This document shows, in pieces, positions 1 through 64,000 of a stretch of 64,000 bases of DNA. Location of the stretch: the NCBI GenBank assembly GCA_025351345.1, contig JANXWB010000042.1, positions 1 through 64,000 on the forward strand. Reading direction: 5' to 3'. The notes under the pieces are model-generated. The model ran no database searches and was not told where the DNA came from. It saw only the letters and a list, made by a program, of their open reading frames with translations. The DNA is from Synechococcales cyanobacterium GL140_1_metabat_312 (GTDB lineage Bacteria > Cyanobacteriota > Cyanobacteriia > Leptolyngbyales > Leptolyngbyaceae). A program made the position numbers and the translations under genes. Position 1 is the first letter of the stretch; the number at the start of each line of letters is the position of its first letter.

Positions 1-988
1 CAGCAGTAACACCCGTGAGAAAAGATTGGAATCCAGTCGATCGGACCCAAGGCATCACCCAAAAATTCAGAATGCTCACCAACAAAAAGGAGGGTAAAAA
101 GATTCCGATCGTCCCCGCAATTGCGCCCGAATTTCCCGCTAACAAATAGCCAATAAATGTCGCCGTCGTCAACACTGGACCCGGTGTTAATTGTCCTATT
201 GCCACCGCATCAATTAATTGTTGTGAGGTTAGCCAACCATTCCGATCGACCAATTCCCGTTGAAGAAAAGCCAACAACACATAGCCACTTCCATACAATA
301 CCGCCCCAATTTTAAAAAAGATTATAAATACATGGGTCCAATCGATCGTTTTGCTGCTAACTGAATAATTCTGTGGAGCCTGTGCCAATAAACCCGAAAT
401 CGGAACCCAAGCCAGCAGTTCATTTCTTTGTCGCCTCACCACCCAAACCAAACCACCCAAACCAAACAAAACCGCAACCTCATCCCAACCTAAAAAATAA
501 GCCCCGATCGCCCCAACTCCCACCAATCCCGTCACCCAATCCGTCACCGCCTTTTGCCCCAGCTTCCACAATGCCTGAACAATGATCACCACAATCACAG
601 GCTTTATTCCATACAAAACTCCAGACAACTGCGGTAATGTTTGAGTCTCTACATACCCGATCGCCAATCCCCACACAATCGCCATCGCCGGACCAATAAA
701 ACAAACCCCCGCAATCACCAACCCTCGCCAACCCGCCCGATCGTAACCAATCTGCATCGCCAATTCTGTCGAATTCGGACCCGGAATCAAATTCGTCATC
801 CCAAACAATTCCAGCAACTTCTCCCGCGTCATCCACGATCGGCGCGTCACAATCTCATCTTCCATCATCGCCACATGAGCCGCCGGACCGCCAAATGCGA
901 TCGTCCCCAGCTTCAAAAAAACAGCAGCCAATTCAAACAAACGCCGCCGTTGAGAACCCCGATCAAGAGCATTGTAATCACCACTCAT
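1..988 (-). CDS. chrA: Chromate transporter, CHR family (3' end outside window)
   Basis: This is a membrane transporter of the CHR family, predicted to export chromate or related oxyanions. The reading frame stays open from an ATG at 988 to the window edge, giving about 329 residues without a stop. Both halves of the two-domain CHR protein are visible: an N-terminal half with FGGPAAH near residue 33 and an LIPGPNSTELA motif near residue 70, and a second half with the matching QLTPGPVLTTATFIGY motif near residue 265. Hydrophobic segments alternate with short polar loops. The gene is divergent from sufS, with about 120 bp between them. The C-terminus is missing only because the window begins here. 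Family assignment is firm; the substrate is inferred from the family. Confidence 0.88.
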   Translation of the reverse strand, partial: MSGDYNALDRGSQRRRLFELAAVFLKLGTIAFGGPAAHVAMMEDEIVTRRSWMTREKLLELFGMTNLIPGPNSTELAMQIGYDRAGWRGLVIAGVCFIGPAMAIVWGLAIGYVETQTLPQLSGVLYGIKPVIVVIIVQALWKLGQKAVTDWVTGLVGVGAIGAYFLGWDEVAVLFGLGGLVWVVRRQRNELLAWVPISGLLAQAPQNYSVSSKTIDWTHVFIIFFKIGAVLYGSGYVLLAFLQRELVDRNGWLTSQQLIDAVAIGQLTPGPVLTTATFIGYLLAGNSGAIAGTIGIFLPSFLLVSILNFWVMPWVRSTGFQSFLTGVTA

Positions 989-1107
989 CCCTAATACTCC
1001 CGGTAACATTCTCTAAAATAATACGATTTGCCTAACTCAACATTCTCAACTCAACCTTCCCCAATCTTCGCTACACTAGACAAACATTTGCCCCCTGCGA
1101 TCGCCCC

Positions 1108-2367
1108 ATGACACCCACAGCCACCAAACCCCTTGCCCTAGAAATCCGCAACGATTTCCCAATTTTGAACCAGGAAGTCTACGGCAAACCCTTGGTATAT
1201 CTGGATAACGCTGCCACATCCCAGAAGCCGATCGCCGTCATCAAAGCCTTACAAGACTATTATGAACAAGACAACTCAAATGTCCATCGCGGTGCCCACG
1301 CCCTCAGCGCCCGAGCCACCGAAGCTTACGAAGGAGCAAGGGACAAACTGGCAGTCTTCATCAATGCCCGATCGCGGGACGAAATTGTCTACACCCGCAA
1401 CGCCTCAGAAGCAATCAATCTGGTCGCCTACGCTTGGGGAATGAATACGCTGAAACCGGGGGATGAAATCATTCTCACCGTGATGGAACACCATAGCAAT
1501 CTTGTACCTTGGCAGCTCGTCGCTCAACGGACTGGGGCCGTGTTGAAACATGTGCAATTAACCCCCGAGCAAACGTTTGATTTCGACCATTACCGATCGC
1601 TCCTGTCCCCGAAAACCAAACTTGTCTCCGTTGTTCACGTTTCAAATACCTTAGGCTGTATCAATCCCGTCAAAGCGATCGCGTCGGAAGCCCATGCGAT
1701 CGGGGCTAAGGTTTTGATTGATGGATGTCAAAGTGCGCCCCATATGAAAATTGATGTTCAGGATTTAGATTGTGATTGGTTTGTCGCGTCAGGTCATAAG
1801 ATGTGTGCGCCGACGGGGATTGGTTTCTTGTATGGGAAACTTGATTTACTCCGTGAAATGCCGCCGTTTATGGGTGGAGGTGAAATGATTCAAGATGTTT
1901 ATTTGGATCATTCAACCTATGCCGATTTGCCCCACAAATTTGAAGCAGGAACTCCTGCGATCGCAGAAGCGATTGCTATTGGGGCAGCGGTAGATTATTT
2001 AACGACCCTGGGTATCGATCGAATTCATGACTATGAACAAGAATTAACCAAATATCTCTTTGAACAACTCGCCACAATTCCAAATATTACTATTTATGGA
2101 CCCAAGCCAAACCCTGATGGGAGCGGTCGTGCGGCGCTTGCAGCCTTTACAGTCGAAGGATTACATGCCAATGATTTGTCTACCTTAATGGATCAATCCG
2201 GTGTGGCGATACGATCGGGAAATCATTGTACTCAGCCCTTGCACAGTATTCTTAATGTCACTGCAACCGCCCGTGCTAGTCTCTATTTCTATAATACGCG
2301 AGAGGAAATTGATATATTTATCGCAGCCTTAAAAGAAACGATCGCATTCTTCGCAGATTTGATGTGA
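1108..2367 (+). CDS. sufS: Cysteine desulfurase SufS
   Basis: This is a PLP-dependent group II cysteine desulfurase, which takes sulfur from L-cysteine for iron-sulfur cluster assembly by the SUF machinery. The length of 419 residues is normal. The SGHK motif places the PLP lysine at K231, and RSGNHCTQP places the catalytic cysteine at C374, matching the RSGHHC-type loop of SufS. In many cyanobacteria sufS lies with sufBCD; here it stands alone, beside a chromate transporter gene on the opposite strand and a convergent decarboxylase. The ATG at 1108 gives a typical N-terminus. Confidence 0.95.
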
Positions 2368-2407
2368 ATAGATTGAACTATGATTTGTATAGTGGATAAT
2401 GCTTTCC

Positions 2408-3880
2408 TTAATTGTCTATTACTCGCATTGTTTGCAAATCACTATCAGCGCAACCCGTCAGCATTCCTCCCGCTGCCAGAATCTGTTGTAAATATGCGAT
2501 CGCGGTTTCTGTAATCTGTTCTCCTGGCATAATGATTGGAATTCCGGGTGGATAGGGACAGATCAAATCAGCCGAAATCAGGCCGATCGCATCATGAACA
2601 GTGACGAGTTTAGACGCTGCAAAAAAAGCATCTCGGGGCGACAGAACACGGGTTGGAAGGTCTGTGAAAATCTCATAATTAACCTCATGATTAACCTCAT
2701 AATTAATAGTGTTATTGCAGAGTTTCACGATTCGATCGCTTAGCTGTTGTAATCCCATTAGAAGCCGATCGCAATCCTCGTCTGTAGTCCCGTGGGTAAA
2801 AATGAAGGTCAAACTCTGAAGTCCCGGCAGTTCACAGGTGATTCCCAATTCCTCATGCAGGAGTTCATCTGCTGCAAATCCGTTCATCCCAGAAATTAAA
2901 ACGGTAAGTCGTAATGGATCAAGTTCATGGAATCCAGAACTCTTTTTAAATTCTAGGGTTGTTATATGAGGGATTTTATTGATTTCCGATCGTACTCTTT
3001 TCATCCGATCGATCGCTTGCCCCAATAGTATTTCACCTTGAGTCGCCATTTGCATTCGCGCTATATCTAATGATGCGAGTAGTAAATAGCTGGGGCTTGT
3101 GGATTGAACGAGATGCAATGATTTTGCTAAACGATCGGCTGATACTCGATCGCCTTTGATATGTAGCATGGAAGCTTGAGTTAAGGCTGAAAGCGTTTTG
3201 TGGGTAGATTGAATGACAACATCTGCACCCGCTGTGAGTGCGGCAGTAGGTAATGCGGGGTGAAATTGAAAATGTGCGCCGTGAGCTTCGTCTACAATTA
3301 ATGGAAGATTATAGTGATGAACCAAATTTGCAATCTTAATGACATCACTGCACACCCCATAATAAGTTGGGTTGACGATTAGGACTGCTTTTATTTTAGG
3401 ATTGCTAACGAGATGATTAGCGATCGTCTCTACCCTAACGCTGTGAGCAATGCCCAATCGTTCATCATATTCCGGCATCATGAATACTGGATTTGCGCCT
3501 GAGAGAATCAATCCTGAAATCACCGATCGATGAACATTGCGGGGCACCAACACCGAATCGCCTGGGTTACATACCGCTAAAATTGATGCAATTACGCCAG
3601 CAGTTGAACCATTAGTCAGGAAAAAAGTCCGATCGCTTCCCCAACAGTCTGCGGCTAAGGTTTCGGCTGCTGCAATCACGCCATTGGGTGCAAACAGATT
3701 ATCGAGTTCGGGTAATTCAGGAAGATCGGCTTGAAAGATGGCCTCGCCCCACCAGGTTTTTAATTCAGGATGAATACCTTGGCCTTTGTGATGACCGGGA
3801 GTATGAAAGGGTACGTTGTCAGATTGGGCTGACCTGCGGAGACGATCGGCGAGAGGGATTTGAGATTGGTCTGAATTCAT
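2408..3880 (-). CDS. Orn/Lys/Arg decarboxylase family protein (fold type I)
   Basis: This is a PLP enzyme of the Orn/Lys/Arg decarboxylase class I family, 490 residues, and so unrelated in fold to the SpeA-type enzyme at 51260-53332. FHTPGHHKG lies near residue 25, the LTNGSTAG cofactor loop at 88-95, DEAHGAH at 197-203, and STHKT with the predicted PLP lysine K228. Homologues act on arginine, lysine or ornithine; the sequence does not decide which. A 12-bp unit repeated three times near the C-terminal third gives an NYEVNHEVNYE stretch that is probably a neutral surface insertion. The gene follows crtL on the same strand with a 63-nt gap, so co-transcription is possible. Confidence 0.87.
   Translation of the reverse strand: MNSDQSQIPLADRLRRSAQSDNVPFHTPGHHKGQGIHPELKTWWGEAIFQADLPELPELDNLFAPNGVIAAAETLAADCWGSDRTFFLTNGSTAGVIASILAVCNPGDSVLVPRNVHRSVISGLILSGANPVFMMPEYDERLGIAHSVRVETIANHLVSNPKIKAVLIVNPTYYGVCSDVIKIANLVHHYNLPLIVDEAHGAHFQFHPALPTAALTAGADVVIQSTHKTLSALTQASMLHIKGDRVSADRLAKSLHLVQSTSPSYLLLASLDIARMQMATQGEILLGQAIDRMKRVRSEINKIPHITTLEFKKSSGFHELDPLRLTVLISGMNGFAADELLHEELGITCELPGLQSLTFIFTHGTTDEDCDRLLMGLQQLSDRIVKLCNNTINYEVNHEVNYEIFTDLPTRVLSPRDAFFAASKLVTVHDAIGLISADLICPYPPGIPIIMPGEQITETAIAYLQQILAAGGMLTGCADSDLQTMRVIDN
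2672..2707. repeat. Three 12-bp tandem repeats inside the decarboxylase gene
   Basis: Three copies of a CTCATAATTAAC-like unit follow one another at 2672-2683, 2684-2695 and 2696-2707, with one base changed in each of copies two and three. The period is a multiple of three, so the reading frame is kept and the protein gains repeated N-Y/H-E-V units. Confidence 0.85.
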
Positions 3881-3943
3881 GAAACCAACGGGAATGCAAT
3901 TAACTCAGCTATTAGACTAATATCTATTAGAATTAAGCACTCT

Positions 3944-5200
3944 TCAAACTTTCAAGAATTCCCAAAAAAGTGAGCCTTCGGTCCCTAGAAATTGCATTAA
4001 CCCCCATCGTACGTCATTGGGAGATTTTGCAAAAAGATTGAGCATTGCACCCACTAGTTCTATGGTCGTTAATCGATCGGATAGAAATCCTGACCACTGC
4101 TGAGTTTTCAAGGCAAAGAAGGTCTCAAAGAAATGATTGAGTTGTGCTTCATTAAACCGCATTAACTTTTCTAATCCAAACCGATAAAGATAATATTTCC
4201 GTAAACAATCGTCTGGCCAAAGTCCTTTCCATCCGGCCTGAGCAATGTCATAGGGAGATGCTGTTTCAGATTGAATGGCTGCGGCAATGGCGATCGCTAA
4301 ATCGGGTGCCCGTCTCAATTGTGCCCCAATGGAATATCCAGATGCGGGATGGACCATACTGGCGGCGCCGCCAAAGGCTACGATCGGTTGATCAAAACTT
4401 GGCATTGGCAAATTCATGGGAAACAAACAGCGTTCAATATGGTGTTCTTCTAGAACTTCAATTCCTCGTGACTTAAGCCGACTTCGCAACCGTCGTTCTA
4501 ATACATCAAATCCCACGGCTGGAGCTGACGATAGCGATGTTTCTTCGACGAAGTAAAGATCGTCGCCAAATCCCATGGCATACAAAAATGTTGGTGAATT
4601 CTGTTTACGATCGTTCTCTGAAAGATGATCACTCCGAAAATCCATCAATACCATTTGGTTGTCACTGACAGGCGGCGAACTAAACCGTCCAACAATGCCA
4701 TAGGCGGCTTGGTACGCGATCGTGGGTTCTCCTTTGCGTTTAATAAAAACAGGTTTATGACCACTCGCATCTACAACAATGCGGGCTTGCAAAATGTCTC
4801 CAGACGTGAGGGTGACGCTAGAATGTGTGGCTTGATGTTCAACTAATTTGGCATTTCCTTTGACCCAAGAAACGCTAAATTTTTCACAGATGTCTAAAAA
4901 ATGCTGTTGAAATTTTCTGTTGTCGAAAAAGCTATAGATCCGCTGATGCTGAACTTGGCCCTTCGAGAAATAGGACATACAATCAGTCCAGGAATGCCCT
5001 AATAAATGGGTCAGACCCAGTAATTCTAATTCATCACGCCAAATCCCATAGGTATTCGGCCAAATAGTGTCGAGGGGCACTGCGGTCAGTCCTTGAACCT
5101 TTAATCCTTGCTCTGCTAATGCCGATGCAATTATTGTCCCAGCGGGTCCGGATCCGATGACCAATGCATCGAAAACCCTTGCATCATTTGCATCTAACAC
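3944..5200 (-). CDS. crtL: Lycopene beta-cyclase, CrtL type
   Basis: This is a flavoprotein that cyclises lycopene ends to beta-rings in carotenoid synthesis. Visible features of its 418 residues are an N-terminal dinucleotide-binding GSGPAG motif near residue 17, the WPNTYGIWRDELE segment near residue 47 typical of CrtL cyclases, the VDASGHKP motif in the middle, and FGGAASMVHPASGYSI near residue 270, the conserved motif close to the C-terminal flavin site. These motifs favour CrtL over the CruA/CruP cyclases of other cyanobacteria. The decarboxylase gene lies downstream on the same strand. Membrane association is known for the family, not shown here. Confidence 0.88.
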   Translation of the reverse strand: MLDANDARVFDALVIGSGPAGTIIASALAEQGLKVQGLTAVPLDTIWPNTYGIWRDELELLGLTHLLGHSWTDCMSYFSKGQVQHQRIYSFFDNRKFQQHFLDICEKFSVSWVKGNAKLVEHQATHSSVTLTSGDILQARIVVDASGHKPVFIKRKGEPTIAYQAAYGIVGRFSSPPVSDNQMVLMDFRSDHLSENDRKQNSPTFLYAMGFGDDLYFVEETSLSSAPAVGFDVLERRLRSRLKSRGIEVLEEHHIERCLFPMNLPMPSFDQPIVAFGGAASMVHPASGYSIGAQLRRAPDLAIAIAAAIQSETASPYDIAQAGWKGLWPDDCLRKYYLYRFGLEKLMRFNEAQLNHFFETFFALKTQQWSGFLSDRLTTIELVGAMLNLFAKSPNDVRWGLMQFLGTEGSLFWEFLKV

Positions 5201-5366
5201 CCTCGGATTCCCCCATGCAGCCTACATCTCAATAAATTATCCCATAGAATGCCACCTGTTCCGATCGGGTTAAGCCCTTGTGTAGGGTGGTTATCCTAAA
5301 AATCCATAGCTCAAATGTTGAGGGCGATTCAATTAATATTCCGATCGTTCTTCCCTTATTTTTTAT

Positions 5367-5483
5367 TTATTCAGCTTCGGTCACAATTGGTGGTAACGAT
5401 GGCATTAATAAATCCTTTTGGATTTTAACGATCGAATCGACCATATCCCAAATTGATTGAATATCTCTTGTTTTAGGCAGCAT
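5367..5483 (-). pseudogene. Remnant of a HEPN (DUF86-like) toxin gene, internally deleted
   Basis: A 38-codon frame starts at an ATG that overlaps the last codons of the nucleotidyltransferase gene, the arrangement usual for MNT-HEPN pairs. It reads MLPKTRDIQSIWDMVDSIVK, then a short link, then SLPPIVTEAE and a stop. The first part resembles the start of DUF86 proteins and the last part resembles their C-terminal LPPL/I segment. The helices that would carry the R-x4-6-H ribonuclease motif are absent. I infer an in-frame internal deletion of a toxin gene. A chance small frame is the alternative; the overlapping start and the gene order argue against it. Similarity was judged by eye. Confidence 0.5.
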
Positions 5484-5832
5484 AAATAATCTGGGTCGTC
5501 TTTAAAATTTCAGCGCGACGGTATGGATTTTTGAGAAGTTTCTTTTGGCAAATATCAACCTCTCGATCGAACAGTGTTTGAACGGACTTTTCTAGTTCTA
5601 ACCAACTATGATTCGATCGTCTCACTCCGGCTTCAAAGGTTACTAGTAGGTCAACATCCCTTGGATCGTCGCCTCCAACCCGAAAGTCGTCCCGGAGTGC
5701 AGACCCGAACAGTCCCAATTCTGAAATTTTAAATTTCTCACAGAATGCGCCGATCGCTGCTCGATCGATTCCAAAACTTAACTGCAAAAGATCATCGATC
5801 GATAGTTCAGCTACGGATTGTAGAACTGCCAT
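5473..5832 (-). CDS. Minimal nucleotidyltransferase (MNT/MntA-like antitoxin)
   Basis: This 119-residue protein is a minimal DNA-polymerase-beta-type nucleotidyltransferase. The nucleotide-binding GSALR motif lies at residues 43-47 and the metal-binding pair D59/D61 in RDVDLL. A third acidic position is present in REVDIC near residue 93. The C-terminus (NPYRRAEIL..IIYAA) is typical of MntA-like antitoxins, which in characterised systems adenylylate and silence a HEPN ribonuclease encoded directly downstream. Here only a short remnant of such a gene follows, so this looks like an orphan antitoxin. It sits at the edge of a region poor in the HIP1 core. Confidence 0.85.
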   Translation of the reverse strand: MAVLQSVAELSIDDLLQLSFGIDRAAIGAFCEKFKISELGLFGSALRDDFRVGGDDPRDVDLLVTFEAGVRRSNHSWLELEKSVQTLFDREVDICQKKLLKNPYRRAEILKTTQIIYAA

Positions 5833-6144
5833 TCCTATATCCCTTAAATCGTGATACCAGTATCATCTAAACTTATGATCGTTGCTCAAAGGCTTGATTT
5901 ACACGATCGCCTTGTTTCGGTGCTTTCATTACATTGAAAAGTTGTAGGGCTTTGGCTTCATAGATTAAAAAGTTGTTTATTTAATAATGCTTCGGACATT
6001 TTTTAGAACGGCTACTAAGGCTTTCATGCCTTGAAGTTCAAGAATTGAGCAATTTTTCAAAGTTAGGGGTAAGGCTGACTTTGAAAGAAGACTTTACTTA
6101 ATGGTGGAATGAGGGTTCGAGGCTTAGAGCTTTTTAAAAACTGC
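5833..6144. other. Intergenic stretch with one 9-bp inverted repeat
   Basis: No gene is visible in these 312 bases. A perfect inverted repeat, TTTCAAAGT at 6055-6063 and ACTTTGAAA at 6078-6086, lies just beyond the end of the TPR-like gene (6145) and could act as its transcription end, although it lacks a clear T-run. The last CGATCG before a 2.8-kb desert lies at 5904-5909. Confidence 0.5.
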
Positions 6145-7470
6145 TCAGAGTATTGACTTAACAGGGGTATGTTCTTTGCATTTGGGATCCGGGCATGGAC
6201 ATACAGTTAATATCTCATTTGATTTCAATAACTTAAGCTGTACAATCTTCAACTTAGTATAAATACCTAATCCATAGGAACTCAGGAATATTTGTTTTAA
6301 TAAAATTAGTACATATCTAAAGCTAATCAATTTATCTGTTAGGAGTTTAAAGAAGATATTCACAATTAGTGCGAAAGCTAAGTGTAATTTTAAGCTCTTA
6401 CAATAGATTACGAACAGTTTTATACTAGACATTAAGTAACCACGGCCATAGCTTATTCTACTGTTCTCCTCAATAGATTTTTTTATTTGTTCCTCCTGTT
6501 TTGATATGGCAAGTGTCATCTGTGATAATCCAGAAGGATAAGGATTTTCTGTTTCAAAGAAATGTTTACTCTGCTGGTAATGATAATCTGCATACTTAGT
6601 AAGACCTAGAAGATCAAGTACCTGTGCTACTCTCAAGTGGTAGAAAGCTGTTGCACCGACATCTTGAGTTATCTTATAATCTCTACAGAAATCGACTAAT
6701 TTACATTCAGACTGGATATAAAAATCAATACATTCTTTAAACTGATGTTTCTCAAGTTTTATCCGTCCCATGTAATGCAAACAAGTACTATAAGTTTTTG
6801 CGAATTTAATTTTTGAAATAGAATTATCATTTATCCTGTCTAAATTTTTTAAAACGCCTAATGATTTCTGAAAATATTTCATGGCAACATTTAAATCGAA
6901 GGTAATAAACTTAAGACAACCTAGTGCACACCATATATCAGCTATGTATATATGTTCACTTAGTGAGATCTTACATATTGATTCAGCCTGGATCAAAGAC
7001 TGTTCCATTTGTGAATAACTACCAATCCCATCATAATAATAAGCAAGTTTAATTAAAGCTTCAATCTTTTCTAGGTCGTTTCTACTTACTAAAGTAGCCG
7101 TTTTAAGACATATTTCAATTTCGTTATCGAATGTCTGAAATTGCCCTAGACATGATGATTTCGATATATACAGTTGACATGGTAACTCTCTTCTTAAATT
7201 ATCATAAGCTGTAATTAGTTCCTCTATTATCTGTAACCATTTAGCTGAATAGTTGGTTTGAATAGCTTTATAAGTAAATCTACTTATAACTAAATTACAC
7301 TTATCCAACGCATTAGGATTGTTCAAGTTGTCTTGAATCGACACAAAGACATCATCAATAATCGTATCTTCTTCTGAAGAATCCAAATGAAATTGAAGGG
7401 TTCTTAAATTCCTATTACCGCCATGAAATTTTTGATCAATCATCTCTTTTCTTTCAGCTAAGGTAGTCAT
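6145..7470 (-). CDS. Helical-repeat (TPR-like) protein with hydrophobic C-terminal region
   Basis: I do not recognise a named family. The 441-residue protein is rich in Leu, Ile, Lys and Asn and reads as alpha-alpha hairpins from about residue 130 to 330, with TPR-like spacing (for example ALIKLAYYYDGIGSYSQMEQ and GCLKFITFDLNVAMKYFQKS). About residues 345-415 are strongly hydrophobic in two blocks, which could form a membrane anchor or a buried bundle. It ends in a CPCPDPKCKEH cluster able to bind metal. It lies 34 nt downstream of the STAND ATPase gene on the same strand, so the pair is very probably an operon. Canonical NB-ARC proteins carry such repeats on the same chain; here the ATPase lacks them. 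I infer that this is the sensor or effector half of a split system. Base composition is AT-rich. Confidence 0.7.
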   Translation of the reverse strand: MTTLAERKEMIDQKFHGGNRNLRTLQFHLDSSEEDTIIDDVFVSIQDNLNNPNALDKCNLVISRFTYKAIQTNYSAKWLQIIEELITAYDNLRRELPCQLYISKSSCLGQFQTFDNEIEICLKTATLVSRNDLEKIEALIKLAYYYDGIGSYSQMEQSLIQAESICKISLSEHIYIADIWCALGCLKFITFDLNVAMKYFQKSLGVLKNLDRINDNSISKIKFAKTYSTCLHYMGRIKLEKHQFKECIDFYIQSECKLVDFCRDYKITQDVGATAFYHLRVAQVLDLLGLTKYADYHYQQSKHFFETENPYPSGLSQMTLAISKQEEQIKKSIEENSRISYGRGYLMSSIKLFVIYCKSLKLHLAFALIVNIFFKLLTDKLISFRYVLILLKQIFLSSYGLGIYTKLKIVQLKLLKSNEILTVCPCPDPKCKEHTPVKSIL

Positions 7471-7504
7471 ATTTTTTGATTTTATATTGAAGTTAATTAG
7501 ATGT

Positions 7505-9115
7505 TTAACAATTTAACTTTAAGAATTCGTAAAGAAGACTATGTATTGAATATCTGGGTTGGTCTGTAAGTCTAGAAACATTGTTTAGTAATGAGGAGCG
7601 TATTAATTCTGAGACAGAATTGTTGAAATCATTATCATTAAGATTAGATAGATCCTTCAAGTTGTCATGGTAAATGCTCGAATTTGAACTCATTTCAGAC
7701 ATAGCGTATAAAATATTTAGTGCTTCATTTGAAATGGATTCTAATGATTTCTCATAAAGATAAGAAAAAAAGTTTTTTTCATTTTTTATTCTATCGATAA
7801 TTTGTTCAAGACTTAATTGAGTATTAGTTGCTATTAGATTTACGACCAGTAATATGATAAGTGGTATGCCTTCACTTATCTCACGTATAGGAAGAAGCTC
7901 TTCATCGGTTGCTGTGACAACGCGGTCAACATGATCTCCCTTGTACCTTATTAAGGCTAGAGTAGACTGCAAGTCTATGCCTTTTAAAATAACTTCTCGA
8001 ATACGATTATTGTTTTGCTGAAGTCTACCGCGTGACGTTAAAATTATTTTACTTGAAGGAAGATACCCATATGGATTAAATCCCTGAAGCAGTTGCTCAC
8101 CTTCATCCAGTGTTTCTAAGTTGTCAATAACAATGAGATATGAACCTAACTTAAGCTGAATCCATAAATATCCAAGCAAGTTATCAATATTTGGATCGGT
8201 TGGTAGAGTAATTTGTAGCTGATTAGCTATGCTTGTAATTACGGAAGCAAGATTTATAGAAGAATTGCTGATATTTTCTTTTGATAAATCTTCTATTCGT
8301 AGAAATGTTCTCTTTGCCGTAACCCATGCAAATTCAGTAAAACCTAGCTTTGCTCCATGCTCTCTAACTAGCTTCTCAACTACAGAAGTTTTGCCAACTC
8401 CACCCTGACCTACTACGCCGATCAACCAATCTTCTTTATTATTTAAGTATTCCTCCAGCTTAGATAAATATATATCTACCCCATATAACTTTTCTCTAGC
8501 AACGTTCGCATATAAGTCTAGTTTTCTATTAATTTCTTGTTGAATAATAGATTGAGGATTAGTAGAATTAGAGTTGTTTCTTATAAAACTATCTGCTGTA
8601 TCTTCTAAATATTTAGGTTCATCTATATTAGTCGGTGGATCAATATTCTCGGGTTCCGTTAAGATTAAGTCGCATTCTCGTCTGAGTAAGTCAAACGATG
8701 TAGATATTGTGTTAGGAGCAATATTTTCGTTTTTTATTGAGATTGAGAGGCGATCGTGCCCAAGTAATTCAAATTCTTGCTTGGATTCCTGATCTTTTCG
8801 ATATGACCCAAGTGCATTAACGAAATCATAGGATGTCCTTAAAGTGTTGCTCTCTAAACCCAAGAAAGATTCGACCATTCTCCTGATTTTGGTAAAATAG
8901 CCATCTAACCCTCTATTTCTTTTATCGACTCCCATCCTTTCCTGTGCTTGAGATCCAGATAAGCCGAGTAGCATAGCTTGCAGATTGCGTTTTTCTGCTG
9001 GTGTTAGTAGACGTTTTTCAAATCCTTCAAGATCCTTAAATAAACGCTCTACCTCCCAGTCCAGACGAGCCTCGGCAAAGTTCTGACTATCTTCATTAGA
9101 TTGCTGCTGAATCAT
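7505..9115 (-). CDS. STAND-class NB-ARC ATPase with N-terminal helix-turn-helix-like domain
   Basis: This is a 536-residue STAND (NLR-like) nucleotide-binding switch protein. Residues about 20-105 (from LTPAEKRNLQAMLLGLSGSQ) resemble the HTH-like N-terminal domain found in several cyanobacterial NB-ARC proteins. A low-complexity linker follows to about residue 190. The NB-ARC module has Walker A GQGGVGKT at 236-243, Walker B LIVIDN at 327-332, the sensor ILTSRG at 358-363 and the GIPL motif at 416-419. A winged-helix-like segment closes the chain (RYSIHSLLYEFL). No leucine-rich, WD40 or TPR repeats follow, unlike most STAND proteins; the downstream gene may supply them. Such proteins act in signalling or phage defence. 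The role here is not known. Confidence 0.85.
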   Translation of the reverse strand: MIQQQSNEDSQNFAEARLDWEVERLFKDLEGFEKRLLTPAEKRNLQAMLLGLSGSQAQERMGVDKRNRGLDGYFTKIRRMVESFLGLESNTLRTSYDFVNALGSYRKDQESKQEFELLGHDRLSISIKNENIAPNTISTSFDLLRRECDLILTEPENIDPPTNIDEPKYLEDTADSFIRNNSNSTNPQSIIQQEINRKLDLYANVAREKLYGVDIYLSKLEEYLNNKEDWLIGVVGQGGVGKTSVVEKLVREHGAKLGFTEFAWVTAKRTFLRIEDLSKENISNSSINLASVITSIANQLQITLPTDPNIDNLLGYLWIQLKLGSYLIVIDNLETLDEGEQLLQGFNPYGYLPSSKIILTSRGRLQQNNNRIREVILKGIDLQSTLALIRYKGDHVDRVVTATDEELLPIREISEGIPLIILLVVNLIATNTQLSLEQIIDRIKNEKNFFSYLYEKSLESISNEALNILYAMSEMSSNSSIYHDNLKDLSNLNDNDFNNSVSELIRSSLLNNVSRLTDQPRYSIHSLLYEFLKLNC

Positions 9116-9360
9116 TAAACTAACTAGTTATCTGACTTGACTAACAAAAAATAACATGTTTTACCTGTACCGCTAACAATTGTGTGCTGACTAAAGCCTT
9201 AAGGCCATGACACCATTTATTCAAGTTCAAAAGCTAACACAAGCGATCGAGCGAAAGTAAAAAATGAACACTTCCATCCGTCAAATCACTGAATTTTACT
9301 GTGTGGATAGAAACTGTTGTCTATTAATTCATTTACCTTCAACCAAAAGACTTAAAATCA

Positions 9361-10332
9361 ATGCAATCACCACCTAAGAAATTCGACTTCTTTCTTGCTC
9401 CACTGTCATTCTTGAGTTCCCTCTCAGTTTTTGCTTTAGTCTTCGGGGTATTTGTCCCTTCACCTGCTGAAGCCCAAAATTCCTACAATGCCATCAAAAA
9501 TGCTGGTGGTAAATGTATGGATGTTCAGAACGGATATACTTCTAAAGATGGTACGCCGATCCAGATTTGGGATTGCAATGGAAGTCCAGCGCAGCAATGG
9601 CAAATTTCTGGGGAAACCATTAGAAATGCTTCTGGGAAATGCTTAGATATCCAAAATGGGCTAATTTACAAGGATGAACAACCTGTGTGGCTCTACACGT
9701 GTAATGGGTCAGCTGCACAGAGGTGGACTGTCACAAGTTCAGGCCAAATTCGTAATCCCGTGAGTAATAAGTGTTTGGATGTGAAGAATGGAAAGACCGG
9801 GACTGCGGGTACATCTCTACAAATCTATGGTTGCAATGGAACAATTGCTCAAAACTGGTCTTCTGGATCTACTCCAGTTAGCCGCGCATTATTCCCTTTA
9901 GAAGTGCCTTACTCCAAAAATCCAAACTGCCTGTTTGGTGGAGTTTGTGCTGGTAAGGGAGACGATATTAAGCATACAGGAGTTGACTATGCAGTTCCAT
10001 CAGGAAGTGAAGTTAAAGCTGCATGTGATGGCGTGGTAAAGACTGCTCGAACTCTATCGAGCACTCTTGATATTTGGAATAGGTTTACAATCATCGAACA
10101 TACGAACTGTGGTGGCTATTCTAGATTGTATGGTTACTATGGTCATATTGATGCATCAGTCCCAGTAGGTAGGACTATAAAGCGTGGAGATGTTATCGGT
10201 AAGGTTGCATATTGGAAAAACAATTCTCATCTGCATCTTGGATTTGCAACACAATCTTTTAATAATGGTTGGGGCTACCAAGGTGGTGATCCATTAAAAA
10301 ACGGATGGATTAACCCAATATCTATTTTCTAA
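9361..10332 (+). CDS. Secreted ricin-type lectin / M23 metallopeptidase fusion
   Basis: A probable secreted cell-wall hydrolase of 323 residues. Residues 1-38 form a signal peptide ending in SPAEA-Q. Residues about 40-168 contain three beta-trefoil (ricin B) subrepeats, each with KC(M/L)D(V/I) and a Q-x-W element (QQW at 78-80, QRW at 120-122, QNW at 164-166), suggesting carbohydrate binding. Residues about 178-323 are a LytM/M23 domain with zinc ligands H205 and D209 (HTGVD), H262 in YYGHI, and HLH at 290-292. The catalytic set appears complete. It is divergent from the STAND operon and contains no CGATCG. It could act on the cell's own peptidoglycan or on a competitor's; nothing in the sequence decides this. 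Confidence 0.88.
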   Translation: MQSPPKKFDFFLAPLSFLSSLSVFALVFGVFVPSPAEAQNSYNAIKNAGGKCMDVQNGYTSKDGTPIQIWDCNGSPAQQWQISGETIRNASGKCLDIQNGLIYKDEQPVWLYTCNGSAAQRWTVTSSGQIRNPVSNKCLDVKNGKTGTAGTSLQIYGCNGTIAQNWSSGSTPVSRALFPLEVPYSKNPNCLFGGVCAGKGDDIKHTGVDYAVPSGSEVKAACDGVVKTARTLSSTLDIWNRFTIIEHTNCGGYSRLYGYYGHIDASVPVGRTIKRGDVIGKVAYWKNNSHLHLGFATQSFNNGWGYQGGDPLKNGWINPISIF

Positions 10333-10406
10333 CAAGCACTGTTCATATCAATCTTACTGTTTCAGTATTAAGTAATTTGCGATCGCTGTTTCTATTCCTG
10401 GTGTAG

Positions 10407-10422
10407 AAAAGCGATCGCTTTT
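10407..10422. repeat. 16-bp perfect palindrome centred on a HIP1 octamer
   Basis: AAAAGCGATCGCTTTT reads the same on both strands. It lies 75 bp after the M23 gene and marks the return of HIP1 sites after the island. It has no loop, so it is a weak candidate for a terminator and may simply be a HIP1 site in a chance A/T context. Confidence 0.6.
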
Positions 10423-10558
10423 AATTCGTGTGAGTCTTATTTTTTGAAGCGAACTCAATATGAATAAATAGAACTATTAGTAAACTAAAAGCGGTATTAT
10501 CAGCGATTGGGATAGTGACGCATGATAACCGGATTCTGGATGTGGCCGATCGGTTGAT

Positions 10559-12175
10559 TCATATGGAAGATACTCCAACCGCACTAGCCAAATGCTTCTG
10601 CAACGTCTGAACCGGCAATGGTCCTTGCAAATGACTCCAAGGCAAAACCTGATCTTGCGGCCAAGTTGCATATACATAAAAATCAATGTCTGGAAGCTGG
10701 CCTTTGAGATCTTTAAATGCTCGACGATAACTGCCCAACGTTTCACCATAATGCCGAACCTTTTCAAGCATTGGAGCCAACCGCCGATCGCCCCTCGACA
10801 ACATCGTTTGAATCACCGACCAATTAAAACTTTCAGGCCGAAACTCAATGCCCTGCGGACGCAATTGCTTTTGTAAAAACTGAAGTCTTTTCTCCGCTTG
10901 TTTATTCACCCCAAACCATTGAAATGGCGTATGCGCTTTCGGGACAAACGTACTGCAACCCCACGTCAATCGCAATCCCGGAGCCGCCTTCTTCAACGCT
11001 TTTAGCATAATCACAGTTTGTTCTACATCTTCCATTTCTTCAGTGGGAATTCCCACCATTCCATAGAGTTTCAATGCACTCAAACCACCCGCTTTTGCAT
11101 TAATCGCAGCCGTAGTAATTTCATCATTTTCAAGCTTCTTATTAACCACCTGACGAATCCGATCGCTCCCACTTTCCACCGCCACCGTCACCGATCGCGT
11201 GTCATGCTTCACCAGCATTTGAGCCAATTTCTCATTGAGTGTATTCGTTCTCACCGACGCGATCGTCACCCGCACATCATCGTAAGCCGGACGATTTAAA
11301 TGATTGATCAAACCATCAAATTCAGGATGCTGCGTCACAGAAGCGCCGAGTAAACCCAAACGATCGGTCACTTTTAACCCCGCATCGATCGCCGGAATCA
11401 AACTATTCTCCAAATTGGCGACTCGAAAGGGCAATGTTAAATAACTCGCCATACAAAAACGGCACATTTCTGGGCAGCTTCTCACGACCTCTACCATATA
11501 GATATTTTCCCAAGCAGACTGCGCCGTCACTACTGTGGAAGTCGATAAATTTTCACCGCGATAGGTTTGTTTCTCTATCCGATCGGGCACCTCAGAATCA
11601 ATGGCCGTAATACTCTCGATCGGTCCATCCGGTGAATGGTATGTGACTTCATACAAACTCGGAACATAAATGCCGGGAACTTTCGCCAAATGACGAAGTT
11701 TAGTTTTACGATCGGCCCCGCGCACTTCTTTATAGGCATCAATCATTGCCCCTAACAAATCCTCACCATCCCCCAACAACACCACATCAAAAAATTCAGC
11801 AAATGGTTCAGGATTCGCTGTCATCACCGGACCACCACCAAACAAAATCGGATGAGAATTTTTCCGATCGCGACTCCAAATTGGAATATCTAGCTTTTCT
11901 AACGTTGCTAAAATATTCACGTAATCCAATTCCCACGACACCGAAAATCCCAAAAACTCAGGACGAGACGGCAACGGTTCATGAATGTCCGTAAATAGTC
12001 GTGCCACATCCACATCCGATCGCCGTGCAAACGTCGCCCACACCACCTGATACCCCAGACTCGTAATCCCGATCGTATACTCATTCGGAAATGCAAACAC
12101 CATCGAAACCGCATTATCATCGGCTTGCGTCGGAGTGAAAAGTAATCTCTCAGCGGCAAAAGGGGAAGCTGGCAC
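10559..12175 (-). CDS. B12-binding-like / radical SAM protein
   Basis: A 538-residue protein with an N-terminal cobalamin-binding-like region (GITSLGYQVVWATF, FLGFSVSWELDY, LFGGGPVMTANPEP) followed by a radical SAM core. The iron-sulfur cysteines are C234, C238 and C241 in a CPEMCRFC motif, the canonical CxxxCxxC. A later stretch (SVTVAVESGSDRIRQVVNK, GIPTEE) fits the SAM-binding barrel. Such proteins are conserved in cyanobacteria without an assigned substrate that I can name with confidence. It is divergent from rsmB, with about 200 bp between. A methyltransferase or thioether-forming role is possible but not shown. Confidence 0.85.
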   Translation of the reverse strand: MPASPFAAERLLFTPTQADDNAVSMVFAFPNEYTIGITSLGYQVVWATFARRSDVDVARLFTDIHEPLPSRPEFLGFSVSWELDYVNILATLEKLDIPIWSRDRKNSHPILFGGGPVMTANPEPFAEFFDVVLLGDGEDLLGAMIDAYKEVRGADRKTKLRHLAKVPGIYVPSLYEVTYHSPDGPIESITAIDSEVPDRIEKQTYRGENLSTSTVVTAQSAWENIYMVEVVRSCPEMCRFCMASYLTLPFRVANLENSLIPAIDAGLKVTDRLGLLGASVTQHPEFDGLINHLNRPAYDDVRVTIASVRTNTLNEKLAQMLVKHDTRSVTVAVESGSDRIRQVVNKKLENDEITTAAINAKAGGLSALKLYGMVGIPTEEMEDVEQTVIMLKALKKAAPGLRLTWGCSTFVPKAHTPFQWFGVNKQAEKRLQFLQKQLRPQGIEFRPESFNWSVIQTMLSRGDRRLAPMLEKVRHYGETLGSYRRAFKDLKGQLPDIDFYVYATWPQDQVLPWSHLQGPLPVQTLQKHLASAVGVSSI

Positions 12176-12382
12176 AGGATAAAAAAGGGAGAAATAGTTT
12201 ATCTAGCCTATCACCCAATCCAAACTCTAAACTCGAAAATCTGTTGCTGAAACTTGCGAACCTTGGCCCGCTTTGCTCCACAATAGAAGGCTAATTAAAA
12301 AGCAACACGCCAATTTAAAGAACAAGAGATCAATTAAAAAATATTAATTCAAACCATTTGCCAATCGCCCGTAAGGTTCCCC

Positions 12383-13834
12383 GTGACTCAAGCTCCAAGC
12401 CTCAAAACATCTAAACACCGATCGTCCGCCTCGTCCAATAGCCCTAAATCAGACTCTACGATCCCCGTGAGTGCCCGTCAGCTCGCCCTAAATGCCCTGC
12501 GCCAAGTTCACCAGGGAGCTTATGCTGATGTCGCGATCGATCGCAGCCTGAAATCACAAAAACTTGACGATCGCGATCGTCGCCTCTTCACCGAAATTGT
12601 CTACGGAGCCGTCCGCCGTCAACGCACCCTAGATGCGGCAATAGATGCCCTCGCCACCAAACCCGCCAACCAACAACCGCCCAATCTTCGCGTCCTGCTA
12701 CACATTGGCCTGTATCAAATCCTTTTCCTAGATCATATTCCCAGCTCCGCCGCTGTCGATACAACTGTTGACCTCGCCAAGAAAAATGGGCTAACGGGTC
12801 TTGCGGGCTTTGTGAATGGATTGCTGCGAAAACTGGTGCGAACTCTAGAAGAAGATGCGGCGGAGACTACTGGCGAATTTGATCTGAGCGCCATTGAAAA
12901 ACTTCTGAAGACCAATGACAAAAATCGCCTAGGAATTTATTACAGCTATCCTGACTGGATGACCGCCCAATGGGTCAAACAATTTGGCCTAGACGAAACT
13001 GAAGCCCTCTGTGAATGGATGAACAATCCGCCCCATTTAGATATTCGGTTGACGGGCCGTACTATGCAGAAAAAAGAACTGCAAAAAGCCCTCGAAGCCT
13101 TAGACATTGTTGTTACCGAAATTCCCTACGTGCCCATGGGGTTACGGTTGTCCCATAGTCCCGGTGGAATTCAAGAATTGCCAGGATTTAAATCTGGCGA
13201 CTGGATTGTACAAGATGCTAGTGCCCAATTAGTGGGTCAGCTCGTTGATCCCCAACCCGGTGAAACGGTTGCAGATGTCTGTGCGGCTCCCGGTGGAAAA
13301 ACCGTACATCTCGCCCAACTCATGCAAGATAAAGGCTGTGTAATTGCCCTCGACAAAACCGCATCGCGTCTACGGAAAATCCATCAAAATTGCGATCGGC
13401 TCGGTCTCACCTCCGTCCAAGTCAAAGAAGGCGACGTGCGATTGGTTAAAGATTGGGTAAACTTGTGCGATCGGGTTTTAGTGGATGCGCCCTGTTCAGG
13501 ACTCGGAACCTTGCACCGACATGCCGATGCTCGTTGGAGACAAACCCCCGAAACGGTCACCCAACTCGCCGAATTACAACTTGATATTCTTACTGCCGCA
13601 TCTACTTGGGTGAAACCTCATGGAAAACTTGTTTATTCCACTTGCACTATTCATCCATTGGAAAACGAAGAAGTCATCAAAAATTTTCTGGCCCAAAATC
13701 CTACTTGGCAAATTGATCCCCTAGACCCCGCCTCGCCCCTGGCTGATCTAGCAACACCGGACGGCTGGATTCAAGTATTGCCTCACCACCATGACATGGA
13801 TGGATTTTTTATGGTTCGTCTTAAGAAAGGATAA
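12383..13834 (+). CDS. rsmB: 16S rRNA (cytosine-967-C5)-methyltransferase RsmB
   Basis: This SAM-dependent RNA methyltransferase has 483 residues. An NusB-like N-terminal domain (RQLALNALRQVHQGAYAD, from about residue 32) is followed by the Fmu/Sun catalytic domain with the SAM-binding motif VADVCAAPGGKT, the DAPCSGLGT motif carrying one catalytic cysteine and STCTIHPLENEE carrying the second. This domain order is diagnostic of RsmB. The start is a GTG at 12383; the first 30 residues are Ser/Thr/Lys-rich and poorly conserved, so the true start could be slightly further in. Confidence 0.93.
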   Translation: MTQAPSLKTSKHRSSASSNSPKSDSTIPVSARQLALNALRQVHQGAYADVAIDRSLKSQKLDDRDRRLFTEIVYGAVRRQRTLDAAIDALATKPANQQPPNLRVLLHIGLYQILFLDHIPSSAAVDTTVDLAKKNGLTGLAGFVNGLLRKLVRTLEEDAAETTGEFDLSAIEKLLKTNDKNRLGIYYSYPDWMTAQWVKQFGLDETEALCEWMNNPPHLDIRLTGRTMQKKELQKALEALDIVVTEIPYVPMGLRLSHSPGGIQELPGFKSGDWIVQDASAQLVGQLVDPQPGETVADVCAAPGGKTVHLAQLMQDKGCVIALDKTASRLRKIHQNCDRLGLTSVQVKEGDVRLVKDWVNLCDRVLVDAPCSGLGTLHRHADARWRQTPETVTQLAELQLDILTAASTWVKPHGKLVYSTCTIHPLENEEVIKNFLAQNPTWQIDPLDPASPLADLATPDGWIQVLPHHHDMDGFFMVRLKKG

Positions 13835-13940
13835 AGCCTGAGGTTTTTGGGTAGTCTTATTGCCAAAGTTGCGCACAATGGAGTGGAGTGGAGCAAGACA
13901 CGCCCTTCATTTATGTGCTTGGCTCAAGAGGAGAATTATT

Positions 13941-14402
13941 ATGGCATTTACCCAAACCCGACAGATCCAAACCTCACCAAAGGCTCTAATCAAAATATTA
14001 ATCGGTGCGGCATGGCTAGATGGGAAAATTAAACTTGAAGAACGCCAGTTTCTCTGTAATTTAGCCAAACAGTATCAATTGTCCCAAGATCCTGAAATAT
14101 ATCCCTTACTCCATGAACTAAAGTCAATCACGCCCAATGAATGCGATCGATGTATTAAAGAATATCTAGGTCCCCGTCCGACTGCTGGTGCTATTCATGA
14201 TTTGCTTGAACAACTCAGTGCGTTGGCCTACTGTGATGGCGATGTTTGTAATGAAGAAGCTATTTTGTTAATGCGACTCCAGAGCTTAGAAACCCACGCC
14301 CTCAGCCATCCACACACGCCCTTAACTCATAAAGCTGCCGATCTAATTCGTCGTCTTTATCATCAATGGATTGCCGTTTTGGACGGGGATCACTTGCATT
14401 AG
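13941..14402 (+). CDS. TerB-like helical protein
   Basis: A 153-residue acidic helical protein related to the tellurite-resistance TerB/DjlA-like family. Two similar helical units are visible, each with an acidic loop: IGAAWLDGKIKLEERQFL and ALAYCDGDVCNEEAILL, which match the metal-binding loops of TerB. I chose the ATG at 13941 because GAGGAGAA sits directly upstream; the frame is open further upstream to 13860, but those residues look like untranslated sequence. It follows rsmB on the same strand and converges with xthA. Its role is unknown; TerB-type proteins occur widely in cyanobacteria outside tellurite clusters. Confidence 0.72.
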   Translation: MAFTQTRQIQTSPKALIKILIGAAWLDGKIKLEERQFLCNLAKQYQLSQDPEIYPLLHELKSITPNECDRCIKEYLGPRPTAGAIHDLLEQLSALAYCDGDVCNEEAILLMRLQSLETHALSHPHTPLTHKAADLIRRLYHQWIAVLDGDHLH

Positions 14403-14430
14403 ATACTCATTAACCTGATTACAACTCTAG

Positions 14431-15228
14431 TTATAAATCTGCTAACTCGACAATCACGGGGGTATGGTCGCTGGGTTGTTCGAGTTTGCGAGGTTCGGGA
14501 TCAATGGTGCAACTCAATGTCCGATCGTAGAGTGCTGGCGTCACATAATGGTGATCAATGCGCCATCCTGCATTGCGAACAAACGAAGCCGATCGATAAT
14601 CCCACCAGCTATATTGATCCCCGTCTTGGGTGAACTTCCGAAATGTATCGCGCAGCCCTAAACTCAGCACTTCCCGTAATGCCGATCGTTCTACATCCGA
14701 CGACATAATATGCGTTGCACGGGTTTTGGGATTATGAATATCAATGTCTTCAAGGGCAATATTAAAATCACCGCAAACTAAAAGATCAGGCGATCGGGTT
14801 AAATGCTCTTCTAAATACACTTTTAACAGTTTTAACCACCGAAGTTTGTAGTGATATTTTTCGCTCTCAAGTTCTGAGCCATTGGGCACATAAACATTCA
14901 CAATCCGAACGCCATTTAATACCCCAGAAATCACTCGTTTCTGATCGTCCAAATCTCCAACAATCTCTGGTGAAATCACTCCTGAAAACCCTAATCGCAC
15001 ATCTTCCAGCGGCGATCGTGAAATCAAGGCCACACCGTTATAACTTTTTTGACCAAAAATATAGAGATGAAATCCCGCATTCTCCAAGGCCGATCGGGGA
15101 AATACTTCATCGGGAACCTTGGTTTCTTGAAGACAGAGAAGATCCACATCAGGATTGTTCTCAAGCCATTGCAGACTATGGGCTAGACGGGTGCGAATGG
15201 AGTTGACATTCCAAGTGGCAATTTTCAT
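14431..15228 (-). CDS. xthA: Exodeoxyribonuclease III
   Basis: An apurinic/apyrimidinic endonuclease and 3'-5' exonuclease of base-excision repair, 265 residues, the normal length. The family motifs are present in order: ATWNVNSIR at the N-terminus, LCLQETKVPDE with the metal-binding glutamate, NVYVPNG, CGDFNIALEDID with the catalytic Asp/Asn pair, and PSDHTPV at the C-terminus with the active-site histidine. It converges with the TerB-like gene and is preceded by the FHA-kinase gene on the same strand. Confidence 0.94.
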   Translation of the reverse strand: MKIATWNVNSIRTRLAHSLQWLENNPDVDLLCLQETKVPDEVFPRSALENAGFHLYIFGQKSYNGVALISRSPLEDVRLGFSGVISPEIVGDLDDQKRVISGVLNGVRIVNVYVPNGSELESEKYHYKLRWLKLLKVYLEEHLTRSPDLLVCGDFNIALEDIDIHNPKTRATHIMSSDVERSALREVLSLGLRDTFRKFTQDGDQYSWWDYRSASFVRNAGWRIDHHYVTPALYDRTLSCTIDPEPRKLEQPSDHTPVIVELADL

Positions 15229-15297
15229 GAATGGCTCGAAAAATTCAGCCCACCCAGACTATCACAGCAACTATCAGGGCGACCTAAGAGTACTTAC

Positions 15298-15326
15298 AGG
15301 ATGAGCTAGACAGGAGTGAGCTAGAT
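15298..15326. repeat. Imperfect 14-bp tandem duplication over the kinase stop codon
   Basis: AGGATGAGCTAGAC at 15298-15311 is followed by AGGAGTGAGCTAGAT at 15312-15326, differing by a one-base insertion and the last base. The second copy contains the stop codon of the kinase gene on the minus strand. Confidence 0.75.
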
Positions 15327-16661
15327 GATTTGACGAAGCATTTGAGCGATCGCACGGGCGTGTGGACGAGAAACGGGATTCGGATTGGTTAGGTGTTGAA
15401 TTAAATTGACTGCGGTCGGCTCTAATCCTTCCATGGTTTCCGGCTGGAACCGCTCGCCGTTTTCCGATGTGCCATAGAAGTTCTTTGGGTTCTGTCCGGT
15501 GAGTAAAAACGCTAACGTTGCCCCTAAGGCATACACATCCGATGCCGCTGTGGGGATCTGACTGGCGAGTTCTGGCGCAACATATCCCTCACTTGCACAG
15601 GGTAAGCCTGCTTTCCAGCCCTGCCATCGGGAGAGGCCAAAGTCAATTAAAACCATTTCTTGGCCCGATCGAAGGACTTGACGACGCAATAAATGACGCG
15701 GATGCAGATCCCCATGTACGATCGGACTCGGCGCATTATGCAATTCCTCAAGCACATCGCAGATTTCTAAGGTCAGTGCGATCGCTTCGGCTTGAGAAAT
15801 ACGACCTTGCGCTGCGACTAATTCAGCCAAGCTCTGTCCATAGACCATCTCCATCACCACTGTCTGCTGCCCATTCAGTTCCAGCACATCAATCACACGC
15901 GGAATTCCAGGATGCTGAAGAGGCTGGAGCGATCGAAATTGGGTTTGAAACGCCGCCGCAACTTGTGGATTACGGCCCCATTTTTCGTGGAGCTGTTTCA
16001 TTACAAAAGTCTGGCCATTGCGCCAAACCAAATGACTCTGTCCCATTGGGCCACGCCCGAGGAGTTTGAGGATTTGGTAAGCACCTGCCCGATTAATCGC
16101 CCTCAAGGGCCTCCCGGTTTGGGTATCGAACAACAATTCGCCAGATACACTTGCCGTTCCTTCATTCTCCAGAATTTTACTAATCCGTTCGGAGGCTAAG
16201 GCAAAGGCATCACTACTGGCTGATTGGGGCTGACTAACGGATGACGGCTGGTTGGATAAGGGGACGGATGGCGATGAATTGGACCTTGCCGATCGCGATG
16301 ACGGTGTAATGCTTTGACCGACTGGCGTTGATGATGTTGAGGGAATATTGACTTGAATATTGGGTCCTGATCTAGCAAGACGAAAGACGGCTCCATCCTT
16401 TAAAGGCGATCGGGTCACGCGCTGGTTATCCATGTAGGTACCATTAGCCCCCAAGCTCACGACTTCCCAGACGGAATTTTCGTAGCACAATTCAACGTGA
16501 TGACGAGAGACCACTGCGCTATAAAGTACAACATCATTATCCGTAGACCGACCAACGCTGATTTTCGTTTCTTGAGCAAAGGTCCAGCTTTGAATTGGGG
16601 TAGATTTTAGGGGGTGGAGCAGTATTAGGGTAATCACGTCAACAAGTGGCACATGAAACAA
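15321..16661 (-). CDS. FHA domain / serine-threonine protein kinase fusion
   Basis: A 446-residue protein with an N-terminal phosphothreonine-binding FHA domain at about residues 31-95 (VGRS, SRHHVEL, GANGTYMD), a Ser/Pro/Gln-rich linker to about 150, and a Hanks-type kinase domain from about 190. The glycine loop GRGPMG lies at 202-207, the ATP-binding lysine is K222, the catalytic aspartate D318 lies in HGDLHPRH, and DFG is at 340-342. The catalytic-loop asparagine expected five residues after D318 is a histidine (H323), so metal coordination may be altered. It is the last gene of a probable operon with the zinc-ribbon/FHA protein and pgl. The start is not certain, because an inner GTG would also leave the FHA domain whole. 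Confidence 0.88.
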   Translation of the reverse strand: MFHVPLVDVITLILLHPLKSTPIQSWTFAQETKISVGRSTDNDVVLYSAVVSRHHVELCYENSVWEVVSLGANGTYMDNQRVTRSPLKDGAVFRLARSGPNIQVNIPSTSSTPVGQSITPSSRSARSNSSPSVPLSNQPSSVSQPQSASSDAFALASERISKILENEGTASVSGELLFDTQTGRPLRAINRAGAYQILKLLGRGPMGQSHLVWRNGQTFVMKQLHEKWGRNPQVAAAFQTQFRSLQPLQHPGIPRVIDVLELNGQQTVVMEMVYGQSLAELVAAQGRISQAEAIALTLEICDVLEELHNAPSPIVHGDLHPRHLLRRQVLRSGQEMVLIDFGLSRWQGWKAGLPCASEGYVAPELASQIPTAASDVYALGATLAFLLTGQNPKNFYGTSENGERFQPETMEGLEPTAVNLIQHLTNPNPVSRPHARAIAQMLRQII

Positions 16662-16736
16662 CTAAACGAAAATGTATAGATTTGTTAAAAAATAGAACAC
16701 TGAAAAAAATCTGTTGTGGAAATGGTGTCGTAGGTT

Positions 16737-17372
16737 TTAGGAAGGGGGTTGGAAGATAAATGTTACCTTATCGCCCTTTCCCAGAGAAATACGATCGCCC
16801 GGAGCCAGATGATGCTTAGCCCCAACATTCAGGGGTAAACCGTTGATGTAAGTTCCGTTGGCACTTCCCATATCTTCTACGTAGTATGCCTCACCTTCCA
16901 CTCGGAGCGCTGCATGAACCCTGGAAACAATTTCGGTGTTGGGGAACCCTGATATATCGACATCTGGCGGAACCCGATCGTTGGGTTTGCCTAAATGAAT
17001 GACCGATCGAATGGGTAGTTTCAGCAAGGTTTGAGTCTGAACATGAAGGAGTTCGGCGCGTTTGGGTGGGGCTAGTGGCTTAAATGAGAACCGATCGCCC
17101 GGTGGTGCGGCTAAGTTTAGGGTCGGCATTGCGGCGGCTCCCCCATCATCAGACAGCACGGGAATAAACGCCTGAGCGCTCAAGGGAAATGCGTTAGGCA
17201 GATCTCTGACCATCCGTAGATTAAAACCACACTGCCCACAAAAACGGCCACTAACTTCCGCCGCCGCGCCACAATTATGACAGCAGGTTAAGACCGGGAG
17301 TCGCTTTAAACAAGCGCTACAGCGTTCTGCGGTGACGGGGTTTGGGTGACTACAATGCGGACAGGTAATCAT
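16737..17372 (-). CDS. Zinc-ribbon and FHA domain protein
   Basis: A 211-residue protein. Residues 1-55 hold a double zinc ribbon with four CxxC pairs (CPHC, CSAC, CHNC, CGQC). A Pro/Ala-rich linker follows, then a C-terminal FHA domain at about 120-205 with IHLGKPNDR, SRVHAALR and SANGTYING, all expected phosphothreonine-binding positions. The coding start lies 3 nt after the pgl stop codon and the kinase gene follows 75 nt downstream, so the three are probably co-transcribed. It is a plausible adaptor or substrate of the neighbouring kinase, but that is inference from context. Confidence 0.87.
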   Translation of the reverse strand: MITCPHCSHPNPVTAERCSACLKRLPVLTCCHNCGAAAEVSGRFCGQCGFNLRMVRDLPNAFPLSAQAFIPVLSDDGGAAAMPTLNLAAPPGDRFSFKPLAPPKRAELLHVQTQTLLKLPIRSVIHLGKPNDRVPPDVDISGFPNTEIVSRVHAALRVEGEAYYVEDMGSANGTYINGLPLNVGAKHHLAPGDRISLGKGDKVTFIFQPPS

Positions 17373-17375
17373 AAA

Positions 17376-18113
17376 CTACAGCACTCCCTCTAAGCCCAAT
17401 ATTCCCTCTCCAGCCGCTTGATCCATCATCCAAATTAAGTTCCCTCGTGGACGCACGGCAAACGCGGGGTACTGGTGAAAATCGCTGTTGGCTGCGAAAA
17501 TTTCCTTCAAGGCAGGGCGTTTGCTTTCCCCAGCGAGTACAAACAGGACGTTATGGGCCTGATTAATTAACGGGAACGTAAAGGTGATCCGGGTTTGGCC
17601 TGATTTTTCGCCTACTGTAATCAGCCGATCGTGGACCTCCAACGATGGAGTATGGGGAAAAAGAGACGCAGTGTGGCCGTCATCACCAATTCCTAACAGA
17701 ATCAAGTCAAAGGCGGGGAATTGACCTAATTTTGTGCCGCAGACCTGATGTATTGTGGCTTCGTACTGTTGGGCGCTGTCAGCGGGATCGGCTAGATGGG
17801 TGAGTACGGGATGAATATTTTCTGAAGGTAGGGGAACGTGGTTGAGCCAAGCTTGACGGGCCATTTTTTCATTGCTTTCGGCATGGTCGTTGGGGACATA
17901 GCGTTCGTCGCCCCAAAAGACATGCAGCCGACTCCAATCAATATCGGCCAGTACTAATGATTGATATAACGGTTTTGGGGTGCTGCCGCCAGATAGGGCA
18001 ATGGTGGCGATTCCGTTTTGGGCGATCGCATCTTTTAAGATTTGAATGGTCCGATCGGTGGCGGCTTCGATCAGTTTGGGGATAGTCGGTAAGATTTGGA
18101 CCTGACGTGTCAT
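17376..18113 (-). CDS. pgl: 6-phosphogluconolactonase
   Basis: Hydrolyses 6-phosphogluconolactone in the oxidative pentose phosphate pathway, the main dark catabolic route in cyanobacteria. The protein has 245 residues and the DevB/Pgl motifs: ALSGGSTPKPLYQSL near residue 40, VFWGDERYVPNDHAESN near 65, and LLGIGDDGHTASLFPHT near 140. It is the first gene of the apparent pgl/FHA/kinase operon. Regulation through that neighbourhood is possible but not shown. Confidence 0.93.
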   Translation of the reverse strand: MTRQVQILPTIPKLIEAATDRTIQILKDAIAQNGIATIALSGGSTPKPLYQSLVLADIDWSRLHVFWGDERYVPNDHAESNEKMARQAWLNHVPLPSENIHPVLTHLADPADSAQQYEATIHQVCGTKLGQFPAFDLILLGIGDDGHTASLFPHTPSLEVHDRLITVGEKSGQTRITFTFPLINQAHNVLFVLAGESKRPALKEIFAANSDFHQYPAFAVRPRGNLIWMMDQAAGEGILGLEGVL

Positions 18114-18145
18114 GGCTTGTCCTGATGAATTCGGGCTTATCGCTT

Positions 18146-18187
18146 GTATTAAATCGACGGTATTAAATCGGCTGTATTGAATCAGCG
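18146..18187. repeat. Three 14-bp tandem repeats in the pgl/sugar transferase intergenic region
   Basis: GTATTAAATCGACG, GTATTAAATCGGCT and GTATTGAATCAGCG occur consecutively at 18146-18159, 18160-18173 and 18174-18187. They lie in the divergent promoter region, so they could be regulator sites or replication-slippage products. Confidence 0.85.
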
Positions 18188-18275
18188 CTTTTAGGTCAGG
18201 ATAGGCCAGAGTGAGAAAAGATGGCTCTTTTGTTTGAGAATCTTTAGTTTATGCGGCGATTTCGCTCTTTAGGGC

Positions 18276-18303
18276 ATTACCTCAGGAGTATTACGTCAGG
18301 AGC
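18276..18303. repeat. Tandem 14-bp duplication carrying two copies of the ribosome binding site
   Basis: ATTACCTCAGGAGT and ATTACGTCAGGAGC lie back to back just upstream of the ATG at 18310. Each holds a CAGGAG ribosome-binding core, at about 22 and 8 nt before the start; only the nearer one is well spaced. Confidence 0.82.
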
Positions 18304-18309
18304 ATTGAT

Positions 18310-19719
18310 ATGTCGGCGGATTTACGAGCTTCAGGGAAGAGATTGTCATTGCGATCGTGGGTTTGGCGATGGCGATATTTGTTGGGGCTTTTAGTGGGGG
18401 ATGTGGCGGCGTTGGCTGGGGCTTGGCGGTTGGCGGTCTATTTGAATCAATTTTATATGCCGTTGCCTCCGCAGTTGAATTGGGGGTTGTTTTTGGGATT
18501 ACCAGGAATTTTTTGGGGATTCGCGGCAGGGTTGTTCGGGGTGTTCGGACTAGGGCAGATGTATGGAGCGGTGCGATCGGGGGATTATGTGCAGGCGGGG
18601 AAGTTGGTAAGTTGGATGTATGGGGCTGGGATAGTGTCGATTTATTTCTATGATCCCCGATTGGCTCCGCCCCGATCGTTAGTGTTGACGGCTTGGTTGG
18701 GGAGTGTGGTGGGAATTATTTTGATGCGGCTGGTCTGTTGTTGGGGGATTCGGTGGCTGGAGGTGGTGCGATCGCAGATTAGTGTGTTTGTGGTGTCTTC
18801 GGCGGTGCGATTGCCGAAGTTAGCTCGATCGATCGATCGACAGCGGCATTACCAAGTAGTAGGGGCGGCGTTGGCTTCGACGGTTGGCAGTGCGGCGATC
18901 GTCGATAGTATTGTGAATTCTGGGGCGCGGGAAGTTTTGGTGGAGGGGTTGCCACGGACAGAGTTGGCCTCGCGGTTGTATTGGCGATTGCGGCGGGAGG
19001 GGATTACGTTGAGGTTGATTCCGTCGAGTGTGGAGACGTTGCATCGACGTGGATTCCCAGAAATTTTTGCCGGGATGCCGACATTACGATTGGAACCGCC
19101 CTTACTATCTGGGTGGGATTATCGGATTAAACGATCGGTGGATGTGTTTGGTTCGTTGTTTGGGTTGATTGGTTTATTGCCGCTGTTTGGTTTGATTGCG
19201 ATCGCGATTCGGCTGGAATCGATCGGCCCAATTTTCTTTCGACAGGAACGGGTGGGATTGAATGGTTTGGCATTTAAGATTTGGAAATTTCGCACAATGT
19301 CGGTGAATGCAGGAGAATTACAATCGCAACTTGAAGCCCAAAATGAAAGTCGGGATGGCGTTCTATTCAAAGTCCGATCGGATCCCAGGGTGACTTCCGT
19401 GGGGCGCGTATTGCGGCGGTTGAGTTTGGATGAGTTGCCGCAATTAATAAATGTATTACTAGGACAAATGAGTTTGGTGGGTCCACGACCTTTGCCATTG
19501 CGAGATGTGGAACGATTTGCAGAATGGCACCATGTCAGACATCAAGTATTGCCGGGAATGACCGGACTTTGGCAGATTTCGGGTCGATCGGATTTGGATG
19601 AGTTTGATGATGCGGCGAGATTAGATTTGTATTACATTGATCATTGGTCTTTAAATTTAGATATTGAGATTTTGGTGCAGACGATCGGACGTGTTTTGTT
19701 TAGTCGGGGTGCTTATTAA
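18310..19719 (+). CDS. Polyprenyl-phosphate sugar-1-phosphate transferase
   Basis: An integral membrane initiating glycosyltransferase of the bacterial sugar transferase (WbaP/ExoY-like) family, 469 residues. It would transfer a hexose-1-phosphate to undecaprenyl phosphate to start an exopolysaccharide or O-antigen repeat. The N-terminal third has four hydrophobic segments, then a nucleotide-fold-like middle, then the catalytic part from about residue 275 with KRSVDVFGS, FFRQERVGLNG, WKFRTM, LDELPQL and LVGPRPLP, all hallmarks of the family. A 14-bp duplication upstream duplicates the ribosome-binding core. No other polysaccharide genes are adjacent, so the target polymer is unknown. Confidence 0.9.
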   Translation: MSADLRASGKRLSLRSWVWRWRYLLGLLVGDVAALAGAWRLAVYLNQFYMPLPPQLNWGLFLGLPGIFWGFAAGLFGVFGLGQMYGAVRSGDYVQAGKLVSWMYGAGIVSIYFYDPRLAPPRSLVLTAWLGSVVGIILMRLVCCWGIRWLEVVRSQISVFVVSSAVRLPKLARSIDRQRHYQVVGAALASTVGSAAIVDSIVNSGAREVLVEGLPRTELASRLYWRLRREGITLRLIPSSVETLHRRGFPEIFAGMPTLRLEPPLLSGWDYRIKRSVDVFGSLFGLIGLLPLFGLIAIAIRLESIGPIFFRQERVGLNGLAFKIWKFRTMSVNAGELQSQLEAQNESRDGVLFKVRSDPRVTSVGRVLRRLSLDELPQLINVLLGQMSLVGPRPLPLRDVERFAEWHHVRHQVLPGMTGLWQISGRSDLDEFDDAARLDLYYIDHWSLNLDIEILVQTIGRVLFSRGAY

Positions 19720-19745
19720 TTGCACTAATTTAGTTTAAAAAGCCA

Positions 19746-19916
19746 CTAATAATCACTGTCCGCTACACAAATTCCCTGACATTTTATTTTGTTAGTCGCA
19801 GTGCGTAAACAATGAGGACAGAGTATTTTTTCAGGTACCTCGTTCAGCTCTTTCTCTAACTCGGTTGTTTGATTTATGAGGGATTGATCGTCGTTAATTA
19901 GATTAGCTTCAGTCAT
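19746..19916 (-). CDS. Small zinc-ribbon-like cyanobacterial protein (56 residues)
   Basis: A 56-residue frame runs from an ATG at 19916 to a TAG at 19746. The first half is acidic and probably helical or disordered (TELEKELNEVPEK). The second half carries CPHCLRTA at 33-40 and CQGIC at 46-50, giving two CxxC/CxxxC pairs for one metal ion, and ends in VADSDY. The four cysteines and the compact C-terminus look like a real, constrained protein rather than chance; I recall similar C-terminal sequences in other cyanobacteria but cannot verify that here. The function is unknown. Confidence 0.72.
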   Translation of the reverse strand: MTEANLINDDQSLINQTTELEKELNEVPEKILCPHCLRTATNKIKCQGICVADSDY

Positions 19917-20006
19917 TAGTATTAGTCATTGTTTGATTCTGATTTCAGTATATCGCGTGAAATTAACGATCGCAGTCTTAATGCCCTGACTACTAAACCT
20001 AACTAC

Positions 20007-20042
20007 TAAAAAGGATAGGAGACCTCATTTATCCCCCATCCT
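20007..20042 (-). terminator. Probable intrinsic terminator of dxs
   Basis: On the minus strand, about 20 nt past the dxs stop, AGGATGGG pairs imperfectly with CCTATCCT and is followed by TTTTTAG. The position and T-run fit an intrinsic terminator. Confidence 0.6.
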
Positions 20043-20061
20043 GCTAAATTAATAAGCGGTC

Positions 20062-21942
20062 TTAAACCGAAACTGGAACTTTCGCAAACAGCTTCAGAAT
20101 TCGATCGGCCATTTGATTTGGGTTTAAATTATTGTCAGCCTTGGACTCTTCCGGTGTGGCATGTTCCACCAAGATATCCTCAATGCCAATTCGAGTCACG
20201 GGAATACAAATTTCCGCCTCCAGAAGAGACTCTACGATCGCACTCCCAAAACCACCCATAATGCAGCCCTCTTCCATCGTCACCACTCGACCAATTTTTT
20301 GAGCCAAGGGATGAATGAGAAGCTTATCTAGCGGTTTTACAAAGCGGGCATTAATTACCGTCGCTTCAATTCCATGTTCACCTAGAATTTCAGCGGTTTG
20401 CATCGCCGGGTAAACCATCGAACCATAGGCACAAATCAACACATCATCGCCCTGACGCAATAGTTCACCTTTGCCAATCTCCAACGCCTCCCAACCTTCT
20501 TCCATTAACGGTGCGCCGTTGCCATTTCCACGAGGATAACGCATCGCGATCGGCCCATCGTGCTCAATCCCCGTCACAATCATCCGTTGCAACTCCGCCT
20601 CATCTTTCGGAGCCATTAATGTCATGTTTGGAATCAGGCGCAGGTAGGCAATGTCATACATCCCTTGATGCGTAGGTCCATCTGAACCGACAATTCCAGC
20701 CCGGTCGAGACAGAAAAACACATGCAAGTTCTGAATGCAAACATCGTGAATAATCTGGTCAAATGCCCGTTGTAGAAACGTCGAATAAATTGTCGCCACC
20801 GGAATCATTCCCTGCGTCGCCAATCCAGCCGCAAGCGTCACGGCATGTTGTTCCGCAATGCCTACATCAATGTATTGATCTGGAACCCGTTTTTGGAAAA
20901 TATCCAGCCCGGTTCCGGTCGCCATGGCCGCTGTGATGCCAATAATTCGCCGATCGTTTTCTGCAAGTGTTGAAAGCGTTTCCCCAAAAACTTTAGAATA
21001 GCTGGGCGGCTTGGGTTTAGACGATGGAGCTGCTTTGCCTGTCGCTAAGTTAAATGGATTTTGAGCATGGTAGCCCACTTGATCTTTTTCGGCGATTTCG
21101 TAGCCTTTCCCCTTAGTCGTAGCCACATGAACAATGACGGGACCATTGATTTTGTGGGCCTCTTTGAAGGTTGTGATCAAGTCCTCCAAGTTGTGTCCGT
21201 CCACAGGTCCCATATAGGTGAAACCGAGTTCTTCAAATACAGCACCCACCTTAGGCACCGCCAATCGCTTCATGCCTTCTTTGACGCGACTCAATTCTGG
21301 CGAGAAGGGCAGATTTTTCACCTGGCCTTCAATGTTCTCGGTTAGAAACTGCATCGGCGGACTGAGGCGAATTTTGTTCAAATATCGGGGAATTGCGCCG
21401 ACATTGGGAGAAATAGACATCTCGTTATCATTCAGCACCACCAACAAATTAGTCTTCAGGTGTCCTGCATGATTAATTGCCTCAAGCGCCATACCACCCG
21501 TTAGAGACCCGTCGCCAATTACCGCGACACATTTGTAATTTTCACCCTTGGCTTCCCGTGCGAGCGCCATGCCCAAAGCAGCTGAAATACTGGTAGATGC
21601 GTGACCTGCACCGAAATGGTCGAATTTGCTTTCTCCTAGATTGAGATAGCCCGATAGTCCATCTTTCTGACGAATGGTGCTGAATTGGTGATATCGCCCA
21701 GTGATGAGTTTGTGGGGATAGGCTTGATGTCCAACGTCCCAGACGACTTTATCCCGATCGAGATCCAAGGTCTGATAAAGTGCCAGGGTGAGTTCTACAA
21801 CGCCGAGTCCTGGTCCAAGATGACCACCTGTTGCTGAGACGGTCTGAAGATGTTTATCACGAATTTGTCGGGCGATTTCTTGAAGTTCTCGGATCGACAG
21901 TCCGTGTAACTGATTAGGGTGGGTCAGTTCACTCAGATGCAT
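20062..21942 (-). CDS. dxs: 1-deoxy-D-xylulose-5-phosphate synthase
   Basis: A thiamine diphosphate enzyme that condenses pyruvate with glyceraldehyde 3-phosphate, the entry step of the MEP isoprenoid pathway that feeds carotenoids and chlorophyll side chains. The 626-residue protein has [10 protein letters not shown] near residue 70, the ThDP/metal site [15 protein letters not shown] near 143 with NDNEMSIS further on, and the transketolase pyrimidine-binding part ([17 protein letters not shown]) near 367. It ends with the transketolase C-terminal domain ([11 protein letters not shown]). Together with crtL the window holds the first MEP step and a carotenoid cyclase, but not as an operon. Confidence 0.96.
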
Positions 21943-22180
21943 GGGATTCCTTCTCTTGCTGTTTTTTAACTGGATAAAATAATGTGGCCAACGCTAGAGA
22001 GTTACAGCGTCTGAAGGGGCATATACTATCCTGTAATTAACTGTAGTTCATTGCACGGGTTTATACGGATAGGGATTAAGCATATTGACATGTTTGCCCC
22101 TATGTTGACTGGATATGTGCAACGTTTGAAACAGCATCTAAGGCCGTTGTAACTAGAATTTGAAAGTGGTAGTGGAGTCT

Positions 22181-22822
22181 ATGTTGAAGTTTAAAAGCTT
22201 GAAATTTAAAAGTAGTGCAGTGGTCTGGATTGGGTTAACCTGTGCGATCGTGGTCCCAGGCATCCCGTCACCAGCCCAGGCAAATCCTTACAACGCCTGC
22301 ACAAAAGATTTAAGTAATGCCAAGCTGGACCCAGTTTCCATTGGTCAGGGCTGTGCTGAAGCTTTGCATCCTGATACGGTTGGAACCTGCGTGGCGCGAA
22401 TTACAGCCCCAACAGTCAATCCCATCACGGCGGTGTCGGCTCTTGATGCTTGTCGTCGAGTTCGCCGTCCTTTAGAGTTGGCCACTTGTGTTAGTGACAT
22501 TCGTAATTCTGATGATAAACAAGCTCCGATAATGGATGTCTTGGATGCGTGCCGTCGTAGTCTATTGCCAGAGCGCTTTGGTCAATGCGTTGTGGGTTTC
22601 CGCAATGCGCCCCTACAAAGCCCGATCGAAAAAGGTCTTGTGACTTGCCTGGATGCGACCGACTACCGCAAAGATGTTATTCTCAGACCCCTAAGCGATC
22701 TGGTGAATCCTTACGTCCCTATGACACCAGTCAATTCTGGTAATTCTGGTCAAGTGACTCCGGTTCCGTCATACACCGCACCTACCACTCAACCAACCCA
22801 GATATTGCCGCAGATGTTTTAG
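22181..22822 (+). CDS. Secreted protein with repeated two-cysteine motifs
   Basis: I do not recognise a named family. The 213-residue protein starts with a signal peptide ending SPAQA-N near residue 35. The mature part contains at least three similar units of about 40 residues, each with a C..A..R/D pattern and a second Cys (ACTKDLS..GCAEALHPDTVGTCVARI, LDACRRVRRPLELATCVSDI, LDACRRSLLPERFGQCVVGF), suggesting a repeat stabilised by disulfides or a helical solenoid. The last 40 residues are Pro/Thr/Ser-rich. I chose the ATG at 22181 because it gives the better signal peptide; a TTG at 22160 is in frame. Export to the periplasm is inferred. Confidence 0.7.
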   Translation: MLKFKSLKFKSSAVVWIGLTCAIVVPGIPSPAQANPYNACTKDLSNAKLDPVSIGQGCAEALHPDTVGTCVARITAPTVNPITAVSALDACRRVRRPLELATCVSDIRNSDDKQAPIMDVLDACRRSLLPERFGQCVVGFRNAPLQSPIEKGLVTCLDATDYRKDVILRPLSDLVNPYVPMTPVNSGNSGQVTPVPSYTAPTTQPTQILPQMF

Positions 22823-23175
22823 ACCGCAACTATTTTGAGCCGTGAATCTTTGTCGGTTTCAAATTCTCTAGAGTACGAGTATATTTCCAGGATGAAAGTA
22901 CAGTTTTCCACGATCCAAATTTAAAGATTGTGGAAAACTGTCCGGAAACTCAATGTAGGCCGCTGTAAATAGATATGAGAAAAGAAAGTTTTCAATGAAA
23001 AAGCAGCCCCTACCCGGTTTGGACTGCTCTTGTGCTAGACAATTAGCTTCTCAATCTGCGTTAATAATCCCTTAAAAGTCGAATAGTAACATCCACCTTA
23101 AGGAAGATACTTAGAAGAAGTAAGATACTCAGAAAGTGAGATTCTTGTAATAGGGTGAATCAATCTCAGGTGCGT
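22823..23175. other. Intergenic region with DnaA-box-like inverted repeat
   Basis: No gene is visible. ACAGTTTTCCAC at 22900-22911 and GTGGAAAACTGT at 22930-22941 form a perfect 12-bp inverted repeat around an 18-nt spacer. The right arm with the preceding T contains TGTGGAAAA, the complement of TTTTCCACA, a cyanobacterial DnaA-box sequence; the left arm differs from it by one base. There is no T-run, so a regulatory or DnaA-binding site is at least as likely as a terminator for the gene before it. An imperfect AGCAGCCC/GGACTGCT hairpin follows near 23000-23035. Confidence 0.6.
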
Positions 23176-23865
23176 TTAATTCTCTATGATCCCTTGCCCA
23201 ACTGCGATCGCAATGGCCGCCGGGTAAATTTTATGTTCTTGGATTTGGAGTCGTGCTTGCAGGGTTTCTAGGGTGTCATTGGTTAACACGGGAACTGCTG
23301 CTTGCATGACTATATCGCCACTATCTACCTCCGTCACCACATGGTGAACTGTGCAGCCCGTTATTTTCACGCCAGATTGAAAGGCTTGTTCGATCGCCTT
23401 GCTACCCTTAAAACTGGGCAATAAACTGGGGTGAATGTTTAATACTCGATTTGGAAAGGCATGAATCAAAACCGGAGTGACAATCCGCATCCAACCCGCC
23501 ATCACCACCCAGTCCGCTTGATAGCTCACCAGTACTTCAACGATCGCTTGATCTAGTAATTCCCGAGTCGCGAATTTTCGATGGTTTAGACAGATGGCTG
23601 GAATGTTTAAGCGCGTTGCTCGATCTACGACGGTTGCCGTTGGATTGTTATAGATCAGAACCGTAACTTCGGCGTTTAATTGACCCGCATGGATAGCTTG
23701 AACGATCGCTTCAAAATTGCTGCCACTACCGGAGGCCATAATACCGAGTCGGACTCTTTGATTGGCTATTGGATGTTCTATCGGATTTACTATTGGAGGC
23801 TCTGAAGGTCCACGCATCGGACGAATAGGTGGTGAAATTAAGGCAGCTTGGTCCCAAGTCGTCAT
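23176..23865 (-). CDS. purN: Phosphoribosylglycinamide formyltransferase
   Basis: Transfers a formyl group from 10-formyltetrahydrofolate to GAR in purine synthesis. The protein has 229 residues with ASGSGSNFEAI near residue 44, VVMAGWMRIVTP near 118, the catalytic NIHPSLLPSFKG (Asn, His) near 141, and VHHVVTEVDSGDIV near 170 with the active-site Asp. The first 35 residues (Pro-rich) precede the usual start, so translation may begin further in, near the LGIMASGSG strand. It is divergent from trhO. Confidence 0.93.
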   Translation of the reverse strand: MTTWDQAALISPPIRPMRGPSEPPIVNPIEHPIANQRVRLGIMASGSGSNFEAIVQAIHAGQLNAEVTVLIYNNPTATVVDRATRLNIPAICLNHRKFATRELLDQAIVEVLVSYQADWVVMAGWMRIVTPVLIHAFPNRVLNIHPSLLPSFKGSKAIEQAFQSGVKITGCTVHHVVTEVDSGDIVMQAAVPVLTNDTLETLQARLQIQEHKIYPAAIAIAVGQGIIEN

Positions 23866-23985
23866 AACTAAAACTATTCCTGCAAACTAACAACAAGACC
23901 AACAATAAGACAGTGGACGTGCCTATTGAGGATATATTGAGTTAGCGTGATTCCATCCCACCCTTCGATCGATCTCCTAACTCCT

Positions 23986-24897
23986 ATGTCTTACGCTGTC
24001 GCCACATTTTATAAATTTGTTGCTCTGCCTAATTGCGAAATGCTCCGATCGCAGATTTTGGATTACTGTCAGAAAAATAATATTTATGGCAGTATCTTAT
24101 TGGCTCAAGAAGGCATCAACGGAACGGTTTGTAGCGATCGTATTCATCTAACTGCCTTTATTGAATTTTTGCGTCAAGATCCTCGCCTGGGTGATCTCAC
24201 CACTAAAGAGTCAGAAAGCGATCGTGCCCCCTTCGATCGGTTAAAGGTGAAAGTGAAGCCCGAAATCGTTACCTTGGGTAGACCTGATATTAATCCCAGC
24301 GAACGGGCCGGAATCTACGTTAAACCCCAGGATTGGAATGCGCTGATTCAAGATCCAGAGGTGGTGGTAATTGATACGCGAAAAGCCTTTGAAGTCTCTA
24401 CCGGAACGTTTGTGGGTGCAGTTGACCCGAACCTTGATTCCTTTCGTGAGTTTCCCGGTTATGTCGAAACAAATTTGAATCCCACGCAGCACCCAAAAGT
24501 TGCAATGTTTTGTACGGGGGGAATTCGGTGCGAAAAAGCCTCGGCCTATATGCTGTCCGTTGGGTTTGAGACGGTTTATCATCTCGAAGGCGGCATTTTA
24601 AAATATCTCGAAGAAATTGACCCCGAAGAGAGTCTTTGGGAAGGCGAGTGTTTTGTCTTTGATCAGCGGGTTTCCGTGACCCATGGCGTTCATCCGGGAA
24701 CTCACACGATTTGTGTTGCTTGCGGTTATCCGGTTTCACCTGATGAAATGCGATCGCCCCTTTATCAACCAGGGCTATCCTGTCCGAGTTGTCATGATCT
24801 CTTAACAGAAACTCAGCAGCAACGAAATCGAGAACGAGTTAGACAACGGCAACAGACTAAGGCCAGAACACTAAGTCTAGGAAATAAAGCTCAATAA
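23986..24897 (+). CDS. trhO: tRNA uridine(34) hydroxylase (rhodanese family)
   Basis: Oxygen-dependent tRNA U34 hydroxylase of the UPF0176/YceA family, the first step to 5-alkoxyuridine. I chose the ATG at 23986, giving 303 residues and the typical MSYAVATFYKFV start; an upstream GTG at 23947 would add 13 residues. An acylphosphatase-like N-terminal part (GINGTVCS) precedes the rhodanese domain with VIDTRKAFEVSTGTF and the catalytic cysteine in MFCTGGIRCEKAS. A C-terminal zinc-binding region has CVACGYP and CPSCHDLL. Length and order match the family. Confidence 0.9.
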   Translation: MSYAVATFYKFVALPNCEMLRSQILDYCQKNNIYGSILLAQEGINGTVCSDRIHLTAFIEFLRQDPRLGDLTTKESESDRAPFDRLKVKVKPEIVTLGRPDINPSERAGIYVKPQDWNALIQDPEVVVIDTRKAFEVSTGTFVGAVDPNLDSFREFPGYVETNLNPTQHPKVAMFCTGGIRCEKASAYMLSVGFETVYHLEGGILKYLEEIDPEESLWEGECFVFDQRVSVTHGVHPGTHTICVACGYPVSPDEMRSPLYQPGLSCPSCHDLLTETQQQRNRERVRQRQQTKARTLSLGNKAQ

Positions 24898-24949
24898 ATT
24901 AAATAGATGAAGTTTTCTATTAGCTATTCTCGACCGTGAAGCTTGAGGG

Positions 24950-25150
24950 TTAAACCGCTGTAGGCTGTCCGTCTAGCCAATCTAAAATTTGGCCCAACTC
25001 TGAAATTGACACCAGTCCGTATTGCCACAACACCATGGGCATGAGGCTGGGAGTTTTGTGGGCTTGCTGAAATGCTAGGGCGATCGAATCTGATGATAAC
25101 GACAGATCGTCTCGTAAAAAGCGTATTAGAGGATGATTGTTTAGTTCCAT
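24950..25150 (-). CDS. DUF2949 family small protein
   Basis: A 66-residue cyanobacterial protein of the DUF2949 type, with L-I-R-F-L near the start, ALAFQQA, and the closing PMVLWQYGLVSISELGQILDWL block that is typical of the family. It has no signal peptide or membrane segment. The function is unknown. Its 5' flank contains a 23-nt sequence that is repeated ahead of the small membrane protein gene at 25406-25627. Confidence 0.75.
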   Translation of the reverse strand: MELNNHPLIRFLRDDLSLSSDSIALAFQQAHKTPSLMPMVLWQYGLVSISELGQILDWLDGQPTAV

Positions 25151-25181
25151 TATTCAGTCTCTCCCGAAAATAAGACTTGTT

Positions 25182-25204
25182 ATGAGGGTGTTGAGAATCT
25201 GAAG
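25182..25204. repeat. Dispersed 23-nt repeat, copy 1 (5' flank of DUF2949 gene)
   Basis: ATGAGGGTGTTGAGAATCTGAAG matches 20 of 23 positions with 25644-25666. Both copies lie 17-32 nt ahead of the start codon of a short minus-strand gene, so they may be a shared promoter or leader element. Confidence 0.6.
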
Positions 25205-25297
25205 CGGGTCCAATCCCCCACAGATTTTCAGGTAAATTATTTCGATATGAAAATCACATAAACGTAATAAATCAGATTGTAACTAAAGGATTCGATT

Positions 25298-25399
25298 ATG
25301 GTTGACAGTATCTTGCCTTACATTTCTGAAGTCAGTGGCTTTTTAGTTGATTTATTATCTTTAATTCACAATCTAGCCCGATCGATGGATGTTCTATGA
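25298..25399 (+). CDS. Candidate 33-residue hydrophobic peptide
   Basis: An ATG at 25298 preceded by AAAGGA opens a 33-codon frame, MVDSILPYISEVSGFLVDLL followed by SLIHNLARSMDVL, ending in TGA at 25397. It would be an amphipathic or membrane-lying helix. It sits between two minus-strand genes. The ribosome-binding sequence and the hydrophobic composition support it; its short length means chance cannot be excluded. Confidence 0.4.
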   Translation: MVDSILPYISEVSGFLVDLLSLIHNLARSMDVL

Positions 25400-25405
25400 G
25401 CGAAC

Positions 25406-25627
25406 TTAGGGTAGGTCTCTGGATCTAAGGCCCAAAACGATCGCAATTAATACGCTTGGCGACAAAATAATCTCAAGGGCAAGGCGATCGGTGGCGGCAA
25501 TATTCAGCGGTGGCATCGCATATTTAATCACAAGCGCCAGAGCTATCGAACTGCCGAATAATTTCGCAATTAAAATGAGACTAGTTGGGTTAGAGTCGCT
25601 GGACTTTTCGATCGGGGATTCAGACAT
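25406..25627 (-). CDS. Small membrane protein (73 residues), unknown
   Basis: A polar, Ser/Glu-rich N-terminus of about 16 residues is followed by two hydrophobic segments (LILIAKLFGSSIALALVIKYAM and IILSPSVLIAIVLGL) with a short charged turn between them. Two membrane helices are likely. I do not recognise a characterised family, but the pattern suits small cyanobacterial inner-membrane proteins. The 5' flank shares a 23-nt repeat with the DUF2949 gene. Confidence 0.65.
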   Translation of the reverse strand: MSESPIEKSSDSNPTSLILIAKLFGSSIALALVIKYAMPPLNIAATDRLALEIILSPSVLIAIVLGLRSRDLP

Positions 25628-25643
25628 GTCGTAGTTTTAGGTA

Positions 25644-25666
25644 ATGAGGGTGTAGAAAATTTGAAG
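25644..25666. repeat. Dispersed 23-nt repeat, copy 2
   Basis: ATGAGGGTGTAGAAAATTTGAAG, 20 of 23 identical to copy 1 at 25182-25204, lies just ahead of the start codon of the minus-strand membrane protein gene. Confidence 0.6.
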
Positions 25667-25743
25667 GGCAGAGATCAACTTTTAGGAATTCAGTGACATC
25701 ATAGAAGGGTTGCACGGATCACAGAGCATTGAGATAGGTATTT

Positions 25744-26223
25744 ATGACTTCAGCTTCCTCTACTCCTGATATTTTAGAGTCTTCATCTGATGAGCCTAAT
25801 GCTTTAGGTCCGAATCTGAGCCTTGTAGATGCCATTGAAGTGGTGATCGATAGCTTGGATAGCGGGAATACAGCGTTTGTCAGTCATGGAAAAACTGGAC
25901 ATCTCTGGAAGTTTCAGTATGGCAGTGTAGAAGTCTTTGTCCAGCTTACGGGCAGCACTGGTGAGGATGTCCTGACGGTTTGGGCTAAGGTGTTGAGCTT
26001 GCCTGTTCAAAATGAAGCGGTACTGACTCGACAGCTCTTGGAACTCAATTGGAATACGACCTTTGAAGCGCGATTTGCGATCGCCGATGGTCAGGTTTCT
26101 GTGATGACCACTCGTAGCGTGGAAGATTTGTCTGCGGCAGAAATTTCTCGTTCTATCACAATTGTGGCCGGGATCGCTGATGACCATGACGATCGGCTTC
26201 ATGCTGAATTCCCTGCGGCGTAA
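25744..26223 (+). CDS. YbjN-domain protein
   Basis: A 159-residue acidic, soluble protein resembling the YbjN family, which has a type III secretion chaperone-like fold. The central part reads as strand-rich with FVSHGKTGHLWKFQYGSVEVFVQL and ends with a helix-strand pattern (LLELNWNTTFEARFAIADGQVSV) seen in YbjN-like proteins. Its TAA stop overlaps the ATG of the lipoate ligase-like gene (TAATG), so translation of the two is probably coupled. A role with that gene is inferred only from this overlap. Confidence 0.68.
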   Translation: MTSASSTPDILESSSDEPNALGPNLSLVDAIEVVIDSLDSGNTAFVSHGKTGHLWKFQYGSVEVFVQLTGSTGEDVLTVWAKVLSLPVQNEAVLTRQLLELNWNTTFEARFAIADGQVSVMTTRSVEDLSAAEISRSITIVAGIADDHDDRLHAEFPAA

Positions 26224-26960
26224 TGTCACGTAATGCTTGGAGACTTCTGCCGCCTTCTTGTGCCAATGGGGCGACCCAAATGGCGATCGATGAGGCGATT
26301 TTTCATGGGGTTAAGTCTGGGGAAAGTCCGCTCACCCTACGGTTTTATCAGTGGGAGCCGATTGCCATTTCCCTGGGTCACCACCAGCACCACTATCCGA
26401 ATCATTGGAATGGACTAACATTTCTAGGCAGACCCGTTGACCTAGTTCGGCGACCGACGGGGGGACGGGCTGTTTTGCATCAAGGCGATTTGACCTATGC
26501 GGTTATTGCCTCTGATTTTGCTGAAAATAGGACGGAAAGTTATCGTCAAATCTGTGAGTTTTTAATTCGGGGCTGGCGATCGCTTTCCCATGACCTTTCC
26601 TATGGAAACCCAGGGCTGCGCTATATCCATAATCCTGATTGTTTTGCGACGGCGACGGGTGCGGATTTAGTGTTATCAACAGGGCAGAAACTAATCGGTA
26701 GCGCTCAAAAACGATCGGGTCGGACGATTCTTCAGCATGGTTCTATGCGACTCACTCCAAATGTTGAACTGTTTAAAACGGTGTTTGGTGAGACCGATCG
26801 AATTGCTAATGATCTAGAAATGCCACCGATCGATCGAATCATGGAGGCTTTAGTTGATGCTGCCGAAACTTGTTTTAAGGCTAGCTTTTCGGTAGGTTCT
26901 TTAAGTGATTTAGAAGAATCTTGGATTAGTCAAAACTTACCTAGTAATTCAATACCGTAA
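26223..26960 (+). CDS. Lipoate-protein ligase A-like / biotin-lipoate ligase fold protein
   Basis: A 245-residue member of the BPL/LplA/LipB fold family. The pattern MAIDEAIF, LRFYQWEPIAISLGHHQ, VRRPTGGRAVLHQGDLTYAV near residues 75-100 is the RRxTGGxAVxHxxD lipoyl-binding motif. GQKLIGSAQKRSGRTILQHGSM further on contains the conserved lysine (K of QKLIGSAQ). These fit LplA/LipM-type lipoyl or octanoyl transferases. It overlaps the YbjN-like gene by one base. Whether it scavenges lipoate or moves octanoyl groups cannot be read from the sequence. Confidence 0.85.
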   Translation: MSRNAWRLLPPSCANGATQMAIDEAIFHGVKSGESPLTLRFYQWEPIAISLGHHQHHYPNHWNGLTFLGRPVDLVRRPTGGRAVLHQGDLTYAVIASDFAENRTESYRQICEFLIRGWRSLSHDLSYGNPGLRYIHNPDCFATATGADLVLSTGQKLIGSAQKRSGRTILQHGSMRLTPNVELFKTVFGETDRIANDLEMPPIDRIMEALVDAAETCFKASFSVGSLSDLEESWISQNLPSNSIP

Positions 26961-27076
26961 TTGAACGTAGTAATTAAGAAGACTGTATGAAGTGACTAAA
27001 TCCGTAGTTGTTTTTTCTAATACGATTTAGACTGTATATTTGTATCGTTGAATGAATATGGGTTTATATTTCTATC

Positions 27077-28798
27077 ATGCCTCTAACTCGTCAGCTCAAT
27101 CTTTATGCATTTCTAGCAAAATTACCTGGATTTAAAACCAGATATATTGCAAAGATTATGCTGGTTGCTTTTTTAGGGATACATGTTCCACTAATAACGT
27201 TATTGCTTAGTTTTTTAATAACTCGCACTGAGTCTTTGACGACGATAATTCATATTTTGAGTGTCGCGCTAATCGCAACTTTGGTCGGAACAGTTGCAAC
27301 ACTCTACGCACTCAATTATCTCTTAGCTCCTGTAATTCTCACCTCTGCTGCGTTAAAGAATTATTTGGATACTCGAACGTTAGCTCAGTTGCCAACAGGC
27401 TTTAGAGATGAGGCAGGAACATTGATGGGGAATACCTACCAAACGTTACATCAATTAGATGGGTTGATTGATTATATGACTCACTATGATGCTTTAACGG
27501 GGTTGCCTAATGCAGAACTTTTACAAATTCGTCTTGAACAAACACTAACTCAATTTGCTCAGCAGCGTTTTACGATCACTATGATTGGAATTAATGAATT
27601 TTCAAATCTATGCGATCGGCGAGAGTCTCATATTGTTGGTCAGCTTCTCAAATCAATAACCTATAGACTGCAAAATATTATTGATTCAACTGATGAATTA
27701 GCCTATTGGAGTCCGGGAGTTTTTACTATTGTGAGTCTTAAACCCTCTTCTTTTGAGGAAGTAGTAAAGCGATCGCAGATTGTTTTGAATACTTTAAATC
27801 AACCCTATAAATTAACAAATAATCACATACAAATTAACGTGAATCTCGGCATTCGTTTGAGTTCTTTGGATGAGACTCCAGTAGAAAATCAGAACGCTAG
27901 AATGGTCGTCGATCGGCGGATACAACAAGCAAATATGACACTTCGTGCTGCCCAAATAGATCGACAGCCTTATCAATTCTATTCATCAAGTTTGAACCAG
28001 AAATTACAGCGTCAGATTGTTTTAGAGAATGATCTGCATAGTGCGCTTGAGCGGCAGGAAATTCGGATACATTATCAACCGATCGTTAATTTACAGAATG
28101 GTGAAATCATTGGAGTAGAAGCTTTAATGCGTTGGCAACATCCGAAGCTTGGATGGGTATCACCAGATCAATTTATCCCGATCGCAGAAGCAAATGGTTT
28201 GATTCAATCCCTTGGGGCTTGGGTCTTGAAGATGGCCTGTTTAGATAGCAGGGCTTGGAGAGATCAGGGATTGAATCCCATTAGAATGTCGGTTAATTTA
28301 TCAACCCGTCAACTAGAACATCCCGATTTGCTAGAGCATATTTTTCAAATTCTGAATGATGCTGAAATTCCAGCAACGGATTTGGAATTAGAGATTACAG
28401 AAACCGCATTGATGGGAGATACTGAGCGATCGGTAGACATTTTAACCCAATTACGAAAAGAAGGAATTTCACTTGCATTAGATGATTTTGGCACGGGTCA
28501 CTCATCATTAAGTTACTTGAAACGATTCCCAGTCAATATGATTAAAATAGACCGATCGTTTGTTACTAATATTCTGCAAGATCCACACGATGCTGCTATT
28601 GCTGGGACTATTATTGCACTCGCTCATAGTCTTAATTTGAACATTACAGTAGAGGGAATTGAAACTAAAGAACAGCTGGAATACTTTAAATTACAAGACT
28701 GTCATGAAGGACAAGGGTTCTATTTTAGTCGTGGTGTATCAGCGGAAGCGATAACAAAGTTACTTCAAAGGCAGACCTTTAATTACGGCCAAAACTAA
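27077..28798 (+). CDS. Membrane-bound degenerate GGDEF / intact EAL c-di-GMP phosphodiesterase
   Basis: A 573-residue protein with two N-terminal membrane helices (about 24-50 and 58-88), a HAMP-like linker, a GGDEF domain from about 130 and an EAL domain from about 320. The GGDEF site itself reads W-S-P-G-V-F, so cyclase activity is unlikely. The EAL domain keeps EALMRW, the ITETALMGD segment, DDFGTGHSSL and KIDRSFV, with VEGIE near the end, so it should hydrolyse c-di-GMP. The gene stands alone between the lipoate ligase-like gene and rpe. The signal it senses is unknown. Confidence 0.9.
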   Translation: MPLTRQLNLYAFLAKLPGFKTRYIAKIMLVAFLGIHVPLITLLLSFLITRTESLTTIIHILSVALIATLVGTVATLYALNYLLAPVILTSAALKNYLDTRTLAQLPTGFRDEAGTLMGNTYQTLHQLDGLIDYMTHYDALTGLPNAELLQIRLEQTLTQFAQQRFTITMIGINEFSNLCDRRESHIVGQLLKSITYRLQNIIDSTDELAYWSPGVFTIVSLKPSSFEEVVKRSQIVLNTLNQPYKLTNNHIQINVNLGIRLSSLDETPVENQNARMVVDRRIQQANMTLRAAQIDRQPYQFYSSSLNQKLQRQIVLENDLHSALERQEIRIHYQPIVNLQNGEIIGVEALMRWQHPKLGWVSPDQFIPIAEANGLIQSLGAWVLKMACLDSRAWRDQGLNPIRMSVNLSTRQLEHPDLLEHIFQILNDAEIPATDLELEITETALMGDTERSVDILTQLRKEGISLALDDFGTGHSSLSYLKRFPVNMIKIDRSFVTNILQDPHDAAIAGTIIALAHSLNLNITVEGIETKEQLEYFKLQDCHEGQGFYFSRGVSAEAITKLLQRQTFNYGQN

Positions 28799-28895
28799 TT
28801 AAACTATCGATCGGCTAAGGGTTCGCCAACAGCAAAACTTTCTAACAATACTTTTCTAATGTTGGCAAAACTTACATCAGTATTTTTTAAAATAA

Positions 28896-28927
28896 AAGGG
28901 AAGCCGATTTAATTAACGACTTCCCTT
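28896..28927. terminator. Bidirectional terminator between the EAL gene and rpe
   Basis: AAGGGAAG at 28896-28903 pairs with CTTCCCTT at 28920-28927. On the minus strand TTTTATTTT follows the stem, so it best serves rpe; on the plus strand it may also end the EAL transcript. Confidence 0.7.
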
Positions 28928-28963
28928 ACTTTATGCAATCTAAAGATAAATTTGCTGGAGGTA

Positions 28964-29662
28964 TTACACTGTAGCTAGAACTTTTTCAGGGCGTTTGCTG
29001 TTACGAATTCCTGCGATCGCATCCTTATAGTCTGGCGTATTAAAAACCGCCGAACCCGCAACAATAGCATTAGCACCTGCTTCCAAAACTTGCCAAGTAT
29101 TGTTTGCCTTCAAGCCGCCGTCTACTTCAATCCAAGGATCCAAGCCCCGTTCGTCACACATTTTCCGGAGTTGCTGAATTTTGGGAACGACAGATGGAAT
29201 GAAGCTCTGACCGCCAAAGCCAGGATTGACACTCATGATTAATACAAGATCACACAGATCTAGGACGTAATCGATCGTATCTAGAGACGTTCCTGGATTC
29301 AAGACAACGCCTGCTTGTTTGCCCAAGTCTTTGATCATTCCCAACACCCGATGAAGGTGAGTGGTAGAAGTTTGCTCTGCATGGACAGAAATAATGTCTG
29401 CCCCAGCCTTTGCAAAGTCGGCCACATACCGCTCAGGTTCAACAATCATTAAGTGAACGTCAAGAGGCTTTTGAGTATGGGGACGGACGGCTTCAACGAT
29501 CAATGGACCGATCGTGATGTTTGGGACGAAACGCCCATCCATGACATCCACATGGATCCAATCTGCACCCGCTGCATCTACTGCCCGAATTTCTTCACCT
29601 AAACGACCAAAGTCAGCGGACAAAATAGACGGTGAGATCATCGTGGTTTTTGGGGAGGTCAT
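28964..29662 (-). CDS. rpe: Ribulose-phosphate 3-epimerase
   Basis: Interconverts ribulose 5-phosphate and xylulose 5-phosphate in the Calvin cycle and pentose phosphate pathway. A 232-residue TIM barrel with [15 protein letters not shown], the metal-binding [15 protein letters not shown] near residue 36, [26 protein letters not shown] and the VDGGLKANN motif with the second catalytic aspartate. Length and motifs are normal. Confidence 0.96.
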
Positions 29663-29840
29663 GACAGGCTCAAAAGATAAAGGATTGACGGTGCATGATC
29701 TCGAAAATCATAGAGAACATTACACAGATGTGATTAGTTTAACAAAGCCTGAATCTTTTTTAGCACCACATGTCGCCCATATATCCCTAAGATGCCCCTA
29801 AGATATGAGAACGAAAAATTCAAGTGGGCGGTTTGAGACG

Positions 29841-31610
29841 ATGAGAACAAAACAACCGCTGAACCGATCGCATCCGATCGCTGCTCTGGGTGCTTTGATC
29901 GTGACCAGTTTATTCAGTAGCGGATTCACCGTTGTTCCGTCCTCTATAGAGCAGGGTTCGATCGGACCCAATGGAATCGATGCCCTTCGACTTCAACGAT
30001 CGCCTTTTAATTTGACGGGCCGAAAAATTGTGATTGGTCAGGTCGAAGTGGGCCGCCCACCTATGTTTGGAGTGGATAAGGCGCAGGATAAATTAAAGCG
30101 AATTCAGCCTGAATCTTCGTTTTTTCATCTCCAACTCAATCAAGTTTTTTATCGCGATCGATTGGCCAACCAAAGCAATCTAATGATGGGTGATCTGATC
30201 GATGGCGAAACGCTCCAAACTCAAGTCGATCCCCATGCAACCCAAGTGGCCAGCATCATTTTCGCTGATCACAAACTCCTGCAAGGCATAGCCCCGAGCG
30301 CCCGTCTCTATTCAGCAGCAGCAGGTGGCATCATGCGAGGTGCCCAGCCAGAAGATTGTCTGGCGGCCCAAACCGTTGCCTTGCAAAATAATAATGATGT
30401 CCGGGTGATAAATCTAAGCTTTGGCGAATCACTCCGAGATGACCCACGATCTGATGCCTTACTTGATGGCAATGCGCTGTTAACCCAATGCGTCGATTGG
30501 TCGGCACGGGTTCATGATGTCCTGTATGTGATTGCAGGAAACCAAGGGAAAGGCGGCATTCCCATTCCAACGGATAACTATAATGGCATGACGATCGCCT
30601 CTTCAAAAGTTGTGAACGATCGGGACAGTAATCGATACCGTAAAGTCGATTTTTCAAACCTTAGCGACACTCTTCTCACTTCTCGTCCTAACCATCCTGG
30701 TCAAGAGAGTAATGCTGGAGACCGCCGACAAGTTGCCCTTGCAGCCCCCGGACACCGCATCACCGTTCGTAAGCTAAATGGCCAAATCACCACGGGAACA
30801 GGCACCAGTTTTGCTACGCCCCATGTCACGGGAACGGTTGCATTGCTTCAAGAATGGGGCGATCGGCAACTCGTGAAAAGCTGTAAACGGGGTCGGGGTT
30901 GTTCATTGCCTTGGACTACGGATGCGCGCCGTCATGAGGTGATGAAAGTGGTGTTGATGAATTCGGCGGATAAGCTTCAGGATTCTGGCGATGGGAATTT
31001 GTTGGGAATGTCGCGGGCGATGATCCAAAAAAATAATCAGGACTGGCTCACGTCAAAAAGTTTCACGGCTCAAAATCTCCCGTCAGATTCAGCTATCAAT
31101 TCATCATCGCTAAATATTCAATTCGGCACCGGACATCTCAATGCTAGCCGTGCCTATCAGCAATTCAATGGCGGACAATGGAAACCGGGAAGGGTACCAT
31201 CGATCGGGTGGGATTATGGAACGATCGATCAATCTCGGGTGGTGGACTATGCCATTTTTCCCGAGCTGAAAGCCAACAGCTACATTTCCTTGACGTTAGC
31301 TTGGGACCGCCGAGTAGATTTGCAGGACCGGAATTTGAATGGGAAATTCGACCTGAAGGAAACCTTTGTCGATCGAGGTTTAAATAATCTGGATCTCTAT
31401 CTGCTGCCTGCTACTGACCAAGATACTCGCCGTAGCATTGCCTCGTCCGTCAGTAATGTGGACAGTGTGGAACACATATTTCATAAAATTCCCCGATCGG
31501 GCCAGTACAAAATTCGGGTCGTTTTTCGATCGCAAATCAATGAACCGACCCAAGCCTTTGCCCTAGCATGGTGGAGCGTTCCGGTGATTAGTCTGCGTTC
31601 ATCACATTGA
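29841..31610 (+). CDS. Subtilisin-family (S8) serine protease-like secreted protein
   Basis: About 589 residues from the ATG at 29841, whose product begins with a signal peptide (PIAALGALIVTSLFSSG). A nearly identical ATGAGAAC start lies at 29805 in the same frame and would add 12 residues. The catalytic histidine is in DPHATQVASII, the oxyanion asparagine in VIAGNQG, and the nucleophile in GTGTSFATPHVTG. The position of the catalytic aspartate reads GQVEVGRP, so Glu stands where Asp is expected. The C-terminal 180 residues resemble a P/jelly-roll-like domain with DRNLNGKFDLKE, a possible calcium loop. A lipoprotein serpin gene follows 88 bp downstream of the stop. Confidence 0.82.
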   Translation: MRTKQPLNRSHPIAALGALIVTSLFSSGFTVVPSSIEQGSIGPNGIDALRLQRSPFNLTGRKIVIGQVEVGRPPMFGVDKAQDKLKRIQPESSFFHLQLNQVFYRDRLANQSNLMMGDLIDGETLQTQVDPHATQVASIIFADHKLLQGIAPSARLYSAAAGGIMRGAQPEDCLAAQTVALQNNNDVRVINLSFGESLRDDPRSDALLDGNALLTQCVDWSARVHDVLYVIAGNQGKGGIPIPTDNYNGMTIASSKVVNDRDSNRYRKVDFSNLSDTLLTSRPNHPGQESNAGDRRQVALAAPGHRITVRKLNGQITTGTGTSFATPHVTGTVALLQEWGDRQLVKSCKRGRGCSLPWTTDARRHEVMKVVLMNSADKLQDSGDGNLLGMSRAMIQKNNQDWLTSKSFTAQNLPSDSAINSSSLNIQFGTGHLNASRAYQQFNGGQWKPGRVPSIGWDYGTIDQSRVVDYAIFPELKANSYISLTLAWDRRVDLQDRNLNGKFDLKETFVDRGLNNLDLYLLPATDQDTRRSIASSVSNVDSVEHIFHKIPRSGQYKIRVVFRSQINEPTQAFALAWWSVPVISLRSSH

Positions 31611-31698
31611 AAAATCCGCCGAATATGTCCCGAAATCGATCGTTCTCTGGTGTATCTTACGGTATCTAGAATTAATACAAGTGCATCACCGAGCATCC

Positions 31699-33030
31699 AT
31701 GAAAAATCATTCATTCAACCGAAAAATCGGAGGATCGCTATTAGCCCTGAGTCTGATATTGAGTGCAATGGGTTGTACCGCCCCAGCCAGCCGATCGGCA
31801 GATCCGCAGCCCAGTATGCCCAGCATTGCCTCACCCGATCGTTTTCCGGTTGAGCAGTCTAGCGTTCTTCAGCCTAGCAACCCACCAACCTCTCGGCCTG
31901 CATCAAAGCTCAACCCTATGAACTCCAAGTTTATAGCTGCCCAAACCCGATTTAGCTTGAATCTTTTCTCAACCTTGCAAAAAAAAGATCCTAAGAAAAA
32001 TCTATTTATCTCGCCCATCAGCATCTCTCAAGCGATCTCAATGATCTACAACGGTGCAGCGGCGGAAACTCAAAGCGCGATCGCTTCGGCACTTGCCCTA
32101 GAAAACTTATCGTTAGACGACTTTAATAGCGGCAACGAAGATCTCCGCAATGCCCTAGAGCATCCTGGTCGAGACATTCAGCTCAGTATTGCTAACTCCC
32201 TTTGGACCAACCAAGATACGCCCATCAATCCTGATTTTATTCGTCGGAATCAGCAGTTTTATAATGCCAAAGTTGAGTCTTTAGATTTCAACAACAACAA
32301 AAGCGTCGGCATCATCAATAATTGGGTCAAACGTAATACCCAGGGCAAAATTGAGGGAATTGTCGATCAACTAAGTGGGGCCGATCGGCTAATTCTCGTC
32401 AATGCCACTTACTTCAAAGGGGAGTGGAGTAGCCCTTTTAAATTGGATCAAACCACGTCTCAAGACTTCTCTACGCCAGACGGGAATAAGAGGGTGCCGA
32501 TGATGGCAAAACGCGGGACATTTCGTTATTTTGAACTGAAAGGGTTGCAGGCCGTTGCGCTACCCTATGGCGATCGGCGTTTGAATCTCTATGTTTTTCT
32601 GCCAAGAAATGGACAGACTCTTGATAGCGTTATTCAAACCCTCAGCCCAGAAGCTTGGACGCGGTGGATGAGCGAATTTAGAATGGTTCCCGGCTATCTC
32701 CAATTACCTCGCTTCAAAATGGAATCCGAATTAGAACTCAAGAAGCCCCTAAGTGAACTCGGAATGGGGATTGCGTTTAGTGATAAAGCCAATTTTTCAA
32801 GCCTGACTACTCACCCGGTTCACATTGATCAAGTGATTCATAAAACCTTGGTCGAAGTGGATGAAGCGGGTACCACAGCGGCAGCGGCAACTGCGATCGG
32901 AATCAGATCTACCTCAATAGAAGCTGTGAAAACGCCGTTTGAGATGAAAGTCAATCAACCGTTCTTGTGCGTTCTTCGGGACGATAAAACGGGCGCTATT
33001 TTGTTCATGGGTGCGATCAATAATCCTTAG
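31699..33030 (+). CDS. Lipoprotein serpin (serine protease inhibitor, family I4)
   Basis: A serpin of about 443 residues, rare in cyanobacteria. From the ATG at 31699 it has a lipoprotein signal with lipobox LSAMGC, a Pro/Ser-rich spacer, then a complete serpin domain from about residue 80: NLFISPISISQAISMIYNGA, then NATYFKGEWSSPF, then the hinge EAGTTAAAATA and the closing PFLCVLRDDKTGAILFMGAI. The reactive-centre hinge (G-T-x-A-A-A-A-T) fits inhibitory serpins. Counting from it places the scissile bond near RSTS. A longer start at 31681 is also in frame. It follows the S8 protease gene on the same strand, so a protease/inhibitor pair is likely. Confidence 0.92.
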   Translation: MKNHSFNRKIGGSLLALSLILSAMGCTAPASRSADPQPSMPSIASPDRFPVEQSSVLQPSNPPTSRPASKLNPMNSKFIAAQTRFSLNLFSTLQKKDPKKNLFISPISISQAISMIYNGAAAETQSAIASALALENLSLDDFNSGNEDLRNALEHPGRDIQLSIANSLWTNQDTPINPDFIRRNQQFYNAKVESLDFNNNKSVGIINNWVKRNTQGKIEGIVDQLSGADRLILVNATYFKGEWSSPFKLDQTTSQDFSTPDGNKRVPMMAKRGTFRYFELKGLQAVALPYGDRRLNLYVFLPRNGQTLDSVIQTLSPEAWTRWMSEFRMVPGYLQLPRFKMESELELKKPLSELGMGIAFSDKANFSSLTTHPVHIDQVIHKTLVEVDEAGTTAAAATAIGIRSTSIEAVKTPFEMKVNQPFLCVLRDDKTGAILFMGAINNP

Positions 33031-33095
33031 TGGGTGTTTGAAAGGTCGAGGATTGTGACGGTTAAAGCCTTATCCCTCCAGCCCCTCAATGATTA

Positions 33096-34376
33096 TTATT
33101 TAGGGTCATGTCTTGGAAATGATGGCAAATCGATCGCAGCCATTGCATCTCGTTTTTGAGACTTGGTTTTGGAAATTAGAGGAGCAATAGCCTCTGGCCG
33201 ATCTTTAACTGTCGGAGTTGTTAGGTGTGCATCGTCTTGTGAGTGTATCGTCTCGACAATATTTACCTCTTCGCCCAGAATCGCATTGACCTGAGCTATC
33301 ACTTGGGACCAATTATCTAATCGTTGAGCATCATCAAGCTTTGGGTTACGTTCAATTTGGCCTAGATCTAATTGATTATGATCATCTGAAACTGTCTCAA
33401 TTCCAGGGTCTACTCCGATCGGGGTGGCGATTGGGATTTCAGCCGGGGTTTCGATCGTAGCGTTAACAAATTCGGCAATAGTTTCTTGGGCAATGCTTGC
33501 ATCAGTACCAGATTCTTTCTCAATGTCGTCTGATTGGTCTGATTCACGGTCTGTGATGATCGCATTGGCCCAAGGTTGAAGGATCGGTGGCTCATTGACT
33601 TCTACGATCGTGTTGGCGTTACTCCAAGGTTGGACGGGTTGCGATCGGGGAATTTTAACTTTAAGGGGCGAAATGACGACCGGATCTAGGGTTTCCTCTA
33701 AAAAGTCGGCTACAAATCCTTGAGCGGTGGCGGGCGGTACATCTAAGCATTTTTCCAGGGCTGCTTTGAATTGCAAGGTGTAGCGCTGTTGGCGATGAAG
33801 CCGCGATCGTAAATCTCGGACAGTTTGTTCGGATTGGGTAAATTGCTGAAGATTATCATTCGATCGTTGTTGCACGGCAGCACATTCGCGTTCAAGTTGA
33901 GCGATTTGTTCGTGACTGCTTTGAAGCTGATCGGTTAATGTTTCGACCAAAATCTGTTGTCTTTGGGCCATGCGATGAGAATTTTCTAGTTCTACAAAGA
34001 GCTGGCCGAGCCGAACTTGAGATCCTGAAAGGGCTTGGTTTTGTTGGGCTAATAGGCTTTCGGAACTTTCTAATGAGCCAGACTGCGCCAGAGTAGCGGC
34101 TTCCCAACGTTCTATTTCAGCCCGAAGCGAGGTCTGCGATCGGAGTAAAGCGGCTTCGAGTTCTATGACCTGCGATCGGAGTTCTTGGTTTTGGTGCTGA
34201 ACCTTTATATAAAAATCGCCACTGACTAAACTCGGTTGCACTGGATGTTCTTCAACTTGCTCTAATAAGTCATCCACAGGCATCGCATCCGGAAATGTCA
34301 CAATTTCCCATTCATCTGACGGTCTAGTTTCGTGAGAATGGGTTGGGTTGGGCTGATTTTGGGTAGATTCATTCAT
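33096..34376 (-). CDS. Coiled-coil protein of unknown function
   Basis: A 426-residue soluble protein. The first 45 residues are acidic and contain WEIVTFPDAMPVDDLLEQVEE. Residues about 60-200 form a long predicted coiled coil rich in Gln, Glu, Leu and Arg (LRSQVIELEAALLRSQTSL, LQSSHEQIAQLERECAAVQ). The rest is acidic and low-complexity, with repeated PWANA/PWSNA elements, and ends with a short basic tail. I recognise no enzymatic motif. It precedes csaB on the minus strand order (csaB upstream, 90-nt gap). A scaffold or cell-architecture role would suit the sequence but is a guess. Confidence 0.65.
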   Translation of the reverse strand: MNESTQNQPNPTHSHETRPSDEWEIVTFPDAMPVDDLLEQVEEHPVQPSLVSGDFYIKVQHQNQELRSQVIELEAALLRSQTSLRAEIERWEAATLAQSGSLESSESLLAQQNQALSGSQVRLGQLFVELENSHRMAQRQQILVETLTDQLQSSHEQIAQLERECAAVQQRSNDNLQQFTQSEQTVRDLRSRLHRQQRYTLQFKAALEKCLDVPPATAQGFVADFLEETLDPVVISPLKVKIPRSQPVQPWSNANTIVEVNEPPILQPWANAIITDRESDQSDDIEKESGTDASIAQETIAEFVNATIETPAEIPIATPIGVDPGIETVSDDHNQLDLGQIERNPKLDDAQRLDNWSQVIAQVNAILGEEVNIVETIHSQDDAHLTTPTVKDRPEAIAPLISKTKSQKRDAMAAIDLPSFPRHDPK

Positions 34377-34465
34377 GATTTTGATGTCCTGCCTGACGTT
34401 CTGCCTGTGAAAACCTTAACGCTAGGATAACTTAAGTCTGAAGTAAGTAAATTAAGTCTTTTAAC

Positions 34466-35620
34466 TCAGAGTGAGGGTCTGAAAAATTTGTCAAGCACTT
34501 GGCGTAAACGATCGCGATGCTGCGTTGCGCTTTGAATTAAGGTTTGTCGAATCCCTTCAAGGTCCGCTCGTCCATCGTTCGGATTGCCATAGACGAACCC
34601 CGTTTCCATTGTTTGTCTCAATTCTGGGAGCCACTCAGCGATACGTTTATCTAGGGTTGAGTCTGTTTCACTGAGTTCTACGATCGTAGTCAAATGCGCA
34701 GTTTCCATGACTTTTGTCACCTTTGGATCGTAGCTCAAAGCGAAGCAATTGCAGCCTTCAGAGATGGACATAATGACCGCATGAAGCCGCATCGCTATAG
34801 TAAATATAATATCTGGATGCCCAAATAGCCCTTTTATCACTTCAGGCTTATCTATACTCAAAACTCTACTTCTTGGAATTCTTACCTGTAAATCTCGGGC
34901 TATTTTTCCATCCAAACTTTCTTGGAATGGGACCAAGAGAATGGTGAAGCCAGAGGTATTTTTCTGAAACTCGATTAATGACTGCGTTAGAATCTCCAGC
35001 CGATCGGGCGTTAAGCTTGAATGCTCCCGAAGATTTACGACAATGCAGTAGTTCCGTTTGTTGTTCCCGAACTCTGACTCATCGGATAAATCAAAGCTGT
35101 AGTCTAAATCAAAGCTGTAGTCGGCGTTCATTGCCCAGACTGGATCGGGGGCTATGGTTGCCGAAATTCCCCAGCGTTGCAACATTTCGTGAGAAACCGT
35201 ATCACGTACCGTCACTAACTGACATCGCTTCAACACATGTCGAGTCAGCCAACGGTTCGATCGGTGATTCAAGGGTCCAATGCCTTGTGCCCAAGCGATC
35301 GTCTCCAAGCCCAACATCTGCGCCAGTTTCATCAGTCCGCCGTAGTATATCGGACTTACCCAGCTGCTATTGTCTTGCATCAAGCTTCCGCCGCCCCAAA
35401 TGAAGACCTTCGCCTGACGCATTTCTTTAATCACCGCCATTAAATCCCAGCGATCGCAAGCTTTAACCTGGTAACGATCGCGGGTTTCGGCGGGATTTTT
35501 AGACAGAACAATGGGTTCGACATATTCGGGAAGCGATTGAAGTAGGCAAATTAGGAGTGCCTCGTCACCCGCATTGCCCATGCCATAGTAGCCACAGAGA
35601 ATTACCCGTTGTTTTGACAT
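34466..35620 (-). CDS. csaB: Polysaccharide pyruvyl transferase CsaB
   Basis: A GT-B-like pyruvyltransferase that adds pyruvate ketals to cell-surface polysaccharide, which in other bacteria anchors S-layer proteins. The 384-residue protein opens with VILCGYYGMGNAGDEALL, typical of the family, and has WGGGSLMQDNSS near residue 75, FTIAMRLHAVIMS near 270 and the CFALSYDPKV motif near 295. A tandem 18-bp duplication gives DYSFDLDYSFDL near residue 170 without breaking the frame. Confidence 0.9.
   Translation of the reverse strand: MSKQRVILCGYYGMGNAGDEALLICLLQSLPEYVEPIVLSKNPAETRDRYQVKACDRWDLMAVIKEMRQAKVFIWGGGSLMQDNSSWVSPIYYGGLMKLAQMLGLETIAWAQGIGPLNHRSNRWLTRHVLKRCQLVTVRDTVSHEMLQRWGISATIAPDPVWAMNADYSFDLDYSFDLSDESEFGNNKRNYCIVVNLREHSSLTPDRLEILTQSLIEFQKNTSGFTILLVPFQESLDGKIARDLQVRIPRSRVLSIDKPEVIKGLFGHPDIIFTIAMRLHAVIMSISEGCNCFALSYDPKVTKVMETAHLTTIVELSETDSTLDKRIAEWLPELRQTMETGFVYGNPNDGRADLEGIRQTLIQSATQHRDRLRQVLDKFFRPSL
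35087..35122. repeat. Perfect 18-bp tandem duplication inside csaB
   Basis: TAAATCAAAGCTGTAGTC occurs at 35087-35104 and again at 35105-35122, adding six residues (DYSFDL) to the protein. Complete identity of the copies suggests a recent event. Confidence 0.9.
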
Positions 35621-35709
35621 GTCTGGAGAGATTGGGAAATTAGCTTGAGACCTATAATAGGGCAGATAATAGAGTAGACATTGAGAGATAGTTTAGAGAC
35701 AGTTGTTTT

Positions 35710-36033
35710 ATGAATGCGCTTTCGATTCCCACTTGGATTATTCATATTTCCAGCGTCATCGAATGGATGGTGGCAATTTTTATGATCTGGCGTTTTGCGG
35801 AGGTGAAAAACCTGCCCGCTTGGCGATCGCTCTCTTGGGGAATGTTGCCCGCCTTAGTGAGTGCGATGTGTGCTTGTACTTGGCACTTTTTTGACAATAG
35901 CCCCGCGCTCGAATGGTTGGTGACAACTCAGGCGGCGACCACTTTACTCGGCAACTGCACGATGATGGCAGCGGCTTGGTGGATTTGGAAAAACCGATCG
36001 TCCAGTCCGTCTGATGGTACGTCTGATGTCTAA
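35710..36033 (+). CDS. DUF2499 (Ycf49-like) membrane protein
   Basis: A 107-residue integral membrane protein, conserved in cyanobacteria and plastids. It starts IPTWIIHISSVIEWMVAIFMIWRF and has three or four hydrophobic segments, with ACTWHFFDNSPALEWLV between them, the signature of the family. The last residues (SDGTSDV) lie in a 12-bp tandem duplication that also contains the start codon of the next gene. The two genes, DUF2499 and DUF3593, overlap and are probably translated together. The function is unknown. Confidence 0.82.
   Translation: MNALSIPTWIIHISSVIEWMVAIFMIWRFAEVKNLPAWRSLSWGMLPALVSAMCACTWHFFDNSPALEWLVTTQAATTLLGNCTMMAAAWWIWKNRSSSPSDGTSDV
36008..36031. repeat. 12-bp tandem duplication at the DUF2499/DUF3593 gene overlap
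   Basis: CGTCTGATGGTA at 36008-36019 is followed by CGTCTGATGTCT at 36020-36031. The second copy holds the ATG at 36026 used by the downstream gene and runs into the TAA of the upstream gene. Confidence 0.7.
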
Positions 36034-36313
36034 AGAATCGTTATTTGCACTGTCACTGTTTCCTTACTTAGGCTTTCTTTGGTTCCTCGGGAAATCGAGT
36101 CAAGCGCCTAAGTTGGTGATGGTTGGCTTTTATTTGTTGCTGGTATTTGTGGTAGTTACGATTCCCGCCGGACTCTATGCCCGCGATGTCTATGGTCAGG
36201 AGTTGGCCAATGTGGACTGGCTCCATGGTGCTGCGGAGTCGTTTTTGACCCTCTCTAATATTGTGGTAGTTCTGGGATTCGCCCAGGTGTTGCAAAATAC
36301 TCAGTCTAAATAG
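36026..36313 (+). CDS. DUF3593 membrane protein
   Basis: A 95-residue membrane protein with three hydrophobic segments (SLFPYLGFLWFLGKS; KLVMVGFYLLLVFVVVTIPAG; LTLSNIVVVLGFAQVL) and a conserved loop YGQELANVDWLHGAAESFLT, as in DUF3593 proteins of oxygenic phototrophs. I chose the ATG at 36026, which overlaps the DUF2499 stop codon, over an in-frame ATG at 36014. Its partner upstream is DUF2499. The function is unknown, but the pairing suggests one membrane complex. Confidence 0.8.
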   Translation: MSKESLFALSLFPYLGFLWFLGKSSQAPKLVMVGFYLLLVFVVVTIPAGLYARDVYGQELANVDWLHGAAESFLTLSNIVVVLGFAQVLQNTQSK

Positions 36314-36462
36314 ACTGCTGGAACTTACCTTATTTATTTCTCGTCACTGAATCTGAACTAGAGTGCAACTTGGCTACTAAATTTTAGTCAGTCTGAAATT
36401 GAATGTGTCACAATCATCATCGATCGTTCTGTGCAGAATTTGGTAAGTTGCGATCGTTACAG

Positions 36463-36490
36463 GTTTGTCGATGCAAGTTTGTTGATGTGT
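36463..36490. repeat. 14-bp tandem duplication upstream of tic22
   Basis: GTTTGTCGATGCAA and GTTTGTTGATGTGT lie in tandem about 80 nt ahead of the Tic22-like start codon, in a 256-bp gap that shows no other gene. Confidence 0.7.
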
Positions 36491-36569
36491 TCGTTCTTCA
36501 TCTAGCTTATTTTCTTAGACTCAGTTGTCCATTTTTATCGATGCCCCGTGCGGTGTATCAGGAGCCATT

Positions 36570-37352
36570 ATGAAATCTTTAATCCGTTGGAGTACAAACC
36601 TAGGTATTGCAAGTGGGGCGCTCTTAAGTGCCATGTTGTTAAATACCTTATCGGTGTTGGCCCTGACGCCTGAGCAAATCACCCAAAAGCTCGGCCCGAT
36701 TCCGGTCTTTACCCTGACGGATGACAAAGGTGCGCCCTTGGTATCGAATCCACCCAAGGATCAAAAAGCGAATCCGATCGCTCGTGTCTTTCTCAGCCAA
36801 AAAGATGCTCAAGAGTTTTTGGCTCGTCTAAAAGCTGAAAAGCCTGACCTTGCGAAAAGCTTACAGGTTCGTCCTTTATCCATGGCGGAAGTCTATGATT
36901 TGAAGCTCAAAAACAAGGACAAACAGCCCCAACTAGACTTCGTTTACATTCCGACTCGTAAGCAGTCTGAGGCAGCTCTGGCGCTCGCGAATACCGCTGG
37001 TGCAAAGCTGACGTTCTTCCCCGGAACACCTTTGTTTGTAGCTCGGGCAGGCAGTGGCGATAAGGACAAAGGATTGCTAACGATTCAGCAGGGCAACGAA
37101 ACAGCAATTCCAATGTTCTTTGAAAAAGAGCAACTTCAGACGTTCCTCGATCGGTTCAAAACCTCCCAGCCTGATCTCGCCAAGACGGCAGATATTCAAG
37201 TATTGCTCCTAGAAAATATCTTGGATGCAATGCAGAATCCTAAACAGGACACCAGTCTTGAGCAGTTGATGTTGATTCCAAATACGGAAGCAATTCAATT
37301 TTTGCAGACCTTGCGTCCGGCAACTGCTCCTACAGCGGCTCCCACTAAATAA
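36570..37352 (+). CDS. Tic22-like periplasmic/thylakoid-lumen chaperone
   Basis: A 260-residue cyanobacterial homologue of the chloroplast import component Tic22, known in cyanobacteria as a periplasmic or lumenal protein needed for outer-membrane integrity. The ATG at 36570 follows a well-placed GGAG and gives a clean signal peptide (LGIASGALLSAMLLNTLSVLA-L). Two similar halves are visible: IPVFTLTDDKGAPLVS...FLSQKDAQEFLARLKAEKPDLAKSLQV and GNETAIPMFFEKEQLQTFLDRFKTSQPDLAKTADI, the internal duplication typical of Tic22. It converges with a minus-strand gene of unknown function. Confidence 0.85.
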   Translation: MKSLIRWSTNLGIASGALLSAMLLNTLSVLALTPEQITQKLGPIPVFTLTDDKGAPLVSNPPKDQKANPIARVFLSQKDAQEFLARLKAEKPDLAKSLQVRPLSMAEVYDLKLKNKDKQPQLDFVYIPTRKQSEAALALANTAGAKLTFFPGTPLFVARAGSGDKDKGLLTIQQGNETAIPMFFEKEQLQTFLDRFKTSQPDLAKTADIQVLLLENILDAMQNPKQDTSLEQLMLIPNTEAIQFLQTLRPATAPTAAPTK

Positions 37353-37366
37353 CATGACCCACTACA

Positions 37367-37400
37367 CCGCCCTCGAATAAAATTTGTGGGCGGCTTATTT
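37367..37400. terminator. Probable terminator between tic22 and the convergent gene
   Basis: CCGCCC at 37367-37372 pairs with GGGCGG at 37388-37393, followed by CTTATTTC. The position just after the Tic22 stop fits transcription end; the T-run is poor. Confidence 0.55.
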
Positions 37401-37415
37401 CAAGTCACTCAGCTC

Positions 37416-37976
37416 TTAAGTTAAGCGTGTTGTCTCAACTTTTTCGATTGCCCTTTTCGTCACAGATTCCCAATGGGTATCGTCTGGATAGGGCGCATAG
37501 ACTGCAACTCCAGTAATTGGATTGTAAATCCGACAGAATAAAACCTGATCTGTTTCCCCCGCTTCAACGGCGATCGTAATCGGTTTTTTGAAAGCCTCAA
37601 CAGGAAGTTTTGACAGCGTATACAGCAATCCTTTTGCAAACAGAGTATCTTGTCCCGATTGGATGACATAGGGCCGATCGGCACGAATATGTAAGTTGAT
37701 TTTTAGGTCTGGCTTACCGCGAAATTCTTTTTCTTCAACTTCCAGCTTCTCGATGAATCCTGTAATGGCATGGTATTCGATCGGTTCATATACACTTTTC
37801 CCGCCGTTCCAGAAGTACCACAGACAGTCCGGATATTGACGGTTCGCATATATGTAACGGACTTTGGGCGGATGGGTGAACCCAAGGGGTTGTTGTTGCA
37901 ATTGGCGTTGGGCTTTTAGCTCATTCAGAATTTCTAAAAGAAGAGCGGCAGAATCGGGAGAAGACGGGATGTCCAT
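37416..37976 (-). CDS. Conserved-looking hypothetical protein
   Basis: 186 residues from the ATG at 37976 (MDIPSSPDSAALLLEILNEL). An in-frame ATG at 38075 would add 33 residues that look like untranslated sequence. I recognise no named family. The fold seems mixed alpha/beta, with an aromatic-rich stretch YANRQYPDCLWYFWNGGKSV and regular strands (LKINLHIRADRPYVIQSG, ITIAVEAGE). There is no signal peptide or membrane segment. It might be a nucleic-acid-binding beta barrel, but that is a guess from pattern alone. Confidence 0.6.
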   Translation of the reverse strand: MDIPSSPDSAALLLEILNELKAQRQLQQQPLGFTHPPKVRYIYANRQYPDCLWYFWNGGKSVYEPIEYHAITGFIEKLEVEEKEFRGKPDLKINLHIRADRPYVIQSGQDTLFAKGLLYTLSKLPVEAFKKPITIAVEAGETDQVLFCRIYNPITGVAVYAPYPDDTHWESVTKRAIEKVETTRLT

Positions 37977-38247
37977 AGGATTTAGGCGAGAATTTAGATA
38001 GAAATTTAGTACTAATGGTCTGATTCTAGCGGAGACGAGTTGGCACGATCGCATAATTCTGGACCGATGAGTCATTACTTTCTGTTAATAAAATGCATCA
38101 ATAATTTACGTAGATTAAGTTGAAAGAGACGATCGGGATGATCCCCCCTGCGTGATATGATTGCCAGGGACTTAATGACAGAGCATAAATACTCATTGAT
38201 ATTGAGATCAGTTCTGGCTGTTTTGAAATAGATATTGGGGCGAAGTT

Positions 38248-38721
38248 TTGTTCGGTCATAATCTTGAGGATGAAATTAACCGTGTTGTGGCGAATCCAAC
38301 ATTAAATCCCGTTGAGTTGGAAATGGTCCCTGAAGAAGCGTTTAATCAGCTTGCTGAAATTGACAATTCTGAATCCATGGAAGACTACTACGCACTCATT
38401 CGTGAGCTGTTTGTAACAACGGCGGTATTAATTGGGATTGTCTTTCCAGCCGTTTGGTTTCGATACGGTGTCGGTGTGGCTTCAAATTATTTGTTGGGTG
38501 CCTTCACGGGCATGTTGTATCTCAGATTGCTTGGGAAAAATGTAGAGAAGCTTGGTCAGGGTGGAGCTGTCGGGAAGTCTCAAGTTGCTGTTTTTGCTGG
38601 GGTGATGATTGCCGCTGCGAAAATAGAACAATTGAGTGTTTTGCCGATATTTCTAGGTTTCCTAACCTTTAAGGCAGGCATTTTCGTTTATACCTTGCGA
38701 TATGTTAATTCGACTCGATAG
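38248..38721 (+). CDS. ATP synthase protein I-like (Atp1)
   Basis: First gene of the ATP synthase cluster. The AtpI/Atp1 protein helps assemble the c-ring in other bacteria and is not part of the finished enzyme. The frame begins at a TTG (38248) and gives 157 residues; the N-terminal 45 residues are acidic, then four hydrophobic segments follow (LFVTTAVLIGIVFPAVWF, YLLGAFTGMLYLRLLGKNVEKLG, VAVFAGVMIAAAK, IFLGFLTFKAGIFVYTL). A shorter start at the ATG at 38323 is also possible. The position directly ahead of the a-subunit gene is the standard cyanobacterial order. Confidence 0.8.
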   Translation: MFGHNLEDEINRVVANPTLNPVELEMVPEEAFNQLAEIDNSESMEDYYALIRELFVTTAVLIGIVFPAVWFRYGVGVASNYLLGAFTGMLYLRLLGKNVEKLGQGGAVGKSQVAVFAGVMIAAAKIEQLSVLPIFLGFLTFKAGIFVYTLRYVNSTR

Positions 38722-38801
38722 AGATTTTGAGTTTTCAACTGAGAATCTTTAGGATTCAGTCTTAAACCTTTGGATTTTTTCCATCCCACAACCTTCGGGA
38801 A

Positions 38802-39578
38802 ATGCCGCTAGATATTGAGATGCTGAATTTTTTAGACAGTCCCAATTTCGTTAGTCTCGCTGCTTTAGAAGTTGGTCAACACTTCTACTGGCATATCGGC
38901 AGTCTCAAGGTTCATGGACAGGTTTTCTTGGCGACTTGGTTCGTCATGTCGGTCTTGATTGTTGCGTCATTGCTAGCGACCCGTAATATTCAGCAAATTC
39001 CAAAGGGAATGCAAAACCTGATGGAATATGCTATGGATTTTATCCGGGAGCTAACTCGTAACCAAATTGGTGAAAAAGAATATCGTCCCTGGGTTCCGTT
39101 CATCGGCACTCTGTTCCTATTTATTTTTGTCTGTAATTGGTCCGGGGCATTGATTCCGTGGAAGCTCATTCATCTTCCTGAAGGTGAACTAGCTGCTCCC
39201 ACCAATGACATCAATACTACCGTCGCATTGTCTTTGTTGGTTTCAATTGCATACTTCTATGCGGGCTTCAAGAAGAAAGGCTTGGGCTATTTTGCGAAGT
39301 ATGTTCAACCAACTCCAATCTTGCTACCGATCGCGGTCTTGGAAGATTTCACTAAACCCCTTTCCTTAAGCTTCCGTTTGTTTGGAAACATTCTGGCGGA
39401 TGAATTGGTTGTGGGTGTGCTGGTGCTTCTAGTTCCGTTATTTGTGCCACTTCCTGTGATGTTACTGGGATTATTTACCAGTGCAATTCAGGCGTTGGTA
39501 TTTGCAACTTTGGCTGGCGCTTACATTCATGAAGCGTTAGAAGGTCATGGCGATGAGCATGAAGAAGAACACGCTTAG
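38802..39578 (+). CDS. atpB: ATP synthase F0 subunit a
   Basis: Subunit a of the thylakoid ATP synthase, the proton half-channel. 258 residues with [17 protein letters not shown] near the start, several membrane helices and the conserved helix [22 protein letters not shown], whose arginine is essential for proton passage. The His/Glu-rich tail [10 protein letters not shown] is unusual. The ATG at 38802 and one at 38820 (MLNFL) are both possible; the latter matches many cyanobacterial homologues. The gene is called atpI in plastid nomenclature. Confidence 0.95.
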
Positions 39579-39747
39579 GAAATTCTGTCGGGCAAATCAA
39601 ATGTGTGGGTTTAAATCTGCAATTTGATTGGTCTACTTGAATTCGGTTTGAGATGTGGATATCGTAACGTGATACGCTTGTTGCGTCTTGTGACAGCACT
39701 ATGCGTTCATATTGACTCGAAATTTTTGTTTTGTTTATGTTACTTAA

Positions 39748-40002
<255 letters not shown>

Positions 40003-40103
40003 GGATCGAGATTGGTTGTGGGATGGGTTGTTAGAAGTTGTGATTTCTATCTGCTTCGATCGACCCACTACCCATGCTTTAGCACACAAATCCACTAAAT
40101 CTC

Positions 40104-40526
40104 ATGTTTGATTTTGATGCGACACTGCCGTTGATGGCGGTTCAATTTATTCTCTTGATGGTTGTTTTGAACGCCATTCTCTTTAAGCCTCTAACCAAAG
40201 TTATTGAAGATCGCTCTACTTTGATTAGTAATAGTCAAACGGGTGCGAAGGAAGGCTTAGAGCAGGTAAATGCAATTACTCAGCAATATGAAAAGGCACT
40301 GATTGACAGTCGTCGTCAGTATCAAAGTATCATTGCAAAAGCCCAAGCAGAAGCCCAAAAGACTGCCAGCGAGAAGATCGCAGCGGCCCAAGCAGAAGCA
40401 GTTGCGGCCAGAGAAACGGCAACCCGAGAACTAGCTGCCCAAAAGATTTCTGCTATGGCAGAACTTGAAAAGCAGGTTGATTCTCTGAGCCAAGAGATTG
40501 TAAACAAGCTTTTAGTTGGAGTTTAG
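40104..40526 (+). CDS. atpG: ATP synthase F0 subunit b' (peripheral stalk)
   Basis: The b' subunit found in phototrophs, 140 residues: one N-terminal membrane helix (MAVQFILLMVVLNAILFKPLT) and a long Ala/Glu/Gln-rich helix that forms half of the peripheral stalk with subunit b. It lies between the c and b genes as usual. The symbol atpG is the cyanobacterial usage for b'; in other nomenclatures it is atpF2 or atpX. Confidence 0.94.
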   Translation: MFDFDATLPLMAVQFILLMVVLNAILFKPLTKVIEDRSTLISNSQTGAKEGLEQVNAITQQYEKALIDSRRQYQSIIAKAQAEAQKTASEKIAAAQAEAVAARETATRELAAQKISAMAELEKQVDSLSQEIVNKLLVGV

Positions 40527-40572
40527 GACTTAAGAATTGAAGAATGGTGAAGTGAGGATTATTAGTTTCTTT

Positions 40573-40607
40573 AATTCACAATTCAAAATTTGTAATTCTA
40601 AATTCTT
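40573..40607. repeat. Five degenerate heptamers (STRR-like) between b' and b genes
   Basis: AATTCAC, AATTCAA, AATTTGT, AATTCTA and AATTCTT follow one another with a strict 7-bp period. This looks like the short tandemly repeated repetitive (STRR) sequences known from cyanobacterial intergenic DNA. Confidence 0.8.
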
Positions 40608-40640
40608 TATAGTTTTCGGCGCAGTTGTGAGTTTGGTGTC

Positions 40641-41213
40641 ATGGGTATTTTTTTACAGCTCGCCAATCAGAGCAATCTTTTAGCATCTGAAATGGCAAGT
40701 TCGGCAATGGCAGAGTCAGCGGGTGAGGGATTTGGTCTCAATCTTGATATTTTTGAGGCTAATGTCGTTAACCTCGCGATCGTGATTGGTATTTTGGTTT
40801 ATTTTGGGCGTGGTTTTTTGAGCAGTACATTGGGAAACCGATCGGCTGCCATTGAGAAAGCGCTGAACGAAGCTGAAGTGAAGCGAGCGGAAATGGCAAA
40901 GCTTTTAGCAACCCAGCAAGAGAAGCTCAAATCTGCGACAGCAGAAGCGGCAGGCATTGTGGCGAAAGCTGATGGAGATGCCCAAAAAGCAAGTCAAGCG
41001 ATTTTGACAGCAGCCGCAGAAGAGGTTGCGCGGATGAAACAAGAGTCTTCCGCCAATTTAGATGCAGAGCAAGCGAAGATTTTGAACGAGTTGCGGGTGC
41101 GAATTGCAGAACTTGCAATGGCAAAAGCAGAAAGTCAAATTCCCGCCCGCCTTAACGACGCTTCTCAGCAGACGCTCATCGATCGCAGCATTTCACTTCT
41201 GGGAGGTCAATAG
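40641..41213 (+). CDS. atpF: ATP synthase F0 subunit b
   Basis: Peripheral stalk subunit b, 190 residues. A longer N-terminal leader is followed by one membrane helix (FEANVVNLAIVIGILVYFGRGFL) and a charged, Ala-rich coiled-coil helix to the end. It pairs with b'. Its stop codon abuts the start of the delta gene, with no gap, so translation is probably coupled. Confidence 0.95.
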   Translation: MGIFLQLANQSNLLASEMASSAMAESAGEGFGLNLDIFEANVVNLAIVIGILVYFGRGFLSSTLGNRSAAIEKALNEAEVKRAEMAKLLATQQEKLKSATAEAAGIVAKADGDAQKASQAILTAAAEEVARMKQESSANLDAEQAKILNELRVRIAELAMAKAESQIPARLNDASQQTLIDRSISLLGGQ

Positions 41214-41774
41214 ATGAAAGGTAGTAGCGCGGTTACGAGAGCTGCATACGAACCCTATGCGCAAGCCCTGTTGTCCCTGGGTCAATCTAGTGGGCAGTTA
41301 GACAGCTTCAGTGCAGATGTGGCCTTGATTTTGGAAACCGTCACTCAGAGTGATGAATTGAATGGTTTTTTAGCAAATCCATTTTTTCAAGATGATGCAA
41401 AAAAGTCAGCATTGACTCAACTATTTAGTGGAAAGGTGAACGACCTCACTTTGAGCTTTATGAAGTTGCTTGTCGATCGTCGTCGGGCTGTATGCTTACC
41501 TGGAATTTGTCGTGAATTTCAATCTCAGATTCGCAAGCTAAACCAAGTGGTCTTGGCAAATGTATCTTCGACTGTTGAACTAACCGATACCCAGAAGCAA
41601 GCCGTTCGCGATCGGGTTATGGCGATGACTAACGCGAAAAGTGTTGAACTAGAAACGACGATTGATACTGACCTTTTGGGCGGTGTGATCATTAAAGTCG
41701 GATCTCAAGTTATTGACGCGAGTTTACGTGGTCAGCTTCGTCGAATTTCTTACAAGCTAGCTGGCGCAAACTAA
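41214..41774 (+). CDS. atpH: ATP synthase F1 subunit delta
   Basis: The delta subunit joins the peripheral stalk to the alpha3beta3 head. 186 residues with YEPYAQALLSLGQSSGQLD near the start and the C-terminal LLGGVIIKVGSQVIDASLRGQL motif that defines the OSCP/delta family. It begins directly after the b gene and is followed after 100 bp by alpha. Called atpD in some cyanobacterial annotations. Confidence 0.95.
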   Translation: MKGSSAVTRAAYEPYAQALLSLGQSSGQLDSFSADVALILETVTQSDELNGFLANPFFQDDAKKSALTQLFSGKVNDLTLSFMKLLVDRRRAVCLPGICREFQSQIRKLNQVVLANVSSTVELTDTQKQAVRDRVMAMTNAKSVELETTIDTDLLGGVIIKVGSQVIDASLRGQLRRISYKLAGAN

Positions 41775-41871
41775 AACTTGTTGTCATTTGAGCTTTGTGA
41801 AATTAAGTCTTGTAAAATTTCACATCAATTTTTTAGATCCTCCCACCCGTACCGTTGTAAAGAGAGACTAG

Positions 41872-43386
<1,515 letters not shown>

Positions 43387-43395
43387 ATTCGGTCG

Positions 43396-43473
43396 ATTTT
43401 AGAATTTAGATTTTGGACTTTGGATTGCAACCGTCTCTCCAAATCCAAAATCCAAAATCGCCAATCCAAAATC
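43396..43473. repeat. Inverted pair of heptamer arrays between atpA and atpC
   Basis: Four heptamers ATTTTAG, AATTTAG, ATTTTGG, ACTTTGG run from 43396 to 43423. Five CCAAATC/CAAAATC-type heptamers run from 43439 to 43473 as their reverse complement. Within them GATTTTGGACTTTGGATT (43409-43426) pairs with 43442-43459 with one mismatch, so the transcript can form an 18-bp hairpin directly ahead of the gamma gene. Confidence 0.85.
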
Positions 43474-43487
43474 AGAGAACTGTTGTT

Positions 43488-44435
43488 ATGCCTAACCTAA
43501 AAGCTATTCGCGATCGAATTCAGTCGGTCAAAAACACCAAAAAAATTACAGAAGCGATGCGCCTTGTGGCGGCAGCAAAAGTGCGCCGTGCCCAAGAGCA
43601 AGTGACCGCGACACGTCCATTTGCCGATCGTTTGGCTCAGGTGTTGTTTGGGTTACAGTCGCGCATCAAGTTTGAGAATGCTGATTTGCCATTGCTTCAA
43701 AAGCGAACCGTTAAAACTGTGGGCTTGTTGGTAATTTCCGGCGATCGAGGTCTTTGCGGGGGTTACAACGCCAACGTCATTAAACAAGCTGAGCAGCGTG
43801 TCAAAGAACTTAAGGCTCAAGGGTTAGAGGTTCGGCTGTCGGTGGTTGGTCGTAAAGCCGTCCAATACTTCCAACGTCGCGACTACATCATGGATGCGAG
43901 CTACACCGGACTGGAGCAAATTCCTGTTGCGAGTGAAGCTGCAAATATTGGTGAACAGCTTTTGGCTTCTTTCCTTGGGGAAAAGGTCGATCGTGTTGAA
44001 ATGATCTTCACGAAGTTTGTCTCATTGATCGCCTCGCGACCTGCAATTCAAACCATTTTGCCTCTGGATCCTCAGGGATTAGAAGTTAAAGACGACGAGA
44101 TTTTCCGTTTGACTATTCGTGGATCCGACTTTGGAGTCGATCGTCAGAAGGTTACGACAGAAGTTCAAATCATGTCTCAAGAAATGTTGTTCGAGCAAAA
44201 TCCAGTTCAAATCCTGGATTCACTCCTGCCACTTTATCTGAATAATCAACTCCTACGCTCTCTACAAGAGTCAGCCGCGAGTGAGTTGGCGGCTCGGATG
44301 ACAGCGATGAACAATGCGAGTGACAATGCGAAGACTTTGATTGGAACCCTAACGCTTTCTTATAACAAAGCTCGTCAGGCCGCAATTACCCAAGAACTAC
44401 TGGAAGTTGTCGCAGGTGCGAGTGCATTGGAATAA
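43488..44435 (+). CDS. atpC: ATP synthase F1 subunit gamma
   Basis: The central rotor shaft, 315 residues from the ATG at 43488 ([24 protein letters not shown]). The reading frame is open upstream, but those residues come from the heptamer repeat and are not translated in any known homologue. The C-terminal helix [21 protein letters not shown] is typical. The extra segment near residue 200 that cyanobacterial gamma chains carry is present ([19 protein letters not shown]), without the redox cysteine pair of plant chloroplasts. The gene closes the cluster and is followed by a terminator. Confidence 0.96.
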
Positions 44436-44460
44436 CGATCGCGTTATCCCTATTTAAAAA

Positions 44461-44488
44461 GGCACGTATGCTATGCGTGTCTTTTTTT
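44461..44488 (+). terminator. Intrinsic terminator after the ATP synthase cluster
   Basis: GGCACG pairs with CGTGTC around a short loop and is followed by seven T residues, 25 nt past the atpC stop. Confidence 0.88.
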
Positions 44489-44529
44489 AACCCTAATTTT
44501 TTTGAGCTTACTTAAAGTTGAGTGAACCA

Positions 44530-44853
44530 ATGGCAACCACCTACAACGTTGAAATTCTGTATCAAGGCCAGACTTATCAAATAAATATTCCAGACGATCG
44601 AACTGTCTTATCTGCCGCTCACGATGCTGGAATCGACCTCCCCATTTCCTGTAGCTCTGGCGTTTGCACCACTTGTGCGGCCTACGTTAAGTCTGGCCGA
44701 TTAGAGCAAGTTGACAATATAGGAATTAGTCCAGAAGTTCAAGAACAAGGCTATGCGCTTTTGTGTGTTTCCTACCCTCGTGCAGACTCAGTTATCGAAA
44801 CTGAGAAAGAAGACACGGTATATCAGCTTCAGTTTGGTCAGTACCAAAAATAA
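44530..44853 (+). CDS. Plant-type [2Fe-2S] ferredoxin
   Basis: A 107-residue ferredoxin with the cluster cysteines in CSSGVCTTC and a fourth in YALLCVSYP, the CxxxxCxxC...C pattern of plant-type ferredoxins. The long C-terminal tail (TVYQLQFGQYQK) differs from the main PetF and suggests one of the minor paralogues. I chose the ATG at 44530; a TTG at 44518 is in frame but less likely. It stands alone between two terminators. The partner enzyme is unknown. Confidence 0.9.
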   Translation: MATTYNVEILYQGQTYQINIPDDRTVLSAAHDAGIDLPISCSSGVCTTCAAYVKSGRLEQVDNIGISPEVQEQGYALLCVSYPRADSVIETEKEDTVYQLQFGQYQK

Positions 44854-44901
44854 GTTATTCAGTTCCTAACCTAGTTATTAGACTTAATTATTGGATTTAT
44901 T

Positions 44902-44932
44902 GAGTGTTGACCGATCGGTCAACACTCTTTTT
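44902..44932 (+). terminator. Intrinsic terminator after the ferredoxin gene
   Basis: GAGTGTTGACC and GGTCAACACTC form a perfect 11-bp stem around GATC, followed by TTTTT. Confidence 0.93.
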
Positions 44933-45140
44933 AATAACTCTGTCTTCACACAAAAATAAGAGATTTATAAAGTTTAGGCAGGATTGGGAATTCTCTATTG
45001 ATAGACTGGACAAACTTAAGTACTAATTAATTAAATAGCGTATTAATTAATACTGCAAGTAGACTGAACAACATCGCAGAAAAATGCGGTCTCATGCAGT
45101 ATCCAATCTAAGCCAAGTCATTACAAAGGAAGAACTGATC

Positions 45141-46016
45141 ATGATTTTCAACATTCGTCACCTGGGCCAAATTGCCATCGCAGCTACAGTTGCTATGGGA
45201 GGCATTTCCACTGTAGCGGGTTCGGCTCAAGCTACCGATTTTGGCGGTTGGGATTACGCCAATAGCTCCTTTAAAAATGGTGTAGATCGCAGCAATATTG
45301 GCGGCAACACTTTTGAATTTTATAGCATGGCCGTTAAAGATCTGGGCGATCGGTTTATCGTCGCACTTAACGCCAACTTGAACCCAAATGGTGGCGAAGA
45401 GGGAATTGCTTATGGCGATATGCTCTTCAACTTCACTCCAAAAAACTTGAAAGGCGCAAGCGACCAAAGTTCTCTCTTCGGCGTTAAGTTTCAAACCCTC
45501 AACTCAGACTCCGGTGTCAGCCAAACGGGTGTTTATAGCGGCGTTAAAGCTAAGAGCGTGGCAACCCAAAACCAAGGCTTTAGCAACTTTGACCAACGGA
45601 CAAGCTACCTGCCTAACTACACAAAGACTGCCACCAGCGAACTCAATAACTTGGGCGACTTACAAACGACAGATGCCTATTTTGATGGAATGCGCACAGG
45701 TGATAATGTCCTCCTGAACTCGATCGCTTCGGGAACTCGTATGGGCGATATTTCCATGTTGAATAAAACTCAACTGTCTGGCCTGGGCGTAGATTTCGGG
45801 CACTTTAATGCCACCGGAACTCAAACGTTTGGATTTAGCTTCATCAAGCCTAAAGGGTTTGAAGGTAACTTCACTTCTACCTTAGCTTTTGAATGTTTTA
45901 ACGATGCAGTAGCGTTGACTGGAACGTCTAAGAAAGCGCCTGAACCTCTTGCTTTAGCGGGACTCGCTGTTGTCGGGGCAGCGTTGGCTCGTAAGCGTCG
46001 CGTGACTCAATCTTAG
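45141..46016 (+). CDS. PEP-CTERM surface/secreted protein 1
   Basis: A 291-residue secreted protein. The ATG at 45141 follows AAGGAAGAACTGATC and gives a signal peptide ending SAQA-T near residue 32. The mature part is Asn/Gly/Ser-rich without enzymatic motifs (GGWDYANSSFKNGVDRSN, GEEGIAYGDMLFNFT). The C-terminus is PEPLALAGLAVVGAALARKRR, a PEP motif followed by a hydrophobic helix and a basic end, the sorting signal handled by exosortase. No exosortase gene is in the window. Cell-surface or extracellular-matrix location is inferred from the signal. Confidence 0.85.
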   Translation: MIFNIRHLGQIAIAATVAMGGISTVAGSAQATDFGGWDYANSSFKNGVDRSNIGGNTFEFYSMAVKDLGDRFIVALNANLNPNGGEEGIAYGDMLFNFTPKNLKGASDQSSLFGVKFQTLNSDSGVSQTGVYSGVKAKSVATQNQGFSNFDQRTSYLPNYTKTATSELNNLGDLQTTDAYFDGMRTGDNVLLNSIASGTRMGDISMLNKTQLSGLGVDFGHFNATGTQTFGFSFIKPKGFEGNFTSTLAFECFNDAVALTGTSKKAPEPLALAGLAVVGAALARKRRVTQS

Positions 46017-46056
46017 TCTGAAACACCTTTAATCTGTCTTGCCTGAGAATTCTACC

Positions 46057-46106
46057 AACATAAATAAAGAGACTTCCAACATTACTGGGGTCTCTTTATT
46101 TATGTT
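46057..46106. terminator. Long hairpin terminator after the PEP-CTERM gene
   Basis: AACATAAATAAAGAGAC at 46057-46073 pairs perfectly with GTCTCTTTATTTATGTT at 46090-46106, a 17-bp stem with a 16-nt loop. Confidence 0.88.
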
Positions 46107-46286
46107 AGGCTAGCAAAGATATAAAACCACACACCTGGAATTTCGGGTGCGATCGGGAATCCCTGCTTTTCGTGCAAGAACGGACCGGAATGACTGCTTC
46201 TATGTCTTCTAAAGTGTTTCGCCTTCTAATCGAATCAGCCTGAATCGTACATCTGGGTGGAGGAATAACCCGAAAGGAGAAAATAA

Positions 46287-47069
46287 ATGCCCGTAGTTTC
46301 TTTGGCACAAATGTTGGAATCTGGCGTTCACTTTGGGCACCAGACTCGTCGGTGGAATCCTAAGATGAAGCCTTACATCTTTGCGGCCCGCAACGGCGTT
46401 CACATCATCGACTTGGTGCAAACCGCTGGTCTGATGGATGAAGCGTTTAATTTTGTCCGTGCTGGATCCGAACAAGGTAAGAAATACCTGTTCGTTGGAA
46501 CCAAGCGTCAAGCCGCAGGCATCATTGCTCAAGAAGCTGCTCGATGTGGTGCTTACTATGTGAACCAGCGCTGGCTCGGCGGAATGCTGACCAACTGGGC
46601 CACAATTAAAACCCGCGTCGATCGTCTTAAAGAGCTAGAGCGCTTAGAAGAAAGCGGTGCGCTGGATATGCGTCCTAAAAAGGAGGCAGCGGTATTGCGT
46701 CGTGAATTGGAAAAGCTCCAGAAATATCTGGGCGGTATCAAGCACATGCGCAAGATTCCGGATGTAGTGATCATGGTGGATCAGCGTCGTGAATATAATG
46801 CCGTTCAAGAATGTCAGAAGCTTCACATCCCGATCGTTGCGTTGCTGGATACCAACTGCGATCCTGATGCTGTTGATGTGCCGATCCCGGCAAACGATGA
46901 TGCGATTCGCTCCATCAAATTGATTGTGGGTCGTTTGGCTGACGCAATCTACGAAGGTCGTCACGGTGAAGTTGCACCGGAAGAAGGCTATGACGGTGGA
47001 GATTACGAAGATTACGAAGATGAAGACGAAGAAGCTCAACAGCAACAAGCGGCGACTAGTGAAGGCTAA
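46287..47069 (+). CDS. rpsB: 30S ribosomal protein S2
   Basis: Ribosomal protein S2, 260 residues, with [30 protein letters not shown] at the start and [15 protein letters not shown] near residue 95. The tail after residue 235 is strongly acidic and Gln-rich ([13 protein letters not shown]), as in other cyanobacteria. AAAGGAG lies 9 nt ahead of the ATG. tsf follows with a 190-bp gap holding a hairpin. Confidence 0.97.
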
Positions 47070-47116
47070 GACCCTTGATTTTAGCTGTAGTTGAATGGTC
47101 GATATAAAATCGGCAT

Positions 47117-47172
47117 AGTAGACCTCCCGACACTAGATTTTTGAATTGAAACTAGTCTTGGGAGGTTCTACT
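47117..47172. promoter_or_regulatory. Extended hairpin in the rpsB-tsf intergenic region
   Basis: AGTAG/CTACT, CCTCCC/GGGAGG and ACTAG/CTAGT pair in order around an A/T loop, giving an interrupted stem of about 16 pairs. No T-run follows on the plus strand, so an attenuator, processing site or regulatory structure is possible. Confidence 0.65.
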
Positions 47173-47259
47173 GTTGCCTTACCTATCGATCGTTAGAAAT
47201 AGAAATTAAATCCCTGCCTTTTGGTGGGTTTAGAAAGCAGAAACTAGGACTTTAGAATC

Positions 47260-47922
47260 ATGGCAGATATTACCGCAAAGGCAGTGCAAGAACTGCGGCG
47301 TAAGACGGGCGCAGGGATGATGGATTGCAAACGTGCACTCCAAGAAAATGATGGTGATATGGAGCAATCTGAGATCTGGCTTCGTCAAAAGAATATGATC
47401 GCTGCTGGTAAAAAAGCCGATCGGGTTGCCGCAGAAGGGTTGGTTGGACAATACATTCACACGGGTGGACGGATTGGGGTTTTGGTAGAAGTGAACTGCC
47501 AAACTGACTTTGTTGCTCGCAATGATGCGTTCAAAGAGTTGGTTAACAATATTGCCATGCAAATCGCAGCTTGCCCAACCGTTCAATATGTTCGTTTGGA
47601 AGATATTCCGGCGGATTTGGTGGAGCGAGAAAAGGCGATCGAAATGGGCAAGGATGACCTCGCCAGTAAGCCAGAAGCCATGAAAGAAAAAATTGTCCTA
47701 GGTCGCATCGACAAACGCTTGAAAGAGTTGTGTCTTGTGGACCAGCCTTACATCAAGGACCAAAATATTACGGTTGGTGCTTTGGTCACCCAACAAGTAG
47801 TTGCTTTGGGCGAAAACATCCAAATCCGACGCTTCTCTCGGTTTGTTTTGGGTGAAGGCATTGAAGTCGAAGAAACTGATTTTGCGGCAGAAGTTGCAGC
47901 TCAGATAGCTGGAAATGCTTAG
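47260..47922 (+). CDS. tsf: Elongation factor Ts
   Basis: The nucleotide exchange factor for EF-Tu, 220 residues, the short form usual in cyanobacteria. It opens with an UBA-like domain ([25 protein letters not shown]), then has the core [18 protein letters not shown] near residue 75, and ends near [19 protein letters not shown]. It is the usual partner of rpsB. Confidence 0.97.
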
Positions 47923-47977
47923 AGATTGAAGTTGAAGTTATGGATAGAATCCTGAGAACTGAAGGGTCGTAATCATA

Positions 47978-48013
47978 AAATGGGGAGCTAATTTAGTTTA
48001 GTTCTCCATTTTT
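47978..48013 (+). terminator. Intrinsic terminator after tsf
   Basis: AAATGGGGAGCTA and TAGTTCTCCATTT pair over 13 positions with two G-U pairs, around an 8-nt loop, and the stem end runs into TTTTT. Confidence 0.85.
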
Positions 48014-48028
48014 CATAGAGGGGGCTGT

Positions 48029-48895
48029 TTATGGATAAGCTCCGAGTAATTCGGGTTCGTCTAAACCTCGCAAAAGACGAATTTGGGCGATCGCAAAAAT
48101 ACTGGGAATAATCCGGGCGTAGTTAGTCGAAATCGATCGCCAGCCCAAATCCGCCAAAAACCACGTCCACATCGCTGGCCCAAGAACGGCAAAAATACTG
48201 CGGGTTGCGCCATAACGAGCGGTTGCGATCGCCATACCTTGTTGAGCGAGTTTTGCGGTGAAGTGTTTCTGAATTAGGCTTCCCGCCACGACAGCTGATT
48301 GCGTTACTTGAAGGCGGGCATAGTGTAAGGCGAACTGTCTGGCGATTAGTTGTAGTAGTAACGGTTTGATGACTGAACTAACGGCAATGGCGCTCCCCCC
48401 CTTTAGCATCAGGCTCATGGGATCACGTTGCAGTGTGTTGGGTAACTCGTACCAGAGTTTTGTGTGCGTGAGCGATCGTTCGACACGCTTTGTCAGAGTT
48501 GTTTTTTGATCGGTGGGCAAGCTTTTCCAGGCACGACTGAGAAGATGGAGGAAAATTTCGGCTTCAAGATCCGCTGTACTGAGGCGACCTTGATGGGGCA
48601 ACTTAAGATGACGGCAAACTTGGAGCAAGGTCTGGCGATAGCTGATGCGATGGGTTTTACGTTGCAGTACAGTTAAGCCATCGGCGGCCAAAAAACGAAA
48701 GCGGTTTTCCAGTTCAGTGATCCACTCGGCCCTGTCGGCGAATTCCACTGGCCGTTGAGGCATCAAATAATCGATCGGATTGTATTTAGGGCGAAACAGA
48801 ATTTCGGTGAGTTCCCGGAGTTCTTCATCCGTGGCCAATTCTAAGGCCGATCGTAATTCATCTGTTTCCGTGTCAGGCTCCTGCTGCTGCGTCAC
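48029..48895 (-). CDS. YaaW-like (UPF0174) protein
   Basis: About 288 residues from the GTG at 48895, which has AGTAGGAGAATT upstream; an ATG at 48976 gives 27 more residues but runs into the promoter space of the divergent gene at 49000. The N-terminal ELRSALELATDEELRELTEILF matches the YaaW family. Two hydrophobic stretches lie in the C-terminal half (GGSAIAVSSVIKPLLLQLIA; AVLGPAMWTWFLADLG), suggesting membrane contact. YaaW proteins have no agreed function. It is convergent with tsf. Confidence 0.68.
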   Translation of the reverse strand: MTQQQEPDTETDELRSALELATDEELRELTEILFRPKYNPIDYLMPQRPVEFADRAEWITELENRFRFLAADGLTVLQRKTHRISYRQTLLQVCRHLKLPHQGRLSTADLEAEIFLHLLSRAWKSLPTDQKTTLTKRVERSLTHTKLWYELPNTLQRDPMSLMLKGGSAIAVSSVIKPLLLQLIARQFALHYARLQVTQSAVVAGSLIQKHFTAKLAQQGMAIATARYGATRSIFAVLGPAMWTWFLADLGWRSISTNYARIIPSIFAIAQIRLLRGLDEPELLGAYP

Positions 48896-48999
48896 AATTC
48901 TCCTACTCCTCTCATTTTTCTTAATGTTTGTCTTAAACGTTAGGATAGCGGGTTTGATGGGATGATAGCACCCCATACCCCGAACATATTTCCGAAGTC

Positions 49000-49710
49000 A
49001 TGTCAAAACTGATTGTAATCAAAACCGGACGAACCATGCCCGAGCTTCAGCAGCAGCGAGGCGATTTTGAAGATTGGATGATTGAGGCGTTGGCGGTATG
49101 TCGTAGTCAAGTGGAGACTGTGGATGTGAGCCTGGGGGAGAAGCTGCCCGCATTTCATCAGGTGAGTGGGGTGGTGATTACGGGGTCTCATGCCATGGTG
49201 ACGCAGCATCATGACTGGAGTGAGTATTCGGCGGAGTGGATCAAAATAGCGGCAGATAAACAAATTCCAACCTTAGGAATTTGCTATGGTCATCAGCTTA
49301 TTGCCTACGCGCTGGGCGGATCAGTGGATTACATGCCCGATGGCCGCGAAGTGGGGACGCTGCCCGTGACATTGCATCCATCAGCCCAAGAAGATGCGTT
49401 ATTACATGATTTACCAGAGCAAATTTTAGTGCAGTTGAGCCATCGTCAGGCGGTGATGGAATTGCCTCCGGATACTGTGTTGTTGGCCAGTAGCGATCGG
49501 GTTCCCTTTGAGGCATTTCGCTATGGCGATCGGGTGTGGGGAATGCAGTTTCATCCTGAGTTTTCGACCGACGTAATGCAGGCATACACAAGGTATGCGC
49601 GATCGGGGTTGGAGAGTGAGGGCTTTGATCCGGATCATATTTATCGGCAAATCACCGATACTCCCAATGGCCTGACGATTATGCAGCGCTTTGCTGGGTT
49701 GGTGTTTTGA
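49000..49710 (+). CDS. Class I glutamine amidotransferase (GMP synthase-like)
   Basis: A 236-residue stand-alone class I glutamine amidotransferase. The nucleophile cysteine is in LGICYGHQLIAYALGG near residue 90, and the His-Glu pair is in WGMQFHPEFSTDV near 180, so the triad is complete. Such solo proteins resemble the GuaA amidotransferase half and include gamma-glutamyl hydrolases of the PuuD or YfeJ type; the substrate cannot be told. DUF2555 and coaBC follow on the same strand. Confidence 0.88.
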   Translation: MSKLIVIKTGRTMPELQQQRGDFEDWMIEALAVCRSQVETVDVSLGEKLPAFHQVSGVVITGSHAMVTQHHDWSEYSAEWIKIAADKQIPTLGICYGHQLIAYALGGSVDYMPDGREVGTLPVTLHPSAQEDALLHDLPEQILVQLSHRQAVMELPPDTVLLASSDRVPFEAFRYGDRVWGMQFHPEFSTDVMQAYTRYARSGLESEGFDPDHIYRQITDTPNGLTIMQRFAGLVF

Positions 49711-49713
49711 TAG

Positions 49714-49739
49714 ACCTGACGTATGAACCTGACGTATGA
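49714..49739. repeat. Perfect 13-bp tandem duplication after the amidotransferase stop
   Basis: ACCTGACGTATGA occurs twice in tandem at 49714-49726 and 49727-49739, between the amidotransferase stop and the DUF2555 start. Confidence 0.88.
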
Positions 49740-49771
49740 TATGGAGCAAGAATTAACTGGAGGCGATCAAT

Positions 49772-49984
49772 ATGGCGACCTTAACCTTAGAGTCCCTCGA
49801 TGTGGAAGTGTTGACGCAAGACGAAGTGGCTGAGTTGGCGAATCGTCTTGAGCAAGATGATTATGCGAGTGCGTTTGATTGTTTGAATGATTGGCATTTG
49901 TTGCGGGCGATCGCATTTCAGCGGCCAGAGATGGTTGAGGAATATTATTATTTGCTGGATATGGTGGCTTTTGACGAGTCATAG
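49772..49984 (+). CDS. DUF2555 family small protein
   Basis: A 70-residue acidic protein of the cyanobacterial DUF2555 family, recognised by LTQDEVAELANRLEQDDY, then a conserved LNDWHLLRAIAFQRPEMVE and the closing YYYLLDMVAFDES. GGAG lies 10 nt upstream of the ATG. It has no membrane segment or signal peptide. The function is unknown. coaBC follows 28 nt downstream. Confidence 0.8.
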   Translation: MATLTLESLDVEVLTQDEVAELANRLEQDDYASAFDCLNDWHLLRAIAFQRPEMVEEYYYLLDMVAFDES

Positions 49985-50012
49985 CTTGAAAATCCCCTCT
50001 TGAACTTCAAGT

Positions 50013-51212
50013 ATGTTGAACAATCGTCGAGTTTTGATCGGGGTTGGCGGCGGCATTGCTGCTTATAAAGTGGCCCAGGTTGTGTCTACCTTGGCTAAAG
50101 CGGGTGCGGATGTTCGGGTAGTGATGACGGATGCGGCCCAGGAGTTTGTGACGGCGTTGACGTTTTCGACCTTGAGTCGTCAAGCTGCTTACGCCGATCG
50201 TGACTTTTGGCAACCTACTCATGGCAAACCGCTACATATTGAATTGGGTGAATGGGCTGAGTTGATCGTGATTGCGCCCTTGACGGCTAATACCTTAGGT
50301 AAATTGGCCTGTGGGTTGGCGGATAATCTGTTGACAAATACTATTCTGGCATCCAAAGGTCCGGTGCTGTTGGCTCCTGCGATGAATACGGATATGTGGG
50401 AGCAACGATCGGTTCAGCGAAACTGGAATTTAGTTTTGCAAGACAATAGGTATCATGCGGCTGATCCCGGTAGTGGATTGCTGGCCTGCGATCGGATTGG
50501 AACGGGGCGAATGGCGGAGCCGGATGAGTTGGTGGTGAAGATCCGATCGTTGCTTTATACGAGTCAGCGGGATTTGTCGGAAAAACGGATTTTGATTAGT
50601 GCAGGCGCGACCCAGGAATTTTTAGATCCGGTACGTTTTTTAGGCAATCCCTCCACCGGGAAGATGGGACTGGCGTTGGCGTTGGCCGCTCGCGATCGGG
50701 GTGCTGAGGTGACGTTGGTTTATGGCACTTTACCGGGACCATTGCCATTGGGAATTCAAGGTATTGCAGCACCAACGGCGGAAAAAATGGAGCTAGAACT
50801 CCGATCGAACCTCCCAAATAATGATTGGGTGATCATGTGTGCGGCGGTGGCTGACCTGAAACCTGCTGACTATAGCGATTACAAACTGCCCAAAGCTGAA
50901 TTGCCAAGTGCCTTACCATTGGCGCTAGTCCCAGATATTGTGGCCGGGTTGTCAAAAAATAAAGCCCATTATCAAAAAATAATTGGGTTTGCGGCGCAGA
51001 CTGGAGAATCTGTAACGCCTGCGTTGGAAAAAATGAGGAAAAAAGGGTTGGATGCGATCGTAGCTAATCCCATTGACCAAGCCCAAGGCGGATTTGGGAG
51101 TAATTTCAATCAGGCCGTGTGGTGCGATTCATTGGGTAAACAGGTCGTGATTCCGTTGTGTGAAAAATTGGAAATGGCGCACCGAATCTTGGATCTGGCG
51201 ATCGGGCTGTGA
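50013..51212 (+). CDS. coaBC: Bifunctional phosphopantothenoylcysteine decarboxylase / phosphopantothenate-cysteine ligase
   Basis: Two consecutive steps of coenzyme A synthesis in one 399-residue protein. The N-terminal CoaC flavoprotein part has IGVGGGIAAYKVAQVVSTL, the active-site His in KPLHIELGEWAEL and the PXMNXXMW motif as APAMNTDMWE. The C-terminal CoaB part has LISAGATQEFLDPVRFLGNPSTGKMG near residue 195, AAVADLKPADYS and the K-x-K-K-like dimer motif region (KLPKAE). Length and order are canonical. Confidence 0.95.
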   Translation: MLNNRRVLIGVGGGIAAYKVAQVVSTLAKAGADVRVVMTDAAQEFVTALTFSTLSRQAAYADRDFWQPTHGKPLHIELGEWAELIVIAPLTANTLGKLACGLADNLLTNTILASKGPVLLAPAMNTDMWEQRSVQRNWNLVLQDNRYHAADPGSGLLACDRIGTGRMAEPDELVVKIRSLLYTSQRDLSEKRILISAGATQEFLDPVRFLGNPSTGKMGLALALAARDRGAEVTLVYGTLPGPLPLGIQGIAAPTAEKMELELRSNLPNNDWVIMCAAVADLKPADYSDYKLPKAELPSALPLALVPDIVAGLSKNKAHYQKIIGFAAQTGESVTPALEKMRKKGLDAIVANPIDQAQGGFGSNFNQAVWCDSLGKQVVIPLCEKLEMAHRILDLAIGL

Positions 51213-51259
51213 TTCAAATGTTGATTCAAATAACCATGCCCGATCGTAATTATCCCGCC

Positions 51260-53332
51260 TTACATCGACGACAAATACGTATATCCCGTCAAACAACGTT
51301 CGTAATGCTGAAGCAACATCTGCGATTCTTCCAGGGTGATTTTTTTTTCCTCCATCGCAATCTCTGTCCGTTTTCGCATACTTTCAAGTAAATCGTCAGA
51401 ACTGTACTGGACATAACTCAGCACTTCCTTCATCGTGTCGCCCTTCACTACATGCTCAATCTCATATCCTGTGGGGGTTAGACGAATATGCACCGTATTG
51501 GTATCGCCAAATAAATTATGTAAATTGCCCATAATCTCCTGATAAGCCCCGTTTAAGAACATTCCCAAGTAATAGGGTTCGTTGTCTTTGAGCGTATGAA
51601 CTTCAAGCAGTGGTTTTACCTCGCGGGCAGCACCAATAAAGCGATCGATTTTTCCATCACTATCACAAGTGAGATCCGCTAAAGTCGCGCGTTGAGTCGG
51701 TTCTTCATTTAAGCGATGGATTGGCATGATGGGAAAAAGTTGGTCGATCGCCCAGCTATCTGGGGCTGACTGAAAAACTGAAAGATTCATATAATAAATT
51801 GAGGCCATCACCTGCTCAAGATTCGTTAACTCTTCGGGCACAAAATCCATGGCGTGTAAATGGTATTGAATCCTGTGGCAGCACGACCAAAACAACCGTT
51901 CCGCCTTTGCTCGTTCGGGCAAGCTCAAATACCCAAGTCCAAATAGACTAATGGCTTCTTCCTTGAACTGCGCCGCATCATTGAACGGTTCTTGAAGATT
52001 ATCGCGGGTGATAGATGCGTAAGTTTCGTGGAGGTTTCGGATAATTAAATGATCGCCCTCGACGATCGCTTCAACCGTATCTTCGACCACATCGCTCGAT
52101 CCCAAAATATCAAACACCAACACAGATTGATGAGACGCGATCGCCCGACCACTTTCACTAATTAATGTTGGCACGGGAAGACTCGCCTGATTACAAGCGT
52201 CATTAATTGCCGCCACCACGTCATTCGCGTAGTTTTGCATGTTGTAATTTTTGGATGCTGCAAACGTCGTTTTTGACCCGTCGTAATCCACACCCAAACC
52301 GCCGCCGACATCCAGATATTGCATATTTGCACCCAAACGCGATAGCTCAGTGTAAATATGGCCAGCTTCCCGGAAGGCATCTTTAAGAACGCTAATGGAC
52401 GAGATTTGTGAGCCAATATGAAAATGCAACAATTGCAATGAATCCAGTAAATCTGCTTTGCGTAGCTTTTCAATCGCGGTCAATATCTCTGGGATCGTCA
52501 GTCCAAACTTGGCCCGATCGCCCGCAGATGTTCCCCACCGCCCCATGCCCTTCGCACAGAGTTTTGCTCTGATCCCAAGAACAGGTTTGATCCTCAGCTT
52601 TTTACTCGCTTCAATGACCTGCTCAACTTCCTCAACCTGCTCCATAACTACGATCGCAGTTTGACCTAATTTTTGCGCCAGCATCGCGGTCTCGACGTAT
52701 TCCTGATCTTTGTAGCCATTACAGATCACCAACGCACCTTTAGTATCAAGTGATGCGAGGGCAATCAATAATTCCGGCTTGGATCCTGCTTCTAGACCAA
52801 ATTGGTAAGGCTGACCAAACTTAACTAAGTTTTGAACAAAATGACGCTGCTGGTTACACTTCACCGGAAAGACTCCGCGATAGATGCCGGGATAGTTATA
52901 CCGAGCGATCGCTTTCGCAAAACAAGCATTTAGCCGTTCAATCCGGTCTTCTAAAATATCGGAGAACCGGATCAATAGGGGCAGTTCCAAATTTCGTTGC
53001 TTCAGCCCATTAACCAAATCGCACAGATCCAACGACCCACCGCGTAATCCCTTGGGCGAAACGGTGACATGCCCCACGGCATTAATCGAAAAATACGGAT
53101 CGCCCCAACCATTGATTCGGTACAGTTCTTCGCTTTTTTCAATGCTCCATTCTTCTGCTTCTACAGCAGCCGATCGCTTGATGGTATTGGATTGAGTGGC
53201 AGTTTCAACTTTCTCTGGACTGACAGTTCGATGACTCTCCCTACGATCGGTTTTACTGATAACAGCTTCAGTTGTTGCCTGAGTGGTTGAGTCCGTATCG
53301 ATCTTCATATCCATTGCGCGTTCTGCCATCAT
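51260..53332 (-). CDS. speA: Biosynthetic arginine decarboxylase
   Basis: A PLP-dependent arginine decarboxylase of the SpeA (fold type III) family, producing agmatine for polyamine synthesis. The ATG at 53332 or 53329 gives about 690 residues, in the family range; an upstream in-frame start at 53404 adds residues without similarity. Seen are VFPVKCNQQRHFV with the PLP lysine near residue 125, LLHFHIGSQISSI, YLDVGGGLGVDYDGS and LISESGRAIASHQSVLVF. The extreme N-terminus is low-complexity. This enzyme differs in fold from the decarboxylase at 2408-3880. Confidence 0.95.
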   Translation of the reverse strand: MMAERAMDMKIDTDSTTQATTEAVISKTDRRESHRTVSPEKVETATQSNTIKRSAAVEAEEWSIEKSEELYRINGWGDPYFSINAVGHVTVSPKGLRGGSLDLCDLVNGLKQRNLELPLLIRFSDILEDRIERLNACFAKAIARYNYPGIYRGVFPVKCNQQRHFVQNLVKFGQPYQFGLEAGSKPELLIALASLDTKGALVICNGYKDQEYVETAMLAQKLGQTAIVVMEQVEEVEQVIEASKKLRIKPVLGIRAKLCAKGMGRWGTSAGDRAKFGLTIPEILTAIEKLRKADLLDSLQLLHFHIGSQISSISVLKDAFREAGHIYTELSRLGANMQYLDVGGGLGVDYDGSKTTFAASKNYNMQNYANDVVAAINDACNQASLPVPTLISESGRAIASHQSVLVFDILGSSDVVEDTVEAIVEGDHLIIRNLHETYASITRDNLQEPFNDAAQFKEEAISLFGLGYLSLPERAKAERLFWSCCHRIQYHLHAMDFVPEELTNLEQVMASIYYMNLSVFQSAPDSWAIDQLFPIMPIHRLNEEPTQRATLADLTCDSDGKIDRFIGAAREVKPLLEVHTLKDNEPYYLGMFLNGAYQEIMGNLHNLFGDTNTVHIRLTPTGYEIEHVVKGDTMKEVLSYVQYSSDDLLESMRKRTEIAMEEKKITLEESQMLLQHYERCLTGYTYLSSM

Positions 53333-53824
53333 TACAACCCTTAGAAATTGACCGTATGAGTGGTTAAGTTTATCGCATTTGCCCAAAGTTCGCGTCACTA
53401 ACAAGGCATGTTCACTATGCGATTCAATATGCCACTATTTGTACATTTTTGGAGGGAATGGGTATCTCAGTACACCAGATCTCAGGTCAGTGATTTTCAG
53501 GATCGGCTGATTATTGTAAGAAATTAATCGTCTGATTTATTGGTCTAGCTCCGCTTTATTACTGAGTTAATTTTTCTGTTCCTAGGTTTCAAACTTACAG
53601 ACCCTAGCGGATATTGCAAATTCGTCAGTAAATCTACTTATTTCATTCATATAGAGCGGATAAACCATAATCTCTGTCGATCGAATATTTAACGGAACAA
53701 TATTTTTCAGCCCTAGGTTCCAATTACCGTGAAGATGATTGGCCTTCTCTAGTTATTTCGGGATTCATCTGAGAGGGTGGAATCGACCCCATCGTTCGAC
53801 GCCTTGTCGGCTTGAAATACTCTC
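53333..53824. other. Intergenic region between speA and a PEP-CTERM gene
   Basis: About 490 bp without a convincing gene, lying between divergent transcription units. It must carry both promoters. CAGTGATTTTCAGGATCGGCTGATTATTG near 53490 and other A/T-rich tracts show no clear known operator. No RNA gene was recognised. Confidence 0.5.
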
Positions 53825-54640
53825 ATGAAAAAAACTACTCGTCATTCATTTGCTGGAACTCTTCTCTTTGCTGCTGTCCTTTGCTCACAGGCTAGTGGCG
53901 CTTCAGCACAGTCTGTATCTAATAATTTGGCAGTCAAAGCAACACTAACGGCAGACAACCACTATGCCCTCTTCTCTGGAAATGCTGATGGGAGTATCCT
54001 GAATTTCTTTGGACGCAATGAGAAAGGTGCTTATGGTGGTGCAGCAGGTTGGAACAACGGAACTCTGGGTGGCGCGACCTACAATACCAACAATGGCAAT
54101 GGTTACAACTGGTCTAGTGCTGAGACTTGGAATTTCAACGTCAAACAGAATGACTATCTATATGTCGTGACGTGGGACGATCGTTCGGTGGATGAATCTT
54201 GGGTGGGTCAATTCGACATCTCTGCTGGAGATCAACAAAAGCAACTCCTCTCTAAGCCAGGTTCTTGGGAATATTTGACGACGCAATGGAGCATAAATCC
54301 TGGAGATATGGGTGACACCCCAACGAATGCAGTCCTCAATAAGGAAATCTCAACAGCAAAATGGGAGGATGCGAAAAGCCGTGGGATGAACGATGGCACT
54401 ACAAATCCATGGGGACGGATCAATGAGGTCACGAGCGCCGCTGAATTCTTGAATACCACAACTAATGGGACAGGGCTAAAGCGCGACAACAATAGCTATA
54501 CTATCTTCCGCACCAAGGTAAATATCGCTAATACGATCGGGCTACCTCCCGTGAAAAGTGTGCCAGAACCAGCGAGCCTACTAGCTTTAGGTACTCTTGG
54601 ACTAGCGGGCTTAGTGTCTAAAAAACGTAAGCATCAGTAA
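53825..54640 (+). CDS. PEP-CTERM surface/secreted protein 2
   Basis: A 271-residue secreted protein with a signal peptide (HSFAGTLLFAAVLCSQASGASA-Q). The mature part is rich in Asn, Gly, Trp and Ser and looks like a beta-sandwich (LFSGNADGSILNFFGRNE, WNFNVKQNDYLYVVTWDD). It ends VPEPASLLALGTLGLAGLVSKKRKH, a full PEP-CTERM signal. It is not similar in its mature part to the PEP-CTERM protein at 45141. A terminator lies after it. The function is unknown. Confidence 0.86.
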   Translation: MKKTTRHSFAGTLLFAAVLCSQASGASAQSVSNNLAVKATLTADNHYALFSGNADGSILNFFGRNEKGAYGGAAGWNNGTLGGATYNTNNGNGYNWSSAETWNFNVKQNDYLYVVTWDDRSVDESWVGQFDISAGDQQKQLLSKPGSWEYLTTQWSINPGDMGDTPTNAVLNKEISTAKWEDAKSRGMNDGTTNPWGRINEVTSAAEFLNTTTNGTGLKRDNNSYTIFRTKVNIANTIGLPPVKSVPEPASLLALGTLGLAGLVSKKRKHQ

Positions 54641-54707
54641 TCCATCAATAATTGTTGATAAGGGGTAATCGAGCTGATTCTCATTGTCGCTGTTAGGTCA
54701 ACTAAAA

Positions 54708-54748
54708 CAAAAATCGTCTCCACTAGTAGAATGGGGGCGATTTTTTGT
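54708..54748 (+). terminator. Intrinsic terminator after the second PEP-CTERM gene
   Basis: AAAAATCGTCTCC pairs with GGGGGCGATTTTTT across CACTAGTAGAAT, and the T-run continues the stem. Confidence 0.82.
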
Positions 54749-54845
54749 AAATGATACTTTGTGAATATCCTGGGCGCTCAGCCGAGATCCTTTGCTGCTA
54801 CTCTGATGGATGGAAAACTCTCTTTTAAGCTTGAGAACAGCAGTC

Positions 54846-55295
54846 ATGGAAAGAACATTTATTGCCATTAAGCCCGATGGCGTCCAGCGTAAGCTTGTTG
54901 CTGAGATTATCGGTCGCTTTGAGCGAAAAGGATTTAAGCTCGTGGGCCTGAAGCTGATGAAGGTCAGTAAAGAACTCGCGGAACAGCACTATGGCATTCA
55001 CAAAGAGCGTCCATTCTTCCCCGACTTGGTTGAATTTATTATCTCCAGCCCAGTTGTTGCGATCGTTCTTGAAGGCGATGGGGTCGTGGCGGCTGGACGT
55101 AAAATTATCGGCGCAACCAATCCCTTGAATTCGGAGCCGGGAACAATTCGGGGCGATTACGGTGCAAGTATCGGTCGTAACCTAATTCATGGTTCTGATG
55201 CTATTGAAACTGCTCAAAGCGAAATCGCGATGTGGTTCAAGGAAGACGAACTAGTTGCTTGGGAACCCACGATGACGAAGTGGATTTACGAATAA
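54846..55295 (+). CDS. ndk: Nucleoside diphosphate kinase
   Basis: Transfers the terminal phosphate between nucleoside triphosphates and diphosphates. 149 residues from the ATG at 54846, with [14 protein letters not shown] at the start and [20 protein letters not shown] containing the phosphorylated histidine. A TTG at 54810 is in frame but the shorter start gives the conserved N-terminus. Confidence 0.97.
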
Positions 55296-55354
55296 TTGAC
55301 TTCATCCATACATTTACAGTTTGCGTAGAAACAGTTTGTGTAGACAATTTGTAT

Positions 55355-55394
55355 AAAAAAGCAGGTGGGACATCAATCCTCCACCTGCTTTTTG
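55355..55394. terminator. Bidirectional terminator between ndk and terC
   Basis: GCAGGTGG at 55361-55368 pairs with CCACCTGC at 55381-55388, preceded by AAAAAA and followed by TTTTTG, so it can end transcription from both sides. Confidence 0.9.
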
Positions 55395-55415
55395 TTATCC
55401 ATCCCTAATTTTCAG

Positions 55416-56198
55416 CTATCCAATTTTCTCAGCAGTAAGATCTTCGACCGCTTCAGAGTCGATCGTTTCACCTGCAACAGTTCCGAGCGTCTCACCTATC
55501 TTATTATCCCGTTTTTTGGAGAATCCCCAAGCAAAAACACCAGCGATCGCCAACACCATTACCCATTCCGGCGGCACCAAACTATCATTAACCACTCGCA
55601 GTAACAGCCGAAAGCCCACAAAAGATACTGTGACATAGCCCGCATCTTCAAGATGGGTATATTCCTCTAGCCATATCATGAATTGCCCCGCCATAAACCG
55701 TAGCGCAATAATCCCGATTGTCCCGCCTAGCAAAATTAACCAAGTTTCATTCGAGACGGCGATCGCGGTCGTTACGCTATCAAGGGAAAACGCCAAATCC
55801 GTCAGCGCCAATACCGGAATTGCCTGCCATAAATTTGCAAATCGGGGTGCTGTATGGTCCCCGTCTTCATCTTCTGTTGAGGTAAAGTGCTGAAACACAA
55901 GCCAGAGAAGATAGGCTGCCCCCGGCAATTCAAACTGCCATTGATTGACCACTTGCGACGCGACTAGAATTAAGGCCATCCGAAGGATATACGCTAGAAA
56001 GAGACCAATATTTAGTGCCTTTTCCTCTAGCTTTGGATCCTGTAATCCTTGAGTAATGGCAGCAAGGGCAATCGCATTATCCGCTGATAGAACAGCTTCT
56101 AAAGCAACTAAGACTGGCAAAATCAATAAAGACTGAGGCGTCCAGTTATCTGGAATGAGCTGAGTGGGATTGAGCAGGTCTGAGAAAGGTTCCAGCAT
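55416..56198 (-). CDS. TerC family integral membrane protein
   Basis: A 260-residue membrane protein of the TerC/Alx family, linked in bacteria to manganese export. ALEAVLSADNAIALAAI near residue 33 and LALTDLAFSLDSVTTAIAVS near 135 carry the two conserved acidic D-N-A / D-S-V motifs placed in membrane helices. Seven or so hydrophobic segments are visible. The cytoplasmic tail is acidic. In cyanobacteria and plants related proteins support thylakoid biogenesis; the role here is inferred from the family. Confidence 0.9.
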   Translation of the reverse strand: MLEPFSDLLNPTQLIPDNWTPQSLLILPVLVALEAVLSADNAIALAAITQGLQDPKLEEKALNIGLFLAYILRMALILVASQVVNQWQFELPGAAYLLWLVFQHFTSTEDEDGDHTAPRFANLWQAIPVLALTDLAFSLDSVTTAIAVSNETWLILLGGTIGIIALRFMAGQFMIWLEEYTHLEDAGYVTVSFVGFRLLLRVVNDSLVPPEWVMVLAIAGVFAWGFSKKRDNKIGETLGTVAGETIDSEAVEDLTAEKIG

Positions 56199-56456
56199 CG
56201 GTAGGTGAAATTAAAACTTAGATGGGTTCAGTCTACCATTGCATATCTAGCACCATCGGGGGGAGAACCGAAGAGATGTGAGCGTAAGGATTTTGGATTG
56301 CAATGGATTCTTTGCCGTTTGTTACAGTGGATTACAGCAGATTCCGCTAACCTTCCGTCATGGGGTTTAATCAAGGAGTTAGCTAAGCGATAGGATTGGC
56401 CTTAATTTTTGGCTGATTATTTTGTGGCTTGGCTGTAATTATTAGGAGCAATCACA

Positions 56457-56549
56457 ATGACCGATTCACAAGTGCTAGTGGCCATTTTTGTGGCATTGAT
56501 CCCAGGTATCTTGGCGCTCCGTCTTTCGACTGAACTCTACAAGAACTAA
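56457..56549 (+). CDS. psaM: Photosystem I reaction centre subunit XII (PsaM)
   Basis: A 30-residue single-helix thylakoid peptide: MTDSQVLVAIFVALIPGILA then LRLSTELYKN. The LRLSTELYK end and the helix match PsaM of other cyanobacteria, which sits in the trimer-forming region of photosystem I. AGGAG lies 8 nt ahead of the ATG. Confidence 0.93.
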   Translation: MTDSQVLVAIFVALIPGILALRLSTELYKN

Positions 56550-56882
56550 TCACAAGATCTTAGGACGCGGCCAAATTACGATCGCGTTTTGTATCTTTCA
56601 AAGCCTGGATAACGCTTAGGATTTTTCTTAATCAGTTATCTAGGCTTTTATCGTAAGGAGAACGGGGATCATTGTGATGCAGGATATTCACCCACATCTT
56701 TAAAGATGCGTGAACGATCGTTTAAGCTCTTCGGGTATTCTAAGATCACTCTCTGAAGGGCGCTGAATAGGGCTTTTTTCTCTAAAATAAGTTTTTTGGT
56801 GCTTAAATTTTGCTCTTCGATCGTCCGATCGCAGCTACACTAGCGAGACAAGTTTTTCTTGTAAGAAATGAAGTTCAAGTAA
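56550..56882. other. Intergenic region downstream of psaM
   Basis: No convincing gene. ACGCG at 56565-56569 and CGCGT at 56583-56587 followed by TTTTG may form a weak terminator for psaM. TACACTAGCG at about 56834 could be part of a -10 element for the next unit, but no paired -35 is clear. Confidence 0.45.
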
Positions 56883-56990
56883 ATGCACAGATTATCCCCT
56901 GTAGAAACTTTGTTTTCTAGTCAAGTATTTGATGCATCTGCTTTACCAAGCCGTTTAGAGGAGATGTTCTCTGAACGGGAACGAATGTGA
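56883..56990 (+). CDS. Candidate 35-residue peptide ahead of a membrane/coiled-coil gene
   Basis: An ATG at 56883 opens a 35-codon frame (MHRLSPVETLFSSQVFDASA then LPSRLEEMFSERERM) that stops 9 nt before the ATG at 57000. The acidic/basic balance and lack of rare-looking stretches resemble coding sequence. It may be a small conserved protein or a translated leader controlling the next gene. The 9-nt gap would allow translational coupling. Confidence 0.45.
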   Translation: MHRLSPVETLFSSQVFDASALPSRLEEMFSERERM

Positions 56991-56999
56991 TTTGACACT

Positions 57000-57446
57000 A
57001 TGAACGCACTCCCTAAGTTGCCGCAACAATCTAACTTCCCTCAAAAACAACGGTCTCCTTCATGGTCTACCGTCCGCCGAACCTCTGCTCAATCGTCTAA
57101 GGTACGAGTTACGCGTCAACATCGTCTTGTGGCGTTTGAAACCTTTTTGCGTTTGGGTGTCAATGTGGGATTAAGTGCGATCGCTCTTTCGACGTTGGTG
57201 TATTTGTTACCCTACCGCACAGCTCAGGCTCAAAAATTGAAGGAAGTTCAGAGCGAAGTTCAACAGGCCGAAGCCCGCGTTGCCCAGATCCAAGCCGAGT
57301 TTAGTCGGAATTTTGATTCCAATCAGGTTAAGGCGATTTTGCAAGAGCAGACTCATATGGTGGATCCAAATCAACGAGTAGTGGTTTTTGACGATCGTAT
57401 TCCTGTCAATTCTGATAAATCAGATAAGGTCGCTCAGACTCCTTAG
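57000..57446 (+). CDS. Single-pass membrane protein with coiled coil, unknown
   Basis: A 148-residue protein with a basic, Ser/Gln-rich N-terminus of about 45 residues, one membrane helix at about 48-70 (LRLGVNVGLSAIALSTLVYLL), and a coiled coil at about 78-105 (KLKEVQSEVQQAEARVAQIQ). The tail is polar. The topology suggests a cytoplasmic N-terminus and a periplasmic or lumenal coil. The architecture recalls FtsB/FtsL-like or slr-type cyanobacterial proteins but I cannot name it. Confidence 0.7.
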   Translation: MNALPKLPQQSNFPQKQRSPSWSTVRRTSAQSSKVRVTRQHRLVAFETFLRLGVNVGLSAIALSTLVYLLPYRTAQAQKLKEVQSEVQQAEARVAQIQAEFSRNFDSNQVKAILQEQTHMVDPNQRVVVFDDRIPVNSDKSDKVAQTP

Positions 57447-57558
57447 AATTTCGTGTCGAATTGATACTAGATCATAAGTACTATATCACTTCTGCGTCAA
57501 CTCTGGATTCTCTGTATAAAATATGCGAAGGCTCCCAGATTCCACATGAGGCAGAGAT

Positions 57559-58326
57559 ATGGCGATTATTTCGCTCAAGGCTTGGTATATCGAAGAATAT
57601 GAGCCATTGAAGCAGCTCCAGAAGCGGCCCTATGATCTTCGGCTCAGCAAAAATAGTTTGTTGAAGTCAGGGTTGCGGGCTGACTTTTTGGATGAGTCGG
57701 AAGTGGTAATGCAATCGGCTTGGTTTCAGCGTTACCTTGAAGGTGATTTGGTTGAGTTTTATATTCAGGGCAGTGGGGGCTATGCGATCGCGAACATTGA
57801 TCTGAGCAGTCATGAGATTTATTTTACCAAGCAGGATGTGATGGCTCATCTCCAACCTGTAATTTTCTTTTCTTATCAGCAGTCCTATGCCGAGTCTAGT
57901 GAATTGCTGCGGGATGAATTGACTTCTATTTTAGAGGTTATCAATAAGAAATCTCGGGTTGAAATTACCCTCAAAGAATCTCATCGACTTGATGATGGAC
58001 CCGTGCGGTTAAGTAGTCCATTAATGCGATCGATTCGGCAAAGTCTTCTTTATGTGGCGGATGGTACCTCTATTGCGCAGATTCCAGATGCCGCTATGCC
58101 TCAGTTGATTCCGAGTCCCCAGGTTTGTGTGGAGACAGGGTATGCGTTGCAGTGTAAGCGCGTGGAACAGATTTTGATGACTCAGATGGAACGATCGGAT
58201 GTTCCAGGGCATTTTCCGTTTGATTTGCCGACTCAGAATCGATTAATTTTCCAAGATGCAAAACAATTGCACCAATCTTTGCCGAAAGCGATCGAGATGC
58301 AACTGAAGCGGTTCAATTTGTTTTAA
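57559..58326 (+). CDS. Conserved-looking hypothetical protein (255 residues)
   Basis: I do not recognise a named family. The protein starts IISLKAWYIEEYEPLKQLQK and has a regular strand/helix pattern with an FYIQGSGGYAIANIDLSSHE segment near residue 75 and VIFFSYQQSYAESSELLRDEL near 105. There is no signal peptide or membrane segment. It lies between the coiled-coil membrane protein gene and a terminator shared with argG. Confidence 0.65.
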   Translation: MAIISLKAWYIEEYEPLKQLQKRPYDLRLSKNSLLKSGLRADFLDESEVVMQSAWFQRYLEGDLVEFYIQGSGGYAIANIDLSSHEIYFTKQDVMAHLQPVIFFSYQQSYAESSELLRDELTSILEVINKKSRVEITLKESHRLDDGPVRLSSPLMRSIRQSLLYVADGTSIAQIPDAAMPQLIPSPQVCVETGYALQCKRVEQILMTQMERSDVPGHFPFDLPTQNRLIFQDAKQLHQSLPKAIEMQLKRFNLF

Positions 58327-58351
58327 ATCTAAAATTCATGCTTGATATACC

Positions 58352-58384
58352 GATAAAAAATGCCGATCGAAAACTCGATCGGCG
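58352..58384. terminator. Terminator between a hypothetical gene and argG
   Basis: GCCGATCGA at 58362-58370 and TCGATCGGC at 58375-58383 form a perfect 9-bp stem with loop AAAC. On the minus strand the stem is followed by ATTTTTTAT, so it mainly ends argG. Confidence 0.9.
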
Positions 58385-58428
58385 ACAGATTGCAATAAAT
58401 CAGTCTTCTATCCTCTGAAGTAAGTCCT

Positions 58429-59631
58429 TTATCCGCGTGTCATTTGAGACCAAACACGAGTCGGTAGACCCCAAACGTAGATGAATCCTTCAGCCGCTTT
58501 ATGGTCGAAATTATCGCCTGCGCCATAGGTGGCAAGGTCTTCGGCATAAAGGGAATTAGCCGATTTCCGTCCGACGATCGTCGCGTTGCCCTTAAAGAGC
58601 TTCACCCGCACAGTTCCACTAACGCGCTCTTGAGTCTTGCTGACAAAGGCATCTAGTGCTTCTCTGAGCGGACTATACCAAAGACCGTTATAAACCATTT
58701 GGCCGTAGGTTTCTTCAATGCCACGCTTGTAGACGGTGACATCTTTGGCCAGGGTTAGGCTTTCGAGATCGCGGTGCGCATGGATAAGCATGATCAAGGC
58801 AGGTGTCTCGTAGATTTCGCGAGACTTGATGCCGACGAGACGGTTCTCGATCATATCGACGCGTCCGATGCCGTGGTTACCGACGCGTTTATTCAGATGC
58901 ACAAACAGTTGGACGGGATCGAATGCCCTGCCATCAACGGTGACGGGAATTCCGCGATCGAAGCCAATTTCAACGTATTCCGGCTCGTTGGGGGTGTCTT
59001 GGATGCTTTTCGTCAAGGCATAAACTTCTTCGGTAGGTTCGTAGTACGGGTCTTCTAGTGGACCTGCTTCGACGCTTCGACCCAGAAGATTCAAATCGAC
59101 GCTGTAGGGCGAGGACTTTTTAACGGGAGATGGAATGCCACATCGTTCCCCGTAGGCGATCGTCTCTTCGCGGCTCATAGCCCATTCACGGGCGGGGGCG
59201 AGGACTTTAATATTGGGGTTTAGTGCCGCGATCGCCACATCAAACCGCACTTGGTCGTTGCCTTTTCCAGTGCAACCATGGGCTACAGCATCAGCACCAT
59301 ACTTTTCAGCCGCTTGCACCAAGAGTTTGGCGATCAGTGGACGGGCGAGGGCCGTGGAAAGGGGATAGCGATTTTCGTACAGGGCGTTGGCCTGAATCGC
59401 AGGAAATGCATAATTTGTGATGAATTCAGTTTGAACGTCTTCCACTAAAGAAATAGACGCGCCTGAGTCGAGTGCCTTTTGGCGAATGGGTTCAAGTTCG
59501 TCTCCTTGTCCTAAGTCTGCGGCGAGGGTGATGACTTCTTCCACGCCCCATTCATTTTTGAGATACGGGATACAAACGGAGGTATCTACGCCCCCTGAAT
59601 ATGCCAGTACAACCTTCTTAGCTCGCCCCAT
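58429..59631 (-). CDS. argG: Argininosuccinate synthase
   Basis: Joins citrulline and aspartate in arginine synthesis. 400 residues with the ATP-binding [12 protein letters not shown] near residue 9, [14 protein letters not shown] near 117 and [10 protein letters not shown] near 143. Length and motifs are standard. Together with speA the window holds both an arginine-forming and an arginine-consuming step, but far apart. Confidence 0.97.
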
Positions 59632-59682
59632 TGATTTTTCCCATATGTCTAACTTTGACAGTGTTCAATCATATGGGATTTC

Positions 59683-60267
59683 TTACAAATTTACGGTTTC
59701 TTCGGTGGCAAGTCCGGTGACTTTTTGGTAGACAGCGTCGATCGGGCCATTCCAGTCAATGCTTTTAAGCTGAATCCGATCGCCATTTGTATAAATTTCA
59801 GTTTCCCACCGATCGCTATGCCGAGTGCGGACTTCGACAAGTTTTTCAGTCTGGCTAATCAGGACATATTCTTCGAGTTCTGCGCAGGTTTGATAATCGA
59901 CAAATTTTGCTGTCCGGTCGAATTTTGCAGTGGATTTGGATAGGATTTCGATCACGACTTTGGGATGGAGGATAAAGTCTTCGTTGCCTTTTAAATCATC
60001 TGGGTGACAAGTGACCACGACATCGGGATAGTAGTAGCAGTTCGCCTCAACGAGCCGCACTTTGATGTCCGAGGACATGACAATACAGGGACTGTTGGCA
60101 AAATGGATGTTGAGTTGGGTTGCGATGTTCCCCGCGATAATTACGTGGAATTTTTTCGCTCCCACCATGGCATAAATTAGTCCACGCTGATATTCATGCT
60201 TGATGGGGCTGGCACGCTCGCCTTCAAGATAGTCTTCGGGGGAGACGTAGTAATTTAGGGCAACCAT
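59683..60267 (-). CDS. Uma2 family putative restriction endonuclease-fold protein
   Basis: A 194-residue member of the Uma2/DUF820 family, abundant in cyanobacteria, with a PD-(D/E)xK nuclease-like fold. YYVSPEDYLEGERASPIKHEYQRG is the typical start, YYPDVVVTCHPDD carries the first acidic residue and HPKVVIEILSKST the E-x-(K/S) strand. The active-site lysine is not certain here. No partner gene is adjacent. The biological role of the family is unsettled. Confidence 0.88.
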   Translation of the reverse strand: MVALNYYVSPEDYLEGERASPIKHEYQRGLIYAMVGAKKFHVIIAGNIATQLNIHFANSPCIVMSSDIKVRLVEANCYYYPDVVVTCHPDDLKGNEDFILHPKVVIEILSKSTAKFDRTAKFVDYQTCAELEEYVLISQTEKLVEVRTRHSDRWETEIYTNGDRIQLKSIDWNGPIDAVYQKVTGLATEETVNL

Positions 60268-60269
60268 AG

Positions 60270-60297
60270 GAATTGTGAATAGAGAATTGTGAATTTT
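60270..60297. repeat. Four heptamers (STRR-like) upstream of the Uma2 gene
   Basis: GAATTGT, GAATAGA, GAATTGT and GAATTTT repeat with a strict 7-bp period directly ahead of the Uma2 start codon on the minus strand. Confidence 0.78.
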
Positions 60298-60338
60298 GGT
60301 CTCTCGGTCTCCCGACTCAAGTGGATTGAGGGGAATTT

Positions 60339-61079
60339 CTAGGCGATCGCTTTCTTGTACCGATCGTTAACCGCATTCCAGTTCACCACATTCCACCATT
60401 GTGCTAAATATTCGGCGCGGCGGTTTTGATAGGTGAGGTAGTAGGCGTGTTCCCAGAGATCGTTGCCGAGGATGGGAATATCGCTGGCCATTAGAGGATT
60501 GTCTTGGTTGGGGGTTGAGCTGATGGCGAGGTTGCCTTTGCGCGTGATGGCCAGCCAGACCCAGCCACTGCCAAAACGCTGCATTCCGGCTTCGACAAAT
60601 TGCTTTTTAAAGTCGTCGATGCTGCCAAAGTCTTTCACAATAGCAGTGGCCAGTTCGCCTACGGGTTCGCCGCCAGCCTTTGGCCCCATGCTTTCCCAGA
60701 AGAGGGTGTGATTGTAATGTCCGCCGCCATTATTGCGGACGGTGCGACGAATTTCTTCGGGGATTTTATTAAGGATAGGAAAGAGGTCTTCGATCGGTTT
60801 TTCTTTGTATTTGGGAAATTTATCTAAGGCGGCATTTAGATTTTTGACGTAGGCACCATGGTGGAGGTCATGGTGAATTTTCATGGTTTTTTCGTCGATA
60901 AAGGGGGCCAATGCGTCGTAGGCGTAAGGTAATGCGGGCAGGGTGGCGTAGGGTGTTGCGAGAGTTTCAGCTTGGGTTGCGTTGGGAAAAAGGCTGGTGA
61001 TGGCAATCGTTCCAGAGGCTGCGCCCACATAGCTAAGCCATTGACGACGGCTGATAAGATTGGATGGCTGATGAGTCAT
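60339..61079 (-). CDS. Tat-exported Fe/Mn superoxide dismutase
   Basis: A 246-residue superoxide dismutase with an N-terminal twin-arginine signal (SRRQWLSYVGAASGTIAITS) cleaved near QA-E, so it acts in the periplasm or lumen. Metal ligands are in KIHHDLHHGAYVKNL, HYNHTLFWESM, and D/H of NDLWEHAYYLTYQNRR. GGGHYNHTLFWESMGP with following PKAGG favours the Mn-containing SodA-like type seen in cyanobacteria. Metal preference is inferred. Confidence 0.92.
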   Translation of the reverse strand: MTHQPSNLISRRQWLSYVGAASGTIAITSLFPNATQAETLATPYATLPALPYAYDALAPFIDEKTMKIHHDLHHGAYVKNLNAALDKFPKYKEKPIEDLFPILNKIPEEIRRTVRNNGGGHYNHTLFWESMGPKAGGEPVGELATAIVKDFGSIDDFKKQFVEAGMQRFGSGWVWLAITRKGNLAISSTPNQDNPLMASDIPILGNDLWEHAYYLTYQNRRAEYLAQWWNVVNWNAVNDRYKKAIA

Positions 61080-61190
61080 GGCGCGAACCTCATGAAGTTA
61101 AGAGCTTTCTTGTTCTAATCTACCATTTCGCTCCGTACTAAGTTTTGTTACACTCTTTTACTAGAGAGAACAATTGTAAGGTTTACACCC

Positions 61191-61661
61191 ATGGAACTGC
61201 CTGAATCCGTCAAGGTTTATAGTCAATTCGCCCATCCACTTTTGATGTGGGTCGTGTTGGGGTTGACGTTGTACGCGGGATATACAGGTTTTCAGTGGCG
61301 CAGGACTCGATCGGCCACAGGTGAGGAGAAGAAGGCGCTGATGGCAGGCAAATTTAAGGACAAGCATCATGCGATCGGGGCGACGGTGTTGGCCTTGATG
61401 GTGTTGGGAACTGTAGGCGGGATGGCGGTGACGTATATCAACAATGGCAAGCTGTTTGTCGGATCGCACTTGATTGCAGGATTAGGTATGGCCAGTTTGA
61501 TCGCGGTATCGGCTTCGTTGACTCCTTTGATGCAGAAAGGGGTTGAGTGGGCTAGGGTTTCGCATATTGCCTTGAATAGTGCGATCGTGGGTCTTTTCGC
61601 ATGGCAAGCGGTGACGGGTTTGGACATTGTTCAACGCATCATTGGCCGTATGAGCACTTAA
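61191..61661 (+). CDS. DUF4079 family membrane protein
   Basis: A 156-residue membrane protein with four hydrophobic segments: FAHPLLMWVVLGLTLYAGYTG, AIGATVLALMVLGTVGGMAV, LIAGLGMASLIAVSASLTPLM and IALNSAIVGLFAWQAVTGL. Histidines fall at or near helix ends (FAHPLL, KHHAIG, SHLIAG, SHIALN), resembling heme-binding four-helix cytochromes b561, and DUF4079 is placed near these. Heme binding is inference. A 14-bp duplication covers its stop codon. Confidence 0.8.
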   Translation: MELPESVKVYSQFAHPLLMWVVLGLTLYAGYTGFQWRRTRSATGEEKKALMAGKFKDKHHAIGATVLALMVLGTVGGMAVTYINNGKLFVGSHLIAGLGMASLIAVSASLTPLMQKGVEWARVSHIALNSAIVGLFAWQAVTGLDIVQRIIGRMST

Positions 61662-61677
61662 GCATGAGCACTTAAGT
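61650..61677. repeat. 14-bp tandem duplication over the DUF4079 stop codon
   Basis: ATGAGCACTTAAGC at 61650-61663 is followed by ATGAGCACTTAAGT at 61664-61677, one mismatch. The TAA in the first copy is the gene's stop codon. Confidence 0.88.
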
Positions 61678-61977
61678 TATTGAGTTATTCGTAAAATTTA
61701 AGTGGTTTGAAAGCATTTTTGGAGAAATCTAAGAATGCTTTTTTGTCGAAGTGATAAACTGCGAACAGTATGCCGACCGTTATGTTAGTTGCAGTAATGT
61801 CAGTGGCATTTCGACATTGTCCTCTTGTCGGAATGTATTTTAGTTGGGCGCATTTCACGCTTTCAGGCAGGAAAAAGCCATATTAAGGGATTCTTAAGCT
61901 TCGATCGTAGATACGACCGACCAGATCCGTTCAAGTGCGCTATTTTTAAGCTGTTCTTATCAAACTAGGAAAGCCTC
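61662..61977. other. Intergenic region with terminator (61710-61745)
   Basis: No gene is seen in these 316 bases. AAAGCATT at 61710-61717 pairs with AATGCTTT at 61734-61741 and runs into TTTTTG, a probable intrinsic terminator for the DUF4079 gene. The rest should hold the rhomboid promoter. Confidence 0.75.
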
Positions 61978-62718
61978 ATGTTCCCGATCGGTGACGACAA
62001 TCCGACCCGCCGCACGTCTTACATGACCTATGGGCTGATTGCGATCAATTTTTTAGTGTTTTTCTATCAAGTAAAATTGCAGGGTCAGGCTGTTGTGACC
62101 GCACGCGGAGAGGTTTTGGGGACGGCGATGGATTACTTTTTGCGGGACTGGGCGGTTGTACCGGGGCAGTTGACCGCCTCGATCGTCGGTGCACCGATTC
62201 CCCATTTAAGAGGTGTCTTGAGTGAACCGCCTGAGTTTCTCACCCTCATTACATCACAGTTTTTGCATGGCGGTTTGACCCATTTGATTGGGAATATGCT
62301 GTTTTTGTGGATCTTTGGTAACAATGTTGAAGATAAGCTAGGCCGCGTTAAATTTTTGATTTTCTATCTAACGGTTGGAGTGCTGTCGGGACTGACTCAG
62401 TGGATATTTTCGGCGCAGTCAATGATTCCTGGTTTGGGAGCTAGTGGGGCGATCGCGGGCGTGATGGGAGCCTATATTTTGCGATTCCCAAAGGTCTCCG
62501 TGAACACGTTTATTCCACCATTTTTTATTATACCAATTCCAGCTTTTGCATACTTAGGCATTTGGTTTGTCCAACAGGCGCTTTCCAGCATCGCGCAACC
62601 CATGGGCGGCAAAGGGGGTGTAGCGTATTGGGCGCATAGTGGTGGGTTTGTGTTTGGGGCGGTGCTGGGCGTGATGTTTGGGGTGTTGAAACGGGATGAA
62701 TTGGAACCTGAAGTTTAG
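61978..62718 (+). CDS. Rhomboid family intramembrane serine protease
   Basis: A 246-residue rhomboid protease. GLTHLIGNMLFLWIFGNNVE near residue 98 carries the conserved His-Asn oxyanion pair, GLGASGAIAGVMGAYI near 155 the nucleophile serine (GASG), and AHSGGFVFGAVLG near 220 the catalytic histidine. Six or seven membrane helices are visible. The substrate is unknown. The last codons lie in a 14-bp tandem duplication. Confidence 0.93.
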   Translation: MFPIGDDNPTRRTSYMTYGLIAINFLVFFYQVKLQGQAVVTARGEVLGTAMDYFLRDWAVVPGQLTASIVGAPIPHLRGVLSEPPEFLTLITSQFLHGGLTHLIGNMLFLWIFGNNVEDKLGRVKFLIFYLTVGVLSGLTQWIFSAQSMIPGLGASGAIAGVMGAYILRFPKVSVNTFIPPFFIIPIPAFAYLGIWFVQQALSSIAQPMGGKGGVAYWAHSGGFVFGAVLGVMFGVLKRDELEPEV

Positions 62719-62731
62719 AACCTGATGCTTA
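62704..62731. repeat. 14-bp tandem duplication over the rhomboid stop codon
   Basis: GAACCTGAAGTTTA at 62704-62717 and GAACCTGATGCTTA at 62718-62731 differ at two positions. The TAG stop spans the junction. Confidence 0.82.
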
Positions 62732-62909
62732 GAAAGCATGAGAACAAGTTAACAGTCTGTTACGATTTTGGGCTTTGGGCGGTTAAAGGCTTGATTTTCG
62801 GACTCCTCGCCTCGGATAATGTGAAGTAATACTTGCTGTTTTGGGAGGAGCGCGTCAGGTTGTAGCCGATCGCACTTTCTTCCAAGTTTCATACTTTTAG
62901 GAGTCTTTC

Positions 62910-63428
62910 ATGGGCGCGCTGGTCAACATTTTTAAAAATTTGTTTGGTGGAATCTTGGGCTTCATCGGCGGATTAATCGGGGGGAAGAAGAAGGCGATCG
63001 ATGGGGCGACCCTAGAAGGGAAAGTTGAAGCGGAGAAATCTGTTAAAGCTCCAAAAGCCAAGTCGAAAAAGAGTAAGGATGGCTTTTATGCTGTAGCAGA
63101 CGAGTCTACGATGGAGGAGTTACCTGCGGCCAATGCAATCGTTTCGACGACTGATGCTGTGACAACTGATACCAAGGGTAAGAAGGTCAAGGCTGTTCCA
63201 GGTAAGGCTGTAGCTAAGGTTACGGCACCGATGAGTTCTGAGGATCTGATTATTGCAGCGCTAAAGCTGAATCAGGCTCCTGCTGCGGTAAGTGCTGAAG
63301 TCCAGGCTCCGGCTCCAACGGCTGGGTTTGCAACACAGTATCTAGTTCCAACTCTGACGAGTGGTCGTCGCAGTCCCGGTCCTAGTTTGAAGGGCTTTAA
63401 GGCGATGGCAAAGGAAATCCGAGGATAG
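62910..63428 (+). CDS. Hypothetical protein with amphipathic glycine-rich N-terminus
   Basis: A 172-residue protein that I do not recognise. Residues 1-28 are hydrophobic and glycine-rich without a cleavage site (VNIFKNLFGGILGFIGGLIGG), a likely membrane-surface helix. Residues 29-60 are Lys/Ala-rich, and the middle is Ala/Val/Thr-rich and likely disordered. It ends with a basic segment (GRRSPGPSLKGFKAMAKEIRG) that looks conserved. GGAG lies ahead of the ATG and a terminator follows. Confidence 0.7.
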   Translation: MGALVNIFKNLFGGILGFIGGLIGGKKKAIDGATLEGKVEAEKSVKAPKAKSKKSKDGFYAVADESTMEELPAANAIVSTTDAVTTDTKGKKVKAVPGKAVAKVTAPMSSEDLIIAALKLNQAPAAVSAEVQAPAPTAGFATQYLVPTLTSGRRSPGPSLKGFKAMAKEIRG

Positions 63429-63450
63429 TTCTTTAGAATTTTGAATAAAA

Positions 63451-63487
63451 GAGAGACGGTTGCTGAAGGGCGATCGTCTTTTTTTTA
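63451..63487 (+). terminator. Intrinsic terminator after the glycine-rich protein gene
   Basis: AGACG pairs with CGTCT across TTGCTGAAGGGCGAT, and eight T residues follow. Confidence 0.75.
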
Positions 63488-63807
63488 GGGACTTAGTAGC
63501 TATGTGATTCTGCTCTGTTGCAGTCCGAATCCTTTTCGAGACAGTTAGAGAATCATATTTCAGCCATTTGGAATTTTATTCATGATTGCAGTTATCAAAT
63601 TCGACTTCAAATACTGAAAGCACTTCCCCTGGATTCTCTCCATCCTTTGCATAAATGCACTACCAATCTGCTAAACATGAGGGGAGATACGTGGAATCTG
63701 TCGGAGCATCTTCCTGAATTAGTGAGACGTAGAGTCTATCTGGGTATCCTACTTAGACCGCGTGTTGTGCAAATATCCTATTTTGTTTAGAGTTGAGTGT
63801 GTTGACA
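63488..63807. other. Intergenic region with an unlikely 90-codon frame
   Basis: A TTG-started frame at 63518-63790 is open for 90 codons, but it has no ribosome-binding sequence and an odd composition (LVRRRVYLGILLRPRVVQIS). It could be a decayed gene. Nothing else is seen before the gene at 63808. Confidence 0.3.
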
Positions 63808-64000
63808 ATGAAAGACTTTGGAATTTATACACTTGCGAATGATGTGGTATGCGATCAGCTTATTGCACTTTTGAACAGTATTAGAGTTAATGTTGATCCA
63901 AACATCCCCATCTGTATTATCCCTTTTGACGATCGCCTAGATCGAATTAAAGAAGAAATCAGCTTGCGGCCCGATAACGTTACCTTATTTGAGGATAAAA
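63808..64000 (+). CDS. Glycosyltransferase-like protein (5' part only)
   Basis: 64 codons from the ATG at 63808 to the window edge. The start, MKDFGIYTLANDVVCDQLIA, followed by LLNSIR and IPICIIPFDD, is typical of a cyanobacterial protein group related to nucleotide-sugar glycosyltransferases, with the first beta-strand and the LLNSIR helix. The catalytic part lies outside the window, so the activity is unknown. Confidence 0.65.
   Translation, partial: MKDFGIYTLANDVVCDQLIALLNSIRVNVDPNIPICIIPFDDRLDRIKEEISLRPDNVTLFEDK

Follow-up and report, generated by a model that had tools for sequence, protein, structure and literature searches.

A gene for a predicted exported subtilase of family S8 and, directly behind it, a gene for a putative lipoprotein serpin belong to an old gene order, rpe-S8-serpin, and because the same order is found side by side in many distantly related cyanobacteria, the S8-serpin pair is probably meaningful. 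The pair is real and conserved, and it appears to be new to the literature, no description of it having been found in the papers searched. The serpin itself adds a member to a known family; its pairing with a subtilase carrying glutamate in place of the catalytic aspartate is new among protease-inhibitor gene pairs. The chances are about even that this locus encodes an envelope serpin that traps serine proteases, with the neighboring S8 as its likeliest, not its sole, target.

Layout of the locus

The features of the locus within the window (the whole stretch of 64,000 nucleotides that was analyzed) are the following.

27077-28798: GGDEF-EAL protein, upstream flank
28964..29662, minus strand: rpe (ribulose-phosphate 3-epimerase; Pfam 2e-89), divergent neighbor of the S8 gene
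29841..31610, plus strand: putative exported S8 subtilase, 589 aa from the ATG at 29841 (601 aa from an alternative ATG at 29805); Pfam Peptidase_S8 78 bits, E 9e-22
30045..30047, plus strand: codon for Glu81 replacing the catalytic Asp, motif GQVEVGRP (from the homolog alignment and the modelled strand)
30234..30236, plus strand: catalytic His144, invariant in 110/110 homologs
30540..30542, plus strand: oxyanion-hole Asn246, invariant in 110/110 homologs
30807..30809, plus strand: catalytic Ser335 (GTSFATPHV), invariant in 110/110 homologs
31611..31698, plus strand: S8-serpin intergenic gap, 88 bp between the stop codon of S8 and the ATG of the serpin
31699..33030, plus strand: putative lipoprotein serpin, 443 aa (449 aa from an alternative GTG start at 31681); Pfam Serpin 378 bits, E 8e-113
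31699..31776, plus strand: serpin signal peptide and lipobox LSAMG/C, Cys codon at 31774-31776 (sequence inspection)
32869..32892, plus strand: inhibitory hinge P15-P8, G-T-T-A-A-A-A-T (GTTAAAAT; from the sequence)
32869..32958, plus strand: serpin reactive center loop (alignment with miropin and 141 cyanobacterial serpins)
32911-32916, plus strand: P1-P1' Thr-Ser, standard numbering (same alignment)
33096-35620, minus strand: coiled-coil protein and CsaB-like pyruvyl transferase, downstream flank

The earlier note had read here a serpin 88 bp behind an S8 gene on the same strand, equipped with a complete inhibitory hinge and with a lipobox; the coordinates and Pfam domains agree with this arrangement, and the hinge and the lipobox with its Cys codon lie where listed above. 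Scanning the 88-bp gap (such scans are weak) revealed neither a terminator-like nor a sigma70/promoter-like site, which makes a single S8-serpin transcript plausible; no notable RNA fold was found in the gap either. In the host, S8 and serpin may be co-transcribed. Its genome (3.85 Mb), assigned to the order Leptolyngbyales on the basis of named relatives, contains no serpin other than the one in the window, and four further S8 genes.

Gene order and distribution in cyanobacteria

A serpin was found in 41 of the 42 genomes of the order and in 146 of the 390 genomes of the class; thus, the view that bacterial serpins are uncommon may hold generally, but not in the lineage of the host. A recent horizontal acquisition of the serpin is unsupported, both by this near-universal presence in the order and by its divergence, which tracks that of S8 and rpe. 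The S8 subfamily of the window occurs in 38/42 genomes of the order and 242/390 of the class. According to the presence lists, ∼125 class genomes contain both genes, 21 only the serpin, 117 only S8, and 127 neither, an association confounded by ancestry and genome size. The serpin is absent from about half of the S8-bearing genomes; conversely, groups f5 and f14 possess it and lack the window-type S8 throughout. A Tatlockia sp. MAG (L236) and a Candidatus Gracilibacteria MAG (L250) also carry the cyanobacterial S8, the former with a cyanobacterial rpe beside it; both are most likely mis-binned contigs.

Where both genes could be located (123 genomes), the serpin lies within 3 kb downstream of S8 in 34, and in all 34, which represent eight families, including ones of Nostocales, Oculatellales, and Leptolyngbyales, it is downstream and on the same strand. 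The conserved adjacency in other cyanobacteria on which the earlier note had made its reading depend was thus found, the pair being kept in at least three named orders. Adjacency by chance would be expected in ∼0.15 genomes (our estimate, 123 genomes × 6 kb / 5 Mb) and is ruled out, as the pair recurs in eight families and many named genera. The complete order rpe-S8-serpin is present in Myxacorys, Oculatella, Elainella, Nostoc punctiforme, Nostoc flagelliforme, Fischerella muscicola, Chlorogloeopsis fritschii, Scytonema, and Brasilonema, and S8 adjoins the divergent rpe in nearly all members of the order and in most of the named relatives. In Nostocales, the gap between S8 and serpin amounts to several hundred bases, which renders a single transcript less likely there. 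One serpin located behind S8 (locus L075, genome G008) is broken up over two frames, either by a frameshift or by an assembly error.

In the remaining 89 of the 123 genomes, S8 and serpin are apart. Linked serpins occur in many different parts of the serpin tree, so that nine changes of linkage are required, which fits an old arrangement that was lost several times; repeated gain of the linkage is the alternative. In many unlinked genomes of the order, the serpin is located between a glycosyltransferase gene and folC, and the gene neighborhoods of unlinked genomes revealed no shared protease neighbor comparable to S8. One genome (G001) shows the window order minus the serpin (rpe-S8-coiled coil-csaB). 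A mirror-tree comparison of S8 and serpin divergence gave an equally high correlation for the unlinked and the linked set and is therefore uninformative with regard to the pairing.

The serpin could instead act at the envelope as a general shield against serine or cysteine proteases other than S8, be it the cell's other exported subtilases, of which the four further S8 genes of the host would be candidates, or the proteases of neighbors, predators, or lytic bacteria, in which case its place behind S8 is inherited order and reflects no functional bond. We consider this possible, though somewhat less probable than not. It would account for the 21 genomes, among them the whole of f5 and f14, that have the serpin and no window-type S8, and for two genomes (G009 and G031) in which the serpin has remained beside rpe after S8 had gone. 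Moreover, rpe, which has no plausible functional link to the pair, is an equally conserved neighbor, so plain synteny persists as long. The strict orientation in 34/34 linked genomes across eight families, and the lack of a comparable protease neighbor of unlinked serpins, speak against it. In one of these two genomes, G009, an open frame of 1117 aa contains another serpin domain, which is divergent (contig C236:31725-32807); this may be a multidomain serpin.

A subtilase with glutamate at the acid position

The assignment of the upstream gene to the S8 proteases is confirmed, with one correction: the protease is not canonical. Glu81 occupies the position of the catalytic Asp, and does so family-wide (Glu in 105 of 109 aligned homologs; the 4 with Asp are from Oscillatoria, Phormidium, and Laspinema). 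The window S8 accordingly lacks the catalytic Asp within a D-T/S-G motif by which S8 members are recognized. In the AlphaFold model (pTM 0.84), which has the subtilisin fold, Glu81 is situated where the first strand ends, the place of the catalytic Asp in subtilisin. Since alignments with the host's other subtilases, or with PDB sequences, begin only after Glu81, it is the four members with Asp, together with the model, that support equating Glu with Asp.

The best PDB match of the model was a KP-43 type subtilase (1wmd, E 1.5e-20), and 5fax matched in fold as well. KP-43 resembles the window S8 in that the catalytic domain is followed by a beta-sandwich, which is PPC-like in the window S8 (a PPC domain was found in 20 of 36 homologs); however, the two are only 18% identical, and Glu at the acid position combined with absence of an I9 propeptide distinguishes the cyanobacterial family. 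A domain search found no I9 inhibitory propeptide in any of the 36 homologs, and only ∼30 residues lie between the S8 signal peptide and the first catalytic strand; within the S8 family as a whole, an I9-type propeptide is common, not universal.

The exchange of Asp for Glu could also mean that S8 works only very slowly, as a processing enzyme, or not at all, as a pseudo-protease, leaving nothing to inhibit and the two genes independent of each other. The prevalence of Glu (105/109) is in line with this, as is the Ala following the catalytic His (HAT/HAA/HAQ) where Gly is usual. Nevertheless, we regard it as improbable: His144, Asn246, and Ser335 are invariant, Asp is kept in four members, and the modelled S8 fold is intact, unlike what is seen in decaying pseudo-proteases. 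Invariance of these residues together with Asp/Glu exchange within one family is as expected of an active enzyme, and the window S8 is probably an exported, active protease employing Glu as its catalytic acid.

The serpin, its reactive loop, and its possible targets

The serpin comprises the full-length domain (Pfam Serpin positions 2-370 of 370). Its nearest solved relative, in both sequence (E 1.3e-71) and fold (TM 0.89, native form), is miropin from Tannerella forsythia (5ncs), which, like tengpin and the siropins, belongs to prokaryotic serpin group T; the match is one of pairwise comparison. Both proteins share a long reactive loop, Thr-Ser at P1-P1', and export, but are only ∼35% identical, and a conserved locus shared with a subtilase is a trait of the cyanobacterial serpins, none having been reported for miropin in the literature searched.

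The hinge (GTTAAAAT) has the residues that define the inhibitory type, namely Gly at P15, Thr/Ser at P14, and small residues at P12-P9. P15 never varies among the 141 cyanobacterial serpins compared; conservation is 96-100% at P15, P12, and P8, and 91-97% at P14, P12, and P8. That the serpin is instead non-inhibitory, with a storage, chaperone, or binding function, is very improbable; apart from Thr instead of Glu at P13 in the host's genus, nothing was found in its favor, and the small residues of P15-P8 and Thr at P14 are conserved. Measured against the strict consensus L-[AS]-[GA]-C, the window lipobox (LSAMGC) is weak; those of the orthologs, most of which have one, are better (LGLMGC, LSALGC, FSVLGC). 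Signal peptide and lipobox were judged by inspection, and with the lipobox Cys in place they point to a bacterial lipoprotein. Conserved hinge, lipobox, and miropin-like fold together argue for an inhibitory lipoprotein serpin. The serpins of Nostocales (L183, L190-L192, L198-L249) carry a conserved N-terminal leader, LQRRYxVxLGRRYVLAAASVV...GC, with a twin-arginine-like motif ahead of the lipobox, which may indicate that these serpins fold before being exported by the Tat pathway; the window serpin lacks this leader.

Across the 141 serpins, P4 is Ile/Val/Met, P1 is Thr in 68%, and P1' is Ser in 78%, while P3 and P2 are variable. Thr-Ser at P1-P1' is common to groups with adjacent, distant, or no S8, so loop specificity does not track linkage to S8. 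The loop of the S8-less groups f5 and f14 differs at P7, P5, and P2 (TGVIVxRT), a difference that follows lineage. As these figures hardly change with where S8 is located or whether it is present at all, there is no sign of strict specialization for the neighbor, which again accords with a general shield. The same applies to the broad specificity of miropin (PMC8201313) and to Nodularia spumigena UHCC 0039, whose serpin B (BMF81_04664), a candidate ortholog, was the most up-regulated gene in fresh water (0 g/L NaCl; PMC5853447). In families f23 and f40, serpins without an adjacent S8 are duplicated in tandem and differ in their reactive loops (L272 in G063, L275 in G141, L305 in G311), which suggests that their specificity has diversified.

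Returning to the trap proposed at the outset, the serpin would be anchored to the cell envelope by its lipid and would offer the Thr-Ser loop to a protease as bait; once cut, the loop would flip into sheet A, leaving the serine protease covalently trapped at the envelope. The neighboring S8, without an inhibitory propeptide, would be the prime, though not the only, endogenous candidate, given the long-kept operon-like order. Precedents make this mechanism reasonable. Inhibition of subtilisins is known for miropin as well as for other serpins from bacteria (PMC8201313, PMC6718151), and for miropin protection against secreted serine proteases was proposed (PMC4404884, PMC8201313). PinA (Clotm-serpin 1) from Clostridium thermocellum is likewise an inhibitor of subtilisins, and a role in checking the subtilisin-like protease of its own cell was suggested (PMC6718151, PMC8201313); it differs in being attached to the cellulosome, and a conserved gene pairing is unmentioned in these two papers. 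In the potempin/KLIKK system of T. forsythia, exported proteases, some of them subtilisin-like, are each paired with a lipoprotein gene, and the potempins were reported to inhibit the co-expressed protease encoded alongside (PMC4404884, PMC7296668). Conserved adjacency, which characterizes such protease/lipoprotein-inhibitor pairs, is found here too; however, potempins are small (ORFs of 360-550 bp), do not belong to the serpins, and are encoded ahead of the protease, whereas the inhibitor in the window is a serpin and follows it. Among cyanobacteria, vioserpin from Gloeobacter violaceus, a deep-branching host, forms a covalent complex with a trypsin-like protease, as cited in PMC8201313, which mentions no link to a subtilase.

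Thus, the proposal of a protease with its own brake is backed by the conserved pair and by the features of an inhibitory lipoprotein, but not by the reactive loop, which is the same where S8 is distant or absent. The chief reservation is that neighboring genes can stay together without a functional reason, rpe being a case in point. A broader shielding of the envelope against exported or foreign serine proteases is about as likely as a dedicated brake, considering the serpins that have the same loop and no adjacent S8, and the two genomes with the serpin beside rpe. The strictest version, an ancestral module in which a Glu-His-Ser subtilase without propeptide has the membrane-anchored serpin encoded behind it as its sole restraint, is rather unlikely.

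The widespread S8 subfamily with Glu for the catalytic Asp is worth enzymology in itself. Most work on bacterial serpins uses animal proteases; here, a free-living lineage offers a natural candidate target encoded next door, and the pair occurs in genera with working genetics (Nostoc, Fischerella). If the ancestral module were real, a bacterial subtilase would be under the natural control of a serpin in place of a propeptide, which would give prokaryotic serpins a regulatory role within their own cells.
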